DNA from: an uncultured Sulfolobales archaeon
GTDB taxonomy: Archaea > Thermoproteota > Thermoprotei_A > Sulfolobales > NBVN01
Direction: 5' to 3'
Assembly: GCA_938073905.1 (NCBI GenBank)
Contig: CALJEN010000005.1
Coordinates: 130,667-194,666, forward strand
Length of the DNA: 64,000 bases
Positions 1 to 64,000 of this stretch are shown here, in pieces. Within the stretch, counting starts at the first letter, position 1. Every line of letters starts with the position of its first letter. A program made the translations under genes and the position numbers. The notes under the pieces are model-generated. The model had not been told where the DNA came from. It did no database searches and worked only from the letters and a program-made list of their open reading frames with translations.

Positions 1-1178
1 GCAGCCCCTACTGGTGGTGTCGTCGTGCCTATCAAGACCCCCAGCAGGAACAGACCGCCGATGTGATAGATGTTTATCCCGAACGGAGCGAACGCCGCCA
101 CTATAACGGAGCCCCAGGCGATAGCCAGGACTATCACGTCGAAGAACATCCCGAGAACGAACAGCATTGTGGCCAGTATGGAGAGCGCTACGAGGGGGTC
201 GACGCTTCTGGCCACTCCCATGAAGAAGTTGAGCAGCGAGTTGTTTATGCCGCTGAGGGACCACGTGTAGTTGAGCACGTACGAGGCCGCGATCATCAGC
301 ATGACCACGGAGGTGGTCTTTGTCGACTCGATGAACAGCTGGGGGAAGTGCCTGAGGCTCAGTCTCTTGTACGCCGCTGCTACGACCAGCGATAGGACGG
401 CTCCGAACGCTCCCGCCTCGGTGACGGAGAAGACGCCGAGGTATATCCCGCCCAGGACTCCCAGTGGGACGCTCAGGAGCGGGAGAGCCCTCAGGGCGTT
501 TGCGACGACCTCTTTGCGCGTATACACTCTCTCGATACCGCCGTACCCGTTCTTGTACGAGATCGCCAGGTTGATGAGAACCAGTCCAACCATTATCAAG
601 AGCCCCAGGGCCGCGCCGACCATGAACATCGCGAGCACGGACCCTCCGATGGACGTAGCGATTATTATCGCCGGTATGCTGGGCGGTATGAATGCTCCTA
701 GGGCAGCCGATGAGGATACGAGCGCACTCGTGTACCCCTTCGGATACCCCCTCTTTATCATCGCGGGACCGAGTATCCTGGAAAAAGCCGCGGCGGTCGC
801 TGCGACGGCCCCTGTGAGGAGACCGTAGAGAGCGCACCCCACTACCAGCACCGTTCCCAGGCCCCCTCTAAACCTCCCTACTAGGGGCTGCAAGGCCTCC
901 ACCAGCACCTCGGTGAGCCCGGCTTTCTCGAACACCACCCCCATGAACACGAACAGGAACACCCCCAGCAGCGGGAACGACTGCATCGGGTACATAATCC
1001 CCCTGATTATCGTGGTAGGGTGTATGCCGTAGATCAGCATGAAGAGGACGCTCGTCAGCCCTATCGAGAAGGTCACCGGTATGCCCAGGAGTATGAGGAG
1101 CACCAGTATCACGATAAACGCTATGCCCATCGCCCACGGAGGCACGAAGGCTATTAACTGTTCGAGCACCCCGCTCAC
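1..1178 (-). CDS. dctM: TRAP transporter large permease, DctM family (partial, C-terminus beyond the window)
   Basis: Membrane permease of a tripartite ATP-independent periplasmic (TRAP) transporter, which imports an organic acid or similar solute using an ion gradient. The reading frame gives a hydrophobic protein of at least 392 residues with regularly spaced membrane helices, Gly/Ala-rich segments and a PPS motif after an SSSAALGAF-type loop, as in DctM. The GTG start overlaps the TGA of dctQ (GTGA), so the two are translationally coupled. The frame stays open to base 1, so the end of the protein lies outside the window. Family assignment is firm; the substrate cannot be told from sequence. 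Confidence 0.9.
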   Translation of the reverse strand, partial: MSGVLEQLIAFVPPWAMGIAFIVILVLLILLGIPVTFSIGLTSVLFMLIYGIHPTTIIRGIMYPMQSFPLLGVFLFVFMGVVFEKAGLTEVLVEALQPLVGRFRGGLGTVLVVGCALYGLLTGAVAATAAAFSRILGPAMIKRGYPKGYTSALVSSSAALGAFIPPSIPAIIIATSIGGSVLAMFMVGAALGLLIMVGLVLINLAISYKNGYGGIERVYTRKEVVANALRALPLLSVPLGVLGGIYLGVFSVTEAGAFGAVLSLVVAAAYKRLSLRHFPQLFIESTKTTSVVMLMIAASYVLNYTWSLSGINNSLLNFFMGVARSVDPLVALSILATMLFVLGMFFDVIVLAIAWGSVIVAAFAPFGINIYHIGGLFLLGVLIGTTTPPVGA

Positions 1179-1636
1179 CTCGCGAAGAGGCGCAGCACTT
1201 TAGTGATATAGCGGACTAACATGAACGACATGCCGACGAACAACCCTAGGTAGAAGTACCACATCCTAAGCCTCATGACCGAGGTCACCTGCTCTAGGAG
1301 GATGCGCGGCGTTATCGCTGCGGCGTAGAGCACTGCGGCTATGAACGCTACGCACAAGAGGTACAGCAAAGCGTTGTAGAGAGCCCCCCTTCGACTCCTT
1401 ATGAGGGATACGAGGGGGTGGTCACCGTGCCTGACGGCGATGCTGCTTCCGATGAACACCATCCACGTGTACGATATCCAGGTTAGCTCCTGAGCCTCGG
1501 GGAAGCTGCCCTTCAGTATGTACCTGATTATCGCACCGTATACTAGCACAGAGATTATGGTGACCCCAGTCGCGATCGCTACTGCGTTCTCCACAACATC
1601 CATCACGCTACCCAGAACCCTCCAGGCGGACCGCAT
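1175..1636 (-). CDS. dctQ: TRAP transporter small permease, DctQ family
   Basis: A 153-residue protein with four predicted membrane helices, the usual size and topology of DctQ, which joins DctM to form the membrane part of a TRAP transporter. The segment LTWISYTWMVFIGSSIAVR around residues 48-66 resembles the conserved DctQ region before helix 2. The ATG start is preceded by a purine-rich GGGGAGCG. The gene lies between dctP and dctM with the same polarity, and its stop overlaps the dctM start. Clear assignment from size, helices and context. Confidence 0.88.
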   Translation of the reverse strand: MRSAWRVLGSVMDVVENAVAIATGVTIISVLVYGAIIRYILKGSFPEAQELTWISYTWMVFIGSSIAVRHGDHPLVSLIRSRRGALYNALLYLLCVAFIAAVLYAAAITPRILLEQVTSVMRLRMWYFYLGLFVGMSFMLVRYITKVLRLFAR

Positions 1637-1684
1637 CTCGCTCCCCAGGTTAAATCGAGTGGGAGACGGGAAAAAGACTAAAGA

Positions 1685-2833
1685 CTACTTTACTGACTTT
1701 CTATAATTCTCAAGCCACTGGAGCGCGCCCTGTGGGATCCGGTCGGCGAACTTGGGGATGAACTCCTTCTGGAGCCTGTCGAATATGGGGTCAATGTTGA
1801 CGCGGATGATGTTCGCTCCCTGGTCGATGAGGTACTGTATGCCGATGACCTGCTCTACGAAGAGACCCCACGCGTTCTTCTCCATCGAGGCCTCGCGTGC
1901 GGCCTCGATGACCACCTGCCTGATGTCGCTCGGCAGGCTGTCGAGCAGCTGCTTGCTCGCGACAACGAAGTGCCACGCGTAGGCCCACGGTATCAACGCT
2001 ATGTTCGGTGCTACCTCGTAGAACCTCATCGCTATGATAGCCCCCACCTCGTTCTCCATGGCATCTATTATCTTAGTCTGGAGAGCCGTGTAGCACTCGG
2101 CGTAAGCGATCGTCTGGGGGTTGGCACCGAGGGCCTTGGCCGCCTCAATGTACGGAGGCGAGTTCATGACACGCAAGACCAGGCCCCGGAAGCTATCAAG
2201 CGACGTGATGGGCTTCTCAGGTACCGAGAGGAAGTACCTCGCTCCACCGACCGTTATACCAAGCACCGTCCAACCGAACCGGTTCAGGACGCTATTGCTG
2301 TATTCGAGGAGCCAGTCGGACTCTGCGAAGGCCATGGCCTCCTCGGTATCCCTGAAGAGCCCCGGGAAGCTCAGGAAGTTCAGCTTGTCGGTGTACGCTG
2401 CGAACCTGGAGACCTCTATCGTTGCGATGAAGAGCTGTCCGGTGGCCATCAGCTCTAGGTACTGGGCCTGGTCACCGAGCTCACCGCCTGGATGGAGTAT
2501 GACCTGCACCCTGCCGCCGGTCCTCGACTCCACCTTCTCCTTGAACCTGGTGAAGAAGTAGTGATGGGTATCGTAGAGGCTGGGAGCTGTCAGGTAAGCC
2601 GCATGGAGGACGAACTCCGCCTTAGTCGTGGTGGCCGGAGGCGTAACCGTCTGCGTCACCGTTCGAGTAACCGTCTGCGTCACTGCTTGTGTTACTGCTT
2701 GCGTAACGGTCCGCGTCACCTCACCTGCTATCTCCCTGGGAGACGTGTAGTACCCGACGGCATACCCCACGATGCCCAATACGACCGCGACCACGACTAG
2801 TACGGCTAGCTGGGACGTAGCTGCCTTGCTCAT
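1685..2833 (-). CDS. dctP: TRAP transporter solute-binding protein, DctP family, membrane-anchored
   Basis: Extracellular binding protein that delivers solute to DctQM. Residues 1-30 form a hydrophobic N-terminal anchor, followed at about 40-66 by a Thr/Val/Gln-rich linker of repeated TVTQ/AVTQ units, a surface tether common in archaeal binding proteins. The rest (about 75-382) has DctP-family features: a PGGELGDQ segment, an FPGLFRD segment and the VMNSPPYIEAAKALGANP region around the ligand site. First gene of dctPQM; it has its own TATA box. The family is certain, the ligand unknown. Confidence 0.9.
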   Translation of the reverse strand: MSKAATSQLAVLVVVAVVLGIVGYAVGYYTSPREIAGEVTRTVTQAVTQAVTQTVTRTVTQTVTPPATTTKAEFVLHAAYLTAPSLYDTHHYFFTRFKEKVESRTGGRVQVILHPGGELGDQAQYLELMATGQLFIATIEVSRFAAYTDKLNFLSFPGLFRDTEEAMAFAESDWLLEYSNSVLNRFGWTVLGITVGGARYFLSVPEKPITSLDSFRGLVLRVMNSPPYIEAAKALGANPQTIAYAECYTALQTKIIDAMENEVGAIIAMRFYEVAPNIALIPWAYAWHFVVASKQLLDSLPSDIRQVVIEAAREASMEKNAWGLFVEQVIGIQYLIDQGANIIRVNIDPIFDRLQKEFIPKFADRIPQGALQWLENYRKSVK

Positions 2834-2861
2834 GGCGCCACCGGTTAGTCAGCGAACGACC

Positions 2862-2928
2862 GAGATTATATAACTTACATAAAACTGGTTTGGGCTCCCA
2901 CACGACACTGCGGATGACGTCTGGGAGC
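2862..2928 (-). promoter_or_regulatory. Promoter of dctPQM with an upstream inverted repeat
   Basis: Read on the minus strand, a TATA element AGTTATATAATC (about 2862-2873) lies some 30-40 bases before the dctP ATG. Farther upstream GCTCCCA (2894-2900) and TGGGAGC (2922-2928) form a perfect 7-bp inverted repeat with a 21-base spacer. That position suits an activator or repressor site, but no regulator gene is adjacent. Confidence 0.55.
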
Positions 2929-2965
2929 GCTAGCCAGCGGGGCCGCGCGGAGTGTGCCCGGTCCT

Positions 2966-2987
2966 AGGGCTAACACAGGGCTAACAC
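2966..2987. repeat. Perfect tandem 11-bp direct repeat
   Basis: AGGGCTAACAC occurs twice head to tail with no spacer, in the intergenic region between the TRAP promoter and the tRNA-Arg gene. Function unknown; it could be a protein-binding site or a replication-slippage product. Confidence 0.8.
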
Positions 2988-3182
2988 GAGAACCGTTGTG
3001 GAGAAAGGCCATGAGAATCCTCGGCCGGGCATAAAGCCTCCGTTACCCATAAGGTTTGCCGGGGAATCCTGCGAGGTTTCTCTGCAGTGCCTCAGCAGGC
3101 TCGGAAGCTCATCACGGGATAACGCTCGAGCTGACATACAAACCTTTCACATCGGGGAGAGCGGTGGGCCCGGGTCTTGTGG

Positions 3183-3290
<108 letters not shown>

Positions 3291-3483
3291 ACCGGTGTTA
3301 GACTACGATTGCCAGGTTTTAAAGCTTTCACCGTCTCCCGCGTTTTTACGAGCTCGGCGCGATCGGTGGGACCCGGCCTCCACCATACTCAGGGGACGTG
3401 GAACGCATCATTCCACGCAGTCCGGCGCGCTGACCGGGCTTCAGTGCGGCTAGGGGGAGGGCTCGTGGAGTCCGAGAGGCTGA

Positions 3484-3601
3484 TGCGGGGGGTGGGATTC
3501 GAACCCACGCAGGCCTGCGCCAGCGGGTCTCCTACCCAAACGCCAAACGATGTCGGAGGGTCTTAAGCCCGCCCCCTTCGACCAGGCTCGGGCACCCCCG
3601 C
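3484..3601 (-). tRNA. tRNA-Leu (anticodon TAA) with a 33-nt intron
   Basis: Class II tRNA on the minus strand. Acceptor stem GCGGGGG/CCCCCGC with discriminator A, anticodon stem GCGGG/CCCGC, loop CTTAAGA giving anticodon TAA, a long variable arm after the anticodon stem, and T-arm GTGGG-TTCGAAT-CCCAC. The intron at 3529-3561 lies between positions 37 and 38. CCA is not encoded. A TATA-like TTTTAAG element at about 3627-3634 sits roughly 30 bases upstream of the 5' end. Confidence 0.93.
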
Positions 3602-3805
3602 ATCAGGAAGCGTCCTGCTCGACAACTTAAAAGCTCTCCATGTTGCTTCAGATCTCTCGCTCCGCCCGTCCGCCCGGAGGAAAGCCTCTCCCCGCTAGAC
3701 CCCCCGGGCGTTGGCGGGTCCTTCTGTAGGGCATCGGCGCGGGCTCCTTAGAGGACCCGAGCTTATAACCTCTAGAGAGTAGTCGAAGCCAGGAACTCGA
3801 GGCCA

Positions 3806-5362
3806 ATGAGCGGAGAGTATTACGAGGACAAGGTGAGGACGGCCGGAGAGGTGGTGCTAGTCCCCGATAGCACCGTGATCTACAACGGAGTCCTCAGGAG
3901 GCTCGTAGTCGGCGAGAAGGTCGAGGGCGTCGTCGCGATACCCAAGGAGCTCGTGATGTTCTTCGACAGCCTGAGCAGGGAGGGCAAGAGCCTGGGCGTC
4001 GTTGCTCTCGAGGAGCTCAGGCTGGTCAGGAGCCTGGCCGAGAGGTACGGTGTGGAGCTGAGGGTCGTGTCACTCGGGAGGAGGGTCGAGGACATAGACG
4101 TTGCTATAAGGGAGTACGCTTACGAGAACGGCTACGTCCTCGTGACCTCCTCCAGGACCCAGAAGCTCGCCGCCGAGGTGCTCGGTGTCAGAGTCCTCTA
4201 CAGGGAACCCGAGAAGGTACAGCTCAAGGCTCTCGAGAAGTACTTCACCGGAGACGTGATGAGCGTTCACCTCAAGGAGGGAGCCCCTCCCCAGGTCAAG
4301 AGGGGTCGCCCGGGGAAGTGGGTCCTCGAGAGGGTCTCCGACGTCCCCCTGACCCGCGAGGAGCTCGAGGCCCTCTCCGAGGAGATCCTCGAGGCCGCCA
4401 AGACCCTGCCTGACGCCGTTATCGAGATAGAGAGGAGCGGGTCGACGATAATCCAGCTCGGCGACTACAGGATCATAATCACGAGGCCCCCCATGAGCAG
4501 CGGCTGGGAGATAACGGCCGTGAAGCCCCTCGCCAGGCCCAGGCTCGAGGACTACTACCTCCCGGAGAAGCTCCTGAGGAGGCTCGAGGAGAGGGCGGAG
4601 GGGATAGTGATAGCCGGTGCTCCGGGCATGGGCAAGACGACCTTCGCCCAGGCCCTCGCCGAGTACTACGCGAGGAGAAACAGGATAGTGAAGACCGTGG
4701 AGTCCCCCAGAGACATGAGGCTGCCGCCCGAGGCTACGCAGTACTCGAAGGTGTACGCGACACCCGAGGAGCTCCACGACATCCTCCTCCTCAGCAGGCC
4801 GGACTACACGATATTCGACGAGATGAGGAACGACGAGGACTTCAAGCTCTACGTAGACCTGAGGCTGGCCGGGATCGGGATGGTCGGGGTAGTCCACGCG
4901 TCATCCCCCATAGACGCCATCCAGAGGTTCATCGGGAGGGTGGACGTGGGCATGCTGCCGTCCGTGGTGGACACGGTCATATTCATAGACTCCGGCGAGG
5001 TCAGGAAGGTCTACGGGCTCGACATCACGGTGAAACTGCCGACGGGACTGAGGGAGTCCGACCTGGCTAGACCGGTCGTGGAGGTCAGGGACGCGCTAAC
5101 CGGGGAGCTGGAGTACGAAATATACACCTTCGGCGAGCAGACCACCGTGATCCCGGTCAAGAAGGTGTACGCGAGCGGCGTGAGGAAGAACGTGGAGCCT
5201 CTCATAAAGTCCCTCGTCCCCTCGGCTAAGGTGCTGTACGACGGGGAGAACGTGGTCGTGAGGATCCCCAGGGAGGAGGCCAAGAACCTCAGCAAGCTGA
5301 GGCGGAAGATTAGGAGGCTTAGGGAGAACCTGGGAGTCAACATAGTCGTCGAAGTCGAGTAG
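3806..5362 (+). CDS. PINA: PIN-domain ATPase with C-terminal KH domain
   Basis: Archaeal conserved ATPase (518 aa). An N-terminal PIN-like nuclease domain (about residues 15-130) is followed by a PilT/VirB11-type ATPase domain with Walker A GAPGMGKTT near residue 272 and a DYTIFDEMR Walker B-like segment near 333. A KH-like RNA/DNA-binding domain occupies roughly residues 450-518. The Sulfolobus homologue (PINA) forms a hexamer that drives Holliday-junction migration with Hjm/Hjc, so a recombination-repair role is likely; this comes from family knowledge. A TATA box (GCTTATAA, about 3761-3768) precedes the ATG. It converges on the next gene. Confidence 0.88.
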   Translation: MSGEYYEDKVRTAGEVVLVPDSTVIYNGVLRRLVVGEKVEGVVAIPKELVMFFDSLSREGKSLGVVALEELRLVRSLAERYGVELRVVSLGRRVEDIDVAIREYAYENGYVLVTSSRTQKLAAEVLGVRVLYREPEKVQLKALEKYFTGDVMSVHLKEGAPPQVKRGRPGKWVLERVSDVPLTREELEALSEEILEAAKTLPDAVIEIERSGSTIIQLGDYRIIITRPPMSSGWEITAVKPLARPRLEDYYLPEKLLRRLEERAEGIVIAGAPGMGKTTFAQALAEYYARRNRIVKTVESPRDMRLPPEATQYSKVYATPEELHDILLLSRPDYTIFDEMRNDEDFKLYVDLRLAGIGMVGVVHASSPIDAIQRFIGRVDVGMLPSVVDTVIFIDSGEVRKVYGLDITVKLPTGLRESDLARPVVEVRDALTGELEYEIYTFGEQTTVIPVKKVYASGVRKNVEPLIKSLVPSAKVLYDGENVVVRIPREEAKNLSKLRRKIRRLRENLGVNIVVEVE

Positions 5363-5374
5363 GAGCCGTCTACC

Positions 5375-6214
5375 CTACCCCTCGCTCAGGTAGCGGGAGA
5401 GGGCAAGGGCCAGACTCAGGGGCGTGAGGACGTGGGAGAGGTCTATCCCCTCCTTCGAGAGCTCCCTGTCGAGCTCGAAGAGAGCTTTCTGGCTGAGCTC
5501 GGTCAACCTGCTCAGCCTCCCACACTCGGGCTGCGCAAGCTTGAGGAACGCTCTGACGGCTACCTCGTTGGGTTCGGCACCGCTCGCGAGCTCCCGCCCC
5601 GCCTCGGACCCCACCTCGATCACGTAATCGAGCCTCTCTAGTGTATACCGCAGGTCCCTCACCCTCGTCCCCAGAGCGGAGAGTACGTCCCCCAGGGTCG
5701 GCCTCTCGGTCGCCAGCCGGCTGGAGGTCAGCCCTAGCTCCGCGAGAGCCAGGGAACCGGTCCCGTAAAACTGCCTCACTCCCTCGATCAGTGCCGCCAC
5801 GTCCTTGGGGTTGTCCACGCTGAGAACCGCAGAGAGGGTCTTCCTGTAGCTGCTCGCGAAGGGGCGCCAGCGCAGAGAGCAAGCCGTGGCCACGGTCGAC
5901 GGGATCAGGACCAGGTTGAGGGCCTGGTGAGCCCTCGCTCCCAGCCTCCTGTAGGACTTCGCGAGCGAGCTGTAGAGGATGCGGCCCACCCCCACGCTGT
6001 GGAGGGTCTCCCTACCGCTACTGACGCTCAGCCCAGCGCTGAAGGCCTGGTTGTAGACGTCAAGCGAGGAGGTCACGGTGAAGACTGTGGACTCCAGGTC
6101 CCTGAATCTCGTGGAAAACCTGTGCGGCGCTGCTGGCTTTACGTACGAGTAGACCGCTAGGAGCAGAGCTTCCATCAGTCTGGCCACGTACTCCGCCGCC
6201 AGTTCCACCGCCAA
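5375..6214 (-). CDS. CitG/MdcB-like (triphosphoribosyl-dephospho-CoA synthase superfamily) protein
   Basis: All-helical 279-residue protein. The N-terminal SYVKPAAPHRF...RFRD (residues 23-39) recalls the KPGNVHR...FRD signature of the CitG family, and GVGRILYSSL plus a later ARAHQALNLVLIPS recall the conserved G-x-I and GGNTNLGIxLLxAP segments. The glycines and asparagines of the active-site motifs are partly replaced, and no citrate or malonate lyase gene is nearby, so the classical prosthetic-group reaction is doubtful. TTG start at 6214 (a GTG lies two codons in). A TATA-like CTAATTAG at about 6247-6254 is on the same strand. Assignment is moderate. Confidence 0.5.
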   Translation of the reverse strand: MAVELAAEYVARLMEALLLAVYSYVKPAAPHRFSTRFRDLESTVFTVTSSLDVYNQAFSAGLSVSSGRETLHSVGVGRILYSSLAKSYRRLGARAHQALNLVLIPSTVATACSLRWRPFASSYRKTLSAVLSVDNPKDVAALIEGVRQFYGTGSLALAELGLTSSRLATERPTLGDVLSALGTRVRDLRYTLERLDYVIEVGSEAGRELASGAEPNEVAVRAFLKLAQPECGRLSRLTELSQKALFELDRELSKEGIDLSHVLTPLSLALALSRYLSEG

Positions 6215-6364
6215 CCCGATCTGCCAACAGCTCTAGCTCGGTGCCCTAATTAGCGTCGGGAGACAGGCCCGGGTCTTGACCGCTCGACCGTGTCGTAGGT
6301 CCTCGATCGCCGGACATTCGCAGCTCCCGGGCCTCCAGCATCTTCTGGAAGCAGTCGAGACCCC

Positions 6365-7933
6365 CTACTCCCACGCCAGGACCCTCAGCTTCCCGAAGAG
6401 CTTTGAAACGAAGAGGGCCCTTATCGAGTTGTTCGTCTTCTCGGACAGCTCCTCGACGCTAGACACGTCCGTTTCGATGAACAGTCGAGCTATGTCCTTC
6501 GAGAGCGTTATGCCGATCATCCCTCCCAGGAACACGCCCCACATCTCCCTGAAGCTAGCGCGACAGTATATCACCGCCTCGTTCTCCCACCGCTTGTACT
6601 CGAACTCCTCGAGCTCAAAGAACTCGTTCGAGGCGATGGCGTCCCTCACCAATCTCACCAGCTCTTCCAGGTCTCCACCGACCACCTCCGCGGGCAGTAC
6701 GAGCTCATGCCTCTCGACGACCGGTGTGTAGGACCCGTATCTGACCGACTCGGTGCCTAGCTCCCTCATGAGGGTCAGCGCCGCCAGGGAGCCGGAGAGC
6801 AGGCTGACGAGGGCGGAGGCCAGGGCCTGCCGCACCGAGAGGAAGTGCGAAGCCAGGGCGGAGGAGGCGAGGGCCCCCAGGGAGACGGATACGGCCACGT
6901 GCGCCAGGAGGGTGATGGTAGTCCCCCAGAGCGGTAGCCCGACGTAGTGCAGCCTTTCGTGTGCCTCTCTGAACTCCGGTAGGAGGGACCTGTAGGCCAC
7001 GGCCGCTATGGTAGCGCAGGAGAACACTACGAGGAGCATGGATGCCGCGGCCTCAGCTGTAATAACTCGGGCCGAGCCCACGATCAGGACTGTGGTACCG
7101 TGGTAGTAGTGGAGTGCGTCTACGCTTAGGGTTCCGAGGACTTTCTCCACCGCACCGCGCTCCAGCTCTACCCCGACCAGCAGCACGTCGGTGACCAGGG
7201 GCTCTTCGAGGCCCAGGATCTCGGTGATCGTATCTATGTCTGATATTACGACCAGGTCGAGCGAGGGAGTTATGGGCTCCGCTCCTACGTAGCCCAGAAC
7301 CGGGAGCAGGGTCTCGAGCGGGGCTATTCTGAAGTCCCGCAGGCTCTCCTGGGCGCATGCGACTCCCCGTCCTAGGGGCTGCCGAGCCCACGACTGGGAG
7401 GCCCCGCAGCCGGTCAGGAGCTGTCCCCTGGATATGTTGAGTTCCGAGAGCAGCCTCCCCTCTATGCCGATGAACACCCACTTAGTCCCCGGTAGCTCCC
7501 CCACGCTCACCCCCCTCTCCAAAGTCACGCGGAGGAGATACGTGACGGCCTCCGACCTCTCCACGAGGGGTTCTAGAACTGGTAGCACATCGCGCATCGG
7601 CACTGCGTCGGACATCTTTATTAGGACCAGGGGCTCCCGCACGTAATCACCGATGGTCTGGACGAACTCCGTCCTCCTCTCGCTGTAGGCAACAGCAGCT
7701 ATGAGCGACGAGACTATCAGGCACAGGACTATCAGCAGCGTCGTGGTGTTCGCTAAAGTTATCCTCAACACTCTACCGAAGGCGCGTAGCTTGGTAGCGC
7801 TCTGCTTAGAGTAGCCGGCGGCGAGAGCGGTAGGCTGTGCGATGCTCGCCTTCTCGGCCCTGGCGAGGCTCGCGGCAGCGTAGACGAGGACTCCGACGTA
7901 AGATGTGAGGAAGACCAGGAAGAGAGGTTCCAC
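6365..7933 (-). CDS. Membrane protein with extracytoplasmic domain, possibly FtsX/MacB-like
   Basis: 522 residues, not recognised with certainty. Helices are predicted near residues 3-25 and 55-80, followed by a soluble domain of about 200 residues. Three more helices lie between about 288 and 395 and a polar C-terminal domain occupies about 400-522. A helix, then a large outer domain, then three clustered helices resembles FtsX/MacB permeases, but no ABC ATPase gene is adjacent. GTG start only three bases after the stop of the upstream transporter gene, so the two are an operon and may act together. Confidence 0.45.
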   Translation of the reverse strand: MEPLFLVFLTSYVGVLVYAAASLARAEKASIAQPTALAAGYSKQSATKLRAFGRVLRITLANTTTLLIVLCLIVSSLIAAVAYSERRTEFVQTIGDYVREPLVLIKMSDAVPMRDVLPVLEPLVERSEAVTYLLRVTLERGVSVGELPGTKWVFIGIEGRLLSELNISRGQLLTGCGASQSWARQPLGRGVACAQESLRDFRIAPLETLLPVLGYVGAEPITPSLDLVVISDIDTITEILGLEEPLVTDVLLVGVELERGAVEKVLGTLSVDALHYYHGTTVLIVGSARVITAEAAASMLLVVFSCATIAAVAYRSLLPEFREAHERLHYVGLPLWGTTITLLAHVAVSVSLGALASSALASHFLSVRQALASALVSLLSGSLAALTLMRELGTESVRYGSYTPVVERHELVLPAEVVGGDLEELVRLVRDAIASNEFFELEEFEYKRWENEAVIYCRASFREMWGVFLGGMIGITLSKDIARLFIETDVSSVEELSEKTNNSIRALFVSKLFGKLRVLAWE

Positions 7934-7936
7934 CGC

Positions 7937-9661
7937 TCACGCTCCCCCGGCCAGTAGACCGCGGAACGTGTACGCCATTATGGCCAGAGTGCTCCCGAAG
8001 AGCCCGAGCGACGAGTAGGTCACCAGGGTCTCGTAGACGTCCGGCCCCATGCGGAGCGCGAGGTACTTGATCAAGGCTGCCACTATGAAGAGTAGCCCCA
8101 CGTCCGGAGTCACGGTGACTCCCACCAGTACAGCGAAGGGGGATAGTCCCCGGATGCCCAGCGTCCTGATGGCCAGCAAGATGACTGCGGCCATTAGCGT
8201 GCCGAGCGCGAGGGGCTGTGTGGGCAGGGCCAGCACGTTGCCCGTGTAGACGGCGTTCGTCCAGGTCACGATGGGGAGCCACCTCACCAGGGAGAACTTC
8301 GGGGAGGAGGTCCCGTACACCTCCAGGAAGAGGTTCCCGTAGGCGAGGGTGAGGGGCGCCCCCAGGAGTATCCCGAGCATCATCAGGGCACCCAGCAGGC
8401 TGGGCCTCACCCCCGAGTACCTGGCGAGCTTGAACAAGTTCATCGCCGAGGCAGCGATGAACTGGGGCATGGGCGTCCCCGTATAGGGGTCGAGCAGGAC
8501 GTAGGGCATAGATTCTCTCAGCCCCGCGGCGAACATCGTCCCGGTGACCGTCGGCAGGGTCGCCTGCGAAGCTATCCCGACCTCGCCCACGACCTGGCAC
8601 GTCAGGAGCGTTATGATCACGTAGAGGAGCAGAAGTATCGGCACCAGCATCGCTACCCTAGCGACGTCTCTAGATATCATAAGGGCGGGAACCGCGGGGA
8701 GGAGGATCACGGCCAAGCCGGCGAGGAACGTCCTTCTATACTCCCCCACCTCCCTGACGAGCTTGAGCGTGTGGAGCAAGACCCTCCAGTGCCTGGCGAC
8801 GTAGTAGGTCACTGCCACCATGAGGTAGCCTATCAGTATCGAAGCTATGGAGGGGGAGGCGGAGGCCGCTATGTCGTACGCGCTCATCGTGGGAAGAGGG
8901 GTCAGGACCCGCAGGAAGGTCAGAACGGGCAAGAGAACCGAGAACGCGATTATGCTCCCCAGACCCACGCCAGCCGAGGAGCCTATGGGGAGGAGCAGGG
9001 CCAGCAGGAGCAGCAGAGGGTCGAAGACCAGTGCCAGCGCCGCTCCGGGCGCGAGGAGGTAGAGGAGCTGGGAGAGGTCTGCCGAGAGGTTTCCGTAGAG
9101 GGCCGCCAGCTCCAGGAGGAAGCCTACGGCCACGGCCGCGACGATCCTGCTCACCTTCAAAGTCCTCACTACGTTCACCACCCTCCAGGAGCCTCCGGCC
9201 ACGGGGAACGGGAGCCTCTCCCTCTCTACGAAGTGGTCGCTCAGGGAGATGGCTATCAGGACTCCGCCCGCGGAGACGGCGGACGCGAACAGGTAGAACA
9301 GGATAGACCCAATACTCAGGCCCTCGTAGACCCACGGAGCCATGTTCACGGCCCTAGGGTCGCACCTCTCGGCGAACATGGTGTAGGTGACCAACATGCC
9401 GGAGGTCAGGGTGGACGTGACGTCTATCCCGACCGCGAAGGCCACCGCGGCGGCGTGGGCGAGCACGCTGTAGACCCTTAGGACGAACCTCAGGACGAGG
9501 TAGGTCAAGACCCCGGCTACTATCGGAGAGAGCTCCGAAGTCGTGTACCCGCTAACGGCATAGCCGTAGCTGTTGGTGAAGCCGGTCAGCGCCCCGACGA
9601 TGGCACCCGCTACCAGCGACCTGGCGAGCTCGGCACCTGTCGCGATCTCCCTAGCAGGCAA
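7937..9661 (-). CDS. Polytopic transporter, OPT (oligopeptide transporter)-like
   Basis: 574 residues with roughly 14-16 hydrophobic helices. The segment LPFPVAGGSWRVVNVVRTL (about residues 154-172) matches the LxFPxG...V..TL signature of the OPT superfamily, whose members import peptides or metal chelates. The N-terminal TGFTNSYGYAVSGYTTSELSPI also resembles the first OPT helix pair. The TTG start is supported by an AAAATATC-type TATA element (about 9689-9698) some 30 bases upstream. First gene of a two-gene operon. It could instead be another large permease family. Confidence 0.5.
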   Translation of the reverse strand: MPAREIATGAELARSLVAGAIVGALTGFTNSYGYAVSGYTTSELSPIVAGVLTYLVLRFVLRVYSVLAHAAAVAFAVGIDVTSTLTSGMLVTYTMFAERCDPRAVNMAPWVYEGLSIGSILFYLFASAVSAGGVLIAISLSDHFVERERLPFPVAGGSWRVVNVVRTLKVSRIVAAVAVGFLLELAALYGNLSADLSQLLYLLAPGAALALVFDPLLLLLALLLPIGSSAGVGLGSIIAFSVLLPVLTFLRVLTPLPTMSAYDIAASASPSIASILIGYLMVAVTYYVARHWRVLLHTLKLVREVGEYRRTFLAGLAVILLPAVPALMISRDVARVAMLVPILLLLYVIITLLTCQVVGEVGIASQATLPTVTGTMFAAGLRESMPYVLLDPYTGTPMPQFIAASAMNLFKLARYSGVRPSLLGALMMLGILLGAPLTLAYGNLFLEVYGTSSPKFSLVRWLPIVTWTNAVYTGNVLALPTQPLALGTLMAAVILLAIRTLGIRGLSPFAVLVGVTVTPDVGLLFIVAALIKYLALRMGPDVYETLVTYSSLGLFGSTLAIMAYTFRGLLAGGA

Positions 9662-9975
9662 GCGGGCCCCCTAGGCTAGCACTAGAGAGATATTTTACCT
9701 CCCAACACCTCGCACTCTCACCGGGAGGGCTTCCGACCTTAGCGTACAACGGCTAGTCCCTCCCGAGCGGCAGACCTGCGGGGCTGTCCAGAGTGGATCC
9801 CGAGTCCCGCCGGCGATAGCAGGTGATTCTCGAGACGAGGCCCGGCTTCTGGCGAGGACGGAAGAATTCCGAGAGCGCGGGAGGCAGAGGGTTCCGGGGT
9901 AGCCTGTTCTCCCTGCTCGCGAGAGCGGGCGCAACAGGCTCAAACTTAAAAGACCCTGCGGAGTGAATTAAGCGC
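9662..9975. other. Intergenic region with a long hairpin
   Basis: No gene found. It holds the minus-strand promoter of the OPT-like operon near 9690 and the plus-strand tRNA-Pro promoter (CTTAAAAG, about 9944-9951). Between them, at about 9901-9940, AGCCTGTT and AACAGGCT form an 8-bp outer stem around a second 7-bp stem capped by a GCGA tetraloop. Confidence 0.6.
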
Positions 9976-10065
9976 GGGGCCGTCGTCTAGCTTGGGAGGA
10001 TGCCAGCCTGGGGACGTTCCCCGCCGGTACGCTGGTGGTCCCGGGTTCAAATCCCGGCGGCCCCA
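9976..10065 (+). tRNA. tRNA-Pro (anticodon GGG) with a 16-nt intron
   Basis: Acceptor stem GGGGCCG/CGGCCCC with discriminator A, a GTCTA...GGAT D-arm, anticodon stem CCAGC/GCTGG, loop CTGGGG+C giving anticodon GGG, and T-arm CCGGG-TTCAAAT-CCCGG. A short 16-nt intron (10014-10029) interrupts the loop after position 37. CCA is not encoded. A TATA-like CTTAAAAG lies about 28 bases upstream. Confidence 0.94.
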
Positions 10066-10097
10066 CTAGAAGTTGGGGTGGAGAGAGGGGGCAGCTC

Positions 10098-10886
10098 ATG
10101 GTAATGGTAAGCCCCTGGTTGGTGAAGAAGTTCTTGGAGAGCTCCGAGGTTCTGAGGAGCGCTTACGAGTTCCTTGAGGCAGACGAGGAGGTTCAGAGCC
10201 TCGTAGAGATGGCCAACATCATGGCCGTCGGCAGACTCAGATACAACGACCACGGAGTGGTCCACTCGAGGATAGTGAGCGGTGCTGCTCTCGAGATACT
10301 CGACCTGTTGACGAGGGCCGGCGTGAGGCCGAGCTCCCTGGAGGTCGGCATCTCCAGGAGCGCGGAGGAGGCCGCGGTCGTAGTCCTCGCGTCCGCGTAT
10401 CTACACGACATAGGGAACGCCGTACACAGGGTCAACCACGAGTTCGTAGGGTCTCTGCTCGCCAAAGACATAGTGGACAGGATGCTGGCCGACGTACTGC
10501 CCGGCGTTGAGGGGAAGAGGAGGAGGATGCTGAGGCAGGAGGTTCTCCACGCGATATACGCTACGGAGACCAACACCCAGGCACTAACTGTCGAGGCCGG
10601 AGTAGTTAAGGTGGCGGACGGAGCCGATATGGCGGAGGGCAGAGCCAGGATACCCTACAAGCTCGGTAAGATAGACATGCACTCCACGTCCGCTCTCAGC
10701 ATCAAGAGGGTGGACATCTCGGCCGGTATCGCAAGGCCCGTCTCGATCGAGGTCTACATGGACAACTTCGCGGGTCTCTTCCAGGTGGAGGCGGTGCTGA
10801 AGCCCAAGATGGTCACCACGAGGATAGCCGACCACTTCGAAGTGCTCGTGAAGGTAGGAGACAAGGAGATAAGAGTCTACCCCTAA
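10098..10886 (+). CDS. HD-domain metal-dependent phosphohydrolase
   Basis: A 262-residue protein of the HD superfamily. The metal-binding motifs are visible: NDHGVVHSRIV for the first His, then SAYLHDIGNAVHR with the HD pair, and NHEF shortly after. Such proteins hydrolyse nucleotides or phosphomonoesters in the cytoplasm; the substrate is unknown. The frame is open upstream into the tRNA-Pro gene, so I place the start at ATG 10098, preceded by GGAGAGAGGGGG; a second ATG lies two codons on. A T-run follows the stop. Confidence 0.82.
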   Translation: MVMVSPWLVKKFLESSEVLRSAYEFLEADEEVQSLVEMANIMAVGRLRYNDHGVVHSRIVSGAALEILDLLTRAGVRPSSLEVGISRSAEEAAVVVLASAYLHDIGNAVHRVNHEFVGSLLAKDIVDRMLADVLPGVEGKRRRMLRQEVLHAIYATETNTQALTVEAGVVKVADGADMAEGRARIPYKLGKIDMHSTSALSIKRVDISAGIARPVSIEVYMDNFAGLFQVEAVLKPKMVTTRIADHFEVLVKVGDKEIRVYP

Positions 10887-10897
10887 CGCATTTTTCA
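10887..10897 (+). terminator. T-rich terminator after the HD gene
   Basis: A run of five T residues (10891-10895) directly after the stop codon, the usual archaeal intrinsic termination signal, in the space before the convergent mobB-like gene. Confidence 0.4.
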
Positions 10898-10959
10898 GAG
10901 AGAGATGCCGCGCGGACCTATGCGGACCCTCCGAGGTCCGGGGAGCCAGACCGGAGCCG

Positions 10960-11730
10960 CTACTTCTCTATCGTAACGGTGATGCGCTTCACGTCGCTCG
11001 GTACCCCCTTCAGAGAGCCGAGCAGCCCTTCGAGCACCGAGCTCACAACCCTCTTCGCGAAGGGGTTGAGGGGTATCTCCCGGTCGTTGACCACAACCCT
11101 CACGCCGAGTGTTACCGGGCACGTTCTCCTCTCCCCCCTCAGCACCTTCAGGGCCAGGGCTTCGCAGCTACTAACCCCGCAGGCACCGCAGTTCAGGTTC
11201 GGCAGCTGTGCGACGTAGTGCTTCAGAGCCCTCTTCAGAATCAAGCCGGCGAGCTCGTCGCTCTGGTCTGCAGTGAAAACGGGCACCTCTCCGACCCTCC
11301 GAGCCACCGGTTCTCGGGACGCCCTGCTCAGTGCTACGGCAATCGCGTCCCCGCTCAGGGGCTCGGACACCTCGTCCAGGCTCTCGACGACCACTACGCT
11401 ATCGCCTAGCCTCGCCTCCTTAAACCCCTCGGCCACGACGAGAGGTCTGCCCACGTAGCTCGCGAGCTCTTCGAGGTCGTCCGCCATGCCCCTGCTGTAG
11501 CGCAGGACGAGCTCCCTAGTGGCGACAACGACTTCGGGAGCCCCGGCTCTGAGGAAGCGCGCGCTGTCCTTCTCCTCGAGAGTTATGCCGCTCAGCGAGT
11601 GCTTCACGACCCCGACGGAGTAGCCTGCCTTGACAAGCGCCTCGACGACCCTCGTGGCCACGAGGGTCTTGCCCTCTCCGGACCTCCGGGACACGAATCT
11701 GACGACGTAGGGCCTCAGCGTCCCACCAAC
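10960..11730 (-). CDS. MobB-like P-loop protein with C-terminal Cys-rich (Fe-S type) domain
   Basis: The N-terminal domain resembles MobB of molybdenum-cofactor guanylation: a P-loop SGEGKT, then VGVVKHS, then VVAEGFK, as in the MobB GxxKHxxH and VxGFK regions. The C-terminal part holds a cysteine cluster NCGACGVSSC followed by a Cys about 14 residues later, like a [4Fe-4S] domain. It may prepare Mo/W cofactor for oxidoreductases. The frame extends to an ATG at 11754, but a TATA element (GATATATG, 11752-11759) covers that codon. The GTG at 11730 sits where transcription should begin, so I prefer it. Confidence 0.7.
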   Translation of the reverse strand, partial: VGGTLRPYVVRFVSRRSGEGKTLVATRVVEALVKAGYSVGVVKHSLSGITLEEKDSARFLRAGAPEVVVATRELVLRYSRGMADDLEELASYVGRPLVVAEGFKEARLGDSVVVVESLDEVSEPLSGDAIAVALSRASREPVARRVGEVPVFTADQSDELAGLILKRALKHYVAQLPNLNCGACGVSSCEALALKVLRGERRTCPVTLGVRVVVNDREIPLNPFAKRVVSSVLEGLLGSLKGVPSDVKRITVTIEK

Positions 11731-11999
11731 CCTCCACGCAGCGAGCGTATACATATATCCAGGAGCTCGCTGCGGTGAAGAACCGACCCGCGGAGCCCCC
11801 TCGCGGCGTCCCGACCGTTTCCGCTGCCTAGGCCCTCCGCGGATCCCGAGCGCAGTCCCCTCTAGTCCGCAGCGCTCGGCAGTGCTCTTGCTGAGACGAA
11901 GGCGCGCCGCTTGCCACGCCGTAAAACTCAGGTCACCCGAACACGTCGGCCGCGCGCGACCCGGGAGTCCTTAATAGCAGCTGGAGCAACCTATTTTCG

Positions 12000-12968
12000 G
12001 TGCGGGTCTCCTTGGAGCCGAGCGTCAGCAGGGTATCGAGAGCAGCTAGAGCGATAAGGGAGAGGTTCGGGGACGTGGTCGGTTCTACGGAGGACTTCAC
12101 CGACCCCCGCTACTACCCTCCGAGGGGAGACGACGCGGAGAGAGTCCTCAGGTACTTCTTCTTCATGGTGGCCATAGACCACAGAACCTCCAGGTTCAAG
12201 CCCTTCGAAGGGCGCGTCGGCGGGGAGTTTTACCACGGAGCCGACCTCCTCTACCGGCTCGGCGCTGCGAAGTACGCGAGCGACCCGGACTTCTTCAGTC
12301 CCGAGAGTATGGCCTCGATCTCCGAGGGAGAGGTGGCCGAGTGGTTGAGGACAGAAAGGGGGGAGACCATATGGGATCCCGAAGTCAGAGCGAGCCTACT
12401 CCGGGACGCCGGTAGGAAGCTCCTCAAGTTCTTCCGAGGCTCCGTCTCCGATCTGGTGGAGGCCTCCGGGTCGTACATAAGGCACCCCACAGGGCACGGG
12501 CTCGGCAGTCTTTTCAAGGTGTTTGAAGCGTACTCGGACCCTGTCGAGAAGAAGCTCTTCCTCTTCATAAAGTTCGTGCGAAGGAGGGGACTTGTAGAGC
12601 TCGCGGATCCCGAGAACCTGGAAGTCCCGGTGGACAACCACCTCACCAGGATAGCGCTGAGGCTGGGACTGGTCGAGCCAAGCGGCGACCTGATGGGCAA
12701 GATCCTGCGGGGAGCAGAGTTCACGGACGCGGAGGACGTGGAGCTGAGGATGGCCGTGAGGAGGGCGTACAAGTGCGCCGCTCGCGTATCGGGCATAGAG
12801 CCGGACCTCCTCGACGACTTCCTCTGGGCGTTCGGAAGGAGGTACTGCACGCGAGAGAGACCCGTGTGCGAGAGGGTGGGCTCCTGTCCCCTATCGTCCG
12901 TCTGCCCGAGCCACGGGAGGGCCTCTCGCGTGATCGAGCACTATTACGTGAACACGTTCTACTACTAG
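12000..12968 (+). CDS. Endonuclease III-like (HhH-GPD superfamily) Fe-S protein
   Basis: 322 residues. VDNHLTRIALRLGLVE (about 211-226) resembles the VDTHVxRVxxRLGL segment of endonuclease III/MutY enzymes, which contains the catalytic Asp. Four cysteines follow near the C-terminus at 283, 290, 296 and 302 (spacing 6-5-5), like the enzyme family's 4Fe-4S loop (usual spacing 6-2-5). The N-terminal third (RYFFFMVAIDHRTS) is not one I recognise. DNA base repair is plausible, but the changed Cys spacing and extra N-terminus mean another role is possible. Leaderless GTG start with TATA at about 11973-11979. Confidence 0.55.
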   Translation: MRVSLEPSVSRVSRAARAIRERFGDVVGSTEDFTDPRYYPPRGDDAERVLRYFFFMVAIDHRTSRFKPFEGRVGGEFYHGADLLYRLGAAKYASDPDFFSPESMASISEGEVAEWLRTERGETIWDPEVRASLLRDAGRKLLKFFRGSVSDLVEASGSYIRHPTGHGLGSLFKVFEAYSDPVEKKLFLFIKFVRRRGLVELADPENLEVPVDNHLTRIALRLGLVEPSGDLMGKILRGAEFTDAEDVELRMAVRRAYKCAARVSGIEPDLLDDFLWAFGRRYCTRERPVCERVGSCPLSSVCPSHGRASRVIEHYYVNTFYY

Positions 12969-12971
12969 GGG

Positions 12972-13241
12972 GTGTGGGTTCTGGACGAGAGTGGGAAGAG
13001 CCTGGCCGAGATCGTGAGGAGCTTGAGTAGCGAGGAGCTCATCGCTCTGAGGTACTTCGTCAAGTATAAGTCCGTTGGGGAGATACTGGCTTCCAGAGAG
13101 CTCAGGGCCTTGGGGGTTAGGAACCCCTCCAGAGTGCTGGCTAGGCTGGCTTCCCTGGGTCTAGTCAAGCGCGGTGTGGGGTGCTACACCATCTCCAGGG
13201 AAGTCCTAGAGGAAGTCAGACAGGGAAAGGTGAGCATCTGA
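12972..13241 (+). CDS. Small winged-helix DNA-binding protein
   Basis: 89 residues predicted to form a winged helix: a helix pair ending in an ALGVRNPSRVLARLASLGLVKR recognition region, then a short beta wing (GVGCYTIS). Starts GTG three bases after the stop of the Fe-S protein gene, so it is probably co-transcribed. It could be a regulator of that operon. No closer family assignment. Confidence 0.62.
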   Translation: MWVLDESGKSLAEIVRSLSSEELIALRYFVKYKSVGEILASRELRALGVRNPSRVLARLASLGLVKRGVGCYTISREVLEEVRQGKVSI

Positions 13242-13361
13242 CAAGCTTCCCGCACCCCGGTCGAGAGCTCGAGGGCTGTCCGCCTCGACCCTCCGTAAAC
13301 CGTAGGCTTCCGGGGATCGGCAAGGTATTTATTCTCGGGCGGGTGTAAGAGCCTGGCTGCG

Positions 13362-14705
13362 GTGCTGACGTTGGGCTACGTCTTCGGGGGTGCGGTGCCG
13401 AGGCGCTTTCCTTTGGTGACCGCGGCCCTCATCGTCGTGAACGCTGTCGTCTACATAGCGACGTCGCGCTTTACGGGTCTCGCTAGCGCGTCCTCGGAGT
13501 ACATCTACAGGTACGGCTACGTACCGGCCCTCCTCCTCTCATACGAGGGAGTCGCCAGGATCTTCACCTCGATGTTCCTCCACGCAGACCTACTGCACCT
13601 GCTCTTCAACATGTACTTCCTCTACGTGTTCGGCAGAGGCGTCGAGGACCTCACCGGCTCTCGCAGGTTCCTACTGCTCTACCTGGCGTCCGGGGTGGGA
13701 GCCGCGCTCTTCCACACCGCATCCGTACCCGTGTCGGGCCTGGAGGCGCTGGCCATCCCGGCCGTCGGAGCCTCGGGAGCCATCAGCGGCGTCCTGGGAG
13801 CCTACCTGATGTTATTCCCCGGGACCTCCCTCGTGGCGTGCTTCCCGGTACTGCTCCTACCGCTCTGCTTCACCGTGAGAGCCTCCGCGTACCTGGTCTT
13901 CTGGTTCGCCCTCCAGGTCGTCTACGGGTACATGAGGATAGGCGGGATAGCCTTCTTCGCCCACGCGGGGGGCTTCGTCACGGGAATACTCATGGTCTGG
14001 ATCCTGGGCAGGAGCAGGGTCGCGGAGCTGAGGCTGTTCAGGTGGTCGCTCCCCTTCGGGTACATAGTCTTTAGAGGGTACCGCGAGGGGCTCGGCCGCT
14101 TCACCAAGTCCGTCCTCGTCTTGCTGATGGTGCTGATGGCCGCGTCTCTGTTCTACTACTCCGCGGAGACGGACGTCGCTCGGGTGACCGTTTACAGTGG
14201 AGACGTGAGCGTGGACGGCTACGCGGACGTGATGTTACTCAAGGTCTTACCCGACGGCAGCTACAGCTACGGTGGAGCCACGAGCGCGGTCGCAAACATC
14301 TTGCTGCTGAGGCTACACAAGATGGGTCTCCTCGTGAACCCAGACCTTGCGGGCAGATCTCTAGACTCCCACCAAACACCTATCGAGGGGGAGGTCGAGA
14401 TCCGGATCGAAGCCTACGGGATAAGCCGGAGGGTTCCGGTAGTCCTGTTCATCAGAGCTACTTACGACGAGAGAGGGGTCGCACTTTCGCTCGAGGGCCT
14501 CATGCGCACTCGAGTGGTAGAGGTTACGGTCGTTCAGGGAAGAGCCGTCGTCAGGGAAGTGCCAGCGGACTACGATTTCTCCATGACCTTGACAGGTCCA
14601 TATGCCGGTGACTCCGTCACCGTGACGATCCCCCCCTCTATTGTGCTCTCGCTGGCTTCAGCATACGTCGTCGCCAGAAGGGATGCGGAGCTCTCGGTCT
14701 CGTAA
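13362..14705 (+). CDS. Rhomboid-family intramembrane serine protease with extra C-terminal domain
   Basis: Cleaves membrane proteins within the bilayer. The first about 270 residues hold the rhomboid core: HADLLHLLFNM (helix 2), catalytic Ser138 in GASGAISG, and catalytic His201 in AHAGGF. About 170 further residues (roughly 277-447) form a soluble beta-rich domain of unknown family, expected outside the membrane and perhaps used for substrate choice. GTG start with a TATA-like GTATTTATTC about 30 bases upstream. Monocistronic. Confidence 0.88.
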   Translation: MLTLGYVFGGAVPRRFPLVTAALIVVNAVVYIATSRFTGLASASSEYIYRYGYVPALLLSYEGVARIFTSMFLHADLLHLLFNMYFLYVFGRGVEDLTGSRRFLLLYLASGVGAALFHTASVPVSGLEALAIPAVGASGAISGVLGAYLMLFPGTSLVACFPVLLLPLCFTVRASAYLVFWFALQVVYGYMRIGGIAFFAHAGGFVTGILMVWILGRSRVAELRLFRWSLPFGYIVFRGYREGLGRFTKSVLVLLMVLMAASLFYYSAETDVARVTVYSGDVSVDGYADVMLLKVLPDGSYSYGGATSAVANILLLRLHKMGLLVNPDLAGRSLDSHQTPIEGEVEIRIEAYGISRRVPVVLFIRATYDERGVALSLEGLMRTRVVEVTVVQGRAVVREVPADYDFSMTLTGPYAGDSVTVTIPPSIVLSLASAYVVARRDAELSVS

Positions 14706-14752
14706 GCGAGAGCGGTGAGCCGAGGCTCTTAGCGGCCACGAGGCTCTAGGCG

Positions 14753-15223
14753 CTAGCCGGAGACGTGCTTGCTCCAGACGTACTTCAGCGCTATCTCGAC
14801 CTGCCTCAGCGCCATCGGCGTCGGGCCGAGGAGGTCTATCTGGGTTATGTACCCGCCGCTCTCCCGCAGTCTATAGTCCTTCAGGTCACCTTTCTCCCTC
14901 AGCTCCTCCAAGATCCTGAGCAGGAAGTTCTCCACCACCTTGTCGCTCGACCTCACCCCACTCCTGAGGACTACCTTAACCGCGTCCTCGGATATCACCT
15001 CGTTCGCTATTATCTCGTCCTCGGCGTAGATCACCCTGACCCTCTCCTGTTGGAACACCTTGGAGTCCTCGTTGCGCGACTCCGCCTGAGACCTCCGCCC
15101 AGCGGTGGTGAGAGCCGAGGCGAGCTGCTTGAGTATCTCCAGCTCCTCGGTCAGCTCCTTGATCCTCCTCTCTACCTCCCTGATTTTGTCCTCCAAGTAC
15201 CTGGCCACTCTATCCTGGCTCAA
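14753..15223 (-). CDS. Conserved archaeal hypothetical protein with N-terminal coiled coil
   Basis: 156 residues, function not recognised. Residues 1-40 form a charged coiled coil (DKIREVERRIKELTEELEIL); the rest is a mixed alpha/beta domain. The TTG start overlaps the TGA of the uracil-DNA glycosylase gene (TTGA), so the two are coupled and may work together in repair, but nothing in the protein shows an enzyme motif. Confidence 0.6.
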   Translation of the reverse strand: MSQDRVARYLEDKIREVERRIKELTEELEILKQLASALTTAGRRSQAESRNEDSKVFQQERVRVIYAEDEIIANEVISEDAVKVVLRSGVRSSDKVVENFLLRILEELREKGDLKDYRLRESGGYITQIDLLGPTPMALRQVEIALKYVWSKHVSG

Positions 15224-15858
15224 TCCTCTCGCCCCCCGGGTCTAGCGAACCTGAGCAATCCCGCTCCACCTTCTAGAGCCTCTACCACCCTCTTAAGCAG
15301 CCTGAAGTCGTCGCGAACGGTCTCGTAGAGCTGTGGGTTGTAGAGCACCGCCGCGGGGTGGTAGGTCGGTACCAGCGTCCTCGCGGACCCGAGGACCGGG
15401 AGCCGGTAGACCCTTCCCCTCATCCTCGTCACCCCGAGCCACCTAGCCCCTCCCCTGAGCTCGAAGAGGTAGTAGCCCGCGTGGTTGCCTAGAGCGGCGA
15501 TGGTCTTGGGGTTCACCAGCTCGATGATCCTGTCCGTGAAGCGAGAGCACGCCAGTATCTCTTCCGGACTGGGCTCCCTGTTGTTGGGGGGTCTGCACTT
15601 GACCACGTTGGTTATGAAGACCTCCTCCCGCCTCATGCCGACCTCCTCGATCAGCTTGTTGAGGAGCCTCCCGGCGGCCCCTACGAAGGGCCTGCCCTCC
15701 TCGTCCTCGGACCTCCCGGGGGCCTCCCCCAATAGCATCACACTGGAGTAGAGGTTCCCCTCCCCCGGAACGGCTCTGGTCCTGGACTTAGAGAGTGGAC
15801 AGCGGGTGCACGCCAGTATCTCTCGCTCTATCCCGCTCCACTCGAGCTCTCTATTCAT
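15220..15858 (-). CDS. udg: Uracil-DNA glycosylase, family 4 (Fe-S)
   Basis: Removes uracil arising from cytosine deamination, a heavy burden at high temperature. Family 4 hallmarks are present: an N-terminal CTRCPLSKSRT Cys pair for the 4Fe-4S cluster, the active-site GEAPGRSEDEEGRPFVGAAG, NVVKCRPPNNREP with a further Cys, and TYHPAAVLYNP near the C-terminus. 212 residues, the normal size. A TATA-like GCTATTAC lies about 35-40 bases before the ATG. Overlaps the downstream coiled-coil gene. Confidence 0.93.
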   Translation of the reverse strand: MNRELEWSGIEREILACTRCPLSKSRTRAVPGEGNLYSSVMLLGEAPGRSEDEEGRPFVGAAGRLLNKLIEEVGMRREEVFITNVVKCRPPNNREPSPEEILACSRFTDRIIELVNPKTIAALGNHAGYYLFELRGGARWLGVTRMRGRVYRLPVLGSARTLVPTYHPAAVLYNPQLYETVRDDFRLLKRVVEALEGGAGLLRFARPGGRED

Positions 15859-15904
15859 CGATACCGCTACCGGGGTAGTGCTCGCTGTGGAGGTAATAGC
15901 CTCG

Positions 15905-16738
15905 CTACTCCACGAGCTCCAGGCCGTACGTGCTGGAAACGGAGCTAGCGACCCGCTTCACGTAGGCCGGCATCTTCCCCTCCAAGACGATCCTCCTGAT
16001 CGGGGCGCTCGACTTCAGCACGGCCTCCCTCAGAACCAGCTCCAGGACGTCCGGGTGGTCGCGGAGCTCCTTGACTACGTGCCTCGATATTATGTGCCCG
16101 TAGCACTCGTTCAAGCTGAGGGCTCTCTGGGAAAACTGCTGCGCATAGTGCCCCCCTCCTACTCCCACCGAGGGGACGCAGACCGGAGGAGGCTCTGAGA
16201 TGGCCTCGAGCACGGCCTCCGCTAGGGCTTCCTGGTAAGGCCTGTGAGTCCACTCGGTAACCGTAGAGCCTATCTCGGCGAAGCTCAGGGGCCTCCTGAC
16301 CTCCGTGGGGCCGTGGTGCGTGACCTCGTAGGTAACCTCAGCGTCCACGAGCCCCCTGCTCCTCGACACCTCGCTGATGCTCCGCAGTATCGACAAGGAT
16401 ATCGGTGGGTTGGCCACCGAGAGCTCCCTGGGCCTGCCTCCGTACTCGGCCTTACTCGTCGGGTTTCCGGTGTGGTGGACCGTGAGACTCTTTATCCCGG
16501 AGGCAGCGCTGTGCCTCGACACAACGATGAAGAAGTCGGCGTCTAGAACCTTGTCGAGGAAGCTGAAGTAGAGGACGTCCTCGCTGAAGCCGGCTATGAC
16601 GACTCTGCGACCCCCCACCTCGGCAGCGCAGGCCTCCGAACATCCCTTCAGCTCGATAATACGGCAGCGGGTCAGCCTGGACAGCTCGAGAGCGATCCCC
16701 CTACCGGCCGGGTCCGAGACGCTGTAGGCTACGGCCAC
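15905..16738 (-). CDS. dtdA: D-aminoacyl-tRNA deacylase, archaeal DtdA (Dtd2) type
   Basis: Recycles tRNAs mischarged with D-amino acids. Signature blocks are SRHSAASGIKSLTVHHTGN, THHGPTEVRRPLSFAEIGST and GVGGGHYAQQF, all typical of DtdA. The open frame continues 65 codons farther upstream, but that stretch lacks conservation and contains a TATA element (GGTTATAAG, about 16779-16788). The GTG at 16738, giving MAVAYSVSDP, matches the family's usual N-terminus, so I start there (277 aa). Confidence 0.9.
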   Translation of the reverse strand: MAVAYSVSDPAGRGIALELSRLTRCRIIELKGCSEACAAEVGGRRVVIAGFSEDVLYFSFLDKVLDADFFIVVSRHSAASGIKSLTVHHTGNPTSKAEYGGRPRELSVANPPISLSILRSISEVSRSRGLVDAEVTYEVTHHGPTEVRRPLSFAEIGSTVTEWTHRPYQEALAEAVLEAISEPPPVCVPSVGVGGGHYAQQFSQRALSLNECYGHIISRHVVKELRDHPDVLELVLREAVLKSSAPIRRIVLEGKMPAYVKRVASSVSSTYGLELVE

Positions 16739-16978
16739 CGCGCCCAAGTCTTCCGAACCCTGCGCTGCAGTCGAGTTGAACTTATAACCTGGCCCAACGT
16801 CGCCGTCCGCCAGCTGAGCCGCGAGAGCCGTGGGAGCCCGGGATCCCAGTGTCCAGCGGGGACATCGGGGCTTCGCGCTCTCCTCCAGCGTAGCGGTCAG
16901 TTTAGGCAGTCCGCCCGTGCGGCGTTCGCGCAAAGCTTAATTAAGTCTGCGAGAGTGCAGTATACGGGTAAAGACTCG

Positions 16979-17374
16979 GTGTCGAAGAACCCGGAGAGGC
17001 GAGAGTTCTACCCGAGACATGGATTCAGGGAGAGGGAGCCCGCCGAGCCCAAGCCCCTGGGCAAGATGTGCAACAACCTCTGCCCCCTCTTCATGTGCGC
17101 TAAGAACGCGCTGGTGTTCTCCACGAGGGTGGTCAAGGGGTATACCCAGAAGGTCGCCATGTGTAGGCTGACCGGAGACCAGTGCATAGGCTACAACTGC
17201 CAGTTCGCGTACTGCGAGAGGAAAGCGCTCCTGCCGAACGGCAACTGCGCGCTCACCACGAAGTTCAAGGAGAGCGAGGACTTCTTCAACGAGCTCGAGA
17301 AGGAGGAGCTGGGGATACCCTCGGGAGGCAAGTTCGTGAAGAGATACGTGAGAAAAGATATCCCCATAGAGTAG
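16979..17374 (+). CDS. Cysteine-rich conserved archaeal protein
   Basis: About 131 residues with eight Cys in a compact block (MCNNLCPLFMC, then AMC, DQC, YNC, AYC and GNC), enough for two zinc sites or a metal cluster. I recognise no named family. A GTG at 16955 is in frame, but the TATA element (GCTTAATTAAG, about 16935-16945) is only some 10 bases before it. The GTG at 16979 is a better fit to a start about 35 bases after TATA. The LDH2-type dehydrogenase gene follows after 19 bases. Confidence 0.6.
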   Translation: MSKNPERREFYPRHGFREREPAEPKPLGKMCNNLCPLFMCAKNALVFSTRVVKGYTQKVAMCRLTGDQCIGYNCQFAYCERKALLPNGNCALTTKFKESEDFFNELEKEELGIPSGGKFVKRYVRKDIPIE

Positions 17375-17393
17375 CGGGCCCTCGGGAACGGTT

Positions 17394-18530
17394 GTGGAAG
17401 AGACCGGGAGTCTCTACGAGCGCGAACCGCCCGTCCCTCCCGGCGAGTACGTGAGGGTAAACCACGGAACGCTCCGAGAGTTCGCGCGAAAGATCTTCGC
17501 CGCCGCGGGTCTCCGGACAGACGACGCGTGGGTAGTGGCGGACGTGCTGGTCACCGCAGACCTGATGGGGATCTCCAGCCACGGTGTCCAGAGAACCCGG
17601 AGGTACGTTGACGGGCTCCTAACCCGCTGTGTCAACCCCAGGCCGGAGGTGAGGATAGTGAGAGACCGCGGAGCGACAGTTCTGCTGGACGCGGACAACG
17701 GTCTGGGCCACATAGCCGGGGTGAAGGCTGTGGAGGTGGCAGTAGATAAGGCCAGGAGGTACGGCACCTCGCTCGTTCTCGTTAGGAACAGCCATCACTA
17801 CGGGATAGCGGGCTACTACTCCCTGAAGGCGGTCGAGAGAGGCTTCATCGGCGTCTCCGCAACGAACTCGGAGCCCCTCGTAGCCTACGTCAACACCGTG
17901 GGGAGGACTCTGGGGACAAACCCCATCGCGGTTGGCATCCCCACAAGGAGCCCTCCGCCGATACTGTTCGATGCCGCGACGGCCGTGGTTCCGGTCGGGA
18001 AGGTGGAGATGTACGCCAGGCTGGGCAGGGGTGTGCCGGAGGGCTGGGTCGTAGACTCGGAGGGTAGGGTGCTCAGCGGCGACGCGTCGAAAGTCCTCTC
18101 TGAGATAAGAGCCGGCAGAGCGGCAATCCTCCCCCTGGGAGGTCTGGGGGAGGAGTTCGGTGGACACAAGGGCTCCGGCCTCGCGTTCGTGGTGGACGTG
18201 ATCTCCGGGGTGCTCTCGGGAGCCGCGTGGGGGGCGCGCGTTGGGTATACCGTCGGAGCCGCGCCAGCGAACGTGGGTCACTCCTTTGCGGCTATAGACG
18301 TAGAGGCTTTCATGTCCAGGGAAGAGTTCTACGAGAGGATCGAGAGCTACGTCCGCGAGGTCAAGTCTCTGAGGAAGCACCCCGACGCCGACGGGGTGTG
18401 GATCCCCGGCGAAAAGGCCTGGAAGACCATGGCGACGAGGCTACGGATAGGGATACCGGTCCACGTCAGGGTCTGCGAGGAGCTCAACTCCATTGCCGAG
18501 AAGCTAGGCCTGAGCGAGAGGATATGCTAG
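17394..18530 (+). CDS. LDH2/MDH2-family NAD(P)-dependent malate/lactate-type dehydrogenase
   Basis: 378 residues of the YlbC/ComC/Ldh2 oxidoreductase family, whose members reduce 2-oxo acids such as oxaloacetate or pyruvate, or act on ureidoglycolate. Conserved features: MGISSHGVQRTRRYV, the VRNSHHYGIAGYYS active-site segment, GTNPIAVGIPT, and GGHKGSGLAFVVDV near residue 260. GTG start; an in-frame GTG at 17451 is also possible. Probably in an operon with the Cys-rich gene just upstream. Substrate not determinable. Confidence 0.88.
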   Translation: MEETGSLYEREPPVPPGEYVRVNHGTLREFARKIFAAAGLRTDDAWVVADVLVTADLMGISSHGVQRTRRYVDGLLTRCVNPRPEVRIVRDRGATVLLDADNGLGHIAGVKAVEVAVDKARRYGTSLVLVRNSHHYGIAGYYSLKAVERGFIGVSATNSEPLVAYVNTVGRTLGTNPIAVGIPTRSPPPILFDAATAVVPVGKVEMYARLGRGVPEGWVVDSEGRVLSGDASKVLSEIRAGRAAILPLGGLGEEFGGHKGSGLAFVVDVISGVLSGAAWGARVGYTVGAAPANVGHSFAAIDVEAFMSREEFYERIESYVREVKSLRKHPDADGVWIPGEKAWKTMATRLRIGIPVHVRVCEELNSIAEKLGLSERIC

Positions 18531-18588
18531 CAGCGAGCGCGAGCAGCTTCCACAGCGAAAACAACCGGTTTGAGCTCTCCCGCCGAAG

Positions 18589-19788
18589 CTACGACTTGAC
18601 GTCGTCGAAAGTTAGCACTAAGACGTTGGTCGGCCTCTTACTTATAGCCCCTATCCTGGCCCCCACTAACACGTTCACTCCCTTAGCCGAGGCTATGTCC
18701 ACGAGCCTCTGGGTTATGACTCCGTCCGCGACTATGGCGTAGGCGTCCTTGACCTCGTCGCCGATGAGCTTGTCGACCAGGTCTTTCACGGGCACCCTGG
18801 CCACCTCGGTCCAGCCTTTATCGTATATCACGCTCTCCAGAGTGCCCCTCAGGGACTCGAGGGTCTTCACCACGGTCTCCGGGATGGCCACCTCGCCGAC
18901 GGCCTCCGCTTCCGGGACCGTGACCGCCTGAGGAGCCTCGACCTTCTCCTCCACCCTCTCCGCTACCACCTCCTCGGCGGGGCGCTGGAGGTAGACCTCC
19001 GGAGGCACCGCGTTCTTCAGTGCCTTGGCTATCTCCTTTCCTGTCAGCTCCTCGACCTCCCTGCCGGGCGGAGCCCTCGCTACCAGGTCGACCTTGGCTA
19101 CGCGCAGCAGCTCCCTGAGGATCATGTCGCCCGCTCTATCGCCGTCGAGGAACGCTATGGTCTTCTTGGACTTGGTCAGCTTGACTACGGTCTCCGGGAT
19201 CTGCCCCTTGGCGCCCTCGAGGGCTATCGCGTTCCTGTAGCCGTACCTAAGGAGGTTCAGGACGTCGGCCCTCCCCTCGACCACTATGACGGTGTCCGAC
19301 TTCTCGACGTCGGGTCCGGCGGGAAGCCCCTCCGGTCCGTAGTAGACGAGCTCGGCCACCCTGACCGACGACTCTATCTCCTGAAGTATCTCCTTGACGT
19401 CTATCTCCTTCTCCTTAATCATAGCCATTATCTCCTTGGCCCTCTCGACGATCTTCTTGATCTTCTCCTTCCTCACATCGACTACGTCTGTCACTTTGAC
19501 CCTAGCGTTGAACGGGCCCACCTTGTCCACCGTCTCCAGCATCGCCGCTACGAGGGCCGTCTCGACTCTGTCGAGGTTCGAGGGCACCAGTATCTCTCCG
19601 ACGATTTTGGAGCCCTGCTGCTTTACCTCGACAGAGATCCTGCCGATCCTCCCCTTCTCCTGCAGATCCCTGAGGTCTAGATCGGAGCCGAGAAGCCCCT
19701 CCGTTTGTCCGAATACAGCCCCCACGATGTCGTGCTTGTCTACTACACCGTCCACCTCTATCCTCGCCCTCACCACGTACTTTACCAT
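18589..19788 (-). CDS. dnaG: DnaG-type TOPRIM protein (archaeal primase/exosome subunit)
   Basis: 399-residue archaeal DnaG. The TOPRIM domain is clear: VIVVEGRADVLNLL (about 169-182) supplies the catalytic Glu and AFLDGDRAGD (about 211-220) the DxD acidic pair. In Sulfolobus the protein makes RNA primers in vitro and is also a core subunit of the RNA exosome, so replication or RNA decay are both possible. A long Ala/Glu-rich linker separates a C-terminal domain (about 305-399). Upstream TATA-like elements lie near 19835 and 19852. Confidence 0.93.
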   Translation of the reverse strand: MVKYVVRARIEVDGVVDKHDIVGAVFGQTEGLLGSDLDLRDLQEKGRIGRISVEVKQQGSKIVGEILVPSNLDRVETALVAAMLETVDKVGPFNARVKVTDVVDVRKEKIKKIVERAKEIMAMIKEKEIDVKEILQEIESSVRVAELVYYGPEGLPAGPDVEKSDTVIVVEGRADVLNLLRYGYRNAIALEGAKGQIPETVVKLTKSKKTIAFLDGDRAGDMILRELLRVAKVDLVARAPPGREVEELTGKEIAKALKNAVPPEVYLQRPAEEVVAERVEEKVEAPQAVTVPEAEAVGEVAIPETVVKTLESLRGTLESVIYDKGWTEVARVPVKDLVDKLIGDEVKDAYAIVADGVITQRLVDIASAKGVNVLVGARIGAISKRPTNVLVLTFDDVKS

Positions 19789-20029
19789 CGAATGAGCACC
19801 CTACACCGCTGCTACTTGCTTCCGAACACCAGGATTAAGGTTTTCTGCCGGTTAAAAGCGTATGAGGTCGGCTGTCGAGCTCGGTTGCGATGGTCGGAAT
19901 ACGCTCAGAGCCAGGGTCTCGCGATGCTCCAGGCACACTAGCGCGGAGCCCGGAGAACCATAGTGGACGCTAAGTTCTGCTCTCTCCATAGCTTGGAAGC
20001 GAAGAGGGCGCGCTCTACTCGAGAGTGTG

Positions 20030-20407
20030 TCACAGGAACACTTGCTTCACTTCACCACTTCCCGTGAGGCACCATACGAAGTCTCCCTCCACCTCGGAGA
20101 GCTTTCGCACCAGCCCGCCTACGTCCTCGATGCTCAGGTGGAACGCGGCCTTCACCGGTCCCGAGCTGGAGCAAACCCTCTTCTGAAGACCGTACCTGCA
20201 CCTCAGCTCCCCACCGCAGTACAGACACTGGGCGTCGACGTAGCCCGGCATCAGTCCAGCGTAGTACCCCTGCGAGATCTCCACGTAGGTACAGCCTCCT
20301 AGTGAGGGACTGAGTGCGGCTCCGGAGACCTTCACGCCGCTGAGCTGGCACTCCCAGGGTTCCTCCACCAGCCTAGTTCCGCAGAGTCTGCCTAGCATCT
20401 CCAGCAC
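20030..20407 (-). CDS. Hypothetical Cys-containing protein, start uncertain
   Basis: 125 residues from GTG 20407; no known family. It has a CLYCGGELRCRYG-type Cys cluster near residue 82, perhaps metal-binding. The frame stays open for about 39 more codons upstream with protein-like composition (RITTVALAECGTGTIAFIL), but that stretch has no ATG, GTG or TTG. A TATA-like GTTTATC near 20516 suggests transcription starts ahead of it. The real start may therefore be non-standard, or the 5' end may be decayed. Confidence 0.45.
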   Translation of the reverse strand: MLEMLGRLCGTRLVEEPWECQLSGVKVSGAALSPSLGGCTYVEISQGYYAGLMPGYVDAQCLYCGGELRCRYGLQKRVCSSSGPVKAAFHLSIEDVGGLVRKLSEVEGDFVWCLTGSGEVKQVFL

Positions 20408-20785
20408 CGCTTCGCTGAGGCAGGCTCTCGAGAGAATGAAGGCTATCGTCCCGGTGCCGCACTCGGCTAGCGCTACGGTGGTGATGCGGCTCCCCGAGAT
20501 AGGCTGGTGCGTCCAGATAAACGCTCAGCGTCAGGGTGGAACTACTAGTCGTACTGGTCACTGAGGGTTTTGCGTCTCCTCCACTCGAAAGGCCGAGACT
20601 GGTCGTGGGAGGTAGAGGAGGTCGTACTGCTCCCTTGTGCGCGGACTGCCGGCAATCGAGGACGAGGCCATCTCCTCCACTCCGCTGTTCTCGGACCGCG
20701 AGGCTTCGGCGGCTCAGGCAGGGGCTTCCCTACGTTCGCAACCGTTATCTATTATTACGACCTGCCGCTAGAGCTCTCCCGGTGA
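20408..20785. other. Region between the divergent hypothetical and DMT transporter genes
   Basis: The first about 120 bases carry the open N-terminal extension of the minus-strand hypothetical gene. The rest (about 20530-20740) shows no gene I can support. A TATA-like TTATCTATTATT (about 20743-20754) serves the DMT transporter gene. Confidence 0.5.
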
Positions 20786-21751
20786 ATGCCCTTGAGCGAG
20801 GCGGTCCTCTACGTCCTGGTCCTAACGGCGTGGCTCAGCACATCATCGGCATCTATCTTGGTGCTCCTCTCCGGGACGAGCGCCCTGGTCTGCGCCTTCT
20901 GGAGGCTCCTGATCGCGACCGTGCTGACCTCGGCGTACTCCCTCGCCGCTGGAGGTTCCAGGAGCTTCCTCCCGAGGGACCCGGAGAGCGTCGTGCTGTC
21001 CCTCCTCTCGGGAGCGTTCCTAGCCGCGCACTTCCTGACGTGGATGGAGTCTCTGTTCTACATACCGGTATCCCTCTCGACAACCATAGTGGTCCTATAC
21101 CCGCTGGTGGCGATGCTGTACGAAGCGACCCTGAAGCTCTCCAGGCCCAGGCTTCCCGAGCTCATAGGCATACTCGTCGCCTTCTGCGGCACCCTCATCG
21201 CTGTCCAGCCCTATCTGGCCGGAAGGGCCCTGTACGGTTCCGTCCTAGCGTTCTGCGGGGCCCTCACCGGGGCGGCCTACTTCACCATAGGCAGACTCCT
21301 GAGGAAGAGGGGGATCGGCTTAGCTAGCTACACCACCGCGTGCTACGGCGCCTCGACTGTCTTCGTGCTCGCCTACTCCGTCGCAACGGGGGGACCGATC
21401 CTACCGGCAGAGGCGAGCTCCTGGGTCTACCTGGTGCTGCTGGCGGTGGTTCCGATGCTCGGGGGCCACACCGTCATCAACTACCTCGTGAAGTACATGA
21501 AGTCCTACGTGGCCACGGCCATAGGCTTCGGAGAGGCTCCGGGCTCCGCGATCCTCGCGTCCCTCGTGCTGTCCCAGGAGGTCAAGCCCAACGTGGTTGT
21601 GGGGATGGCGGTAGCCCTAGCGGGAGCCCTCTACGCGATACGCGGGAGCGGAGAGCCGCGGACTCCTCCGCGCGGGTCGCGCTCTGCGCAGATCCCCCAT
21701 TGCCCAGGCCGATATAAGGGGGCTCCTCTCGATACAGTGGGGACACCTTGA
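20786..21751 (+). CDS. DMT superfamily (EamA-type) transporter
   Basis: A drug/metabolite transporter with ten predicted helices in two EamA repeats of about 135 residues each; PELIGILVAFCGTLIAVQ closes the first repeat and GMAVALAGALYAI the second. It probably exports or imports a small metabolite; the substrate is unknown. The last about 35 residues are polar and Pro/Arg-rich. The TGA overlaps the thyX start (TTGA), so the two genes are co-translated. Confidence 0.83.
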   Translation: MPLSEAVLYVLVLTAWLSTSSASILVLLSGTSALVCAFWRLLIATVLTSAYSLAAGGSRSFLPRDPESVVLSLLSGAFLAAHFLTWMESLFYIPVSLSTTIVVLYPLVAMLYEATLKLSRPRLPELIGILVAFCGTLIAVQPYLAGRALYGSVLAFCGALTGAAYFTIGRLLRKRGIGLASYTTACYGASTVFVLAYSVATGGPILPAEASSWVYLVLLAVVPMLGGHTVINYLVKYMKSYVATAIGFGEAPGSAILASLVLSQEVKPNVVVGMAVALAGALYAIRGSGEPRTPPRGSRSAQIPHCPGRYKGAPLDTVGTP

Positions 21752-22386
21752 GGGTCACGCTGGTTTCCTGGAGCTCTCCCGAGGGCGCCGACCCCCGGAG
21801 GCTCGTGGTGCTGGCAGCGAAGGTCTCGCAGGGCAAGCTGTCCCAGGAGACGCTTCAGCATTACCTGAGGGACTACCCCGAGGAGCACGTGCGCGGGTGG
21901 ATGCTGGAGTCCGCGAAGTTCCCCTCAGTCCTCGAACACATATCGTTCACCTTCCTGATCGAGGGCATCTCCAGGGTCACATCCCACCAGCTAGTCAGGC
22001 ACAGGATAGCGTCCTATACTCAAGAGTCCCAGAGGTACGCCGAGGCAGAGAAGGAATACGTAGTCCCAGAGTCCGTAGATTCGAGGGGGTTCGGGGAGAG
22101 GTTCAGAAGGGTGATCGAGGAGGCGTTCAGGCTCTACGAAGAGATGGCGAGCGCCGGGGTCCCCCTCGAGGACGCCAGGTACGTGCTGCCGCAGGCGGTC
22201 ACCACCAGGATACTGATGACGGTGAACCTCAGGGAGCTGTTGCACATAGCCTGCCTCAGGCTCGCGGTCAAGGCTCAGTGGGAGATAAGAGAGCTGGTCG
22301 AGCGGATGCTCGAGGAGGCCTCCAGGGCTGTCCCGGAGGTCTACGACCTACTGAAGGCTCTCTGCGCTGAGAAGACCGGAGCCTGA
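21748..22386 (+). CDS. thyX: Flavin-dependent thymidylate synthase ThyX
   Basis: Makes dTMP from dUMP using methylene-tetrahydrofolate and FADH2. The ThyX signature RHRxxSxxxxSxRY is present as RHRIASYTQESQRY, with an upstream LEHISFTFLIEGISR segment and a later LPQAVTTRILMTVNLREL. 212 residues, normal size. TTG start overlapping the DMT transporter stop. As no ThyA is visible here, ThyX is the thymidylate route this window supports. Confidence 0.95.
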   Translation: MRVTLVSWSSPEGADPRRLVVLAAKVSQGKLSQETLQHYLRDYPEEHVRGWMLESAKFPSVLEHISFTFLIEGISRVTSHQLVRHRIASYTQESQRYAEAEKEYVVPESVDSRGFGERFRRVIEEAFRLYEEMASAGVPLEDARYVLPQAVTTRILMTVNLRELLHIACLRLAVKAQWEIRELVERMLEEASRAVPEVYDLLKALCAEKTGA

Positions 22387-22468
22387 GCCCGTCCCCCGCT
22401 TGCAAAGCCCGACGGGTCGCCGAGTTTAATAGTTTAATAGCTCTCTAATTCTCCTGGAGAGGGCTGGG

Positions 22469-23416
22469 ATGAGCGGCGGGAAGTCCCTCGAAGACCTGGG
22501 AGTCTCCTCGACTATTCTCGCCAAGATAAAGGAGGCCGGCTTCAAGACCCTGGAGTCTGTAGCGGTAGCAAACGTCACCGAGCTGGCGAGCATCGTCGGG
22601 ATCCCCCTGCCCACCGCGCACAGGATAGTCACGAAGGCTCGGGAGCTGCTGGGGCTGACCCTGAAGACCGCCCTGGACCTGAAGAAGGAGAAGGGGGCCC
22701 TCCCCAAGATACAGACGGGGTCTAGAAGGCTCGACGAGCTGCTGGGCGGGGGCGTCGAGGTGGGGACGGTTACCGAGTTCTTCGGGGAGTACGGTACGGG
22801 CAAGACGCAGCTCTGCATGCAGCTCTCGGTGAACGTCCAGCTGCCCAGGGACCGCGGAGGGCTGGAGGCCAGGGCTGTGTACGTGGATGCCGAGGGAACG
22901 TTCCGGTGGGAGAGAGTCGAGGCCATGGCGAAAGCCCTGGGGCTGGAGCCCGAGAAGGCGATGGCGAACATCTACTGGATAAGAGCCATATCGAGCGACC
23001 ACCAGATGGCATTAGTTGAAGAGGTCGCCGAGCTGATACCTAAGGAGGACATAAAGATCCTAGTCGTCGACTCGGTCACCGGACACTTCAGGGCCGAGTA
23101 CCCGGGCAGGGAGAATCTGGCGGTCAGGCAGCAGAAGCTGAACAGGCACCTGCACCAGCTCTCGAGGATAGCGGACGTCTACGGGATCGCGGTAGTGGTG
23201 ACCAACCAGGTGATGGCGAGGCCCGACGTGTTCTACGGAGACCCCACGCAGGCCGTCGGCGGGCACGTCCTGGCCCACGCACCGGGAGTGAGGGTGCAGC
23301 TGAGGAAGTCGAGGGGCAACAGGAGGATCGCCAGGGTGGTCGACGCACCCCACCTGCCCGAGGGGGAGGCGGTCTTCGCCATCACGGAGGAGGGCATAAG
23401 AGATATAGAGGAGTAG
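22469..23416 (+). CDS. radA: DNA repair and recombination protein RadA
   Basis: Archaeal RecA/Rad51 recombinase that forms ATP-bound filaments on single-stranded DNA. It has an N-terminal helix-hairpin-helix domain (about 10-60), Walker [10 protein letters not shown] near 104 and Walker B ILVVDS near 200. Loop residues VVVTNQV and the [19 protein letters not shown] region follow. 315 residues. A duplicated TTTAATAG (22424-22431, 22432-22439) forms the TATA region, and GGAGAGGGCTGGG precedes the ATG. The prepilin-type peptidase gene follows. Confidence 0.97.
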
Positions 23417-23434
23417 GAGCGGGCAGGAGCCGAG

Positions 23435-24151
23435 TTGTCCAGCGGTGTTCTCGGAGGCCTAACCGTAGCAGCCGTCATCGCTACGCTCGCCTACGCTTCG
23501 TACAGGGACGTAGTGAGCAGAGAGGTGCACGAGGTGCTCTGGGCACCGGCCTATGCGCTGGCCGTGCTCAACGCCGTGCTCGGGACGGGGTACTCCGCGG
23601 TAGGCATCGCGCTGGCACTGTCGCCCGCAGCGGTCTACGGAGCCCTCTACGCATTCAAGCTCCTCGGCGGGGCGGACCTGCTGGCTATGGCTCTCGTAGC
23701 CCTAGCGCATTTGGACGAGCCCCTCGTTCCGCTGACCACGTTCGTCCTATCTTCCCTAGCGCCCCTTCCTCTAGTGCTCGCCAATCTGGTGAGGAACGCC
23801 CTGGTCGACAGGGAAGCCATGGAGAGCATCGCGTGCGCCCGGGGGAGCAAGAGGCTACTGTACCTCGTGGGCAGACCTATAACCGTTGCGGAGTTCCTGG
23901 AGAAGAGGTTTGCGTTCCTCCACACCTACCCGTCTAAGGAAGGCCTCGTGTGCACCAGCGAGGTCGATGTCGATGTGGACTTCGAGAAGCAGCGGACAGA
24001 CCTAGCCGAGGCCGTAAGGGAGGGTCTGGTGGACTCCGGGGACTACGTGATCTACTCTCCAGCGATCCCACACATAGCGTTAATAGCTCTCTCCTACTCC
24101 ATCGCCGCGATCGCTATCCACTACTTGAGGGCGCTGGCACCACTCCCCTAA
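23435..24151 (+). CDS. Prepilin/preflagellin-type peptidase (A24 family) with a large insert
   Basis: Aspartic membrane peptidase of the FlaK/PibD/TadV type, which processes class III signal peptides of pilins and archaellins. The first catalytic Asp is in YASYRDVVSREV (about 21-32) and the second in GGADLLAM (about 78-85), the family's GxGD-type site with Ala. A polar region (about 125-205) before the last helix is longer than in typical members. TTG start 18 bases after radA, probably the same transcript. Confidence 0.78.
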   Translation: MSSGVLGGLTVAAVIATLAYASYRDVVSREVHEVLWAPAYALAVLNAVLGTGYSAVGIALALSPAAVYGALYAFKLLGGADLLAMALVALAHLDEPLVPLTTFVLSSLAPLPLVLANLVRNALVDREAMESIACARGSKRLLYLVGRPITVAEFLEKRFAFLHTYPSKEGLVCTSEVDVDVDFEKQRTDLAEAVREGLVDSGDYVIYSPAIPHIALIALSYSIAAIAIHYLRALAPLP

Positions 24152-24239
24152 CCGCGCAGACAGAGCTCCCGGCTTGCTCGCGGTCTGTCCCTTGCTAAGC
24201 ATTATAGACGCTGCCGAGCCAGGTCGGTGGGTAGCTCGA

Positions 24240-24734
24240 GTGCGGGTGCTCTGGGCTCCCTGGAGGATGAGCTATGTGAGGAGAGCGTCCGAGATGGCCG
24301 AGTGCGTGTTCTGCAGGGCTTCTCTGTCGGACGACGAGGAGCGGGACCTAGTCCTGCGGCGGACTCAGTACAGCGTAGCGTTGCTGAACGCTTACCCCTA
24401 CAACACGGCCCACGTCATGGTGGCCCCGAGGAGGCACATCGCTAGGCCGGAACTCCTCTGCGACCACGAGATGCTGGACATCTTTAGCCTGGCTAAAGAG
24501 ATCGTCAGGGCCATAGACGAGGAGTACAGGCCGGACGGCTACAACGTAGGCTTGAACATCGGGAGGGTGGCCGGAGCCGGCATAGAGTCCCACCTGCACA
24601 TACACATAGTTCCTAGGTGGCTGGGTGACACGAACTACATGCCGGTGCTAGCGGAAACGAAGGTGATGCCGGAAGACCTCAGGACTACCCTGTCCAGGTT
24701 GAGGTCTCGCCTCGTGTCCGGAGGGGAGCGCTGA
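24240..24734 (+). CDS. HIT-family nucleotide hydrolase/transferase
   Basis: Histidine-triad protein (164 aa). HLHIHIVPR carries the catalytic His triad, ECVFCRAS near the N-terminus is a Cys pair often seen in this branch, and LWAPWRMSYV is its typical N-terminal motif (AP4A hydrolase/phosphorylase-like). The open frame begins at 24174. However, the TATA element (GCATTATAG, about 24198-24206) and the conserved N-terminus point to the GTG at 24240 or 24246. Confidence 0.87.
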   Translation: MRVLWAPWRMSYVRRASEMAECVFCRASLSDDEERDLVLRRTQYSVALLNAYPYNTAHVMVAPRRHIARPELLCDHEMLDIFSLAKEIVRAIDEEYRPDGYNVGLNIGRVAGAGIESHLHIHIVPRWLGDTNYMPVLAETKVMPEDLRTTLSRLRSRLVSGGER

Positions 24735-24796
24735 GCGGCGGGGAGGACGTCGAGCCACCGGCGACCCCGAGGCATTTATAGGCAGAGCAGCGTTGG

Positions 24797-25462
24797 ATGA
24801 TGGAGGTGGAGGCGGTAGCTGTCAGGCTCTCCCTCTTCGTGCTAAACCCGAGGCTCTTCCTCGAGCTCAAGTCTCTACTAAGAGAGCACGGCATCGAGTT
24901 CAGAGTCCCCGCGGGGCTGGACGATCTATGCCCCAACGGAGAGCTCCTCCTCGTAGACCGCGAGGCTCTAGAGTACATTAGGGCGAGCGGCGCATCCGCG
25001 GACGCGTGTCCCGGAGTAGTCGCGGTGAGCAGCCCCGGAGACGCCTACGGCGCAGTACTGGCTAGGGTCCTCGGTGACCGCAGTCCGATCTCTATAGGGA
25101 TAGACCTCGGAAAGAGGATAGCGTACGCGGTTCTGGTCGGAGGGAGGCTCTTGACCTGCGGCTACACTGACCGAGCTACGGAGATAAGGAGTATCTTGGA
25201 GAGGTTCAGCAGCATGGGGCCCAGGGTAATACTGCTTGGCATCGGGGCCCAGTATCTAAAGGAGCTGCCCAACGATGTGCTAAGCTTGATAGAGGACGAG
25301 AGGGTGACGGCGGCTTACATGATCGAGGAGGATGAGGTGAGTGGAGCCGTCCGGGAGCTCGTGGGAGAGAGCATCGGCAGGCTCCCCGAAGACGTTAGAG
25401 CCTCGATCGGGATAGCCATCAAGGCGTACGAAAAATACGCGCTGGTTCGGGGCCCGCGCTGA
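24797..25462 (+). CDS. Predicted RNase H-fold protein (RuvC/YqgF-like)
   Basis: 221 residues, not assigned to a named family. PISIGIDLGKRIAYAVLVGG (about 96-115) looks like the first strand and catalytic Asp of an RNase H fold. RVILLGIGA is a later core strand, EEDEVSGAV supplies acidic residues, and a terminal helix begins with PEDVRASIGIA, where RuvC/YqgF proteins carry their last Asp. This suggests a nuclease or pseudo-nuclease, with the first about 90 residues a separate small domain. TATA at about 24772-24779. Fold assignment is an inference. Confidence 0.5.
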   Translation: MMEVEAVAVRLSLFVLNPRLFLELKSLLREHGIEFRVPAGLDDLCPNGELLLVDREALEYIRASGASADACPGVVAVSSPGDAYGAVLARVLGDRSPISIGIDLGKRIAYAVLVGGRLLTCGYTDRATEIRSILERFSSMGPRVILLGIGAQYLKELPNDVLSLIEDERVTAAYMIEEDEVSGAVRELVGESIGRLPEDVRASIGIAIKAYEKYALVRGPR

Positions 25463-25498
25463 GAGTGCCGGGCTGGTCGGGAGGCCCCGAGGACCGAC

Positions 25499-25894
25499 CT
25501 ACCACGGCTTGAGGAAGAAGATGTTCTTCAGGACCCTCTTGAGCTTTTCAGACAGCTTCTTTTCCTTCCTCTCCCGTTGCCTCAGCTCCTCCAGGACCTC
25601 CTCACCGTAGAGAGCCACGGCGAGCATCCTGCTCTGCTGGGCGCTTAGGTCTTCAGGCTCTATCCTCTCCGCTATCAGAAGGAGCCTGTCGAGCTCCTCC
25701 TCAGTCGCGCAGTCCAGGGGAGTGCCCCTTCTCCGCTGGTGCTCCCAGCGCTGGTAGAGCTGTGTCAGTATTGCCATGGCCTCCTCGTTCGAGTAGAAGG
25801 CCGCTTTCCTCAAGGGCTCTGCGCTCAGGTCTACGAGCTCCATCAGCCTCCTCTTCTTGGACTCCAGGCTACCCGAGCTCCTGTCCGTGCTCAC
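25499..25894 (-). CDS. Hypothetical helical protein
   Basis: 131 residues, strongly charged and almost entirely helical, ending in a Lys-rich helix (EKKLSEKLKRVLKNIFFL). No known family recognised. GTG start; it shares a compact divergent promoter region with the winged-helix gene on the other strand. The minus-strand TATA-like CTAATAAG is near 25905. Confidence 0.55.
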   Translation of the reverse strand: MSTDRSSGSLESKKRRLMELVDLSAEPLRKAAFYSNEEAMAILTQLYQRWEHQRRRGTPLDCATEEELDRLLLIAERIEPEDLSAQQSRMLAVALYGEEVLEELRQRERKEKKLSEKLKRVLKNIFFLKPW

Positions 25895-25942
25895 CGCCCC
25901 ACACTTATTAGCCTCTTAACGTTATAAGTTCCTCGGAACGTC

Positions 25943-26647
25943 TTGAGCGTAGAGTCGAGGATACTTAGGCACCTGAAGGAGAATCCAGGGGCCACTCCCA
26001 GGCTAATAGCTGATGCCTTGGGCCTTCCTCTAAACCAGGTGAGGATAGCCCTCAATAGACTGAGGGACGCGGGCTACGTGGTCAGGGTTCCCGGCGAAGG
26101 TTACTATGCCAGAGTTCCCGCCGAGCCCGCGGACCTCGGGGAAGCCGATACGGGTCCCGGCGCGGGGCTTTCGGGAGGGGGAGTGAGCGGTGCCGCGCTC
26201 AGGTTCGAGAAGCTTAGTGAGGTTGTTGAGCAGCTGGTCGAGAGGGTGGGGAAGCTAGAGAAGGAGGTGAAGGAGATCAGGGTGACCCTGGACGCGCTGG
26301 TGAGGTCTTCCCAAGAGCCCAGGTCGAGAGCGCAGGCGGGGCAGGGATCCCGCGAGGACCCGGTCCTCCGGGAGCTAAAGGCGAGGAAGGTTATGAAGGT
26401 CGGTGAGCTCGCCTCCACAGCCGCGAGACCCCTAGAGGAGTACGTCAGGACGGGTTCGGTGGTCGTGATCTCGGACGTAGCGGTCGATGCGGATTTCTAC
26501 AACAGCTTCTTGAACAGGTTCCCCATAAAGAAGCTGGACGCCGTCAAGCTGAGCAGCGAGGAGAGGGAGCTCATGAACGCCATGATTAGAGAGGGAGTGG
26601 TTTACCTCTACGGCGGGAGGGAGTACAGACTAACCTCCAGGACTTGA
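25943..26647 (+). CDS. Winged-helix protein with central coiled coil
   Basis: 234 residues. Residues 1-55 form a winged helix (TPRLIADALGLPLNQVRIALNRL, wing GEGYYAR). A Gly-rich linker, a coiled coil (about 90-125) and a C-terminal domain of about 85 residues follow. The C-terminal VVVISDVAVDADFYNSFLNR resembles no domain I know. Likely a dimeric DNA-binding regulator; target unknown. TTG start about 15-20 bases after a TATA element (GTTATAAG, about 25920-25927). Confidence 0.6.
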   Translation: MSVESRILRHLKENPGATPRLIADALGLPLNQVRIALNRLRDAGYVVRVPGEGYYARVPAEPADLGEADTGPGAGLSGGGVSGAALRFEKLSEVVEQLVERVGKLEKEVKEIRVTLDALVRSSQEPRSRAQAGQGSREDPVLRELKARKVMKVGELASTAARPLEEYVRTGSVVVISDVAVDADFYNSFLNRFPIKKLDAVKLSSEERELMNAMIREGVVYLYGGREYRLTSRT

Positions 26648-26816
26648 GAACCTAGCTCTACGTCGATGGACTACCGCCTGCTGGGTTCTGGGCCACGCGG
26701 GCTCTAAGACTGCGCGGCCCTCGGGCTTACCGGCCTCGAGCTCCTTCCGAATCCGCGGGAGCTCCCATCGGTCTCCTTCCTCGTCAGGGTATAACGGCAG
26801 CTCCTAGACGGCTAAC

Positions 26817-27010
26817 TCGTACACTCCCTACTGCATAGGAGGGACAGCCGGCGTGTCCGGAGTGTGGTGAAGAGAATAGCACCGAATGGGTATGCGGAGG
26901 GGGCCCGGGACGTGAAGGACCTCCGCCGTCCCCGAAGGCCTCCGAGGTCTCTCGGACCGAGGCGGAATGCGTAGCTGTTGATGACGGATCCCCTTTCCGG
27001 CCGGCGAGAT
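26817..27010 (+). ncRNA. Structured non-coding RNA 'A' with kink-turn (paralogue of the RNA at 51.7 kb)
   Basis: No coding potential. A TATA element (GGTATAAC, 26788-26795) predicts a 5' end near 26817-26822. Visible structure: a short hairpin GGT...ACC (26866-26883) with loop GAAG.GA..TA; CCGAATGGG (26882-26890); a 7-bp stem GCGGAGG/CCTCCGC (26894-26900/26920-26926); a closing helix CCGTC/GACGG (26926-26930/26983-26987); and CCCCGAAGGCC leading into a kink-turn at 26938-26963. The kink-turn comprises stem GCC/GGC, 3-nt bulge TCC, tandem GA/GA and stem GGTC/GACC. GGAATGCGTAG follows. All these parts recur in the RNA at 51665-51885. The 3' end is estimated. Confidence 0.7.
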
Positions 27011-27084
27011 CCTAGGGAGCTTAGAACGCCTTTCCTCACTACATCTTATAGGCTTGAGCCGCTACGGCGGTCTGGAGGGCGTCG

Positions 27085-27948
27085 GTGCTGGCCGCGATCG
27101 CAGCGTCCACTCTCGACCGCGTAGGCGAGAGAGCCCGCCTAGGGGGGCCCGCCTACTTCATCGGTACGGCGGCCGCATACCTCGGGCTACGTCTCCTCCT
27201 GGTGACGACCGCGTCTACGGTATCGAGGTTCCTGAAAAAGCTGGGACCCCTCCTGGACGTCGTGGAGGTCGGTGTTGGGGAGACGGTGTTCGAGATAACT
27301 GTACGCGACGGCGGTAGGGACTTGCGAGTTCTCGAGAGGTCGCGACTGGACGTGGAGGGCGTCCTGGAGGTCTTGGAGGAGTGCGAGTCCGTCCTCGTCT
27401 CGACCACATTCGGTGAGCTGGATCTCAAAGACCTGGCCTCGGTAACCGGGGGTCGTAACGCGGTGGTCGATGTGCAGGGATTCGTGAGGAGGGGAGGCCC
27501 GGACGGTAGGGTGGTCCACGAACCGCGCAAGGTCTTCGAGGTGGGGAGGAGCCTCGAGGCGTCCAGGCGGAGTGTCCTGAAGGGGGAGAGGGGAGAGTTC
27601 CCGGAGGAGTGCTGGGAGGACCCTCTAGGGTGCTCGGAGCTCCTGGGCTCCGACGTGATCATAACCGACGGCGAGAGGCCGTTCAGGGTGGCGTCCCACC
27701 GGGATATGTGTCTCTACGAGCTGGAGCCTCTGCGGGGGATCCACGGGGAGCCCATCGGGTCGGGGGACGTGTTCGCTATTGCTCTCGCCGACCACCTCTT
27801 CGTGAGCGGGCTAGGCCTCGTGAGAGCTGCGTCAGCCGCGTCCGTAGCGGCGAGCTTGATGCTGAGGGGCAGGCACCCTTGGTTTACCGTTGGTGAGCTC
27901 GACGTCCTGACCAGCAAGGTGAGAGCCCGCCTGAGGGCCTGCCGATAG
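27085..27948 (+). CDS. PfkB-family carbohydrate or nucleoside kinase
   Basis: 287 residues. GGPAYFIGTAAAYLG near the N-terminus matches the first PfkB (ribokinase) signature and GSGDVFAIALA (about 231-241) the second, with the catalytic Asp of the GAGD motif kept (GSGD). It phosphorylates a sugar, polyol or nucleoside; the substrate cannot be told. GTG start about 30-35 bases after a TATA box (CTTATAG, about 27045-27051). The gene follows non-coding RNA A but has its own promoter. Confidence 0.8.
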   Translation: MLAAIAASTLDRVGERARLGGPAYFIGTAAAYLGLRLLLVTTASTVSRFLKKLGPLLDVVEVGVGETVFEITVRDGGRDLRVLERSRLDVEGVLEVLEECESVLVSTTFGELDLKDLASVTGGRNAVVDVQGFVRRGGPDGRVVHEPRKVFEVGRSLEASRRSVLKGERGEFPEECWEDPLGCSELLGSDVIITDGERPFRVASHRDMCLYELEPLRGIHGEPIGSGDVFAIALADHLFVSGLGLVRAASAASVAASLMLRGRHPWFTVGELDVLTSKVRARLRACR

Positions 27949-28026
27949 ACGCGCTCCCGGCCTCTCGGTGAGCACCGGGAGTATCGGTACTTATAAAAGC
28001 TGGACCACACACTTACTTGAGGAACC

Positions 28027-29013
28027 GTGCCCGTTCATCGAATTACAACGTTTAGGTTACGCTACGACCTAGACAAGTTCTACGAATTAGTCTCGAGACC
28101 TAGGGACTTCTTCTCGCTGCTACCTGTTCCGCTGGAGTTCAAAGCGTTCAGAGGGAGCGACGCTATCGTTTACCTGAACGCTTTTGGGTTCAAGGGCGAT
28201 GCCGTCTTCAGCTTCGCGGTCGCGAGGAGGGAGAACAGGGTAACGTTGGAGAGCAGCATGATCGGGGAGCTTATACTAGGTTTCTTCAGACCCCCCCGTA
28301 TGGATCTGAGCTTCAGGGTAGACGCTACGAGGATCGAGGGAGGCATCGAGGTGACGTTCGAGGTCTACGTCAAGACCAGCTACTTCAGGGAGAGAGCGAT
28401 AAGTAGGGAGACGGAAGAGCTGGTGAGGAAGATCCCCGAGATCTTCTCCGAAGTGTCGAGGAGGGTCTCTGCCGAACCTGGGGTCGGGTTGCCGCGCGAG
28501 GCTGTGAGACCTCCCGAGCCCGCGGCAGTGCCAGCCGCACCGCCAGCTCCGCCGGCCGAGGCCGCAGTGCGGGCGACGGCTGAAGCGGAGGTAAAGAAGA
28601 GGGAGGAGCTCGTGACACCGCCTGTCGCGCCGGCCCCCGGGGAGAAGGAGGCTGTGGAGGTGGGCCTCTCGGATCGGTTCTCGGCTCTACTCGAAGACCC
28701 GCTGACGCTCTACAGGCTGACCGCGTCGGGGAAGCCGGTGAGCACTCACAGGGCTAAATACTCCCCTCAGCTGCTCGAAACTCTGTCTCGCATCAGCTCC
28801 GAGAACCGAGCTCCCGTTTACGCTATCCTAAGAGGAGAGAAATCGACAGCGAGACTCCTGCTTGACGGCAGCAAGATAGTTGGAGTCCTCCTGGAGAGCG
28901 AGGGCCGGACGCTCAAGGGCAAGGAAGCGGTAGAGGTTCTAAGGGCATCCGGGGAAGAGTACCTCTGCGCCGTCTTCACGGTGGACAGAGAGCTTTTGGG
29001 GTCATCTAAGTAG
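28027..29013 (+). CDS. Two-domain protein: SRPBCC/CoxG-like N-terminus, Pro/Ala linker, unknown C-terminal domain
   Basis: 328 residues. The first about 145 resemble the SRPBCC (START-like) hydrophobic-pocket fold seen in CoxG-type proteins: FYELVSRPRDFFSLLP, then alternating beta strands, then a long helix. A Pro/Ala/Glu-rich linker (about 158-200) leads to a C-terminal domain (about 215-328) that I do not recognise. Probably binds a lipid or hydrophobic ligand. GTG start; TATA element CTTATAAAAG at about 27989-27998. Assignment of the first domain is tentative. Confidence 0.55.
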   Translation: MPVHRITTFRLRYDLDKFYELVSRPRDFFSLLPVPLEFKAFRGSDAIVYLNAFGFKGDAVFSFAVARRENRVTLESSMIGELILGFFRPPRMDLSFRVDATRIEGGIEVTFEVYVKTSYFRERAISRETEELVRKIPEIFSEVSRRVSAEPGVGLPREAVRPPEPAAVPAAPPAPPAEAAVRATAEAEVKKREELVTPPVAPAPGEKEAVEVGLSDRFSALLEDPLTLYRLTASGKPVSTHRAKYSPQLLETLSRISSENRAPVYAILRGEKSTARLLLDGSKIVGVLLESEGRTLKGKEAVEVLRASGEEYLCAVFTVDRELLGSSK

Positions 29014-29113
29014 CTGGTGGCCTGGTGGAGAAGTCGGCTCCCGGCAGCTGCTCGCGGAGGCACTTTTGTGGTACATTTAAAGCCGAACCCCAGCCCCCTC
29101 GGGGGGAGAGTTG

Positions 29114-29698
29114 ATGGTGGAACACGCCGTGCTCGTTATAGACATGCTGCACGACTTCGTCTTCGGGAGGCTCAAGTGCGACCCCTGCGCGGAGATCGTG
29201 GACAATATCCGGAGAATCGTCGACGCTGCCAGAGCCGCTGACATCCCGGTCGTCTACGTCAACGACTCGCACCTGCCCACCGACCCCGAGATAAGGATCT
29301 GGGGAGAACACGCGATGAGGGGAGACGAGGGCTCTAGGGTGATCGAGGAGCTCAAGCCCGCGGACCGCGACCACGTCCTCGAGAAGAGGACGTACTCCGC
29401 GTTCTTCGAGACGGGCCTCGACCCGCTGCTCAGAAGCCTCGGGGTCAGGACCGTGGTACTCACGGGGATACACACGCACATATGCGTAAAGCACACGGCC
29501 GCCGACGCGTTCTTCAGGGGCTACAGAGTCGTGGTCGTGAAGGACGCCACCGCCACCTTCAACCCCAGGGACCACGAGGATGCCCTAAGCTACATGAGGA
29601 CTATGTACGGTGCCGAGCTGGTGACCTCGGAGGAGCTCGCGCGCCTCTGGACATCCGGGAGCTGGGGGAAGACACTTCCGAGTCGAACAGACAGCTAG
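29114..29698 (+). CDS. Isochorismatase-family hydrolase (nicotinamidase-like)
   Basis: Cysteine hydrolase. The catalytic triad is visible as Asp in VLVIDMLHDF, Lys in LEKRTYSAFFET and Cys in HTHICVKHTA. The overall sequence is closest to nicotinamidase-type members, which would return nicotinamide to NAD synthesis; other amidase substrates are possible. ATG 29114 is preceded by an in-frame TTG. TATA element CATTTAAAG at about 29074-29082. Its stop codon overlaps that of the convergent helicase gene (CTAG). Confidence 0.85.
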   Translation: MVEHAVLVIDMLHDFVFGRLKCDPCAEIVDNIRRIVDAARAADIPVVYVNDSHLPTDPEIRIWGEHAMRGDEGSRVIEELKPADRDHVLEKRTYSAFFETGLDPLLRSLGVRTVVLTGIHTHICVKHTAADAFFRGYRVVVVKDATATFNPRDHEDALSYMRTMYGAELVTSEELARLWTSGSWGKTLPSRTDS

Positions 29699-32331
29699 CT
29701 CCGCGAGCGCTTTTCGGAGATCCTCCTGGCCACCTCCTCGTAGAGCCTTAGGAGGAGCTTTCTCCTGTCCTCCATGAGCACTATGTCGCTATAGCCGTGC
29801 GCGACTATCGCGTGAGCGAACGGAGACGGGGGACCATCGACCCTGAGCACACTCAGGGATATCTCACCCCTCCTAATCGACTCGACGACTCTCTCGGCGT
29901 TCTCGACGTCCATCACGTCCTCCATCACCTCCCTATAGGCCTCCTCGAGTATCGGAAAGCCCGGAACCGACTCCACGAGCTTCATCAGGGTCTCGGCCGT
30001 CACCTGCCTCCTGCCGATGTTCGTCTCCTCGCCTCTGTAGTTCCTGAGGAGAGCCAGCCCCCTCTCCGCGCAGTGCCTGAACCTCCTCTTCAATATCTCC
30101 GATCTCCTCAGAGCTTTCCTGAGCACCTCCCTGAGCTGGCGGGCCTTCAGCTCCTCCAGAATGGCGTGGACTATCTGCTCGCTGAAGAGAGGCTTGCTGG
30201 ACGCCACCGTCAGCATGAAGCCGTTGTCCGTTACCGTGACCCTGACGTTGGTGTCGAGGGCGTCGCTCGCGATGAGGGCCAGGGCCCTCGCGAGAGCGTC
30301 GTTGACCCTCCTCCCGAGTAGAGTGTGGAATACCAGGTTGTCGGCTCCCGCGCTCTCGTCGTACCACATCTCCACGAGCACCGTCCTGTCGTCCGGCACC
30401 ACCCCGGCGTAGCTCTTCTGCTCGTAGACGTAGTCGACGACGTACTTCGCCAGGCGCTTCTCTACCCCGTAGGTCGCCGAGACCTCCCTAACGGCCCTCC
30501 TCACACCGAGCTCGTCTATCAGCCGGGAGACGTAGCCCCGGAACCTGGCCACCTCCAGGGCCGAGTCGAAAGCGAGGGGGAGCACCTCGGAGAACCAGCT
30601 CGGGACGGTTGGCCTCTGGTGCTCGACCCTCCTCACGATCACCCTCATGGCGCTGGACTTCACGAACTGGAACGTCCTCCCGCCGAGCACGAAGACGTCT
30701 CCCGGCTCCAGGTACTCGACGAACCCCTCCTCGAGGTCGCCCACGTAGCGCCCGTCCTCGGTGAACACTCTGACCTTGGCCTCGTCGGGTATGGCACCGG
30801 AGTTCAGGTAGTAGATCATCCGCGCGCCCCGCTTCCTCCCGAAGACCCCCTCGTCCTCGTAGTACCTTATCTTGGAGTACGTCCTGGCCGCGGAGAGGAC
30901 GTCCTCGTGCTTCCCCGCGAGGTACTCCACCACCCGGAGGAACTCCTCCCAGGATAGGTCGTGGTAGTTGTAGGACCTCCTGACGAGCTCGTAGGCCTCC
31001 TTCAGCTTCCACCTCCTCTCGAGGGACATCCCGACTATGTGCTGGGCGAGGATATCGAGGGGCTTCCTCGGTATCCTCACCCTATCGAGCCTCCTCTCCC
31101 TGGCGAGCTTGGCCAGCACGATCACCTCGACGAGGTCGTCTCTGTCCACGGCGAGGAGGTAGCCCTTGCTGACGTCGCCGACGCCGTGACCGGACCTCCC
31201 GACCCTCTGTATGAGCCGCGTAGCGCTCTTGGGGGAGCTCAGCAGGACGACGGCGTCTATGTGGCCCACGTCTATCCCCAGCTCCAGAGAGGTCGAGCTC
31301 ACTATCGCCCTGAGCTCACCGTTCTTCAGTCTGTCCTCCACGTCGAGCCTCAGGTCCCTGCTCAGGGAGCCGTGGTGGGCCTCTATCTCGTCCGCGTCCA
31401 GCACGCCCTCCTTCTCGAAAATCTTCCTCAGTCTGAAGACCACTCGCTCGGTCGAGCTCCTGGTGTTCACGAAGACCAGGACTGTCCTGTGCTTGAGGAC
31501 TATCTCCCTGAGCTCCCGGTAGATGGCCTCGCTGACCGCGTCGGCCGGGTCTCTGATTATGTCGACCCTGGGGCAGAGCACCTCCACCTCCATGGGCTTC
31601 ACGAACCTCGCGTCGACGACCGCGCAGTCTCTCGGCTCGAGGTCGGACCTGTAGCCCACCAGGAACCGCGCGACGGTCTCCACGGGAGCTATGGTGGCGC
31701 TCAGACCGATCCTCTGCAGCTCCCCGGGAACCAGCTCCTCGAGCCTCTCGAGGCTCAGCGAGAGGTGCGCGCCCCTCTTACTAGAGGCGAGCTCGTGAAC
31801 CTCGTCTACCACGACCCACCGCACCCCCGAGAGCTTCTCGCGGAACCTGGGCGCCGCCAGGGCTATCGCGAGGGACTCGGGAGTGGTCACCAGGATGTGC
31901 GGAGGCTCCCTCAGCATCCTCTGCTTGTCGCCTGGTGGAGTGTCGCTCGTCCTAACCCTCACCCTCAGCTCGGGGAGCTCCACGCCCAGTCCGGAAGCGG
32001 CCTCGCGGATCCCCTCTATCGGCCCCCTCAGGTTCCTGACCATGTCGTTGTTGAGCGCCCTGAGGGGTGAGACGTACACCACGTAGACCTGGTCCCTCAG
32101 GTCCCCGAGCTCTCCGAGTCTGTAGAGGTCGTCTATTATGGGCAGGAAGGCGGCGAGGGTCTTGCCCGTCCCCGTGGGACTGGAGACCAGGACGTTGTAG
32201 CCCTGCTTTATGTAGGGTATGGCCATGAGCTGGGCCGGCGTGAAGGTCGAGTACGACTTCCTGAACCAGGCTACCGTGTACTCCCGGAGAAGCCTCACCA
32301 CCTCAGCCTCGCTAGGCACCTCGGTTATCAC
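29695..32331 (-). CDS. lhr: Lhr-type superfamily 2 DEAD/DEAH-box helicase
   Basis: 878-residue large helicase-related protein that unwinds DNA or RNA:DNA hybrids during repair and recombination. Walker A SSPTGTGKT (about 50-58), DEVH motif II (VVDEVHEL), LSATI motif III, a SSTSLELGIDVGHID segment and the QRVGRSGH motif VI are all intact. The C-terminal about 400 residues form the Lhr-specific winged-helix and DUF-type domains. The promoter carries a palindrome. Confidence 0.92.
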   Translation of the reverse strand: MITEVPSEAEVVRLLREYTVAWFRKSYSTFTPAQLMAIPYIKQGYNVLVSSPTGTGKTLAAFLPIIDDLYRLGELGDLRDQVYVVYVSPLRALNNDMVRNLRGPIEGIREAASGLGVELPELRVRVRTSDTPPGDKQRMLREPPHILVTTPESLAIALAAPRFREKLSGVRWVVVDEVHELASSKRGAHLSLSLERLEELVPGELQRIGLSATIAPVETVARFLVGYRSDLEPRDCAVVDARFVKPMEVEVLCPRVDIIRDPADAVSEAIYRELREIVLKHRTVLVFVNTRSSTERVVFRLRKIFEKEGVLDADEIEAHHGSLSRDLRLDVEDRLKNGELRAIVSSTSLELGIDVGHIDAVVLLSSPKSATRLIQRVGRSGHGVGDVSKGYLLAVDRDDLVEVIVLAKLARERRLDRVRIPRKPLDILAQHIVGMSLERRWKLKEAYELVRRSYNYHDLSWEEFLRVVEYLAGKHEDVLSAARTYSKIRYYEDEGVFGRKRGARMIYYLNSGAIPDEAKVRVFTEDGRYVGDLEEGFVEYLEPGDVFVLGGRTFQFVKSSAMRVIVRRVEHQRPTVPSWFSEVLPLAFDSALEVARFRGYVSRLIDELGVRRAVREVSATYGVEKRLAKYVVDYVYEQKSYAGVVPDDRTVLVEMWYDESAGADNLVFHTLLGRRVNDALARALALIASDALDTNVRVTVTDNGFMLTVASSKPLFSEQIVHAILEELKARQLREVLRKALRRSEILKRRFRHCAERGLALLRNYRGEETNIGRRQVTAETLMKLVESVPGFPILEEAYREVMEDVMDVENAERVVESIRRGEISLSVLRVDGPPSPFAHAIVAHGYSDIVLMEDRRKLLLRLYEEVARRISEKRSRS

Positions 32332-32373
32332 TTTGGCTACGGCGCGCCTCCCGGGAGCTAGCTGGAAAACTGG

Positions 32374-32403
32374 GGAAATATTAAGCGAGTGGGGTCACCC
32401 CAC
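32374..32403 (-). promoter_or_regulatory. lhr promoter: TATA box beside a perfect palindrome
   Basis: On the minus strand CTTAATATTTCC (32374-32385) is a TATA element about 45-50 bases before the lhr start. Three bases upstream of it GTGGGG-TCA-CCCCAC (32389-32403) is a perfect 6-bp inverted repeat with a 3-base centre, covering the spot where a repressor or activator would meet the BRE/TFB side. Confidence 0.55.
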
Positions 32404-32484
32404 CGCCGAGCAGCACCGCAGGCGTTCGACGAGCGGCTCGCCCGCGGGAGAACGCCCCGGGCCGGATACCGCGAGGATCGAGGA

Positions 32485-32724
32485 CTATATTTTCTTCGAA
32501 GAGGTCTCCCTCCTCCTCTCAAGGAGGTCCTCGAGCTCTCTGGCGAGCTTCAGCGACTCGCTGGCGACCTCCTTGGAGCCCCTGTCGAGAAGCATTCTGT
32601 AGAACCTGGCGGCGCACCTACTGCTGTGGAAGGCTATGCTCCTGTCCCCGATCCTAACGACTATGCCCTGTCCCTCCGGGAACACACGACCGCACACGAC
32701 GCACGTGTGCCTGTGGACCCGCAC
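32485..32724 (-). CDS. L24e/TRASH-like zinc-ribbon protein
   Basis: 79 residues. TCVVCGRVFPEGQGIVVR...IAFHSSRC matches the layout of ribosomal protein L24e (CxxCGxxIxPGxG...FCSSKC), but the second pair is HSSRC, so the likely zinc ligands are C-C-H-C. A helical tail of about 30 residues follows. It may be a divergent L24e or a lineage-specific zinc protein. Genes for S3Ae and Pcc1 are adjacent. Confidence 0.6.
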   Translation of the reverse strand: MRVHRHTCVVCGRVFPEGQGIVVRIGDRSIAFHSSRCAARFYRMLLDRGSKEVASESLKLARELEDLLERRRETSSKKI

Positions 32725-32867
32725 GATCTCCGCCCGAAACTCTAACTGGAGCGGGCTCCTTATCTATTCCGAGGAGGGCGCCGAAAGCCGGTGCCGCGCC
32801 CCCTCTCTTTAGTGTCCGAGGGGGAAACACCGTGCTTGGAGAACGAGCCTAGAGGAGCCTGCCTTGC

Positions 32868-33488
32868 TCACGAGGTGGGCTTTCGCGCTACTATGGACGC
32901 GGACACTAGACCCGAGGACGTCCGGAGAGCTAGGAGCTTAGACTTGTATATCTCGGCCTTCCTGACCGGGTAGACCTTCTTGGCGCGCGACATTAGCTCT
33001 GTGGCTAGGTCTCCGAAGACCATGGCCTTGACGAAGTCGTCGAAAGTGCTCTTCTGGGCCCACTCGCTCAGCGTCTGGAGTATGATCTTCCTGATGGCCC
33101 TCCTCTGGCTGGCGTTGCAGTTGTACGTCGTCAGAACGAGCCCCGTGACCCTCAGCACGTATCCGTCGCTCGTCGTGACGTCCACTATGCCGGCAATCTT
33201 GGAGGACCTCCTCCTTATTATCGACTTAACGTAGTCTCTGGAGAGCTCGTGACCCTTGAACCTCGTGTACGCGTTCTCGTCGTCGTGTCTGTAGACCTGG
33301 AGGTGGAGGTGCACGTAGTGTTTGGTGAAATCTCCGGTGAGGTCGAAGAGCGTGGTCTCCACGACCCTCCCCAGGAGCTTCCAGCCCTCGTCAGCGGGGA
33401 TGCTCCCCATGGGCACGCTCCCGAAGATCTCGGGAGCTAGGACGGTGTACCACTTCTTCGCTTTCTTGACCCTCGTGGCTGTCGACAC
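32868..33488 (-). CDS. rps3ae: 30S ribosomal protein S3Ae (eS1)
   Basis: 206-residue archaeal/eukaryotic eS1 of the small ribosomal subunit. The N-terminal KKAKKWYTVLAPEIFG and the internal YTRFKGHELSRDYVKS are hallmark segments. GTG start three bases after the pcc1 stop. A TATA element (CTTTTAAC, about 33521-33528), lying inside the 3' end of pcc1, could also give a separate near-leaderless transcript. Confidence 0.96.
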   Translation of the reverse strand: MSTATRVKKAKKWYTVLAPEIFGSVPMGSIPADEGWKLLGRVVETTLFDLTGDFTKHYVHLHLQVYRHDDENAYTRFKGHELSRDYVKSIIRRRSSKIAGIVDVTTSDGYVLRVTGLVLTTYNCNASQRRAIRKIILQTLSEWAQKSTFDDFVKAMVFGDLATELMSRAKKVYPVRKAEIYKSKLLALRTSSGLVSASIVARKPTS

Positions 33489-33491
33489 TCT

Positions 33492-33839
33492 TCACTCCTT
33501 AGCGCTGGTAGCGGGCAAGGAGTTAAAAGCTTTTAGCTCGGCCCCGGAGCCGGACTGCCGCCGCTCCTCCCGCTCCGCAGAGCCCACCAGCTTCCGGACG
33601 AGCTCTGCCAAGAGGATTACCTCGTTTAGGATGGAGCCCAGGGTCAGGATGCCGTCGGCCGAGCACCCCGCCGAAGACACCTCGTAGACGTAGCACCCGC
33701 TCTCGGAGTAGCTCCTCAGCGAGAAGCCCCTCGGAGGGACGTCGTCCGGACTGAGGGACTCGACCAGGGTTCTCGAGAGGGGGTTCCCGTAGCATAGCCT
33801 CAGCCTGGCCCTCAGCTCCAAGATCCCAGGCTTGCCCAC
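33492..33839 (-). CDS. pcc1: KEOPS complex subunit Pcc1-like
   Basis: Small dimerising subunit of KEOPS, which makes the tRNA t6A37 modification. The core LRLCYGNPLSRTLVESLSPD...SADGILTLGSILNEVILLAEL matches the Pcc1 fold: first strand, PDN-type turn, and a final helix with LxTxNS-like residues. The frame extends to 33917, but a TATA element (CTTATAGGG, about 33869-33877) implies the GTG at 33839 (115 aa). Linkage to rps3ae is common in archaea. A Ser/Gly/Glu-rich tail follows the domain. Confidence 0.75.
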   Translation of the reverse strand: MGKPGILELRARLRLCYGNPLSRTLVESLSPDDVPPRGFSLRSYSESGCYVYEVSSAGCSADGILTLGSILNEVILLAELVRKLVGSAEREERRQSGSGAELKAFNSLPATSAKE

Positions 33840-33940
33840 TCTCCGACCTCGACACGCTTGGTCACCGCACCCTATAAGGTGAGAGCCCCCGAGAACCGGG
33901 CTCCGCGACCCGGCCACCGGCTCCCCCAGAGATAGCGTCG

Positions 33941-34345
33941 CTACTCCGGCCTCACCCTCCTCGCTATCCTACTTCTAACTATGCCCTCCGAGGGATCTAC
34001 GTAGAGCTGCCAGTACTCTATCAGGTCTCTGCCTATGTAGGCCTCGAACAGTCCCCCGCCGCTGACGGCCCTGGCTACGTGTATCACCGTCGGAACCGGG
34101 ATCTCGTACCCGCCGAACACCACCCTGTCGACTACGCAGACGGAGAAGAGGGAGTACCTCCCCGCACCGGGCACCTCGACCTCGAGCCTCTCCGGCAGGT
34201 CTACCTCCTCGTAGCACCTGAGGTCGTTCGCTACGGACGCGTCTATGAACGACACCTTGACGTCCCTAGACACGGAGGCCCTCGCGTAGCTGAACCTGTT
34301 CCTCCTGAAGAGCCCCAGCAGGAGCGTTGCCTCCGGCCTACCCAT
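33941..34345 (-). CDS. Possible degenerate retropepsin-like (clan AA) protein
   Basis: 134 residues. The C-terminal EAYIGRDLIEYWQLYVDPSEG (102-122) matches the LLGxDxLExxGLxVDPxxG end of archaeal retropepsin-like aspartyl proteases. At the expected catalytic site (residues 35-37) the usual Asp-Thr-Gly reads Asp-Ala-Ser in FIDAS. It may be an altered protease or a binding domain derived from one. TATA element CGCTTAAATC at about 34374-34383. Assignment rests on pattern only. Confidence 0.4.
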   Translation of the reverse strand: MGRPEATLLLGLFRRNRFSYARASVSRDVKVSFIDASVANDLRCYEEVDLPERLEVEVPGAGRYSLFSVCVVDRVVFGGYEIPVPTVIHVARAVSGGGLFEAYIGRDLIEYWQLYVDPSEGIVRSRIARRVRPE

Positions 34346-34406
34346 ACCGCTCGGGACTGTCTCACCCTTGCGCGATTTAAGCGCGAGACCGGGGCAGCGC
34401 GGAGCC

Positions 34407-35159
34407 TCAGAGAGCCATCATGCTGTGCATGAACCTGTAGAGCAGCTCCGGGTGCTCCAGGGACAGCCGGGACGTAAGCCTGCTCAAAGCTCCAGGCCTC
34501 TCGGCGGAGCCCGGGCACTTCAGGTCCCCGAGCATCCCAGAGACGAGGGCGTAGGCCAGGACGTCCACTCTAGGGACTGAGTACAGCGGGACCAGGAGCT
34601 CGAGCTCACCGCACCTGGCGTAGACCCTGGGCTTCGCGAGCTCACCCCCTCGGACCAGCTCCTTCAGAAAGGCGGTGAGCAGGTCGTCTAGAGTTCCCGG
34701 GAGGGCTACGACGTCGACCCTCACGCCCGGATCGCAGCACGCCCTCCCGCGCAGCACGAGCTCTTCGACTGGACTCCCGCGCAGCACCGCGAAGACGACG
34801 TCCCGGCAGCATCTCCTCACCTCGTAGGCGCACTCCGGCTCCTCGTCGCTGGAGACTATCCCGATCACCGTGCCCCCATATCCTTGCTCTATCTCGTCGA
34901 GCAGCTGCGCCAGCACCAGGCTCTCGACAATCCGTGCGGGGTCCACGAGAACAGCCACCTTGAGTCCGACGCCTCTTCTGCTGAGCAGAGAGAAGGAGCT
35001 CTTGACCTTCCTAGCGAGGTCTCTTCGCAGGCAGACCGCGCAGAGCCTCTCGCCTGAGTGCCTCCTGAAGTAGCTGGCCGGACGCCTCCCGCAGCTGGAG
35101 CACCTCGCGACCTCCTCCGCGTCCAACACCCTCGAAGAGCACCGCAGCGACTCCGACAC
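34407..35159 (-). CDS. Ncs6/CTU1-like tRNA thiolation protein lacking the PP-loop (CTU2/Ncs2-like)
   Basis: 250 residues built like the NcsA/TtcA tRNA sulfurtransferase family. An N-terminal zinc module has Cys20, Cys23, Cys40 and Cys43; the CLRRDLARKVKSSFSLL helix follows; and a C-terminal domain has KCPGS...R resembling the family's later Cys/Arg region. At residues 68-85, where active enzymes have the ATP-binding SGGKDS, it reads VAVLVDPARIVESLVL, so catalysis is not expected. Eukaryotic Ncs2 (CTU2) is such an inactive partner of Ncs6. GTG start; TATA (GTTTAATAG) near 35182-35190. Confidence 0.65.
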   Translation of the reverse strand: MSESLRCSSRVLDAEEVARCSSCGRRPASYFRRHSGERLCAVCLRRDLARKVKSSFSLLSRRGVGLKVAVLVDPARIVESLVLAQLLDEIEQGYGGTVIGIVSSDEEPECAYEVRRCCRDVVFAVLRGSPVEELVLRGRACCDPGVRVDVVALPGTLDDLLTAFLKELVRGGELAKPRVYARCGELELLVPLYSVPRVDVLAYALVSGMLGDLKCPGSAERPGALSRLTSRLSLEHPELLYRFMHSMMAL

Positions 35160-35309
35160 GGAGGAGCGTTTACCGAAGGCTATTAAACGGCCGCGCAGCA
35201 GCCCCTCTCTCGGTCTGCGAACTCGGGAGACTCCCTGGAGGTCGTCGCCGATCGTTGGGAAAGCTTAAATGGCCGGAGCCTCCACGAAGTCTCTGCAGTG
35301 GGGGTCTCC

Positions 35310-36053
35310 ATGGTAGAGGTGCTGGCGATAAACGCGTCGCCGAGGAAGTACGGGAACAGCTACAAGCTACTCAGGGTAGCCGTCGAGGCCACCAGGTACG
35401 CCGGGGCGGAGGCCAAGGTCCTCCACCTCTACGACTACCGTATAGGGCCGTGCCTGGGTTGCGTGAGCGACTCGCAGCTAGACTGCAGGTATCCGTGCCC
35501 CATAGACTTGGACGACGCGAACGGGGTGCTGAAGTCCATAGTGGAGTCTGACGCGCTGATAATCTCCACGCCCGTCTACTGGTACGGTCCCAGCGGGCAT
35601 CTGAAGAACCTCATAGACAGGATGACCTCCCTCGAGAACATGATCTTCGTCTCTGGGAGGTCACTGATGGAGGGCAAGGTCGTGGGGCTAATCGCCGTGG
35701 GAGCCGAGAGCGGCAACGTCTTTGCGGTGGCCCAGCTCATGACCACGCTGAACTCTATGGGCGCAGCAATGCCTCCCTGGGCCTTCGCCTACTACGTTGG
35801 GCAGGGCGACGCCCTAGAGAGCAGGGAGTCCGTCCTGGACGCCGCCAACGTGGGCTACCTCGTGTCCAGAGCGGCTCAGGGCTGCCATCCAAAGATGCTG
35901 AGGTACAACCCCTCTCTGCTAGACGAGCTAGGGGGTAAGAAGCTGCTCGAGAGGATAGCGGCGGAGACCCGCGAGCTCTACCGCGCAGAACACTCCAAGA
36001 GAGTCGAATTGATCGGTAGCAGAGGGCGTGGAAGTGTCGAGGAGGTCGTCTAG
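35310..36053 (+). CDS. Iron-sulfur flavoprotein / NADPH-dependent FMN reductase family
   Basis: Flavodoxin-like electron carrier, about 247 residues. VLAINASPRKYGNS is the FMN phosphate loop, STPVYWYGPSGHLKNLIDR the second flavin-binding segment, and the Cys cluster CLGC...CRYPC (about 46-64) resembles that of methanogen Isf proteins. ATG 35310 matches the usual family start; a GTG at 35298 is in frame and lies closer to the TATA element (GCTTAAAT, 35263-35270). Divergent from the Ncs2-like gene. Confidence 0.85.
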   Translation: MVEVLAINASPRKYGNSYKLLRVAVEATRYAGAEAKVLHLYDYRIGPCLGCVSDSQLDCRYPCPIDLDDANGVLKSIVESDALIISTPVYWYGPSGHLKNLIDRMTSLENMIFVSGRSLMEGKVVGLIAVGAESGNVFAVAQLMTTLNSMGAAMPPWAFAYYVGQGDALESRESVLDAANVGYLVSRAAQGCHPKMLRYNPSLLDELGGKKLLERIAAETRELYRAEHSKRVELIGSRGRGSVEEVV

Positions 36054-36200
36054 AAGCAGAGGCAGGGCTGGGAATTCGGGGACAGTGCCCCGCTCTCCGG
36101 GACAGCAACCGATACCTCCCTCCGATGACCCCGCATCGGCCGATCCGACCTCCGCGCAGACCTGAGGAATTCCGCAGTCGACGGAGCCTCGCCAGGCGGG
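36054..36200. other. Intergenic, no gene seen
   Basis: Part of a 413-base gap between the flavoprotein and DPM1 genes. This stretch shows no coding potential or clear structure. The rest of the gap holds the two C/D box sRNAs and, on the plus strand, a weak TATA-like CCTATTAC near 36424 for the DPM1 gene. Confidence 0.5.
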
Positions 36201-36249
36201 TCAGACAAATGCCTTCACATCACTCCTCAGTGCCGGAGGAAGTCATCAC
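36201..36249 (-). ncRNA. C/D box sRNA (downstream member of a tandem pair)
   Basis: Minus strand, textbook archaeal layout. Box C GTGATGA (36243-36249), 12-nt guide, box D' CTGA (36227-36230), 3-nt spacer, box C' GTGATGT (36217-36223), 12-nt guide, box D CTGA (36201-36204). Both guides have exactly 12 nt. Such RNAs direct 2'-O-methylation of rRNA or tRNA with fibrillarin, Nop5 and L7Ae. The D' guide is complementary to CGGAGGAAG, a sequence I recall from archaeal 16S rRNA; this needs a search. Confidence 0.85.
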
Positions 36250-36259
36250 TTGAGGGGTC

Positions 36260-36310
36260 GCAGCGTGGGTTGGACATCACTGGTCAGCGCTTAAAGACCC
36301 CTCTCATCCC
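36260..36310 (-). ncRNA. C/D box sRNA (upstream member of the tandem pair, degenerate boxes)
   Basis: Minus strand. Box C-like GGGATGA (36304-36310), a 16-nt interval, box D' CTGA (36284-36287), 3-nt spacer, box C' GTGATGT (36274-36280), 10-nt guide, and box D-like CTGC (36260-36263). Flanking GGGG/CCCC can pair as the terminal stem. A TATA element (GTTAAAAG, 36332-36339) lies about 25 bases upstream of box C. Only ten bases separate it from the second sRNA, so they probably share a transcript. Confidence 0.62.
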
Positions 36311-36466
36311 CCGACACTATAGTCTGTGGAGGCTTTTAACCTCTAACCTACCCTCGCTCGAGACGTTCCAGTCTTGGGCTCCGCGCAGCAGGCCCGGCCT
36401 CCGCGAGGGCTTCCTCCCTAAAGCCTATTACTCGGTCTTCGTGCTAAGCTGGGGTGCTCCGCCAGA

Positions 36467-37621
36467 GTGCCGCAGGACGTCGAGGTAAGCGTAATAGTCC
36501 CCACCTACAACGAGAGGGAGAACGTGAAGAGACTCATAAGGGCGCTCCACGAGACCATGACCGAAAGGGGGATTCCCTACGAGATCGTGGTCGTGGACGA
36601 TAGCTCACCCGACGGGACGGCTGAGGCCGTGAGGTCTCTCTCGCAGATCTACAACGTCAGGCTGATAGTTAGACCCGGAAAGCTGGGGCTCGCATCGGCG
36701 ATCCTCGACGGCATGAGAGCTGCCAGGGGTTCCGTCCTGGCCGTGATGGACGCAGACCTGCAGCACCCTCCCGAGGTGCTGCCGGAGATGCTGAGGAGGA
36801 TCGAGGAGGGGTGCGACATAGTCGTAGGTTCCAGGTACGTCGCGGGGGGCTCCGTCCGCGGCTGGTCTCTGGCCAGGAGGATAGTATCGAGGGGTGCGGA
36901 CGCTATAGCCAAGCTCCTGCTGCCGAGGACGAGGGGGATCAAAGACACCATGTCCGGTTACTTTGTGTTTAAGAGGAGCGTCGTGGAGGGAGTGCCCCTC
37001 AACCCGAGGGGGTTCAAGCTGCTGCTCGAGATCCTGGTCAAGGGACGCTTTAGCAGGGTCTGCGAGCACCCGATCGAGTTCAGGACCAGGACGTGGGGCG
37101 AGTCGAAGCTGGGGGCGAGCGAGGTCTTCAACTACGTGCTGCACGTGCTGGACCTGACCCACGTAGCGGTGAGGTTCACCATAGTGGGAAGCCTTGGAGC
37201 TCTGGTGAACCTGGCGACGATCTTCGTCCTCCGCCACTTCTTGGGGGTGGAGCACTGGGTCAGTGTGCTGGTGGCGTTCGAGAGCTCGACGCTCTTCAAC
37301 TTCCTCCTGCACGAGCTGTGGACTTTCAAGTCCGCGCTCCGCGAGGGGGTGCTCGGGAGGCTCGCGGGCTTTCACGGTGGGGCCGCCGTCCACCTAGTAT
37401 CGCAACTCGCGGTATCGAACCTGCTCTACTACGGCTACGGAGCGGGGAGTGTCACGTCCCAGCTGTTCGGCATACTGACCGGGTTCGTCCTAAACTACGT
37501 GCTGAGCAGATGGGTGATCTGGAGGAGGTGGGTGGAGACTCTGAGAGCTAAGGGGCCTTGCTCACCGGAGGGAGGCTCCGCCGCGTCGCGTGGGGCTCGA
37601 GATGGGCGCGGAGAGCGGTAG
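36467..37621 (+). CDS. Dolichyl-phosphate mannosyltransferase-like (DPM1) GT2 fused to a GtrA domain
   Basis: 384 residues. The N-terminal 230 are a GT-A fold glycosyltransferase (VSVIVPTYNERENV; DDSSPDGT; AVMDADLQHPPEVLP), which loads mannose or glucose on polyprenyl phosphate for N-glycosylation or glycolipids. The C-terminal about 130 residues hold four helices of a GtrA-like membrane domain that may flip or anchor the product. This fusion is common in archaea. GTG start. Its end overlaps the hypF start by about 20 bases. Confidence 0.9.
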   Translation: MPQDVEVSVIVPTYNERENVKRLIRALHETMTERGIPYEIVVVDDSSPDGTAEAVRSLSQIYNVRLIVRPGKLGLASAILDGMRAARGSVLAVMDADLQHPPEVLPEMLRRIEEGCDIVVGSRYVAGGSVRGWSLARRIVSRGADAIAKLLLPRTRGIKDTMSGYFVFKRSVVEGVPLNPRGFKLLLEILVKGRFSRVCEHPIEFRTRTWGESKLGASEVFNYVLHVLDLTHVAVRFTIVGSLGALVNLATIFVLRHFLGVEHWVSVLVAFESSTLFNFLLHELWTFKSALREGVLGRLAGFHGGAAVHLVSQLAVSNLLYYGYGAGSVTSQLFGILTGFVLNYVLSRWVIWRRWVETLRAKGPCSPEGGSAASRGARDGRGER

Positions 37622-39959
37622 ACCTGTATCGCTGAAGATATTCGTGAGCGGGCTGGTCCAGGGGGTAGGCTTCAGACCCCACGTAGCCGCCCTGGCGAGG
37701 TCTCTGGGACTGCGAGGCTACGTCAGGAACGTGGGAGGCTCGGAGGTGGAGATCCTCGTCGAGGGGGACGAGCCCGGAGTCTCGGAGTTTCTCTACAGGC
37801 TGCTGAAGGACGTTCCCGAGCCCGCGGAGGTGGAACACGTAGTCGTAGAGGAGGGCCGTCCCGCGGGGTACCGGGAGTTCAGGATCGAGAAGTCCAGTGG
37901 AGCGCTCCACCTGCGCTCGATGATCCCTCCCGACTTCAGCATATGCGACGAGTGCCTCCGGGAAGTCCTGGACTCCGGGGACAGGAGGCACTCCTACCCC
38001 TTCAACTCGTGCGTGTGGTGCGGACCGAGGTTCTCGATGATGTACGGCGTTCCCTACGACAGGGAGAAGACCGCTATGAGGGACTTCCCCCTGTGCCCCG
38101 AGTGCCTCGGGGAGTACGGAGACCCCGGTAACAGGAGGAGGTACCACGCGCAGGGGATCTCCTGCCCCGCCTGCGGACCACGCGTGCGCCTGTTCACCGG
38201 GGACTGGGAGCCCGTGGAGACCCCGGACCCGATCCTCGAGGCGGCCAAGCTCGTAAACGAGGGGTACATCGTCGCGATCAAGGGCGTGGGCGGGTACCAC
38301 ATCGCCTGCTCGGCTGCGGACGACGGGGTAGTCCTCAGGCTCAGGCAGAGGAAGAGGAGGCCGACGAAGCCTTTCGCCGTGATGGTCCTCGACCTGGAGA
38401 CGGTGGGCAGGCTGGTGCTGCTCAGCGAGCCCTCCAAGAGGCTGCTGGCGTCTCCCCAGAGACCCATAGTGCTGCTGCCGAAGAGGGAGGACTCCCCGGT
38501 GTCCAGATACGTGTCCCCGGGCATGGCCCACGAGGGCGTCTTCCTCCCCTACACAGCCCTCCACTACCTCTTCCTGAGGGAGGTCAGGGGCGGGTTCTCG
38601 GTGATGACCAGCGGCAACGTGACCGACGAGCCCATGTGCTACGACGAGGAGTGCGCGAGGAGCAGGCTGAGCAAGCTGGTGGACTTCGTCCTGACTCACA
38701 ACAGGGTCATAGTAAACAGGGTGGACGACAGCGTCGTGAGGTTCACCGACGGCAGCCCTGTGCTGCTCAGGAGGGCCAGGGGCTACGCTCCGCGCTGGAT
38801 CAGGATCCCGTCCAGGCTAGAGTCCGAGGTCGTGGCGATGGGGGCCGACATAATCAGCGCCCCGGCGGTGGCCTTCGAGGACAAGGTGGTGCTGACCCAG
38901 TACGTCGGGGAGCTGGGCAACGGAGACACCATCCGCGAGCTCGTCAGGTACCTGGAGCTCTTCCTCAAGACCTACAGAGTAGACCCCGCGAGCTCCACGT
39001 ACGTGGTCGACAAGCACCCGAGGTACGTGTCGCGCGCCGTGGGGATCGAGATGGCCAGGGGCTCGGGCAGGGTCGCGGAAGTCCAGCACCACGTAGCGCA
39101 CATCCTGAGCACCATGGCCGATGCCGGGATGCTCGGAGAGTCCTACGTCGGGGTCGCCGCGGACGGTGTGGGCTACGGAGACGACGGTGCCGTGTGGGGC
39201 TGTGAGGTGATGAGCGTCTCGAGGAGCGGGTACAGGAGGCTCGGGAGACTGTCCTACGTGAAGCTGAGCGGGAGCGACCGAGACGTGGAGTACCCGGCGC
39301 GGGTGCTGGCCTCCTACCTGTCCAGCTTCCTGAGCTACGAGGAGCTCGTGGAGCTCTACGAGAGGCACGGTCTCCTCGGGGCGCTCCCGGGAGGCAAGCT
39401 GGAGCTGGAGGTCTTCCTGAGCAGCCTGAGGAGGCGCTGGGTGTACTCGTCCAGCCTCGGGAGGCTCCTGGACGCGGTAGCGGTCCTGCTGGGTGTGGCG
39501 ACCAGGCGGGAGTACGAGGGGGCTCCGGCGATCAGGCTCGAGGAGGCCTCGTTCGGCGGCTCACCGCTCCTGCCCGCCGAGGTGGCCGAAGAGATGCTGC
39601 GCGTGGGGGAGCTCGCCGAGATAGACCCCACCCCGCTGCTGGAGAAAGTCCTCGAGCTCAGGGAGGAGGGCAAGCCGCTCAGGGACGTGGCCTACACGTT
39701 CCAGTACCTCGTGGGGAGGGCCGTGGGGAAGGCCGTCCTAGCTGTCGCTAGGGGGAGGAGAGTGAGCAGGCTGGTCCCGGCTGGGGGCGGGGCCGTCGTC
39801 AACTCCGTCATCGTCAGGGGGATTAGAGACGAACTCAAGAGAGAGGACTTCGCCCTCGTGCTGCCGAGCCGGGTGCCTCCGAACGACGGAGGCATAGCTC
39901 TGGGACAGGTCTATTCGCTTATGTACATGGGGTATGACCCATCACCGCTCTTCAGGTAA
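37602..39959 (+). CDS. hypF: Carbamoyltransferase HypF (hydrogenase maturation)
   Basis: Makes the carbamoyl group that becomes the CN- ligands of the [NiFe] active site. All modules are present: an acylphosphatase-like domain (VSGLVQGVGFRPHVAALA), two zinc-finger motifs (CDECLREV...CVWCGPR and CPECLGEY...CPACGPR), a YrdC-like domain (KGVGGYHIACSA) and a Kae1-like domain with HHVAHILS and DGVGYGDDGAVWG. I start at ATG 37602; a GTG at 37590 is possible. It directly precedes a hydrogenase protease and the hydrogenase operon. Confidence 0.95.
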   Translation: MGAESGRPVSLKIFVSGLVQGVGFRPHVAALARSLGLRGYVRNVGGSEVEILVEGDEPGVSEFLYRLLKDVPEPAEVEHVVVEEGRPAGYREFRIEKSSGALHLRSMIPPDFSICDECLREVLDSGDRRHSYPFNSCVWCGPRFSMMYGVPYDREKTAMRDFPLCPECLGEYGDPGNRRRYHAQGISCPACGPRVRLFTGDWEPVETPDPILEAAKLVNEGYIVAIKGVGGYHIACSAADDGVVLRLRQRKRRPTKPFAVMVLDLETVGRLVLLSEPSKRLLASPQRPIVLLPKREDSPVSRYVSPGMAHEGVFLPYTALHYLFLREVRGGFSVMTSGNVTDEPMCYDEECARSRLSKLVDFVLTHNRVIVNRVDDSVVRFTDGSPVLLRRARGYAPRWIRIPSRLESEVVAMGADIISAPAVAFEDKVVLTQYVGELGNGDTIRELVRYLELFLKTYRVDPASSTYVVDKHPRYVSRAVGIEMARGSGRVAEVQHHVAHILSTMADAGMLGESYVGVAADGVGYGDDGAVWGCEVMSVSRSGYRRLGRLSYVKLSGSDRDVEYPARVLASYLSSFLSYEELVELYERHGLLGALPGGKLELEVFLSSLRRRWVYSSSLGRLLDAVAVLLGVATRREYEGAPAIRLEEASFGGSPLLPAEVAEEMLRVGELAEIDPTPLLEKVLELREEGKPLRDVAYTFQYLVGRAVGKAVLAVARGRRVSRLVPAGGGAVVNSVIVRGIRDELKREDFALVLPSRVPPNDGGIALGQVYSLMYMGYDPSPLFR

Positions 39960-40130
39960 GCGGGCTCCTCTCTAGGCGAGCGTGCGGCACTTCTCCAAGT
40001 GACTGGCCGTACACGGGGAAGCCTGTGCTCAGCCACGATGAAGGTCGGAGAGCCCCCGACCAGCGCGGCTACCGGGCTCGCACGGGCTCTATTTCCCGCA
40101 GACCAGACTACCAGGGCAGAGCGGGAAGTG

Positions 40131-40670
40131 ATGGTCTTAAGCAGCGCGGAGGAGCTCGCGAAGCTCCTGAAGGAAATAGTAGTCCCCGGGGAAACCGTGG
40201 TGGTCGGAGTCGGGAGCGAGCTGAGATGCGACGACGGATTCGGGGTTTACCTGGCGAGGTCCCTCGGCAGTCTCCTGGCTAGGTACTCGACGAGGGAGTG
40301 CCTGGTGGTCGTCGAAGCCGGTACAGCGCTAGAGTCCTACCTAGACGTGCTTAACTCGAAGAGGATCTCCATACTGCTGGACGCGGTCGAGGCCCCGCTC
40401 CCGCCCTCGGACATCGCCGTGCTTTACAGGGGCGAGATACCGGCGTACCGCGAGGTCCTGACTACGCACACAATAGGCATCGACGCTCTGCTGAACTTCA
40501 TCGAGTCCGACGTCTACGTGGTCGGCACCAGGCCCATGCGTCTCGACGTAGGGCTGGGGGTCTCGGAGCCCGTAGCGCGCGCCATCCGGAAAGTGCTGAG
40601 AGCGTTCCTCGAAGTCTTGGATAGCCACGGCTGTATGGAGGCACCGCTGAGTCGGGTTTGGAGAGTATAA
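40131..40670 (+). CDS. Hydrogenase maturation protease (HycI/HyaD family)
   Basis: About 179 residues. VVVGVGSELRCDDGFGVYLARSL carries the Asp of the nickel-sensing site (family GxGNxLxxDDGxG), and ILLDAVEAP and LTTHTIGIDALL hold the later acidic and His positions. It removes the C-terminal tail of the hydrogenase large subunit after nickel insertion. The frame opens at 39999, but the first 44 codons look non-coding and conserved sequence starts at ATG 40131. It lies just upstream of the mbh promoter. Confidence 0.88.
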   Translation: MVLSSAEELAKLLKEIVVPGETVVVGVGSELRCDDGFGVYLARSLGSLLARYSTRECLVVVEAGTALESYLDVLNSKRISILLDAVEAPLPPSDIAVLYRGEIPAYREVLTTHTIGIDALLNFIESDVYVVGTRPMRLDVGLGVSEPVARAIRKVLRAFLEVLDSHGCMEAPLSRVWRV

Positions 40671-40677
40671 GAGATAA

Positions 40678-40735
40678 GTGTTGACACCATCCCGTAACGC
40701 TTAAATATCTTGCGGCACCTTCGCCGTGGTGTCAC
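40678..40735 (+). promoter_or_regulatory. mbh operon promoter with flanking inverted repeat
   Basis: A strong TATA element (GCTTAAATATC, 40699-40709) lies about 27-37 bases before the mbhJ ATG, so the mRNA is nearly leaderless. TGACACCA (40682-40689) and TGGTGTCA (40727-40734) are perfect 8-bp inverted copies either side of it. Each contains a small palindrome (GTGTTGACAC, 40678-40687; GTGTCACA, 40729-40736). A regulator bound to both would cover the promoter and the start site. Confidence 0.65.
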
Positions 40736-41149
40736 ATGGAGGCGAAGGTCATAAGGTACTCCCCCTGGGTGATGCACTTCAACGCGGGGGCGTGTAACGG
40801 CTGCGATATCGAGGTGCTCGCCGCACTCACCCCTTTCTTCGACCCCGAACGCCTGGGGGTCAAACTGGCACCGAACCCCAGGCACGCGGACATCATAGTC
40901 GTAACGGGCGCCCTGAACAAGAAGGCCGCCGAGAGGCTCAGGAGGCTGTACGACCAGACCCCGTCCCCCAAGTTCGTCATAGCATGCGGGGCCTGTGCCA
41001 TCTCCGGAGGGGTCTTCACGGACTCCTACCCGCTGATCTCGAGAGCCGACAAGGCCGTCCCGGTCGACGTCTACGTCCCGGGATGCCCGCCGAGGCCCGA
41101 GGCCGTGCTCTACGGAATCAAGAGGCTCCTAGACAAGCTGGGTGGGTAG
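40736..41149 (+). CDS. mbhJ: Membrane-bound hydrogenase small subunit MbhJ (NuoB-like)
   Basis: 137 residues. It carries the proximal [4Fe-4S] cluster beside the [NiFe] site, with ligands in GACNGCDIEVL (Cys20, Cys23), ACGACAISGG and VPGCPPRPE. Homologous to NuoB of complex I and to HycG. First gene of a 13-gene operon; its ATG follows the TATA element at leaderless distance. Confidence 0.94.
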   Translation: MEAKVIRYSPWVMHFNAGACNGCDIEVLAALTPFFDPERLGVKLAPNPRHADIIVVTGALNKKAAERLRRLYDQTPSPKFVIACGACAISGGVFTDSYPLISRADKAVPVDVYVPGCPPRPEAVLYGIKRLLDKLGG

Positions 41150-41150
41150 A

Positions 41151-41567
41151 TTGAGCCTCGCCATAGGCGGATACGACTTCAGCGAGACCGCTCCCAGGAG
41201 GTACGTGACCACCGTCGAAGCCTCGGAGCTGAGGAGGGTGGTCGAGGCCATAGCGGGCGAGGAGGTCTACATATCCACCGTATCGGCCATCGACATGCCC
41301 AAGGAGGGTAAGATAGAGCTGAACTACGTCTTCTGGAGCGTCAAGCGCAGGGCCGCCTTAATAGTGAAGGTGCTTGTCGATAGAGCGAACCCCGTCGTCC
41401 CGAGTATATCCGATATCGTTCCCGGAGCCCTCAAGGGCGAGATGGAGGCCTACGACCTGTTGGGAGTCGTCTTCGAGGGCAACGACCGCCTCAGGAGAGG
41501 GTTCCTGGTACCAGAGGACGTGGCGGCTAGGGGGATCTATCCCCTCAGGAAGGACTCGAGTGTGTGA
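41151..41567 (+). CDS. mbhK: Hydrogenase subunit MbhK (NuoC-like)
   Basis: About 138 residues of the NuoC/30-kDa family, which holds the large subunit in place. The C-terminal EAYDLLGVVFEGNDRLRRGF is the family signature (FxGHPxLRRif-like). I choose TTG 41151, preceded by a GGGTGG ribosome-binding motif; a GTG at 41142 overlapping mbhJ is the alternative. Tight spacing with mbhL. Confidence 0.9.
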   Translation: MSLAIGGYDFSETAPRRYVTTVEASELRRVVEAIAGEEVYISTVSAIDMPKEGKIELNYVFWSVKRRAALIVKVLVDRANPVVPSISDIVPGALKGEMEAYDLLGVVFEGNDRLRRGFLVPEDVAARGIYPLRKDSSV

Positions 41568-41570
41568 GCC

Positions 41571-42731
41571 GTGGCTCTCGTGGAGATACCGATAGGGCCC
41601 CAGCACCCCGCGCTCCACGAGCCCATAATGCTGAAGGTGAGAACGGACGGAGAGGACGTGGTCGAGGTCACTGTCAACACGGGCTACAACCACAGAGGGA
41701 TCGAGAAGATCCTCGAGAAGAACAGCTGGGTGAGGGGCATGTATATCGCCGGCAGGGTCTGCGGCATATGCAACGCCGTGCACGTGCAGACGTACGTGCA
41801 GGGAGTCGAGAAGCTAATGGGGGTAGAGCCTCCTCCGAGGGCCAACTACATAAGGACGATCGTCATGGAGCTCGAGAGGATACACTCCCACATACTCATA
41901 TCGGCCGTCATGGCCGAGATAACGGGCTTCGCCACCCTCTTCATGCTGATGATGCGGGACAGGGAGAGAGTGATGTACCTGAAGGAGCTGGTGACAGGGA
42001 ACAGAGTGCACGCGGACATCCACACCTTCGGGGGGGTCAAGAGGGATCTGGACGAGGTGAGGAGGAGCAGGATTCTCGACGAGCTGGAGAAGGTGGAGGA
42101 GAGGCTCAAGTACTATAAGAGGGTCTTCGAGACTGACTACACTATAGTGAGGAGGCTCTCGGAGGTCGGCAGGATAAGGAAGTCGGAGGCCCTCAGGCTA
42201 TCCGTGGTGGGCCCGACGCTCCGCGGCTCCGGGGTGAAGTCCGACGTCAGGTTCGAGGACCCCTACGCAGCCTACTCCGAGATCCCGTTCAACCCGGTAT
42301 ACCGCGACGAGGGGGACTCTTGGGCCCGGATGATGGTGCGCCTCGACGAGGCCCTGGAGTCCGTCGGCATAGTCCGCCACGCTCTGGAGAGGCTTCCTCA
42401 GGGGCCGGCCGTGCCCAAGGCCGTTCCTAGAGCCGCCAAACCCGGAGAGGTCTTCTCTAGGGTCGAAGCTCCCAGGGGGGAGCTCATCTACCACATAGTG
42501 AGCACCGGGGGCACCAACCCCTACAGAGTCAAGATAAGGACGCCGTCGTTCCTCAATATCCTCAACACGGAGTCCACGTACCTGGGCCACAGGCTGGCCG
42601 ACGTCCCCGTGATATTCGCGTCCTACGACCCCTGCGTCTCCTGTACGGAGCGCGTGCTCGTCGTAGACGAGAGGAGCGGGAGGAGGACCTACATGAGCCT
42701 CAGGGAGCTAGCGCGGGTGGGCTCGAAGTGA
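41571..42731 (+). CDS. mbhL: [NiFe] hydrogenase large subunit MbhL
   Basis: Catalytic subunit that reduces protons to H2. Both nickel-binding Cys pairs are intact: Cys64/Cys67 in GRVCGICNAVH and Cys355/Cys358 in DPCVSCTER. This separates it from the related MbxL/MbsL and NuoD proteins, where pairs are changed or lost. A 25-residue tail follows CTER, the likely site for the upstream protease. The N-terminal IPIGPQHPALHEP and the HIHSH-like ERIHSHILIS segments are typical of group 4. GTG start. Confidence 0.95.
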   Translation: MALVEIPIGPQHPALHEPIMLKVRTDGEDVVEVTVNTGYNHRGIEKILEKNSWVRGMYIAGRVCGICNAVHVQTYVQGVEKLMGVEPPPRANYIRTIVMELERIHSHILISAVMAEITGFATLFMLMMRDRERVMYLKELVTGNRVHADIHTFGGVKRDLDEVRRSRILDELEKVEERLKYYKRVFETDYTIVRRLSEVGRIRKSEALRLSVVGPTLRGSGVKSDVRFEDPYAAYSEIPFNPVYRDEGDSWARMMVRLDEALESVGIVRHALERLPQGPAVPKAVPRAAKPGEVFSRVEAPRGELIYHIVSTGGTNPYRVKIRTPSFLNILNTESTYLGHRLADVPVIFASYDPCVSCTERVLVVDERSGRRTYMSLRELARVGSK

Positions 42732-43120
42732 GCCTGAGCCTGCTCGGGGAAGTGCTGAGGAACATAGTCAGGAGGCCCTCCACGCTCAAGTACCCGAGAG
42801 TCCGCGAGCTGACGGTGGCTCCCGGGTCTAGGGGGAGACACTACGCGGACCTAGCGAAGTGCACGGGCTGCACCCTCTGCGCGATAGACTGCCCGGCGAA
42901 CGCCATAGTCATGGAGAAGCTCCCCCAGCCACTCAAGCACAACCCGAGGGGGGTGTTCCCGGTCGTGGACTACGGAAAGTGCGTCTTCTGCTACCAGTGC
43001 GTCTTCGTGTGCCCGGTGAAGGCCTACGTATCTACGGAGGTCTTCGAGATGGCCGACTATAGCACATCGAGCTCGCGAGACTTCAGCCTGGGCACCCTCG
43101 AGCCGGGTGGATCGCAGTGA
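42728..43120 (+). CDS. mbhN: Hydrogenase ferredoxin-like subunit MbhN (NuoI-like)
   Basis: 130 residues with two [4Fe-4S] motifs, CTGCTLCAIDCP and CVFCYQCVFVCP, which carry electrons from reduced ferredoxin to MbhJ. GTG start overlapping the mbhL stop. In Pyrococcus mbhN is the last gene of the operon; here it sits directly after mbhL. Confidence 0.93.
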   Translation: MSLSLLGEVLRNIVRRPSTLKYPRVRELTVAPGSRGRHYADLAKCTGCTLCAIDCPANAIVMEKLPQPLKHNPRGVFPVVDYGKCVFCYQCVFVCPVKAYVSTEVFEMADYSTSSSRDFSLGTLEPGGSQ

Positions 43121-43395
43121 GCCTCGTCGAGCTCCTGATAACCTACGTAGTGCTCCCGGTGATCTCCGTCTCGTACGCCCTCTACCTGCTGGTGGTGTAC
43201 AGGGGGCCGACCATATCCGACAGGGTGCTCGCAGTCGACGTGTTCTTTTACTCTATCTCCATACTGTTCGGCGCGGTGGGCCTGCTCATAAGGTCTCCCA
43301 TAATGACGGCCTGCACCGTGGTGCTGGTCCTGTGGGCCTACGCGCTGGACATCTACGTAGCGAAGTACCTGGAGAGGGGTGAGCTGGGTGATTGA
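43117..43395 (+). CDS. mbhB: Antiporter-module subunit MbhB (MrpF-like)
   Basis: 92 residues, three membrane helices. RGPTISDRVLAVDVF is the MrpF/MnhF signature. Part of the Na+/H+ antiporter module. GTG start overlapping the mbhN stop by four bases. Confidence 0.88.
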   Translation: MSLVELLITYVVLPVISVSYALYLLVVYRGPTISDRVLAVDVFFYSISILFGAVGLLIRSPIMTACTVVLVLWAYALDIYVAKYLERGELGD

Positions 43396-43753
43396 GGAGG
43401 TAGTCAGGTACGCGGGGCTGGCGATGCTGGTCGCGGGCGGCTTCATCAACCTCGTGGGTGCCGTAGGGCTCATCAGGTTCAGGAACTTCTACCTGAGGCT
43501 GCACGCCGCAACCGTGAGCACCATCGGCGGCACGTTCTACCCCCTGCTGGGGCTAGCCCTGATCTCCCTCTCTACTCCCGAGCTGGGAGAGTGGAGGTTC
43601 TTCATGGGGGGCTCCCTCCTGACCGCAGCCTTCATACTCCTGATGCTGGCCCCGGCCGGCTCGCACGCTCTCGCTAGGGCGACCCACAGAGCGTCGGTCG
43701 CCAGGCCGGAGCCGGTCATCGCGGACCACCTGGAGGAGGATAGGGGTGGTTAG
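43379..43753 (+). CDS. mbhC: Antiporter-module subunit MbhC (MrpG-like)
   Basis: 124 residues, three helices. GLIRFRNFYLRLHAATVSTIGG matches the MrpG signature (GxxRxPDxYxRLHAatxxxTlG). The C-terminal about 25 residues are polar. GTG 43379 overlaps the end of mbhB; GTG 43388 is also possible. Confidence 0.88.
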   Translation: MSWVIEEVVRYAGLAMLVAGGFINLVGAVGLIRFRNFYLRLHAATVSTIGGTFYPLLGLALISLSTPELGEWRFFMGGSLLTAAFILLMLAPAGSHALARATHRASVARPEPVIADHLEEDRGG

Positions 43754-43754
43754 C

Positions 43755-44006
43755 GTGGACATCACTCTACTCCTGATGGCGTTCTTCAGCTCCATAGGTC
43801 TCGTATTCGCGTACCTGGCCGTAGTCGAGAGAGACCTGGTCAAGGCCATCATCTTCTCTGCCGTCCAGAGCTCCGCCTACGCGGCCATGCTGTACCTGCT
43901 CAGAGCTCCCGACATAGTGCTGGTCTACCTGCCCGTGGCCGTGGGGTTGTACCCCGCGGCGCTCCTGTTCCTCGTAGGGAAGACCGAGAAGGAGGATGGG
44001 GAATGA
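43755..44006 (+). CDS. mbhD: Antiporter-module subunit MbhD
   Basis: About 83 residues, three helices, related to the C-terminal part of MrpA. ERDLVKAIIFSAVQSSAYAAML and DIVLVYLPVAVG match MbhD-type proteins (DUF4040-like). GTG 43755 follows a GGGGTGG motif; GTG 43746 is in frame. The stop overlaps the next ATG. Confidence 0.83.
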   Translation: MDITLLLMAFFSSIGLVFAYLAVVERDLVKAIIFSAVQSSAYAAMLYLLRAPDIVLVYLPVAVGLYPAALLFLVGKTEKEDGE

Positions 44007-44809
44007 GGAGGCACATAGTCCTGGTCTCCATAGTCCTGAGCGTCTCCGCGCTGGCATACGCGACGACCTACCTCGGAGCGCTAGGGCCCCTGGGGTTCGA
44101 CACCAGACTGTTGGCCAAGCTCTTCCTAGTGTACGCCTACAACCCCGGAGCCCCGGAGCTGACGGTCATGTCTCCCGAGGCTGTGACGTCGATCGTGTGG
44201 GACTTCAGAGGCGTTGACACCCTCTACGAGACCGTGGTCTTCTACATGGCAATAGTGGCAGCGCTGGCGATCTACAGGGGGATAGGCTACTCCAGCTCGG
44301 GAGTGCGGGGAGCGGGGCTGTCCCTCATAGTCAGGGTCGTCACTAAGATCCTCATCCCGATGAACGTGGCCATCGCGGTCTCCATAGCTGCTCACGGTCA
44401 CCTGACGCCCGGAGGAGGGTTCCAGGCCGGTGCCGCCCTCGCGGTAGTGTCGGTCCTTCTAGCCGTGGTCTTCTCCGCTCTCTCCTTCGGCAAGCTCGGA
44501 GTCAGCCTCGCGAGGGCCGTGGCTCTCAGGTCTGCGGGACTGCTGACGATAGCGGCGGTAGTGCTCGCGCCCGTAGCGTTCGGCGTAGCGACGGGGATCC
44601 GAGGGTTCCTCATGCAGAACTACGTGAAGCTCGACTCGCCCCTAGCCTTCCCGACCCACGTCTCCGGTCAGCTGATCTCCGGCACGCTGATATGGCTCAA
44701 CCTGGCCGAGTTCTTCGCGGTAAGCTTCGGCTTCTTCGTGATATTCATGCTGCTCTCCCTGCGGGAGGACGTGGTCAGGGAGCAGCTGGGTGAGGAGCAT
44801 GAGCACTAG
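44003..44809 (+). CDS. mbhEF: Fused antiporter subunits MbhE-MbhF (MrpA C-terminal part + MrpB)
   Basis: 268 residues. The first about 100 correspond to MbhE, ending with WDFRGVDTLYETVVFY, the conserved DxRGxDTxxE segment. The remainder is MbhF/MrpB, with AHGHLTPGGGFQAGAALA. In Pyrococcus these are two genes; here one uninterrupted frame encodes both. About eight helices. ATG start overlapping the mbhD stop (ATGA). Confidence 0.88.
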   Translation: MRRHIVLVSIVLSVSALAYATTYLGALGPLGFDTRLLAKLFLVYAYNPGAPELTVMSPEAVTSIVWDFRGVDTLYETVVFYMAIVAALAIYRGIGYSSSGVRGAGLSLIVRVVTKILIPMNVAIAVSIAAHGHLTPGGGFQAGAALAVVSVLLAVVFSALSFGKLGVSLARAVALRSAGLLTIAAVVLAPVAFGVATGIRGFLMQNYVKLDSPLAFPTHVSGQLISGTLIWLNLAEFFAVSFGFFVIFMLLSLREDVVREQLGEEHEH

Positions 44810-45191
44810 CACCCTCGAGGTCTTCCTGCTCGTCCTGACACTCTACAGCCTGCTAGCGACTGCCGGAGTGTCTATCTACGGCATCGTCGCGAGGCCCAGC
44901 ATCGCGAAGAAGATAATCTCGCTGACGATCCTCGGGGACGCGCTCAACGTTCTGGCCATATTCATAGGGTTTAGGGTGTACTCGGTGCCCCCGGTGCTGC
45001 TAGGGTTCGACGCCGACGTGGACCTGATGGAGTTCGCTCGCACGGCTGTCGACCCGCTCCCCCAGGCCCTCGTCCTCACGGCCATAGTCATAGGGCTCGC
45101 CGTCAACCTCTTCCTGGTCTTCCTGGCGCTCCAGGTGTACAGACTCTACGGAACCCTGGACACGAGGAGGACGAGGGAGCTGAGAGGGTGA
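44799..45191 (+). CDS. mbhG: Antiporter-module subunit MbhG (MrpC/NuoK-like)
   Basis: About 130 residues, three helices. SIYGIVARPSIAKKIISLTILGDALNV matches the MrpC/NuoK region where a conserved acidic residue lies in helix 2. DPLPQALVLTAIVIGLAVN is the second signature. ATG 44799 follows GGTGAGG; it overlaps the end of mbhEF. Confidence 0.9.
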   Translation: MSTSTLEVFLLVLTLYSLLATAGVSIYGIVARPSIAKKIISLTILGDALNVLAIFIGFRVYSVPPVLLGFDADVDLMEFARTAVDPLPQALVLTAIVIGLAVNLFLVFLALQVYRLYGTLDTRRTRELRG

Positions 45192-45694
45192 CAGCCGTGC
45201 GGAGATACGTCCCTGTAGCCGTCCTGGTCTTCGCGGTCTACATAGTGTTCAGCGGCAGCGTCTCCCCCTACGACTTAGTCATCGGAGCCCTGCTCGCCGT
45301 GGGCGTGAGCCTCGCGGCATCGAGGTACCTGGTCAGGGATCCCTCGAAGGCCTGCAGCATCGGGAGGTTCGCGCGCCTCGTCTGGTACGCTCTCTACTAC
45401 CTAACCGTGGCCGAGTTCAGAGCCCACCGAAAGGTCATCGGGATAATACTCAGCAGAGACATGCCCGTCAGGCCCGCTATAGTGAGGGTCCCCTACAGAG
45501 CCAGGGGCGAGTACACCGTAGTGGCTAGCGCCAACTCGATAACCAACACTCCGGGGACAGTGGTCGTCGACATAGACACCGACAAGTCCCTGTTCTACGT
45601 CCACTGGATCTACGCCGAGGGTCTGGACCCGGAGACCGCGTACGAGAACATCCTCAAGGACTTTGAGACCAGGTTGTCTAGGGTGTTCGAGTGA
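45188..45694 (+). CDS. mbhA: Antiporter-module subunit MbhA (MrpE-like)
   Basis: 168 residues with two N-terminal helix pairs and a soluble C-terminal domain. VVASANSITNTPGTVVVDID matches the MrpE signature (LxNsItLTPGTltvd). First gene in Pyrococcus mbh, but placed after mbhG here. GTG start overlapping the mbhG stop. Confidence 0.9.
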   Translation: MTAVRRYVPVAVLVFAVYIVFSGSVSPYDLVIGALLAVGVSLAASRYLVRDPSKACSIGRFARLVWYALYYLTVAEFRAHRKVIGIILSRDMPVRPAIVRVPYRARGEYTVVASANSITNTPGTVVVDIDTDKSLFYVHWIYAEGLDPETAYENILKDFETRLSRVFE

Positions 45695-47289
45695 TGGAGC
45701 CCGTGCACTCCGTGGCCACCGCCCCGGCGCTCCTGGTCGCGGTCGCCTTCGCACTGCCCCTGATGCACCTGAAGGTGAAGACAGCGAGGGTCTTCCACGA
45801 CGCATCGCTAGCCGCTGCTCTAGCAGCTCTCGCTCTAACCCTGCACGCCTACGCGCACGTGCTGAAGCGCGGATCGCCCGTCCTGTACAGAATGGGCGGG
45901 TGGCCTCCACCCCTCGGGATAGTCTACGAAGTCGACGCCTTCTCGGCCCTCCTCGCCGCCTACACGGCCCTGATCATAGTCTCGGTGGTAATCTACAGTC
46001 GCTGGTACCTGAGGGACGACCCCGGAGTGCCGTACTACTACGCTCTCCTCTTCGGGCTAGAGGCGGGGCTGCTGGGGATATACTACACGGGAGACGTCTT
46101 CAACCTCTTCGTGATGATCGAGGTGCTGGGGATAGCGTGCTATGGCCTCGTGGCCTACTACAGGAGCAGCAGAGAGGCCGTCGAGGCCGCGTTCAAGTAC
46201 GCCTTCTTCGGCGCTCTGGCGGGCCTGGTCTACTTCCTAGCGGCCGTGCTCACGTACTCCGGCTTCGGCAGCCTCACGATGGGCTTCGTCGCGGCGACCT
46301 CGAGGCCCCAGTTCAGGTACCCCTACGCCGAGATTTTCGCCTGGGGAAACGTCGTGGGGGCCGTGGTGCTCGTCCTGGCCCTAGCGCACTGGACCTTCAC
46401 GTTCAAGGCCGGAGTGTTCCCCAACCACTTCTGGCTCCCGGACGCACACCCGGCCGCCCCGACGCCCATCTCGGCCGTCCTCTCGGGCCTGGTGGTCAAC
46501 GCCGGTGCCTACGCCTCGATGAGGTTCCTCTACACCGTCTTCGGGGTCTACGATCCCCTCAGCATCTTCCACGAGCTGTCCCCGTACTTCACGACCGTTC
46601 TCTCGGCCGTGGGAGCTATCTCCGCGATCTTCGCGTCCCTCATGATGCTGATACAGAAAGACGCGAAGAGGCTCATAGCGTACAGCACGATAATGCACCT
46701 GGGGCTGATCTTCACCGGCTTCTCGCTGGGCACCGAGCTCGGGGTCAGGGCGGCTACGTACCACATACTCACCCACGCCGCGGGCAAGGCCCTCCTGTTC
46801 ATGAGCGTGGGGGTGGCTATAGAGATCTCGGGGACTAGGAGAATCTCCGAGCTGAAGGCCGTTGGCAGGCTAAGCCCCGTCGTGGGCGCGTCGATAGTCC
46901 TATCCAGCCTCTCCCTCGTCGGCCTCCCCCCTCTTGGGGGGTTCTTCAGCAAGTTCTCCCTCTACCAGGCATTCATAGAGACGGGGAGGTTCGAGCTGGT
47001 CGCGGTCCTGCTGGTCTCATCTGGGATAGCCTTGCTGGGTTACCTCAAGGTGGTGCAGTCAGCAGTCTTCGGCGTGCCGCCGGCGGGGGAGGAGGTGCGC
47101 AGAGCTCGGGAGGGTGCCATCTGGGCGTCGTTCCTGCCCCTGCTGGTCCTGCTGATAGCCTTGAACCCGCCCCTCGTGGGGGAGCTGCTGAGCCGGGCAT
47201 CCGGGTCTCTCGTGCATGCCGAGGGATATATAATCGAGGCCTTGCGATCATTCATGGAATACCTCTGGGGGACGCCAGTGGGTGGATAA
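45694..47289 (+). CDS. mbhH: Antiporter-module subunit MbhH (MrpD/NuoN-like)
   Basis: 531 residues, about 14 helices, the proton/Na+-translocating antiporter subunit. YYTGDVFNLFVMIEVLGIACYGLV contains the key Glu of helix 5, and FKAGVFPNHFWLPDAHPAAPTPISAVLSG the conserved Lys and TPIS loop of helices 7-8. ATG overlaps the mbhA stop (TGATG). Confidence 0.94.
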   Translation: MEPVHSVATAPALLVAVAFALPLMHLKVKTARVFHDASLAAALAALALTLHAYAHVLKRGSPVLYRMGGWPPPLGIVYEVDAFSALLAAYTALIIVSVVIYSRWYLRDDPGVPYYYALLFGLEAGLLGIYYTGDVFNLFVMIEVLGIACYGLVAYYRSSREAVEAAFKYAFFGALAGLVYFLAAVLTYSGFGSLTMGFVAATSRPQFRYPYAEIFAWGNVVGAVVLVLALAHWTFTFKAGVFPNHFWLPDAHPAAPTPISAVLSGLVVNAGAYASMRFLYTVFGVYDPLSIFHELSPYFTTVLSAVGAISAIFASLMMLIQKDAKRLIAYSTIMHLGLIFTGFSLGTELGVRAATYHILTHAAGKALLFMSVGVAIEISGTRRISELKAVGRLSPVVGASIVLSSLSLVGLPPLGGFFSKFSLYQAFIETGRFELVAVLLVSSGIALLGYLKVVQSAVFGVPPAGEEVRRAREGAIWASFLPLLVLLIALNPPLVGELLSRASGSLVHAEGYIIEALRSFMEYLWGTPVGG

Positions 47290-47290
47290 C

Positions 47291-47605
47291 ATGGACGCGC
47301 TAAACCTGGCGGGCTTGCTGACGGTGCTCTCGCTACTCGTGTCCTTCGCTATCTGGCTGCCCCTAGCCTCGAGGACGAGGGTCAGGAGGACAGACGTCTA
47401 CCTCTCCGGAGAACCTCAGGCGCACTTCCCCATAGGCGTGGCGGAGGCCTCCTGGGCCGTCAGGAGGGTCCTCGAGAGGCTCTACTCGAGCCTGGTCAAC
47501 CACGTCCAGACAGGCTCGTTCAACGACTGGTTCACCCTGTCCCTTCCCTACCTGCTACTCCTCCTGGTTCTCCTCGCAGTAGCCGCGTACAGAGGGGGTG
47601 TGTAG
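47291..47605 (+). CDS. mbhI: Hydrogenase subunit MbhI
   Basis: About 104 residues with an N-terminal and a C-terminal helix around a polar loop (DVYLSGEPQAHFPIG). The position between the MrpD-like and NuoH-like subunits and the layout match MbhI, which joins the antiporter to the hydrogenase module in Pyrococcus. ATG 47291 preceded by GGTGGAT; GTG 47282 overlaps mbhH. Confidence 0.8.
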   Translation: MDALNLAGLLTVLSLLVSFAIWLPLASRTRVRRTDVYLSGEPQAHFPIGVAEASWAVRRVLERLYSSLVNHVQTGSFNDWFTLSLPYLLLLLVLLAVAAYRGGV

Positions 47606-47606
47606 A

Positions 47607-48593
47607 ATGGAGGCTCTCGCGGTCGTCGGCCGAATGCTGTTCGCAGCGCTGGTGTTCCCGGGACTCGCCTTCCTAGTGCTCCTGGGACTGCTCTCGCAGT
47701 GGTACAGGCGGAAGCTCTCGGCGAGGCTTCAGAACAGGATGGGCCCCACGTACGTGGGACCCTTCGGCATCCTCCAGCCGTTCGCCGACGTCTACAAACT
47801 GCTCTTCGTCAAGGAGATGGTCACGGGCGTCTACACTCCGGCCAGGGCTATCACGTACTTGCTGACCTTGGGCATAGCCGCCGTAGTGACCAGCACGGTT
47901 CTCCTACCCCTCACCCCGTTCTCCGTTGGAGCGGAGTACGACGTCCTGGTGTTCATATACTTGACCCTCTACGCCTCCATAGCGTTCGCGCTGGTGGGGC
48001 TCGGCAGCGTATCGCCCTACCCCGGCCTCGGGGGGATCAGGTACGCAACGCTCATGCTGGCCTTCGAGCCCGCTATAGCCTTGTCGCTGATCGCCGCGGT
48101 GAGGGCGCTGGCACCGCACACCCTATCCCTGCGCGACGCGCTGGGCCGACCGGAGATCCTGGGACTCAACGACCCCTACCGTACTCTCGTCCAGGTATTC
48201 GTGCTAGTGACCGCGGGGATCTCCCTCATGATAGCCGTCCTCGCCAAGTCTATGCTCAAGCCCTTCGATATCCCCGAGGCAGAGACGGAGGTAGCCGGAG
48301 GGTACCTAGCGGAGCTGAGCGGCCCGGCCCTCGGCTTGGGCATCCTGCTCCACGAGGCGGAGCTGGCTCTGTACGTCCTGGTGCTCTCGAACCTGCTGAT
48401 ACCCGTCCCGCCGGTAGCGCCAGAGCCTCTCAGCATTCTAGCGTCCTTGGTGAAGTACGTGGCTGTCCTAACGATACTCACGGTCGTCGCCTACTCTATG
48501 GGACGTGTTAGGCTCGACCAGGCTCTCGGGGTCTTGCTCAGAATACCCCTCCCCCTCTCTATCCTCTCGCTGGCCCTCTCGTTCCTCGTCTAG
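47607..48593 (+). CDS. mbhM: Hydrogenase membrane anchor MbhM (NuoH-like)
   Basis: About 328 residues, eight helices. RLQNRMGPTYVGPFGILQPFADVYKLLFVKE is the NuoH signature, shown here in pieces (RMGPTYVGPFG and ADVYKLL), and KPFDIPEAETEVAGGY is the conserved acidic loop. It docks the hydrogenase arm on the membrane. Last gene of the operon; ATG after GAGGGGGTG. Confidence 0.94.
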   Translation: MEALAVVGRMLFAALVFPGLAFLVLLGLLSQWYRRKLSARLQNRMGPTYVGPFGILQPFADVYKLLFVKEMVTGVYTPARAITYLLTLGIAAVVTSTVLLPLTPFSVGAEYDVLVFIYLTLYASIAFALVGLGSVSPYPGLGGIRYATLMLAFEPAIALSLIAAVRALAPHTLSLRDALGRPEILGLNDPYRTLVQVFVLVTAGISLMIAVLAKSMLKPFDIPEAETEVAGGYLAELSGPALGLGILLHEAELALYVLVLSNLLIPVPPVAPEPLSILASLVKYVAVLTILTVVAYSMGRVRLDQALGVLLRIPLPLSILSLALSFLV

Positions 48594-48670
48594 CCGAGCC
48601 GGGCGGGGGAAAGCCTCGGCACCGGGGTTGCGGTTAATAGCTTCGGCGCGGCTTACCGGGTGGTATCCGA

Positions 48671-48955
48671 ATGGCCAAGGAGCGAAGAGTGGTCAGAGTC
48701 GTCCACGGAGAGCCGAGGGTCAGGATAGGCAAGAGCGGGATACACGACGGTGTAGTCCAGGAGATAGAGAGGTGGCTGAAGGAAGAGGGGATCGTCAAAG
48801 TCCGAGTGATGAAGTCTTACCTCAGGAGCACCGGTGCCAGCACTGAGCAGATAGCCAGCGAGGTCGCTAAGCTGACCAAGGCAAGCCTCGTCACAGTGCG
48901 CGGGCACGTTTTCGTGCTCCGGAGGAGTGTCACGAGGAGGGGGTCTCGCAGGTGA
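48671..48955 (+). CDS. YhbY/CRM-domain RNA-binding protein
   Basis: 94 residues with the CRM (YhbY) fold: RIGKSGIHDGVVQEIERWL is the conserved GxxG loop and helix, IVKVRVMKS a beta strand, and VTVRGHVFVLRR the last strand. YhbY proteins bind pre-ribosomal RNA, which fits the coupled downstream nep1. TATA element GTTAATAG at about 48634-48641. Confidence 0.85.
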   Translation: MAKERRVVRVVHGEPRVRIGKSGIHDGVVQEIERWLKEEGIVKVRVMKSYLRSTGASTEQIASEVAKLTKASLVTVRGHVFVLRRSVTRRGSRR

Positions 48956-49647
48956 GGCCTCCGAAGGAGGTCGTAACGGTCATCCTGGCCGAGTCCTCCC
49001 TAGAGCTAGTCCCCAGGGAGATAGCCTGGCATCCGTCGGTGAGGAGGTGGGCCGAGCACAGGGGCAAGAGCCCCACCGAGACGATACTCGACGTCTCGCT
49101 GCACTACTCCGCGATGATGAAGCTGCGCGACAGGGAGAAGCGCGGCAGGCCAGACATAGTGCACTTCTCGCTGCTCGAGGCCCTCTCCGCACCTCTCAAC
49201 CTCGAGGGGAGGCTCAGGTTCGTGGTCCACACGATCGGCGACTACGCGATCTTCGTGGACCCCTCGACTAGAATACCGAGGAACTACCTGAGGTTCGTAG
49301 GCCTCATGGAGCAAGTGCTCAAGCACGGCAGGGCACCGCTCGACTCCCCGACGCCGCTGGTGCAGGCCGTGGCCATGGACTACCCGAACCTCCTGAGAGA
49401 GCTCGCCGCCGAGGAGACGGTGCTACTGGACGAGGGAGGCGTTAGGGAGAAGCCAAGGGAAGTATGCCGCGTGGCGCTGGAGAGGAGGGTCCCGATAACT
49501 ATAGGTGGGTTCCCCAGGGGCAGCTTCAGCCCTACCATTAGGTCGTTCGCGAAGTACGTGTACTCCATCTACCCCAGACCCCTGGATACCTGGGTCGTGG
49601 TCTCCAGGATCATCTCGGGTTGCGAAGAGCTCCTGCAAGTGCTCTAG
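48952..49647 (+). CDS. nep1: rRNA small-subunit pseudouridine methyltransferase Nep1
   Basis: SPOUT enzyme (231 aa) that N1-methylates a pseudouridine of 16S rRNA during 30S assembly. ILDVSLHYSAMMKL and RGRPDIVHFSLLEALSAPLN are the Emg1/Nep1 signatures; the knotted SAM site includes IGGFPRGSFS. GTG start overlapping the YhbY-like stop, so both ribosome-assembly proteins are made together. Confidence 0.93.
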   Translation: MRPPKEVVTVILAESSLELVPREIAWHPSVRRWAEHRGKSPTETILDVSLHYSAMMKLRDREKRGRPDIVHFSLLEALSAPLNLEGRLRFVVHTIGDYAIFVDPSTRIPRNYLRFVGLMEQVLKHGRAPLDSPTPLVQAVAMDYPNLLRELAAEETVLLDEGGVREKPREVCRVALERRVPITIGGFPRGSFSPTIRSFAKYVYSIYPRPLDTWVVVSRIISGCEELLQVL

Positions 49648-49773
49648 TGGACGCGAGCGCTCTGAGACCCCGCTTCCGCGGCCTCCGCAATCGGGGACAG
49701 CACTTCGTGATGCCTCTCGGGGACGGAAGTCCTCTCTTTATTTTCTCTGTAGCCAGCTAGCATAAGGGACGGA

Positions 49774-51591
49774 GTGCAGTTCGAGGTCCTCGCGAAGGCC
49801 TTCGACGAGGCCGAGCGCACCACCAGCAGAACCCAGCTGACCTCGATTCTCGTAGACCTCTTCAAGAAGTCCGAGCCGGAGATCATAGACAAGGTCATCT
49901 ACCTGCTCCAGGGCAAGCTCTGGCCCGACTGGGCCGGCCTACCAGAGCTGGGCGTCGGGCTGAAGCTACTCATAAAGGCCATGTCCAAGGCGTTCAACGT
50001 GGGGGAGAGCGATATAGAGTCCATGTACGTTAAGCTGGGGGACGCCGGGAAGGTCGCCGAGAGCCTGAGGTCTAGCAGGCCGGCGCAGGCGGTCGGAGGC
50101 TTGGTGAAGTTCATCCAGAAGGCCGAGACCGCCAGGCTCACCGTGGCGGAGGTCTACGACACCCTGGCTAGAGTCGCTATGGCTACGGGAGAGGGAAGCA
50201 GGGACGTCAAGATAAACCTCATAGCGAGCCTGCTGAGCAAGGCGGCGCCCCTGGAGGCGAGGTACGTAGCGAGGCTGGTGGAGGGGAGGCTCCGGCTGGG
50301 GATAGGAGACGCCACGATCATGGACGCCCTCTCGGTAGCCTTCACGGGCTCCGCTCTGAACAGACCGGCAGTCGAGCACGCGTACAACGTCAGGGCGGAC
50401 CTGGGGAACGTGGCCAAGGTTCTAGCGACTAGGGGTCTGGAGGGGCTCAAGGGCATAGCCCCGAGACCCGGTATACCCATAAGACCCATGCTGGCCGAGA
50501 GGCTGAGCGACCCTCAGGAGATACTGAGCAAGACAGGTGGTGCGGCACTCGTAGAGTACAAGTACGACGGCGAGAGGGCTCAAATACACAAGCTCAAGGA
50601 CGGGGTGCTGATATTCTCGAGGAGGCTGGAGAACATCACCCACCAGTACCCGGACGTCGTCGAGATGGCCAGGGAGGGCATAAGGGCCGAGGAGGCGATA
50701 GTGGAGGGGGAGATAGTCTGCATAGACCCGGACACGGGCGCCATGAGGCCGTTCCAGGAGCTGATGCACAGGAAGAGGAAGCACGACGTCCACGAGGCGA
50801 TGAGGGAGTACCCGGTAGCCGTCTACCTCTTCGACGTCCTCTACGTCGACGGGAGGAGCCTGATCGGCGAGCCCATAGGGACCAGGAGGGAGGTCCTGAG
50901 CAAGGTGGTGGCCGAGAGCGAGAGGTTCAGGCTCTCCGAGGCTGTAACGGTCTCGAGCGCTCCCGAGCTCGACAGCTTCTTCCTCAAGGCCATCGAGGAG
51001 GGAGCCGAGGGAGTGATGGCGAAGGCCGTGCACTCCCAGTCCGTCTACCAGGCGGGAGCCAGGGGCTGGCTCTGGATAAAGTACAAGCGGGACTACAAGA
51101 GCGAGATGACGGACACCGTCGACCTCGTCGTGGTCGGTGCGTTTAGGGGACGTGGTAGGAGGGGTGGAAAGGTGGGAGCCCTGCTCGTCGCGGCCTACGA
51201 CCCCGAGTCCGACACGTTCCAGACAGTCTGCAAGGTCGGCTCCGGGTTCAGCGACGCGGACCTGGAGAAGCTGGACGAGCTCCTGGCGCCCTACGTGATA
51301 GGCCACAGGCACCCGCGGGTGGTGTCCGAGATGGAGCCCGACGTGTGGGTGACGCCGGCGCTGGTAGCCGAGGTGCTCGGAGCGGAGCTCACGCTGTCCT
51401 CCCAACACACGTGCTGCAGGGGAGCCATCAGAAAGGGGGTCGGCATATCGATAAGGTTCCCGAGGTTCATTAGGTGGAGAGACGACAAGGGGCCCGAGGA
51501 CGCGACGACCACGAAAGAACTGGTCGAGATGTACCTCAGGCAGTTGAAGAGGATATCGGAGGAGGCTGTCGAGCGGGCCGAGCCGCAGTAG
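49774..51591 (+). CDS. lig: ATP-dependent DNA ligase
   Basis: 605-residue archaeal replicative ligase. Nucleotidyl Lys is in EYKYDGERAQIH (about 261-272, KxDG motif), with VEGEIVCIDPDTG, EGVMAKA and WIKYKRDY as motifs III, IV and V. The N-terminal about 220 residues form the DNA-binding domain; the C-terminal third is the OB-fold, probably contacting PCNA. GTG start; TATA-like TCTTTATTTT at about 49735-49744, some 30-38 bases upstream. Confidence 0.97.
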   Translation: MQFEVLAKAFDEAERTTSRTQLTSILVDLFKKSEPEIIDKVIYLLQGKLWPDWAGLPELGVGLKLLIKAMSKAFNVGESDIESMYVKLGDAGKVAESLRSSRPAQAVGGLVKFIQKAETARLTVAEVYDTLARVAMATGEGSRDVKINLIASLLSKAAPLEARYVARLVEGRLRLGIGDATIMDALSVAFTGSALNRPAVEHAYNVRADLGNVAKVLATRGLEGLKGIAPRPGIPIRPMLAERLSDPQEILSKTGGAALVEYKYDGERAQIHKLKDGVLIFSRRLENITHQYPDVVEMAREGIRAEEAIVEGEIVCIDPDTGAMRPFQELMHRKRKHDVHEAMREYPVAVYLFDVLYVDGRSLIGEPIGTRREVLSKVVAESERFRLSEAVTVSSAPELDSFFLKAIEEGAEGVMAKAVHSQSVYQAGARGWLWIKYKRDYKSEMTDTVDLVVVGAFRGRGRRGGKVGALLVAAYDPESDTFQTVCKVGSGFSDADLEKLDELLAPYVIGHRHPRVVSEMEPDVWVTPALVAEVLGAELTLSSQHTCCRGAIRKGVGISIRFPRFIRWRDDKGPEDATTTKELVEMYLRQLKRISEEAVERAEPQ

Positions 51592-51664
51592 GGGGAGGGT
51601 CGCGAGGGTTCGGCTGCAGCCCCTAAATAGTAAACTTTATATACCTCTCCCCAACACTACATGA

Positions 51665-51885
51665 TGGCGGGATAGGCGCGCCCGGTATGTGGCGAAGCGA
51701 GTAAGCCGAATGGGCACGCTATGAGGCGCTCGATGTGGGGTGCTTCACCGTTGCCCCCGAAAGCCACCGAGGCCTCCGAGGCCGAGGTGGAACGCGTAGT
51801 CACGAAGTGTTGACTACGCGACAACGGTTTGAGAGATAGGTGAGGAGTCGAAAGGCTCGGGCCCGGGTTCCGAGGAGGTTTGCCG
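51665..51885 (+). ncRNA. Structured non-coding RNA 'B' with kink-turn (paralogue of the RNA at 26.8 kb)
   Basis: A strong TATA box (TTTATATA, 51636-51643) sets the 5' end near 51662-51668. Parts seen: hairpin GGC...GCC (51691-51707) with loop GAAGCGAGTAA; CCGAATGGG (51706-51714); stem GAGGCGC/GTGCTTC (51723-51729/51740-51746); closing helix ACCGTTG/CAACGGT (51747-51753/51822-51828). Inside it lie CCCCGAAAGCC and a kink-turn (stem GCC/GGT, bulge ACC, GA/GA, stem GGCC/GGCC; 51763-51788). GGAACGCGTAG follows, and a 9-bp hairpin CGCGTAGTC/GACTACGCG (51793-51820). A GAAA-capped hairpin lies near 51845-51860. The 3' end is estimated. It is not coding, and is not recognisably SRP or RNase P RNA. Confidence 0.75.
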
Positions 51886-51925
51886 GAGACGAGTTTCTAT
51901 ATGCTCTCCCACCACCTCGCTACTG

Positions 51926-52903
51926 ATGAGGAGTCGAAGAAGCAGGGCTCGCGGAGAGCTATCGGTGCCTGGCGGAGCCGATCGGCGCAGCGAAGGCTTC
52001 CCGGCACCGGAGCGCGGAGGACTCTCGCCTCTCCCAAGACCGGGCGGCCCCGCCTCCGCGCCCGGGTCCGGCGGAGCGGCGAGGGAGGCAAGGGCCTTAT
52101 CGAGAGAACCGGAGAGGAGGGGCGAGCTCTACCTGATAGGGATAGGCCCGTCCCCCAGGTACCTGACGATCGAAGCTCTTGAGAAGATATCGTTGGCAGA
52201 CGTGGTGCTCGTGGAGGCCTACACGGGGAGAGTCGACCTAGAGGGCCTCGAGAGGATCGTCGGGAGGGCCTGCGAGAGGGTATCGAGAGAGGATCTCGAG
52301 GAGAGGTCCGGGAGGGATATCCTCAGGCTGCTCGAGGAGGGCAGGAGGGTGGCTCTCTTGGTTCCGGGAGACCCGCTGGTCGCCACGACCCACGCATCGC
52401 TCCTCACCGAGGTGCACGCGCGGGGTCTCGAGTTCCACGTAGTGCCGGGAGTCAGCATAGTGCCATCGGCTCTTGTGATTAGCGGACTGATGGTGTACAA
52501 GATGGGTAAGGTGGCCACTGTGGTGTACCCCAAGGACGGCATAACGTTCGAGTACCCCTACGACGTCATCAAGGCAAACGATTCCCTCGGTCTCCACAGC
52601 CTCCTCTTGCTGGAGTACGATGGCGAAAGGGGGATAGCTATGCGGTCTAGGGAGGCTCTCGAGATCCTCTGGGAGATCGAGGAGAGGAGGCGCGAGGGCG
52701 TCGTGAGGGAGGACAGGCTTGTGAGCGTGGTGGCCTCTCTAGGCTACCCAGACTTCGTCGTCTGCGCGGGCGAGCTTAAAAGAATATCCGGGCTAGACAT
52801 AGAGGCGGTGCCCCAGACCCTGGTACTCGCATCGCCTAGACCGCACCCGGTGGAGATCGAGATGATGAAGGCCATCAGCTCCAGGTGGTGTAGGGTTGGG
52901 TGA
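51926..52903 (+). CDS. dphB: Diphthine synthase DphB, with unusual N-terminal extension
   Basis: SAM-dependent methyltransferase that builds diphthamide on elongation factor 2. The tetrapyrrole-methylase-like core starts at LYLIGIGPSPRYLTIEAL, and PGDPLVATTHASL, VPGVSIVPSAL and YPKDGITFEYPYDV are DphB motifs. About 68 Arg/Gly/Pro-rich residues precede the core. No ATG, GTG or TTG lies near it, and ATG 51926 sits at leaderless distance from a TATA element (TTCTATATG, about 51894-51902). The extension may be real, or the true start may be a rare codon. Confidence 0.85.
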   Translation: MRSRRSRARGELSVPGGADRRSEGFPAPERGGLSPLPRPGGPASAPGSGGAAREARALSREPERRGELYLIGIGPSPRYLTIEALEKISLADVVLVEAYTGRVDLEGLERIVGRACERVSREDLEERSGRDILRLLEEGRRVALLVPGDPLVATTHASLLTEVHARGLEFHVVPGVSIVPSALVISGLMVYKMGKVATVVYPKDGITFEYPYDVIKANDSLGLHSLLLLEYDGERGIAMRSREALEILWEIEERRREGVVREDRLVSVVASLGYPDFVVCAGELKRISGLDIEAVPQTLVLASPRPHPVEIEMMKAISSRWCRVG

Positions 52904-53594
52904 GGAGCCGCTCAGGGTGAGGAGGTACGTAGGAGCGCTAGAGGAGGCCCTAAAGGAGGCGAGGGCGAGGGCCTCCCAGTCGAAGGAGGTCGGCGAGATC
53001 GTTAGGCTAGCGGAGCTCTACCTCGAGGACTCGAAGTACTACCTGTCCCTCGGTGACTATATAACGGCTACCTCCTGTGTGGCCTACGCAGAGGGTCTCA
53101 TAGATGCGCTGAGGATGCTCGGGCTGACCGAGTTCAGCTGGAGGAAGCCGGAGGTCTCCAGAGTCATGGTCGCCGGGACCTTCGACATAATCCACCCGGG
53201 ACACCTCTACCTCCTCAACAAGGCCTACGAGCTAGGGCTCCCCTACGTGGTGGTGTCCAGGGACGCGAACGCCTCGAGGAGCAAGGGCAGGCCCCCACTG
53301 ATGAGCGAGCAGGACAGGCTGGCTCTGGTCAGCTCGCTAAAGCCCGTCTACAGTGCAGTGCTGGGCGACCTGGAGGACCACCTAAGGCCCGTGCTGGAGA
53401 TACGTCCGGACGTGATCCTGCTGGGACCCGACCAGGCAGTGGACGAGGACCAGCTTGCAAGGCAGCTGGAGAGGAGGGGGCTCTCGCCGGTGAGGGTGTT
53501 GAGGCTCAGGGAGAGGCTGAACAACTACTCGACCACCCAGATTATGAGAAGGGCGTGCGAGGTCCTCAGGGAGTCCGCGCAACATCAGTCTTAG
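52896..53594 (+). CDS. DUF357 domain fused to a cytidylyltransferase-like (FAD synthase-type) domain
   Basis: 232 residues. The N-terminal about 80 match DUF357, a helical archaeal domain (AELYLEDSKYYLSLGDYITATSCVAYAEGLIDALR). The C-terminal part is a nucleotidyltransferase with VAGTFDIIHPGHLYLL (HxGH motif) and a late SxTxxI-like YSTTQIM. Related archaeal enzymes (RibL) adenylylate FMN to FAD, so that is the best guess. TTG start overlapping dphB by eight bases. Confidence 0.8.
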   Translation: MGEEPLRVRRYVGALEEALKEARARASQSKEVGEIVRLAELYLEDSKYYLSLGDYITATSCVAYAEGLIDALRMLGLTEFSWRKPEVSRVMVAGTFDIIHPGHLYLLNKAYELGLPYVVVSRDANASRSKGRPPLMSEQDRLALVSSLKPVYSAVLGDLEDHLRPVLEIRPDVILLGPDQAVDEDQLARQLERRGLSPVRVLRLRERLNNYSTTQIMRRACEVLRESAQHQS

Positions 53595-53616
53595 CCGGAC
53601 CGCTGCTGACCCGGAG

Positions 53617-54285
53617 TCAGGAGCGTGGGGCTCGCAGCAGCCGCTGGAAGTCGACTATTTCCACGTTCCGGACGACGTTCCTGACGACGAACTGGGCTAG
53701 GTCGTAAACCCTCTTCGACCTCAGCAGGATCACGAAGTCGCTGCTGCTGACGACTCCCTCGGTGCCTAGAACAGCTATGTCTGCCCTGGCGGCCGTGGTC
53801 GCTTCAATGCCGAACTCCGATCTCAGGAGGTCGGCGTGTCTAGCGCTCCAGCTGACGTTCTTGTCCAAGACGACGAGAGGATTCGCGACTCCGAGAGAGT
53901 CGATCGCCTTGGCGATGTGGCTCACGGCCTTGCTCACCGCCGCGGCTTCGAAGTCCTTCGTGTAGCTACTCCTGAGGTCTCTGACGAACCCGTCGTCGCA
54001 CAGAAAGAGGGTCAGTCCCTCGATGGCCGAGGCCACGGTTAGCATGACGTTGTAGCCGTCTATGACTAGGCTGACCCCCTTCACCTGGTGAACGGTCTTC
54101 CCCCTCACGGCCTCGGAGTCCTCATCCCTGTGGACGCACCTCAGCAGAAGGCTCCTCTCCACCGGGGTGAGCCCGTAGCTGGCCGAGACGAAGTTGAGGG
54201 AGGCCTTCTGGGGAAAGCCTCTGTTTAGGAGGTACTTGTAGTCCCTGGCAGCCTCCACGACCTCGTTCCTCAGCTCTGTGAGCAA
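53617..54285 (-). CDS. DUF434-family protein
   Basis: 222-residue conserved archaeal protein. The N-terminal helical part (LNRGFPQKASLNFVSASYGL) is the DUF434 region, followed by LVIDGYNVMLTVASAIEG, similar to the first strand of NYN/PIN-type nucleases, and acidic residues in LFLCDDGFVRD. A nuclease function is possible but unproven. TTG start lying inside the 3' end of alaS (16-base overlap), so it is translated with alaS. Confidence 0.72.
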   Translation of the reverse strand: MLTELRNEVVEAARDYKYLLNRGFPQKASLNFVSASYGLTPVERSLLLRCVHRDEDSEAVRGKTVHQVKGVSLVIDGYNVMLTVASAIEGLTLFLCDDGFVRDLRSSYTKDFEAAAVSKAVSHIAKAIDSLGVANPLVVLDKNVSWSARHADLLRSEFGIEATTAARADIAVLGTEGVVSSSDFVILLRSKRVYDLAQFVVRNVVRNVEIVDFQRLLRAPRS

Positions 54286-57035
54286 AGCTCTCTCACTCTA
54301 TCTACGACTATCCTCCTGACCTCGCCCACGTCGAGGTCTCGGAGGGCCTTCTCCGAGACCAGGACGGCGTGGTCGCGCTTCCCACCGCCCTTGCCTCCGA
54401 TGGCTCTCGAGATCCTGCCCACGACGTCGACGGCGTCCACCCGCGCGGAGGCCGCGGCACCCTCGGAGACCTCTACGCGGCTCCTCCTCTCGTCACCCGA
54501 AACGACCACGACTATGGCCTCGGGCCTCTCCCTGGTGTAGTCTCTGAGGGTTTTGGTGACGAGCTCCTCGTCGGAGAGCTCCGAGAGCACCACCGATACC
54601 GAGCAGCTCTCGGAGACCGCCACCCTGTTTTCCTCTATGCTGCTGACCAGAGCGCTTCTGTAGAACTCCTTGTACCTCGAGAGGCTCTTCCTCAGCTCCT
54701 CCGCCTCCCTCAGTAGCTTGGGGAGCCTCTCGAGAAGCTTTCCGCCGACCAGCTCCTCCGCACTCCTTATCTCGTCTTCGAGTCTGCTCGCGTACTCAAC
54801 GAGCTGCGGACCCGCTACGTACTCGAACCTTATGACCCCGTCCTGTATCTTCTCCACGTTGACCAGCTTGAAGCCTCCGACCTCTGCGGTGCTTCTGAGG
54901 TGGGTCCCGTAGCAGGCCTCCGCGTCCACGCCCTCCACCTCCACGACCCTGACCACCGGCTCCAGGGGCACTCCCCCCTGGTACAGCTTGAACCCGTAGA
55001 CCCTCTCCGCGTCGTACTTGGGCACCTCCTTGGATACCACGGGTCTGGCGTCGTTGATTATCTTGTTGACCTCTCCCTCGATGAGCTTCAGCTCCTCGGG
55101 GGTTGGCAACCTGATGTGGGTGACGTCGAGCCTCCCCTTGGTCCTCTCCTTCTCCGCACCGGCCTGCCAGATGTGGTCGCCGTAGACCCTCCTCAGCACC
55201 CCCAGGAGTACGTGGGTCGCCGTGTGGTGCCTCATGTGGGAGTACCTGAGGTCCCAGTCGATCTCGCCGAAGACCTCTAGGCCTGCGGAGATGTCGCGCG
55301 GGGGCGGTCTGACCCTGTGGACGACCACGTCACCGACCTTCTGCACGTCGACCACCTCGTAGACTCTATCTCCCACCACTAGCCTGCCCCTGTCCGGCTT
55401 CTGACCTCCCCCCTCGGGGTAGAAGGCCGTCCGGTCTAGGACCACGTAGTCCCCGAGGACGCCGACTACCCTGGCACTGAACCTCCTGGTGTAGGGCTCC
55501 TTGTGGAACAGCTTCTCGGTCGCGGGCAGTCCCCGGGCCTTCTCGTAGACCTCCACCGGCACCGCGGGCGCCTCGGCCTTCTTGATAGGGGCTCTCACCC
55601 TCCTAGAGGCTAGAGCCGCGTAGAACTCTCTGGGCACCGAGACCGGGTGGCCCAGCCTGCTCGATACCTCGGCGACCAGCTCCGGTGGCAGCCCGTGGCT
55701 CTCGTAGAGCTCCAGGTACTCGTCCAGGCTTAGGCCGAGACTTCCCCTGCTCAAGTACTTCCTGACGACCGAGGGGGCCCTCTCGACCAGCTCCTGGAAC
55801 CTCCTGTACTCCAGCTCCACGACGTCGCGGACGTAGTCCCCACTCGCACCGATCCTGGGGTAGATGCTCCTCCAGAGCCTCGCCTGCGTCTCGAACGCCT
55901 CGAGCACCGCGTCTACGCTCGCGCCGAGCTTGGAGAATATCCTGAACACCCTCCTCAGCACCAGCCTGGCCAGGTACCCCTCGCCGCTGTTGGAGGGAAC
56001 GACCCCGTCGGACAGCATCAGGAGGGCCGTCTTCACGTGGTCCAGAGCGTTGTAGACCAGGACGGCTCCGTCCAGGTAGCTGCTCACCTCCTCCTCGGGC
56101 ATCCCGAGCTCCAGGCTGACCGTCTTCTTGAGGGTCTCGAACTGCTTGGGGTCTCTCAGGTCGAGCCTCCCCGACCTCTTAAACGCCGCGCGGAGCACCG
56201 GCTCCGGAGGCTCCTCTACGCCCAGGATCCTGTGGTACTCGCCGACCGCGTCGCCGTAGACTGCGTGGAAGGCCGTGGGGGTCTTCTGGGTCAGCCAGGC
56301 GATCCTCTCTATCCCGTACCCCGTGTCGACTATCTTGAGCGGCATCTCGACGTACCTGCCGTCGGCCACCTCGTACATCATGAACACGAGGGTGGCCACC
56401 TCTAGGCCCCCGATGGACACCTCGAAGCACGGACCAGCATTGCCCCCTCCCTCCCACCAGGACTCCTTGAGCGACAGCTCCTCCTCCGGGACGCCTATGT
56501 ACTTGGTGAAGAACTCCACGGCGAACTCGACGGTCTCGTCGGTGAAGTACACGTACTTGTGCGGGTAGTTGAAGGCGTGGTGTCCCCCCATTATGAAGTT
56601 AGTCAAGTGCCTCCCGAGGGTATAGCCCACGCTCCCCAGGTCCTCCAGTCTAATGCACGGCTGGGCTATGACGAGGGGGTTGGCCGGCGGCGGCACGACC
56701 ATCTTGGTGACGTGGGGCTGGAAGACGGCTATGGAGGCTATCGTGAGGTATATGTCCTCCCTCCACCTGGCGACCACGGGGTAGGGGTCTATGACCTCGT
56801 GACCCCTCTCCTGGAAGAACCTGAGGAACTTCTCCCTGGCGTCGTACAGGGACAGTGGCGGGCTCTTCACGGGTATCTCGTCGAAGTAGTAGTCCGTGCA
56901 GGGGGTGTCGCCGCAGTTGGGTCTCTCTACTCTGCTCCAGTAGTATGCCCTACAGCTCCCGCAGACCTGCCTCGTGTACCCCCTCTCTCTGAACATCCGG
57001 ACCCTGAAGATGTCCTCCCTGCTCACGACGCCCAT
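54270..57035 (-). CDS. alaS: Alanyl-tRNA synthetase, archaeal type
   Basis: 921 residues. An N-terminal zinc-binding segment CGSCRAYYWSRVERPNCGDTPC marks the archaeal form and precedes the class II catalytic core (motif 2/3 region near GGHHAFNYPHK and GYGIERIAWLTQ). The editing domain has HHTATHVLLG and the CYGTHLRST zinc motif, and the C-terminal dimerisation/glycine-rich region includes GGKGGGK. TATA element GATTTATAGCC at about 57058-57068, 25-30 bases before the ATG. Confidence 0.97.
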   Translation of the reverse strand: MGVVSREDIFRVRMFRERGYTRQVCGSCRAYYWSRVERPNCGDTPCTDYYFDEIPVKSPPLSLYDAREKFLRFFQERGHEVIDPYPVVARWREDIYLTIASIAVFQPHVTKMVVPPPANPLVIAQPCIRLEDLGSVGYTLGRHLTNFIMGGHHAFNYPHKYVYFTDETVEFAVEFFTKYIGVPEEELSLKESWWEGGGNAGPCFEVSIGGLEVATLVFMMYEVADGRYVEMPLKIVDTGYGIERIAWLTQKTPTAFHAVYGDAVGEYHRILGVEEPPEPVLRAAFKRSGRLDLRDPKQFETLKKTVSLELGMPEEEVSSYLDGAVLVYNALDHVKTALLMLSDGVVPSNSGEGYLARLVLRRVFRIFSKLGASVDAVLEAFETQARLWRSIYPRIGASGDYVRDVVELEYRRFQELVERAPSVVRKYLSRGSLGLSLDEYLELYESHGLPPELVAEVSSRLGHPVSVPREFYAALASRRVRAPIKKAEAPAVPVEVYEKARGLPATEKLFHKEPYTRRFSARVVGVLGDYVVLDRTAFYPEGGGQKPDRGRLVVGDRVYEVVDVQKVGDVVVHRVRPPPRDISAGLEVFGEIDWDLRYSHMRHHTATHVLLGVLRRVYGDHIWQAGAEKERTKGRLDVTHIRLPTPEELKLIEGEVNKIINDARPVVSKEVPKYDAERVYGFKLYQGGVPLEPVVRVVEVEGVDAEACYGTHLRSTAEVGGFKLVNVEKIQDGVIRFEYVAGPQLVEYASRLEDEIRSAEELVGGKLLERLPKLLREAEELRKSLSRYKEFYRSALVSSIEENRVAVSESCSVSVVLSELSDEELVTKTLRDYTRERPEAIVVVVSGDERRSRVEVSEGAAASARVDAVDVVGRISRAIGGKGGGKRDHAVLVSEKALRDLDVGEVRRIVVDRVRELCSQS

Positions 57036-57149
57036 CCGAAACTCTACGAGCCGGAGGCTATAAATCCTAGGCGGCTCCGAGGACTTTTTTCCGGGTCGTC
57101 ACCGAGAGCTTATAATAATCAGTCCTCTGCAGGGAGCTCAGGGACGAGC

Positions 57150-57638
57150 TTGAGCGACGCGCTCAAGTACCTCGCAATCCTCATCGCGGGCCTCGCACCG
57201 GTCAGCGAGGTCAGGGGAGCGATACCGCTGGCCCGAGCCCTCTTCACCGACGATAGCCGTTTCGTCCTAGCCACCCTGGTGGCCGTGCTCGGCAACCTCG
57301 CCATCGCGCCACTCGTTCTCTACGCGCTGGAGCTCTTGGAGAGGGTCGTGGTCAGGCGCTGGAGGCTCTTGGAGAGGGTCTACGAGAGGGTGCTGCGCGC
57401 GACCCGGAGGAAGTCGAGGGGGGTCGAAAAGTACGGCCTACTCGGTTTGGCGCTCTTCGTCGCTGTTCCGCTGCCCGCCACGGGCGCCTGGACGGGCTCT
57501 CTGGTGGCCCACATACTGGGGCTCCCCCGGGGCAAGTCCCTGCTCGCGATAGAGGCTGGAGTGCTCGTAGCCTCGTCCCTGGTCTACGTCGCGACAGCCC
57601 TGGGCTACGAGCTCGTAAAAACGCTGTTCTTTATATAG
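57150..57638 (+). CDS. Small multidrug export-like membrane protein (PF06695 family)
   Basis: 162 residues. LAPVSEVRGAIPLARAL is the family signature (ElRGaIPla), with a conserved second half PLPATGAWTGSLVAHILGL. Four to five helices, with a basic cytoplasmic loop in the middle. The role is not established; the family name is historical. The frame is open far upstream, antisense to alaS, but TTG 57150, about 30-40 bases after a TATA element (CTTATAATAA, 57109-57118), is the likely start. Confidence 0.82.
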   Translation: MSDALKYLAILIAGLAPVSEVRGAIPLARALFTDDSRFVLATLVAVLGNLAIAPLVLYALELLERVVVRRWRLLERVYERVLRATRRKSRGVEKYGLLGLALFVAVPLPATGAWTGSLVAHILGLPRGKSLLAIEAGVLVASSLVYVATALGYELVKTLFFI

Positions 57639-57654
57639 GATCCCCCGGTCCCTC

Positions 57655-58629
57655 CTAGAGCTCGACGAACCTACCCATCCCCCTCTCGAGGGCCAGCCTG
57701 TAGGCCGCGGCCGCCGCAGCAGCGTCTTGGATTGCCAGTCCGACGCTCTTGAACACCGTCACCCCCTCTCTAGTCAGCCGGCCGGGCCTCCTGCCCGAGG
57801 CCACCTCGCCGAGCTCGTAGACCCTGTCCATGCTCAGCAGGCCCGCCTCGACGGGTATCCTTATGTCTCCCGTTTCCAGCATCACGGCCTCCCTGGAGTC
57901 GACCACGACGACCTCGGCCCTCCTCACGACGTCGTCGTCCAGGGCCCTAGCATCCCTGACGTGGGCTCCGATAGATATGACGTGAGCCGGGGAGCTCAGG
58001 TACGCTCCCTCGATCACCGGCGTCCTCGTCGTCGAGGCCTCGATGACCACGCTGGCACCCTCTACGGCCTCGCGGGGACTGCGGCACTTCGAGACCCTGA
58101 AGCCCAGCTGCTCAGCGTACCTCCTGAACGACTCGACCGCCTCCTCCCTCACGTCGTACGCCCTGACCTCCTCGGTTTTGTAGACGTGCGATACGAACCT
58201 CAGCTGGTACCTCGCCTGATACCCCGTCCCTATGATCGCCACGGGTCCCCCCGGCTCCGGAGCCATGTGCTTCGCCGAGACCGCGCTCGCGGCTCCAGTC
58301 CTCAGAGCCGTCAGCACACCTCCCTCCATGACCGCTAGAGGGGTGCCCGTGTGGGGGTCGAAGAGGTTGACGACGGCCTGGATGGTCGGCAACCCCCTCT
58401 CGACGTTGGCCGGGACTACGTTCACCACCTTGACCCCGACGCCGTAGCCCGGCACGTAGGACTGCATCACCCCCCACCAGTTTCCTTCCACCCACATCAC
58501 GGTCCTGGGAGGAGTTACCGTGAGCCCGCTCGAGTACGATACGAAGGCCTTCTCGATCTCGCCTATGAGGATGTCGGGCCTCAGGAGCTCCTCGAGGTCC
58601 CTCCCGGAGAGGACTAGTAGCTTGGGCAA
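57655..58629 (-). CDS. Ornithine cyclodeaminase / mu-crystallin family dehydrogenase
   Basis: 324 residues. NAD(P)-binding motif AIIGTGYQARYQL (GxGxxA), preceded by TGAASAVSAKHMAPE and by PPRTVMWVEGNWWGVMQSYVP, which carries the substrate-binding residues of the family. Members include ornithine cyclodeaminase, archaeal alanine dehydrogenase and imine reductases; substrate undecided. The open frame begins at 58698, but the TATA element (CATATATACC, 58655-58664) implies a leaderless TTG start at 58629, which also fits the family N-terminus. Confidence 0.83.
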   Translation of the reverse strand: MPKLLVLSGRDLEELLRPDILIGEIEKAFVSYSSGLTVTPPRTVMWVEGNWWGVMQSYVPGYGVGVKVVNVVPANVERGLPTIQAVVNLFDPHTGTPLAVMEGGVLTALRTGAASAVSAKHMAPEPGGPVAIIGTGYQARYQLRFVSHVYKTEEVRAYDVREEAVESFRRYAEQLGFRVSKCRSPREAVEGASVVIEASTTRTPVIEGAYLSSPAHVISIGAHVRDARALDDDVVRRAEVVVVDSREAVMLETGDIRIPVEAGLLSMDRVYELGEVASGRRPGRLTREGVTVFKSVGLAIQDAAAAAAAYRLALERGMGRFVEL

Positions 58630-58725
58630 ACGCTCACCAAGGAGGTTGGGCCGAGAGGTATATATGCCATTCAGAAACCAAGGCCTCTTGCGCAGCAACT
58701 TATTAGACCCTCAGCACAGCGTCAT

Positions 58726-58776
58726 CGGTGATGAAGGAGGGCTCTGTGCCTATGATCGCGGGTGCAAACGCTGAGG
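58726..58776 (+). ncRNA. Candidate C/D box sRNA
   Basis: Box C GTGATGA (58728-58734), a weak D' (CTGT, 58743-58746), C'-like TATGATC (58751-58757), a 13-nt guide and box D CTGA (58771-58774). A TATA-like ACTTATTAG (58698-58706) lies about 25 bases upstream of box C, on the same strand. The internal boxes are degenerate, so confidence is moderate. Confidence 0.55.
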
Positions 58777-59074
58777 AGGGGCCCTCATCGCGGAACAGTC
58801 GAGCCCTCGGTCCCTGCTTTCACACAATACTAAGATGCTCGAGTGCCACGCTCTCGCTTCCGCCGAGCGCTGCTGCTACTCTCGTCCACGAGCGAGCCAC
58901 CCGGCACTCGTCCGCGGGAGCCTGTCCATTTGCGTGGGCTTTCTGCGAAGCCGGGCGGTGGCCACCACGCGAGAGCGGGCACCGCCACACTGCTCGAAGG
59001 TGGAGGTAACCGGGGAAACCGCAAATGTGCCGCCTTCACAAAGCTTAAAAGCTTCGACGTCTAGCACTTGTCCG
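58777..59074 (+). other. Leader region before 5S rRNA
   Basis: No gene seen. It contains short inverted repeats (for example GGCGGTG/CACCGCC near 58960-58990) and, at about 59040-59052, the GCTTAAAAGC element that fits a 5S rRNA promoter about 25-30 bases upstream of the mature 5' end. Confidence 0.5.
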
Positions 59075-59199
59075 GGCGGATCCCGACCATAGCGGTCGGG
59101 AAACACCCGGACTCGTCAGATCCCGGAAGTTAAGCCGGCCGCGTTGGAGAGGCAGTGAGGTCCGCGAGGCCTCGCAGCCTCTCCAAGTTGGGATCCGCC
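59075..59199 (+). rRNA. rrf: 5S ribosomal RNA
   Basis: About 125 nt. Ends pair perfectly over ten bases (GGCGGATCCC/GGGATCCGCC, helix I). Conserved 5S segments are present: GACCATAGCGG, ACACCCGGACTCGTC, CCGGAAGTTAAGCC and the loop E/helix IV region. It stands alone with its own TATA element, unlinked to 16S/23S, as in many Thermoproteota. The end coordinates are set by the pairing. Confidence 0.95.
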
Positions 59200-59230
59200 T
59201 CTCCTGGGGGAGCTTCTCGGCGCACTGCTC

Positions 59231-59542
59231 TCAAGTCCGCCCGGCGGACTCTAGGTCTTCCAGCTCCTCTCTGACTATGTTCTTGATCTCGTACTTGTGG
59301 ACTCTGAGGAGGTGGAGGTACATCCCCTTGCGAGTGTAGGGACCCCTCCCGCAAAGGCCGCAGTATGTCTGACCTCCGGAGATCCTCACGAGACGCTTCG
59401 ACGAGTACTCCAGAGTCCTGTACACTACCTCCTCGAAGCCCGAGGAGCTTGCCTTCAGTCTGAAGTTCCGGACTCTGAACCCCACTGCTAGCCTGATCAC
59501 CACGTCTACTAGCTTCTCTGAGAGTATGTCCTTGCTATACAT
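59231..59542 (-). CDS. C2H2-type zinc-finger protein
   Basis: About 103 residues. A single finger near the C-terminus, YCGLCGRGPYTRKGMYLHLL then RVH (C-x2-C-x12-H-x4-H), preceded by a basic domain of about 60 residues. Likely a small DNA- or RNA-binding protein of archaea. ATG 59542 chosen; an upstream TTG (59569) would overlap the preceding gene. It converges on the 5S gene. Confidence 0.65.
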   Translation of the reverse strand: MYSKDILSEKLVDVVIRLAVGFRVRNFRLKASSSGFEEVVYRTLEYSSKRLVRISGGQTYCGLCGRGPYTRKGMYLHLLRVHKYEIKNIVREELEDLESAGRT

Positions 59543-59549
59543 GGTCGAA

Positions 59550-60074
59550 CTACACTCCCACACCTCCAACTGCTATCGCGAGACCCGTCAGAGCTACCTG
59601 GAGGGCCAGCGCGGGAGTGAGGGATCTCAAGCGCTCTCTGAGCCTCTCGCACGGGTACACGTCCAGGTAGTGGCAGGTCAGCCTGAGAAGCTCCTCCGCG
59701 TCTTCCGCCCCCAATCTGCCCCTCGCGAGCTCTATTCTGTAGCCTATTAGCATGTTCAGGAACTCGGACAGCTCCCCGTCCGGAGTCTCCAGCTCCCACA
59801 GCCTCCTCCTAATCTTCATAGCCAGGAAGGACGCGAGGCCCGGAACGTAGGCCTCCTCCACGGCCAGGGCCTCCAGCAGCCTTCCGACATACTCCTTGAG
59901 GAGGCTCGCGAGCTCCTTCGAGAGGCTGCGGTACCCGAGGGAGTTGATTATGTTCAGTACGGAGTTGACGAGAACCGTCCCCGAGACGAGCTCGTCTAGG
60001 TGCTCCAGATCCGGGAAGAGAGGGAACTGGGGCTCTCCGCTTGACAGGCTGCGGACATGGCTAACGCAACCCAT
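59550..60074 (-). CDS. Hypothetical tail-anchored helical protein
   Basis: 174 residues, mostly helical, ending in one hydrophobic segment (LALQVALTGLAIAVGGVGV) that could anchor it in the membrane. No known family recognised. ATG start about 30-40 bases after a minus-strand TATA element (GCTATTTAG, about 60107-60115). Next to the zinc-finger gene, probably one transcript. Confidence 0.55.
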   Translation of the reverse strand: MGCVSHVRSLSSGEPQFPLFPDLEHLDELVSGTVLVNSVLNIINSLGYRSLSKELASLLKEYVGRLLEALAVEEAYVPGLASFLAMKIRRRLWELETPDGELSEFLNMLIGYRIELARGRLGAEDAEELLRLTCHYLDVYPCERLRERLRSLTPALALQVALTGLAIAVGGVGV

Positions 60075-60294
60075 AGCTCTCGCACTGACTCTTCCAAGGC
60101 CTTCGGTCTAAATAGCCTGGGGATCGAGAAACCCCCCTAGGCGCTGTCGAATATTACGCCACTAGCCGTACTTCATGACGTGTGACCCTCGAAGTATTAT
60201 GCCGGTTCTTCCTCTAATTCGGATCAGAGCTCGAGAGCGGCCGAGGCTTCCGGAAGACCTATAAGGTCGAGCGGGAGACGCACGCGGGTCTACC

Positions 60295-60729
60295 GTGGCC
60301 TATCAGGTCTACTCGAGAACGTACTCGGTAGAGACCAGGAGCAGGTTCGACGTGATCAGGATAACCGAGATTGTCGAGAGCGCGGTGAGGGAGTCCGGGA
60401 TAAGGGAGGGCCACGTCCTCGCGTTCGTTCCCCACGCTACGGCCGCGATAGCCACGAACGAGTACGAGCCGAGGATAGTCGAGGACTACGTCGCGTGGTT
60501 CAAGAGGGCGATCCCCCCTGGAGCGGAGTGGAGGCACGACGAGATAGACGACAACGCTCACGCACACATAGCCTCGCTCCTGGTCGGTCAGTCCAGAATG
60601 CTGCCGGTATCGGAGGGCAGGATCGTGAGGGGCGCGTGGCAGGAGGTGCTGCTCCTAGAGTTCGACGGCCCGCGGAGGAGGACCGTCTTCGTCCAGGTGT
60701 GCGGAGTCGGGGAGACTAGAACACCGTGA
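60295..60729 (+). CDS. YjbQ/UPF0047 family protein
   Basis: 144 residues. HATAAIATNEYEPRIVEDYV, RHDEIDDNAHAHIASLLVG and RGAWQEVLLLEFDGPRRR are the three UPF0047 signatures, with the conserved His/Asp cluster of the metal site. Some members have weak thiamine-phosphate synthase activity; the natural role is unclear. GTG start about 30 bases after a TATA element (CCTATAAGG, about 60259-60267). Its 3' end overlaps glmS by 14 bases, convergently. Confidence 0.92.
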   Translation: MAYQVYSRTYSVETRSRFDVIRITEIVESAVRESGIREGHVLAFVPHATAAIATNEYEPRIVEDYVAWFKRAIPPGAEWRHDEIDDNAHAHIASLLVGQSRMLPVSEGRIVRGAWQEVLLLEFDGPRRRTVFVQVCGVGETRTP

Positions 60730-62536
60730 CGGTCTTGGCCAGGTTCCTGGGTCTGTCCGGGTTCAGTCCCCGCTCGACCGCCGTGTAGTAGGCCAGCAGC
60801 TGATAGGGTATCACGTAGGTCACCAGGGACACCTCCAGGGACACACGGGGCAGTGAGATCATTGCGTCACTGTTCCTCTCCAAGACCGGTGTCACCCTAT
60901 CTCTCGGCAGGACGGTCACTACGTACGCACCCCTGGCCTTCATCTCCTCGACGTTCCCCTCGACGAGTTCGTCCAGCTCCCCGACCACGGTGAAGAACAC
61001 CGGGAACTCTCTGACTACCAGGGATATGGGTCCGTGCTTGGACTCTCCGGCCGGGTAGGCCTCGGCGTGCACGTAGGCCACCTCCTTTATCTTCAGCGCT
61101 CCCTCTGCCGAGATGGGGTAGCCGAAGGCCCTCCCCAGGTAGTAGGCCGACTGCGCTGAGGACATCCTCCTGGCTAGACTCCTCGCCGCGCCCTCGCTGG
61201 ACTCTATTACCGATGCGGTGACCTCGGGCAGCCTCCTGAGGGCCTCCAGCACCCTGGACGTGTGCGAGCCGTCCTTCGCTAGCACCGTGCCCAGGTATAC
61301 GAGGGCCGCCACCTGGGACGTGAACGTCTTGGTAGCCGCGACGCTTATCTCGGGACCGGACCTGAGGTACACGTAAGTGCCGGCCTCGCGGGCTATTGTC
61401 GAGAGGGGGTTGTTCACTAGGGCTACGACCCTCGCCCCCCTTCTTACCGACTCCCTGACAGCTAGCAGGGTGTCTATGGTCTCTCCGGACTGGCTCACGG
61501 CCACCACCGCGTCTCCCTCTCCGACCCCGCGGAGGTACACGCTCGCTTCGGAGGCCACGAAGGCGTAAGCCCTAAGGCCGAGGTATCTGAAGTAGAGAGC
61601 TCCGACGAGCGAAGCGTGGTAGGAGCTCCCGGCACCGACGACGTATACATTATCCGACTCCCCGAGGACCCTGGCAGCCCTCTCCACCTCCTCTTTAGCG
61701 GAGACGAGCCCGGAGAGCGTCTGGGCTAGGGAGTGCGGTTGCTCGTAGATCTCCTTGAGCATGTAGTGCTCGTAGGGGCCCTTCCCGAAGTCCTCTGCGG
61801 CGTACTCCACCTGGACTACCCTGCTGCTCAGGTCCGCGGGACCCCCACCGAGCGCCTCGACGAAGACCAGGCCCGGCTCCGCGTAGCCTACTTCGTCGTC
61901 GTTCAGGACCACCGCTCTGTTCGTGAAGGGGAGGATGCTAACGATGTCGCTGGAGACCAGGACGACCCCGTCGCCTAGACCCACGATGAGGGGCGACACC
62001 TTTCTCGCGAAGAATATCCTCCGGGGGTGGCCGGCATCCACGGCGACTATGGCGAAGGCTCCCCTAAGCATGGATATGGCCCTCTTGAACGCCGAGTAGG
62101 TATCGGCGCCGCTCGACTTCAGCTCCTCCACGAGGTGGGGCACCACCTCCGTGTCCGTCTCGCTGGCAAAGACGTGACCCCTGCTCCTGAGCATCTCCTT
62201 GAGCTCGGAGTAGTTCTCTATTATCCCGTTGTGCGCCACGGCCACCCTCATTCCGCAGTCCACGTGCGGGTGGGCGTTCTCTCTGGTCGGCGCTCCGTGG
62301 GTAGCCCACCTCGTATGACCTATGCCGACGCTTCCAGAGAGGCGAGCGAAGCCCTCGAGCTTGGCCACAGCGTCGACGGCCCCCACGTTCTTCGCCACGC
62401 GGAGGACGCCAGAGTCCACGACGGCCACACCAACCGAGTCGTACCCCCTATACTCGAGCCTCTTCAGGGCCTCCGTGAGGATGACGCCGAGGTCCTCCCT
62501 CCTCTCACTGACGGCTATTGCCACAATGCCGCACAC
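60716..62536 (-). CDS. glmS: Glutamine-fructose-6-phosphate aminotransferase GlmS
   Basis: Makes glucosamine-6-phosphate, the entry to amino-sugar and glycan synthesis. The N-terminal glutaminase domain begins CGIVAI with the nucleophilic Cys, then RLEYRGYDSVGVA and TRWATHGAP. Two SIS sugar-binding domains follow (SQSGETIDTL near the middle, ESKHGPIS later). The open frame begins at 62560, but the GTG at 62536 places Cys directly after Met, as processing requires, and fits the TATA element (CTTTAAAATC, about 62573-62582). Confidence 0.95.
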   Translation of the reverse strand: MCGIVAIAVSERREDLGVILTEALKRLEYRGYDSVGVAVVDSGVLRVAKNVGAVDAVAKLEGFARLSGSVGIGHTRWATHGAPTRENAHPHVDCGMRVAVAHNGIIENYSELKEMLRSRGHVFASETDTEVVPHLVEELKSSGADTYSAFKRAISMLRGAFAIVAVDAGHPRRIFFARKVSPLIVGLGDGVVLVSSDIVSILPFTNRAVVLNDDEVGYAEPGLVFVEALGGGPADLSSRVVQVEYAAEDFGKGPYEHYMLKEIYEQPHSLAQTLSGLVSAKEEVERAARVLGESDNVYVVGAGSSYHASLVGALYFRYLGLRAYAFVASEASVYLRGVGEGDAVVAVSQSGETIDTLLAVRESVRRGARVVALVNNPLSTIAREAGTYVYLRSGPEISVAATKTFTSQVAALVYLGTVLAKDGSHTSRVLEALRRLPEVTASVIESSEGAARSLARRMSSAQSAYYLGRAFGYPISAEGALKIKEVAYVHAEAYPAGESKHGPISLVVREFPVFFTVVGELDELVEGNVEEMKARGAYVVTVLPRDRVTPVLERNSDAMISLPRVSLEVSLVTYVIPYQLLAYYTAVERGLNPDRPRNLAKTVTVF

Positions 62537-62588
62537 TCCCGACACCGGTCTGGGCATCACTTGCGGTGCAGGATTTTAAAGCCGCCTC

Positions 62589-63929
62589 TCAAACCCCCCT
62601 GGCGACACTCCTCCTCAAGGTCTCCACGAAAGCCCTCAACCTCTCCCTGGTCTCGTGGAGGCTCTCGCTGGAGAGGAACAGGGACAGCTTCCTGGCGAAC
62701 CTATCTACGTCCTTTGAGCGCCTGGCCTTCTCGAGCTCCCCGAGGATCTCTCCGGGAGCCCTCAGGTTCCTCAGTAGTTCACCGAGGACCGGGTCTTCCA
62801 GAGCCCTCGAGACCAGGTTTCTGAGAGCCTCGTAGAGTCCGCAGATCTCCCTGCCCACGCTCCTCACGTCCCCGTAGTCCGTCAGCAGCCCGACGGCCTC
62901 GTCGCCGAACCCGTGCGAAGCGAGGACTATGAGGGACTTGGGGTCCGAGGAGTGCTTCACCATGACGGCGCTCTCGTAGAGCTTCGACTTCGCCTCGACG
63001 GTGTACGGTCTCGCCCGGTCTCCGGACGCGAACCGGACGAACCTGGACCTGCGGTAAAGGTCCCTGCTCCAGAGGTCTACGAGCCTCCTCAGCTCGGGCT
63101 CCGACCTCACCTCGACCTCCTCGACCGGGACGCTCTCCCACCTCAGCAGCCGCGAGGACTCGGAGGTGGTCAGCAGGCGGCCGCCCGGCTCGCGGGCGTT
63201 CACGAGGTGGAGCCTGAAGCTCCCGTAGTCGTAGAGCTCTACGTTGGGTCTGAGGATGGCGGGCTCCGGAGCCTCGAGGACGAACGTGAGAGTCCACCCC
63301 TCCATGCCCTTCACCCTCTCGTAGAGGCCCCCGCTCTCCGCCACGTAGTCCGCGACCGCCGCGTAGGGGTCGACGATGCGGTCTAGCTCCTCGACGAGCA
63401 CTCTCTTCCCGACGTACCTCATGTTGTGGAGCGAGTACCTGGTGGCCGGCACCCACCTCCCCAGCAGGGGGTTGAAGTAAAGCGTCACCTGGTAACCGTC
63501 CACCCGGGACGTCACCTCCTCCACTCTCACCTTCTCGGGGTCGGGCAGCTCCACCCCTCTGCCCTCCAGGTCGTGAGTCCTGTGGGTCGGGTAGGCGACG
63601 AGGGACACTCCGGTGCCCTCGAAGAGGAGAACCGTCCCGGTAGCGTCGAGTGAGACGGGGAAGTACCTCACGGGCACCCTCGGGTTCCAAGAGTATATGC
63701 AGAGAGACCTGTCGCCGGAGTAGTAGCAGTTCTTCTCCAGGAACCTGGTGAACACGTCGATGTACCTGCTCTTGAAGACCTCGACTCTCTTCGCGGGCTC
63801 TCCGATGAGACTCGAGACCTGCTTGACCTCCTCCTGGCTGGGGGCATAGGCCTCGTCGAGGAGGAGCTTGAAGGCCTCGACCACGCATATGGAGTTCCCA
63901 GCACACTTCTCGAGGAGCTTCCCGAGCAC
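62589..63929 (-). CDS. Rnl1-type RNA ligase-fold protein lacking the nucleotidyl lysine
   Basis: 446 residues. The middle resembles T4 RNA ligase 1: TFVLEAPEPAIL (215-226) matches its FEFVAPTNRIV motif, RLHLVNARE (239-247) its LLNVRE, and VEAKSKLYESAVMVKHS (311-327) its KIKSDWYVSLHS. At motif I, expected KxDG, it reads Arg142-Val-Asp-Gly, and the motif IV Glu is not visible, so ligation chemistry is unlikely. About 100 helical residues follow. A TATA-like GTTTTATG lies about 30-40 bases upstream (near 63963-63970). Confidence 0.55.
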   Translation of the reverse strand: MLGKLLEKCAGNSICVVEAFKLLLDEAYAPSQEEVKQVSSLIGEPAKRVEVFKSRYIDVFTRFLEKNCYYSGDRSLCIYSWNPRVPVRYFPVSLDATGTVLLFEGTGVSLVAYPTHRTHDLEGRGVELPDPEKVRVEEVTSRVDGYQVTLYFNPLLGRWVPATRYSLHNMRYVGKRVLVEELDRIVDPYAAVADYVAESGGLYERVKGMEGWTLTFVLEAPEPAILRPNVELYDYGSFRLHLVNAREPGGRLLTTSESSRLLRWESVPVEEVEVRSEPELRRLVDLWSRDLYRRSRFVRFASGDRARPYTVEAKSKLYESAVMVKHSSDPKSLIVLASHGFGDEAVGLLTDYGDVRSVGREICGLYEALRNLVSRALEDPVLGELLRNLRAPGEILGELEKARRSKDVDRFARKLSLFLSSESLHETRERLRAFVETLRRSVARGV

Positions 63930-64000
63930 CGCTCCTCCTCCGCGCGCTAGCTGCCGGAGCTCATAAAACGTGGTGCTGGAGGACCTCGCACAGCGGCTCC

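Follow-up and report, generated by a model that had tools for sequence, protein, structure and literature searches.

Two regions of the analysed window, a 64,000-nucleotide stretch from the draft genome (79% complete) of an uncultured Sulfolobales archaeon, are very probably non-autonomous, MITE-like derivatives of an IS607-family transposon. The second region (copy 2) would constitute a small gene for a TnpB guide RNA, and solo guides of this kind would serve TnpB in trans. A preliminary description had presented the two regions as related, structured and covarying non-coding RNAs, which was borne out, and as a stand-alone new ncRNA family with two paralogous copies. The latter view has to be replaced, as what the non-autonomous deletion derivatives carry here is the guide RNA from the right end of an IS607-family TnpB transposon. 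The same genome contains 10 exact matches to the shared block pattern, 33 places matched by copy 2 using blastn (13 with copy 1 as the query), and 36 covariance-model matches. The four shared blocks were found in both regions in the order and at the places described, including the spacing of 48 and 49 bases from CCGAATGGG to CCCCGAA, and neither copy contains a reading frame of note.

Copy 2 is one of 8 near-identical and about 30 recognisable copies of an element of ~222 bp. The 8 copies share 93–99% identity over a single fixed stretch, beyond which the flanking sequences are unrelated; about 25 further copies are diverged. Among 29 distinct copies examined for tnpB content, 3 contain a near-complete tnpB, one contains fragments, and the remainder have at most a C-terminal remnant. 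At least 8 solo elements in this genome have an intact putative promoter. One near-identical copy (L016, G000:C5:316698) carries an 8-bp tandem duplication on the loop side of the terminal hairpin. The features of both window copies are listed in the table. Copy 2, first placed at 51665-51885, extends over 51606-51827; the span 26817-27010 given for copy 1 cut the left end and overshot the right end of a feature located at about 26787-26987. Of the TATA boxes proposed for each copy, that of copy 2 (TTTATATA) is clear and shared, whereas the site in copy 1 is degenerate (CTCGTACAC). Based on the position of the TATA box, the RNA start of copy 2 would be expected at about 51661-51668.

Table. 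Features of the two element copies in the window, in window coordinates.
Feature	Position	Strand	Evidence and remarks
Copy 1, a decayed family member that has lost the terminal hairpin and has a degenerate TATA site	26787-26987	+	77% identity to C10:61807-61949; aligns with copy 2 and L050
Copy 1, H1 stem GGCGUGUCC/GGGUAUGCG	26850-26896	+	8/9 pairs kept
Copy 1, stem read earlier as a kink-turn, GCC-UCC-GA-GGUC..GACC-GA-GGC	26936-26966	+	Sequence; register ambiguous with CCUCC/GGCGG
Copy 2, complete non-autonomous IS607-type element, 222 bp, GG at both ends	51606-51827	+	Identity of 8 copies over this exact stretch, unrelated flanks; ends shared with the tnpA-tnpB element L062
Copy 2, left end GGGTTCGGCTGCAGCCCCTAAATAGTAAACTTTATATACC...	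51606-51667	+	82% identity to L062 3807-3866, upstream of tnpA
Copy 2, putative TATA box TTTATATA	51636-51643	+	Kept in 8/8 near-identical copies
H1 stem GGCGCGCCC/GGGCACGCT (51675-51683 with 51712-51720), remnant of TnpB zinc-finger codons	51675-51720	+	Pairing 91% over 28 distinct sequences
H2 hairpin GGGG/CCCC, loop holds ACCGUUG	51737-51758	+	Covariation with GCCG/CGGC in relatives
Pseudoknot strand ACCGUUG	51747-51753	+	Partner 51822-51828; 98–100% paired, two-sided changes
C/NC stem CCACC-GA-GGCC-UCCGA-GGCC-GA-GGUGG	51764-51790	+	Kink-turn position of relatives; 3-nt bulge absent here
Terminal hairpin CGCGUAGUCA...UGACUACGCG	51793-51820	+	92% paired; two-sided changes in 3/9 pairs
Right end (CAACGG) with the first flank nucleotide (U); forms the 3' pseudoknot strand and closes the scaffold	51822-51828	+	Right-flank nucleotide in the IS607 scaffold (PMC10711439)
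Predicted guide, first ~20 nt of the right flank, different for each copy	51829-51848	+	Flanks unrelated between copies; guide function putative

A complete element of ~1866 bp (L062) begins with a left end at 3807, followed by intact tnpA (3878-4504) and tnpB (4479-5729) genes, with the right end GACAACGG at 5672. The former matches the IS607 transposase NF033518 (E=5e-58) and the latter matches NF040570, guided TnpB (E=2e-34); on inspection of the sequence the D...E...D residues of TnpB are kept. Copy 2 shares both ends of this element, the left one together with its TATA region (82%), and retains a short piece of the zinc-finger region between them; it is thus an internal-deletion derivative of such an element. 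Its ends are those of an element encoding an IS607 TnpA (a serine recombinase with a MerR-like HTH), which places copy 2 in this family. Beside the complete element lies a second tnpB (L062 2821-3783), the N-terminal part of which is missing at the point where the complete element inserted, pointing to nested insertion and deletion. A second kind of element with the same ends is found in L063 (G000:C3:11500-17500) and at L021 1515-3064; here, an ORF with tandem ribbon-helix-helix domains (Pfam RHH_1) overlaps the tnpB start and replaces the serine transposase.

The shared blocks can be traced to the same source. Upstream of several copies the sequence continues as a tnpB gene, and in L019 the blocks coincide with TnpB zinc-finger codons (CPICGAVNKPNGHAYKCGKCG...), the frame running on via CCCCGAAGGCC..GGAACGCG as PPKATEASWAEVER. 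Two of the blocks, TGTGG(C/T)GAAG and CCGAATGGG, are thus what is left of zinc-finger codons; the other two, CCCCGAA..GCC and GGAACGCGTAG, map within the predicted right-end guide RNA (omegaRNA/reRNA), which overlaps the tnpB 3' end. In L019, L021 and L099-L113 this RNA is located at the 3' end of tnpB and terminates at the right end of the transposon. Mimicry of 23S rRNA had been considered, as CCGAATGGG also occurs near the 23S start, and was rejected once the block was shown to correspond to TnpB codons.

The RNA structure is conserved well beyond this genome. Pairing in H1 drops to 33–63% when the strands are slid, and the stem shows many compensatory changes, also within intact tnpB genes. 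In the right ends of relatives, the GGGG/CCCC hairpin is replaced by GCCG/CGGC despite a change in the encoded peptide from WGALPLPPK to CRPLPLAAK. A pseudoknot is formed between the loop of this hairpin (CCGUUG) and the CAACGG that closes the right end. Over 21 sequences the hairpin and pseudoknot together show 93.9% pairing and score 0.215 for covariation, versus 0.059 in shuffles (0/500). For the whole scaffold in 13 sequences, pairing is 92% and 14 of 29 pairs are changed on both sides (5.9 expected; 0/500 shuffles), compared to at most 49% pairing in slid controls. These counts were obtained from related sequences and are therefore not probabilities; the argument is based on effect size and the slid controls. 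A MAFFT alignment of all relatives misplaced the C-stem in one subgroup, so sequences were segmented by structure and the pair count was limited to the alignable subset. The fold of copy 2 is also more stable than that of shuffled sequences (z -3.75). A scaffold with conserved stems and a pseudoknot reaching to the 3' end is what characterises omegaRNA/reRNA.

The helices of the preliminary description can be judged against this scaffold. The CCGTC/GACGG versus ACCGTTG/CAACGGT pairing is real and conserved across the phylum, and the stem GGTC/GACC versus GGCC/GGCC is present. The proposed GCGGAGG/CCTCCGC versus GAGGCGC/GTGCTTC pairing can form locally, but is not conserved in relatives, where the hairpin alternating between GGGG/CCCC and GCCG/CGGC covaries. 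Although it appears in the minimum-energy fold, the GAGGCGC/GTGCTTC helix was rejected, being absent in relatives and in competition with the covarying H2.

Within the order, 44 of the 214 genomes contain a covariance-model match to the RNA, and within the phylum 53 of 398 do; some matches are at the end of tnpB and others stand alone. Close relatives of the TnpB (60–72% identity) are encoded in drafts of Nitrososphaeria, Terraquivivens, Bathyarchaeota, Methanomethylicales and Jordarchaeia. In G048 and G123, the solo copies inspected have AT-rich TATA-like sites upstream, and those of G048 retain the kink-turn. Rfam scans of both window copies, at gathering and permissive thresholds, returned no relevant match, including to archaeal RNase P and SRP, and RNase P, SRP and tRNA readings were rejected on these scans. 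Neither RAGATH-18 nor any other Rfam omegaRNA model matched the two copies (E<=10) or the relatives (E<=5).

The element is mobile, since one copy (C6:15188) splits a gene, arylsulfotransferase-like by its sequence, that is uninterrupted in the congener G006; when the flanks of this copy are joined, they align with G006 over 600 bp without a gap at 93% identity. In full copies the left end reads GGG and the right end CAACGG, the following base usually being T. These ends and the gapless empty site indicate insertion at GG without target duplication, with the position of the core uncertain by 1 nt. A fixed right-flank nucleotide is part of the IS607 RNA scaffold (PMC10711439), and the copy ends with their flanking T fit both this feature and IS607 recombination at GG. 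Over its first 20 nt, the predicted guide of L015 matches the empty G006 allele with a single mismatch.

We infer transcription of the solo copies, RNP formation in trans and cleavage along the following lines. Internal deletion would have removed tnpA and most of tnpB, and the left end with its TATA box, the zinc-finger remnant and the right end would have stayed. Transcription of copy 2 would begin close to 51665, cover in turn H1, H2/pseudoknot, the GA stem and the terminal hairpin, and pass the right end (51827) into host DNA, of which the first ~20 nt would be used as guide. Mobilisation of the copies in trans, by GG recombination, would fall to an IS607 TnpA encoded elsewhere in the genome (C2). 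Intact TnpB, from C2 or C3, would be loaded with the solo guide RNAs and would cut empty alleles in which a GGG-type motif accompanies the guide sequence, and such cleavage would favour retention and copying of the element.

Copy 1 itself is an inactive relic. Its fold is no better than that of shuffled sequences (z +1.24), it is not among the 36 covariance-model matches of its own genome, and by blastn it has only weak similarity to the other copies. The main rival explanation is that all of these elements are plain IS607 MITEs, i.e. mobile junk that TnpA moves; on this view, the RNA structure of the solo copies is a mere inheritance from tnpB without present use, and the copies themselves may be silent passengers. 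We consider this rather unlikely. It would account for the decay of many copies in this genome, the loss of the terminal hairpin and fold signal in copy 1, and the covariation among own-genome copies alone, which does not exceed that of shuffles (variation here is too small to show structural selection). However, H1, H2/pseudoknot, the GA stem, the terminal hairpin and an upstream TATA-like site have all survived in deletion derivatives that arose independently in other genera (L043; L185 and L187 in G048). Since a MITE needs only its ends, this repeated retention of the scaffold suggests that it is used. Use of another kind, in which solo guides have been co-opted to steer a TnpB-derived repressor or nuclease to host or viral targets, is quite improbable: promoter-bearing guides at ~30 sites, each with a different 3' flank, would suit such a role, but the D...E...D residues of TnpB argue against a dead regulator, and the 3' flanks are mere insertion-site DNA, with one copy breaking a gene.

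A kink-turn (C-stem, 3-nt bulge, GA..GA, NC-stem) is found in ~16 of 20 relatives. In the genome under study, the 3-nt bulge is missing in all 16 segmented copies, the C-stem pairing straight through as CCACC/GGUGG (CCACU/AGUGG in L018), and in many copies the second GA is replaced by GG. The consensus kink-turn of the preliminary description thus belongs to the wider family, but is unsupported in this genome; in the window copies it was rejected on the basis of register, GA loss and CCACU/AGUGG. The motif is most likely ancestral to the family and damaged here. Because the bulge is deleted, L7Ae binding is doubtful in this genome, and for copies 1 and 2 it is predicted to be unlikely. A host regulatory or structural ncRNA family bound by L7Ae via the kink-turn, as first envisaged, is highly improbable, despite the motif in most relatives and the L7Ae-binding Pyrococcus abyssi RNAs sRkB and sRkC, which are related to OrfB 3' ends (PMC3124441), given the uniform loss of the bulge (16/16), the decay of copy 1, and an RNA that is mobile, multicopy and the same as the sequence at the right end of a tnpB gene.

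The components of the TnpB guide-RNA interpretation are already known: IS607 reRNA with pseudoknot and kink-turn in bacteria, archaeal IS607 MITEs, and L7Ae-binding RNAs from OrfB 3' ends. HEARO/IscB omegaRNAs are likewise multicopy guide RNAs, some without a nuclease gene, but they belong to the IscB/Cas9 lineage and involve a different RNA and transposase. Published features of IS607 reRNA include GG crossover, a flank nucleotide in the scaffold and an essential pseudoknot (PMC10711439), and the RAGATH-18-type reRNA of ISFba1 has a kink-turn and a G-rich TAM (PMC11061315). The RNA described here resembles the reRNAs of ISFba1 (PMC11061315) and ISXfa1 (PMC10711439) in its IS607 context, a scaffold terminating at the right end, a pseudoknot between hairpin loop and 3' end, the kink-turn stem, a G-rich motif and GG crossover. 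It differs from both in the extra H1 stem inside the zinc-finger codons and in the loss of the kink-turn bulge in its own genome. Unlike RAGATH-18, which is separate from the coding sequence, it overlaps the tnpB 3' end and has no Rfam match.

Alongside IS607 elements, 14 MITEs of ~260 nt have been reported for Staphylothermus marinus (PMC2678158), which are similarly non-autonomous, multicopy, intergenic or gene-disrupting, and hosted by a thermophilic member of the Thermoproteota. They were described as related to the region upstream of the transposase, with the guide RNA unrecognised, whereas solo copies in G048, from the same order, carry the scaffold. Transposase-linked kink-turn RNAs that bind L7Ae have been reported for Pyrococcus and cited for Sulfolobus (PMC3124441). 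P. abyssi sRkB/sRkC and the L7Ae-bound Sulfolobus sRNAs are, like the present family, ~210-nt RNAs from dispersed repeats related to the OrfB (TnpB) 3' end, with BRE/TATA promoters and kink-turns; their expression and L7Ae binding were demonstrated, whereas expression of the RNAs here is a prediction and their kink-turn is damaged.

The point of interest is the genome-wide arrangement of solo guides. More tentatively, and with somewhat less than even confidence, we suggest one nuclease with many guides: ~30 solo omegaRNA elements per archaeal genome, arising by repeated internal deletion of IS607 elements in several genera, would load a shared TnpB with guides from their insertion sites, making MITE spread and retention RNA-guided, and the known archaeal IS607 MITEs and L7Ae-binding transposase sRNAs would be the same thing. 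Should solo guides act in trans, a MITE could be more than transposase-borne junk, with targeting information of its own, which would explain why independent MITEs have the same interior. An apparent orphan ncRNA family becomes a testable transposon mechanism, linking the literatures on archaeal IS607 MITEs, L7Ae-binding sRNAs of transposase 3' ends and TnpB guide RNAs. In a literature search with thin coverage of subscription journals, no paper was found that joins TnpB guide RNAs with L7Ae or with IS607 MITEs. Further products of the analysis are a covariance model and a large set of natural scaffolds of thermophile origin.

The order also contains a second solo guide-RNA subtype (L131-L142, L183-L189), with a GAGCCC/GGGCUC or GAGGCC/GGCCUC hairpin and a long kink-turn stem; the associated tnpB is just 32–37% identical to the L072 type. 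Elsewhere in the window, Rfam tRNA matches at 3183-3290, 3484-3601 and 9976-10065 are longer than normal (90–118 nt) and probably bear introns, with ARAGORN finding one only. A lone 5S rRNA gene is located at 59079-59196, with no 16S/23S match beside it.

Follow-up and report, generated by a model that had tools for sequence, protein, structure and literature searches.

A class-wide family of putatively inactive NcsA paralogues in archaea and its possible pairing with one active NcsA type

A gene in the window, the 64,000-nucleotide stretch of archaeal DNA analysed here, raises the question of whether archaea hold an inactive paralogue of the tRNA thiolase NcsA next to an active one, as eukaryotes hold Ncs2 (CTU2) next to Ncs6 (CTU1). 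According to passages of PMC10067955, M. maripaludis NcsA forms a homodimer, on which Ctu1/Ctu2 was modelled, and duplication of the homodimer was proposed as the origin of the eukaryotic pair. The same passages set a single NcsA in archaea against Ctu1/Ctu2 in eukaryotes, describe Ctu2 as having lost the Fe-S cysteines but kept the zinc sites, and report a failure to obtain Ctu1/Ctu2 in recombinant form. In parts of PMC10450187, Ncs2 is described as having lost its enzymatic function, as essential for thiolation, and as forming a more stable complex with Ncs6. An initial annotation of the window had named the gene an archaeal counterpart of Ncs2/CTU2; its features and those of its neighbours are collected in Table 1.

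Table 1. Features of the gene, its protein and its neighbourhood in the window
Feature	Position	Strand	Remarks
Ribosomal protein S3Ae	32868..33488	(-)	PF01015, E 5.5e-66
Possible Pcc1-like ORF, start uncertain	33492..33917	(-)	No Pfam/NCBIfam match
134-aa protein, no Pfam family, directly downstream of D	33941..34345	(-)	Beside D in 2/5 congeneric neighbourhoods listed
PP-loop-less NcsA paralogue (family D)	34407..35159	(-)	250 aa, GTG start; ORF present
Family-specific motif HPELLYRFM (residues 236-244), Glu238 at NcsA Gly	34428..34454	(-)	Alignment
Former PLR-x-x-Y-E segment, here PLYSVPRVDVLAYA (residues 191-204)	34548..34589	(-)	Alignment and D profile
Former H-N/T-x-D-D segment, here PGTLDDL (residues 154-160)	34680..34700	(-)	Alignment and D profile
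Strand and loop at the SGGKDS position of NcsA, here KVAVLVDPARIVES (residues 67-80)	34920..34961	(-)	Alignment
N-terminal zinc module Cys20-x2-Cys23 ... Cys40-x2-Cys43	35031..35102	(-)	Read in translation; Cys kept across family D

The window protein and its family

The window protein is homologous to NcsA beyond chance. A Pfam scan gave PF22082 (TtuA_LIM_N) at 20.8 bits, under the cut-off of 27, and otherwise one chance match, and scanning genome contigs with the single protein gave no relatives. In a phmmer search of the PDB the protein matched M. maripaludis NcsA (6scy) at E 2.4e-5, and profile A1, built from 32 of its relatives, matched 6scy over the whole length at E 4.2e-17 and TtuA PH0300 at E 2e-16, TilS being weaker. 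The AlphaFold model (pLDDT 89, pTM 0.86) has a predicted fold that superposes on 6scy with Z 18.1 and rmsd 3.2 over 216 residues and on TtuA with Z up to 19.6, within an NcsA/TtuA range of Z 17.6-19.6; the C-terminal part of NcsA/TtuA past about residue 256-269 finds no counterpart in it. Cys20, Cys23, Cys40 and Cys43 stand where the initial annotation had placed them and, in alignment, fall on the zinc cysteines at the N-terminus of NcsA, and the module reads LC-x2-C, not LC-x2-HF as in TtuA. The loss of SGGKDS claimed there is equally borne out, D73-P74-A75-R76 ... E79-S80 taking the place of S-G-G-K-D-S. Its remark that the overall length fits the family is not quite right: the protein has 250 residues against about 320-330 for NcsA here, and possesses neither an Fe-S CxxC segment nor a C-terminal zinc ribbon.

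These losses recur across the relatives of the window protein, referred to as family D, in an alignment of 50 D members and 34 intact relatives. SGGKDS is present in 34/34 intact relatives and in 0/50 D, and the catalytic His of the H-N/T-x-D-D segment in 34/34 and 1/50, respectively. None of the 50 D members has all three Fe-S cysteines together, and the window protein has gaps there. At the N-terminal zinc module, the four cysteines are found in 48, 49, 50 and 48 of the 50; the C-terminal ribbon cysteines, absent from the window protein, persist in 25-26. Positions proper to D are P154 (window numbering), found at no less than 90% in profile A1, and a newly fixed Glu238 (48/50), where 31 of the 34 intact relatives have Gly. 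Furthermore, the PP-loop was gone from all of 20 further D loci that were read, 19 of them in new genomes, which brings the total to 69 genomes. Pfam agrees with this reading, in that PF01171 was matched by 16/16 NcsA proteins of D-bearing genomes, was not among the 25 of 47 families listed for 32 D members, and was found in none of 10 D proteins scanned singly (7 from those 32); no CTU2 match stood among the rows listed for D proteins. By its sequences the family is catalytically dead: PP-loop, HxxDD signature and all three Fe-S cysteines are gone, and the N-terminal zinc module and predicted PP-ATPase fold are kept. The earlier view of an inactive paralogue inside the NcsA family is upheld.

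Because pairwise dN/dS among D genes is 0.11-0.37 in 11 of 13 pairs, with 2 saturated, and 0.275 between the window gene and its nearest relative, D is read as being under purifying selection and functional rather than decaying. The family is not uniform. In family f6 D is shortened to 184 residues. The zinc module is partly lost in two members (L067:7689-8465 and L083:7385-8266), and in one single-contig genome that is 99% complete (G066, L261:109-926) D lies in two overlapping frames of 126 and 169 residues, from either a frameshift or a sequencing error.

Distribution and ancestry of family D

With the window protein as query, matches were found in 53 of 60 genomes, its own included, and with profile A1 in 207 of 214 genomes of the order and in 118/118 near-complete ones; both counts mix D with intact NcsA, and the two were told apart by reading individual loci. 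By such reading, D was found in 69 genomes of the class of the window, Sulfolobaceae included, with a PP-loop in none. Every family from f1 to f11 has one or more genomes in which D was read, in f7 and f9 outliers only, and D was also read in 3 of 5 genomes of class members outside the order (G215, G216 and G218). In the phylum outside the class, where more than 100 genomes were searched, the PP-loop is present in 22/22 loci read; family D was found only in the class of the window. Family f11 was anchored to Sulfolobaceae by the record of Sulfolobus sp. UBA167, in which its version of D finds a match. The f11 protein is extremely divergent, and its AlphaFold model (pLDDT 89.7) aligns with Z 15.4 to TtuA and 14.1 to NcsA. 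Read together, the sequences indicate an ancient, class-wide family of dead NcsA paralogues that is inherited within families. No description of a class-wide dead NcsA paralogue was found in the open-licence papers searched.

Monophyly of D was recovered in three trees, with support of 99 in 68 rows, 100/100 in 61 rows and 100/100 in 81 rows. The 68-row tree left out 19 of 87 rows, namely near-duplicates together with several D that were among the shortest or most divergent; the 61-row tree was obtained from that set by removing seven more long-branch D; the 81-row tree held 13 of the 50 D, 12 of the 16 rows of profile A2 (described below) and the newly read intact rows minus 7. D stands apart from the TtuA clade (100/100) in the 61- and 81-row trees. 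In the 81-row tree it groups with canonical NcsA of other classes (97/95), and the order's own active NcsA, termed N-type, forms a separate clade (98/96). In approximately unbiased (AU) tests, the first data set gave p 0.30 for D with N and p 0.088 for D with TtuA, and the second gave p 0.33 for D with X and p 0.047 for D with N, a borderline rejection given little weight because this test constrained D with N but omitted the rows of f6 and f12, which fall together with N. An origin of D from TtuA was considered as well and is disfavoured by the trees, the AU value of 0.088 being no firm exclusion. Since D and N are not recovered as sisters, a single duplication giving rise directly to both subunits is not demonstrated. 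The branches of D are very long, and for this reason the claim on its origin was limited to a single one: D arose once, probably within the NcsA part of the family, and no later than the base of the class.

Gene neighbourhoods and co-occurrence with NcsA types

In its neighbourhoods, of which 32 were examined and 31 counted (in L082 D lies outside the cluster), D is the direct neighbour of the thermosome gene in 12 and separated from it by one small gene, c6, in 5, so that the two stand together in 17/31. Beyond thermosome and D, the reading frames c11 and c5 and a ribonucleotide reductase gene follow in several (thermosome and reductase were named by eye). The thermosome side is the probable ancestral place of D. 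In the genus of the window, D has been relocated, and the order D, 134-aa protein, possible Pcc1, S3Ae is kept in 2 of the 5 congeners listed. The initial annotation had placed the gene beside S3Ae and the KEOPS subunit Pcc1; the Pfam match upholds S3Ae, and the Pcc1 identity rests on likeness seen by eye, no Pfam match having been obtained up to E 10 and no NCBIfam match up to E 1. D and N are not adjacent in the stretches examined. Several small reading frames of these regions are conserved without a Pfam match in the examples tested, namely c6 (about 115 aa, upstream of D; L058-L065, L068 and L069) and, near D in many loci, c5 (about 280 aa, with a CPxC...CxVCG motif) and c11 (about 125 aa). 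In the window itself, positions 32485-32724 encode a 79-aa L24e-like zinc protein upstream of a helicase gene (PF01246 at 16.9 bits, under the cut-off).

Whether the window genome holds an active NcsA besides D was asked with profile A2, made of 16 NcsA sequences, all from D-bearing genomes. In its own assembly (G000), which is 79% complete, the search found no intact NcsA, only a TtuA-type gene on contig C11 (157 bits) and the zinc part of the window gene. Intact NcsA is present in 6/6 congeners, where it directly adjoins an ABCE1-like reading frame (named by eye) whose protein is 76-86% identical among them. ABCE1 is essential in archaea. Both the ABCE1-like gene and a second gene flanking NcsA were searched for in G000 and are missing as well, so that an assembly gap explains the missing NcsA better, and the NcsA region would be absent from the assembly. 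The intact NcsA that the initial annotation had asked for elsewhere in the genome is thus present in all congeners, not in the assembly itself.

The A2 search covered 122 genomes, namely those of the order with a completeness of 90% or more and that of the window; the tally covers 121, with the window's own omitted. N-type matches (399-559 bits) were obtained in 86 genomes, lower-scoring intact matches (236-282 bits) in 33 (f6 3, f7 6, f9 24), and TtuA-type matches only in 2. D matched at another place in 86/86 genomes with N-type NcsA, in 1/33 with other intact NcsA (G035 of f6, with a 184-aa D) and in 1/2 with TtuA-type matches only; D presence here means match positions from profile searches, the missing PP-loop having been read in 69 genomes, and the counts are phylogenetically non-independent, with only about three within-family contrasts independent. 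As all A2 sequences come from D-bearing genomes, the bimodal NcsA score is partly built in, and the tree and the outlier genomes were therefore examined.

Among the outliers, G183 (f7) and G120 (f9) hold D and an N-type NcsA (405 and 424 bits) against 236-276 bits in their D-less relatives. Outside the order, D occurs with N-type NcsA in G215 and G218 (450 and 449 bits). The two f12 genomes without D have an NcsA at 262 and 269 bits; in G018 (f1, genus g5; 70% complete) D was not found and NcsA scores 237 bits. G216 (99% complete) breaks the rule, having D and an NcsA at only 256 bits, outside the N clade. N-type NcsA is present and D was not located in G184 (76% complete), and in G088 (90% complete) and G168 (78% complete) D is present and the NcsA search gives a TtuA-type match only. 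No D was found at 20 thermosome loci, a frequent site of D, in 10 D-less genomes; absence of D from f7 and f9 is judged from these loci and from the A1 matches listed, which a very divergent D could escape. The low-scoring NcsA proteins are not one clade: those of f6 and f12 stand beside N (84/84), those of f7, f9 and genus g5 of f1 form the O-type, and the G216 copy is weakly placed (88/70). Family f6 combines a diverged NcsA beside N in the tree with its shrunken D, and O-type NcsA apparently replaces N-type in f7, f9 and one f1 genus. The O-type copies of f7, f9 and one f1 genus (L211-L218 and L170) carry a Cys3His zinc module with C-x2-HF as the last pair and form a clade of their own. The matches show D to co-occur with one particular active NcsA type, the N-type, and the within-family contrasts point one way.

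Possible role of D and the rival explanations

Against known systems, D shares with NcsA (6scy) the fold, the N-terminal Cys4 zinc module and the clade, but it is without the PP-loop, Fe-S cysteines and HxxDD signature, and the window D also without the C-terminal ribbon. With TtuA (PH0300 and T. thermophilus TtuA) it shares the fold, whereas TtuA has the LC-x2-HF zinc module (in the archaeal rows read), other catalytic residues and a separate clade. Ncs2/CTU2 resembles D as an inactive paralogue of the same enzyme whose Fe-S cysteines are gone, whose zinc sites remain and which is accompanied by an active paralogue, the zinc site shared by the window D being the N-terminal one only. Passages of PMC4014090 report SGGXXS as retained in CTU2, but no D row has it, and D was found in one archaeal class only. 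The counterpart proposed at the outset stands as an inactive NcsA paralogue accompanied by an active NcsA in all 86 near-complete N-type genomes, and is not supported in the sense of common descent.

Based on the finding that D accompanies N-type NcsA in 86/86 genomes and other NcsA types in 1/33, D was read as a partner of N, and it is on balance probable, by analogy, that D, as an archaeal analogue of Ncs2/CTU2, partners N-type NcsA without taking part in catalysis. D would be the non-catalytic subunit of a wobble-uridine 2-thiolase, in which an active N-type protomer pairs with D as a heterodimer and N adenylates and thiolates U34. As the scaffold half of this heterodimer, D may stabilise N, position the asymmetric tRNA, or both, as is thought for Ncs2 with Ncs6, and a stabilising role would be natural in thermophiles. 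Such a pair would have arisen independently of the eukaryotic one, and lineages with the different, presumably self-sufficient O-type NcsA would have neither N nor D. In a more tentative scenario, quite possible though less than evenly favoured, a heterodimeric active/dead U34 thiolase arose twice, the second time in this class of thermophilic archaea and independently of Ncs6-Ncs2, D descending here from the lineage's canonical NcsA and N from another NcsA lineage, with both lost on takeover by the O-type.

A different job for D, for example as a zinc- or RNA-binding factor for protein folding, ribosome assembly or KEOPS, with its co-occurrence with N due to shared ancestry, is an alternative of some substance, if an unlikely one. 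The thermosome is near D in over half of the neighbourhoods counted, with c5 and c11 rather than thiolation genes beside it, D precedes S3Ae in the window genus, and loss in f7 and in f9 could each be one event; this reading, however, predicts neither N and D together in the f7 and f9 outliers nor the failure to find D where the O-type is used. Partnership of D with TtuA in U54 thiolation, in place of NcsA, is improbable: TtuA-type genes do occur in D genomes, that of the window included (L002), but they are also found in D-less ones (e.g. L225 and L226), so that TtuA does not track D, and D groups with NcsA and apart from TtuA, with the AU result again short of a firm exclusion.

That D is a true orthologue of CTU2/Ncs2, the split into active and inactive forms being older than eukaryotes and inherited by them, is more improbable still. 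The NcsA fold, the lost Fe-S cysteines and the retention of zinc sites and an active partner would suit it, but every locus read in the phylum outside the class has its PP-loop, D falls inside archaeal NcsA in trees that held no CTU2, and the SGGXXS described for CTU2 in the passages cited above is gone from all D read. A parallel origin is likelier than a shared one because D was found only in the class, groups with archaeal NcsA and has lost SGGXXS; D is thus probably an independent invention and no CTU2 orthologue, as seen in trees that held no eukaryotic sequence. Least credible of all is a decaying NcsA pseudogene kept by chance. The very high divergence, the frameshifted copy in G066 and the f6 shrinkage speak for it, but frames are open in nearly all members read across the class, and the low dN/dS, the newly fixed Glu238 and the retained zinc cysteines oppose it; pseudogene decay was rejected on dN/dS and class-wide conservation.

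The single-enzyme picture of archaea would be complicated by a dead NcsA kept throughout the class, in Sulfolobaceae and their relatives; it would also be an independent replicate of the eukaryotic step from homodimer to pair, in organisms with genetics, and would make a thermostable pair available to structural studies.

A minor observation concerns the surroundings of NcsA in the six congeners of the window genome, all of which have a reading frame of about 261-270 aa beside NcsA and the ABCE1-like gene (L180:3612-4364 and L184:3354-4154, with homologues in L181, L182, L183 and L185). The two tested resemble a SAMP1/Urm1-like carrier (NF041918 at 42-43 bits, cut-off 60; Pfam Urm1/ThiS above cut-off) and contain an in-frame Cgi121-like KEOPS part (NF011465 at 28-33 bits, cut-off 40), so that the Gly-Gly of the sulfur carrier is internal. 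Near NcsA in the same region, L180:8894-11371 is an 826-aa secretion-type ATPase reading frame with a candidate intein interruption, as judged by eye.
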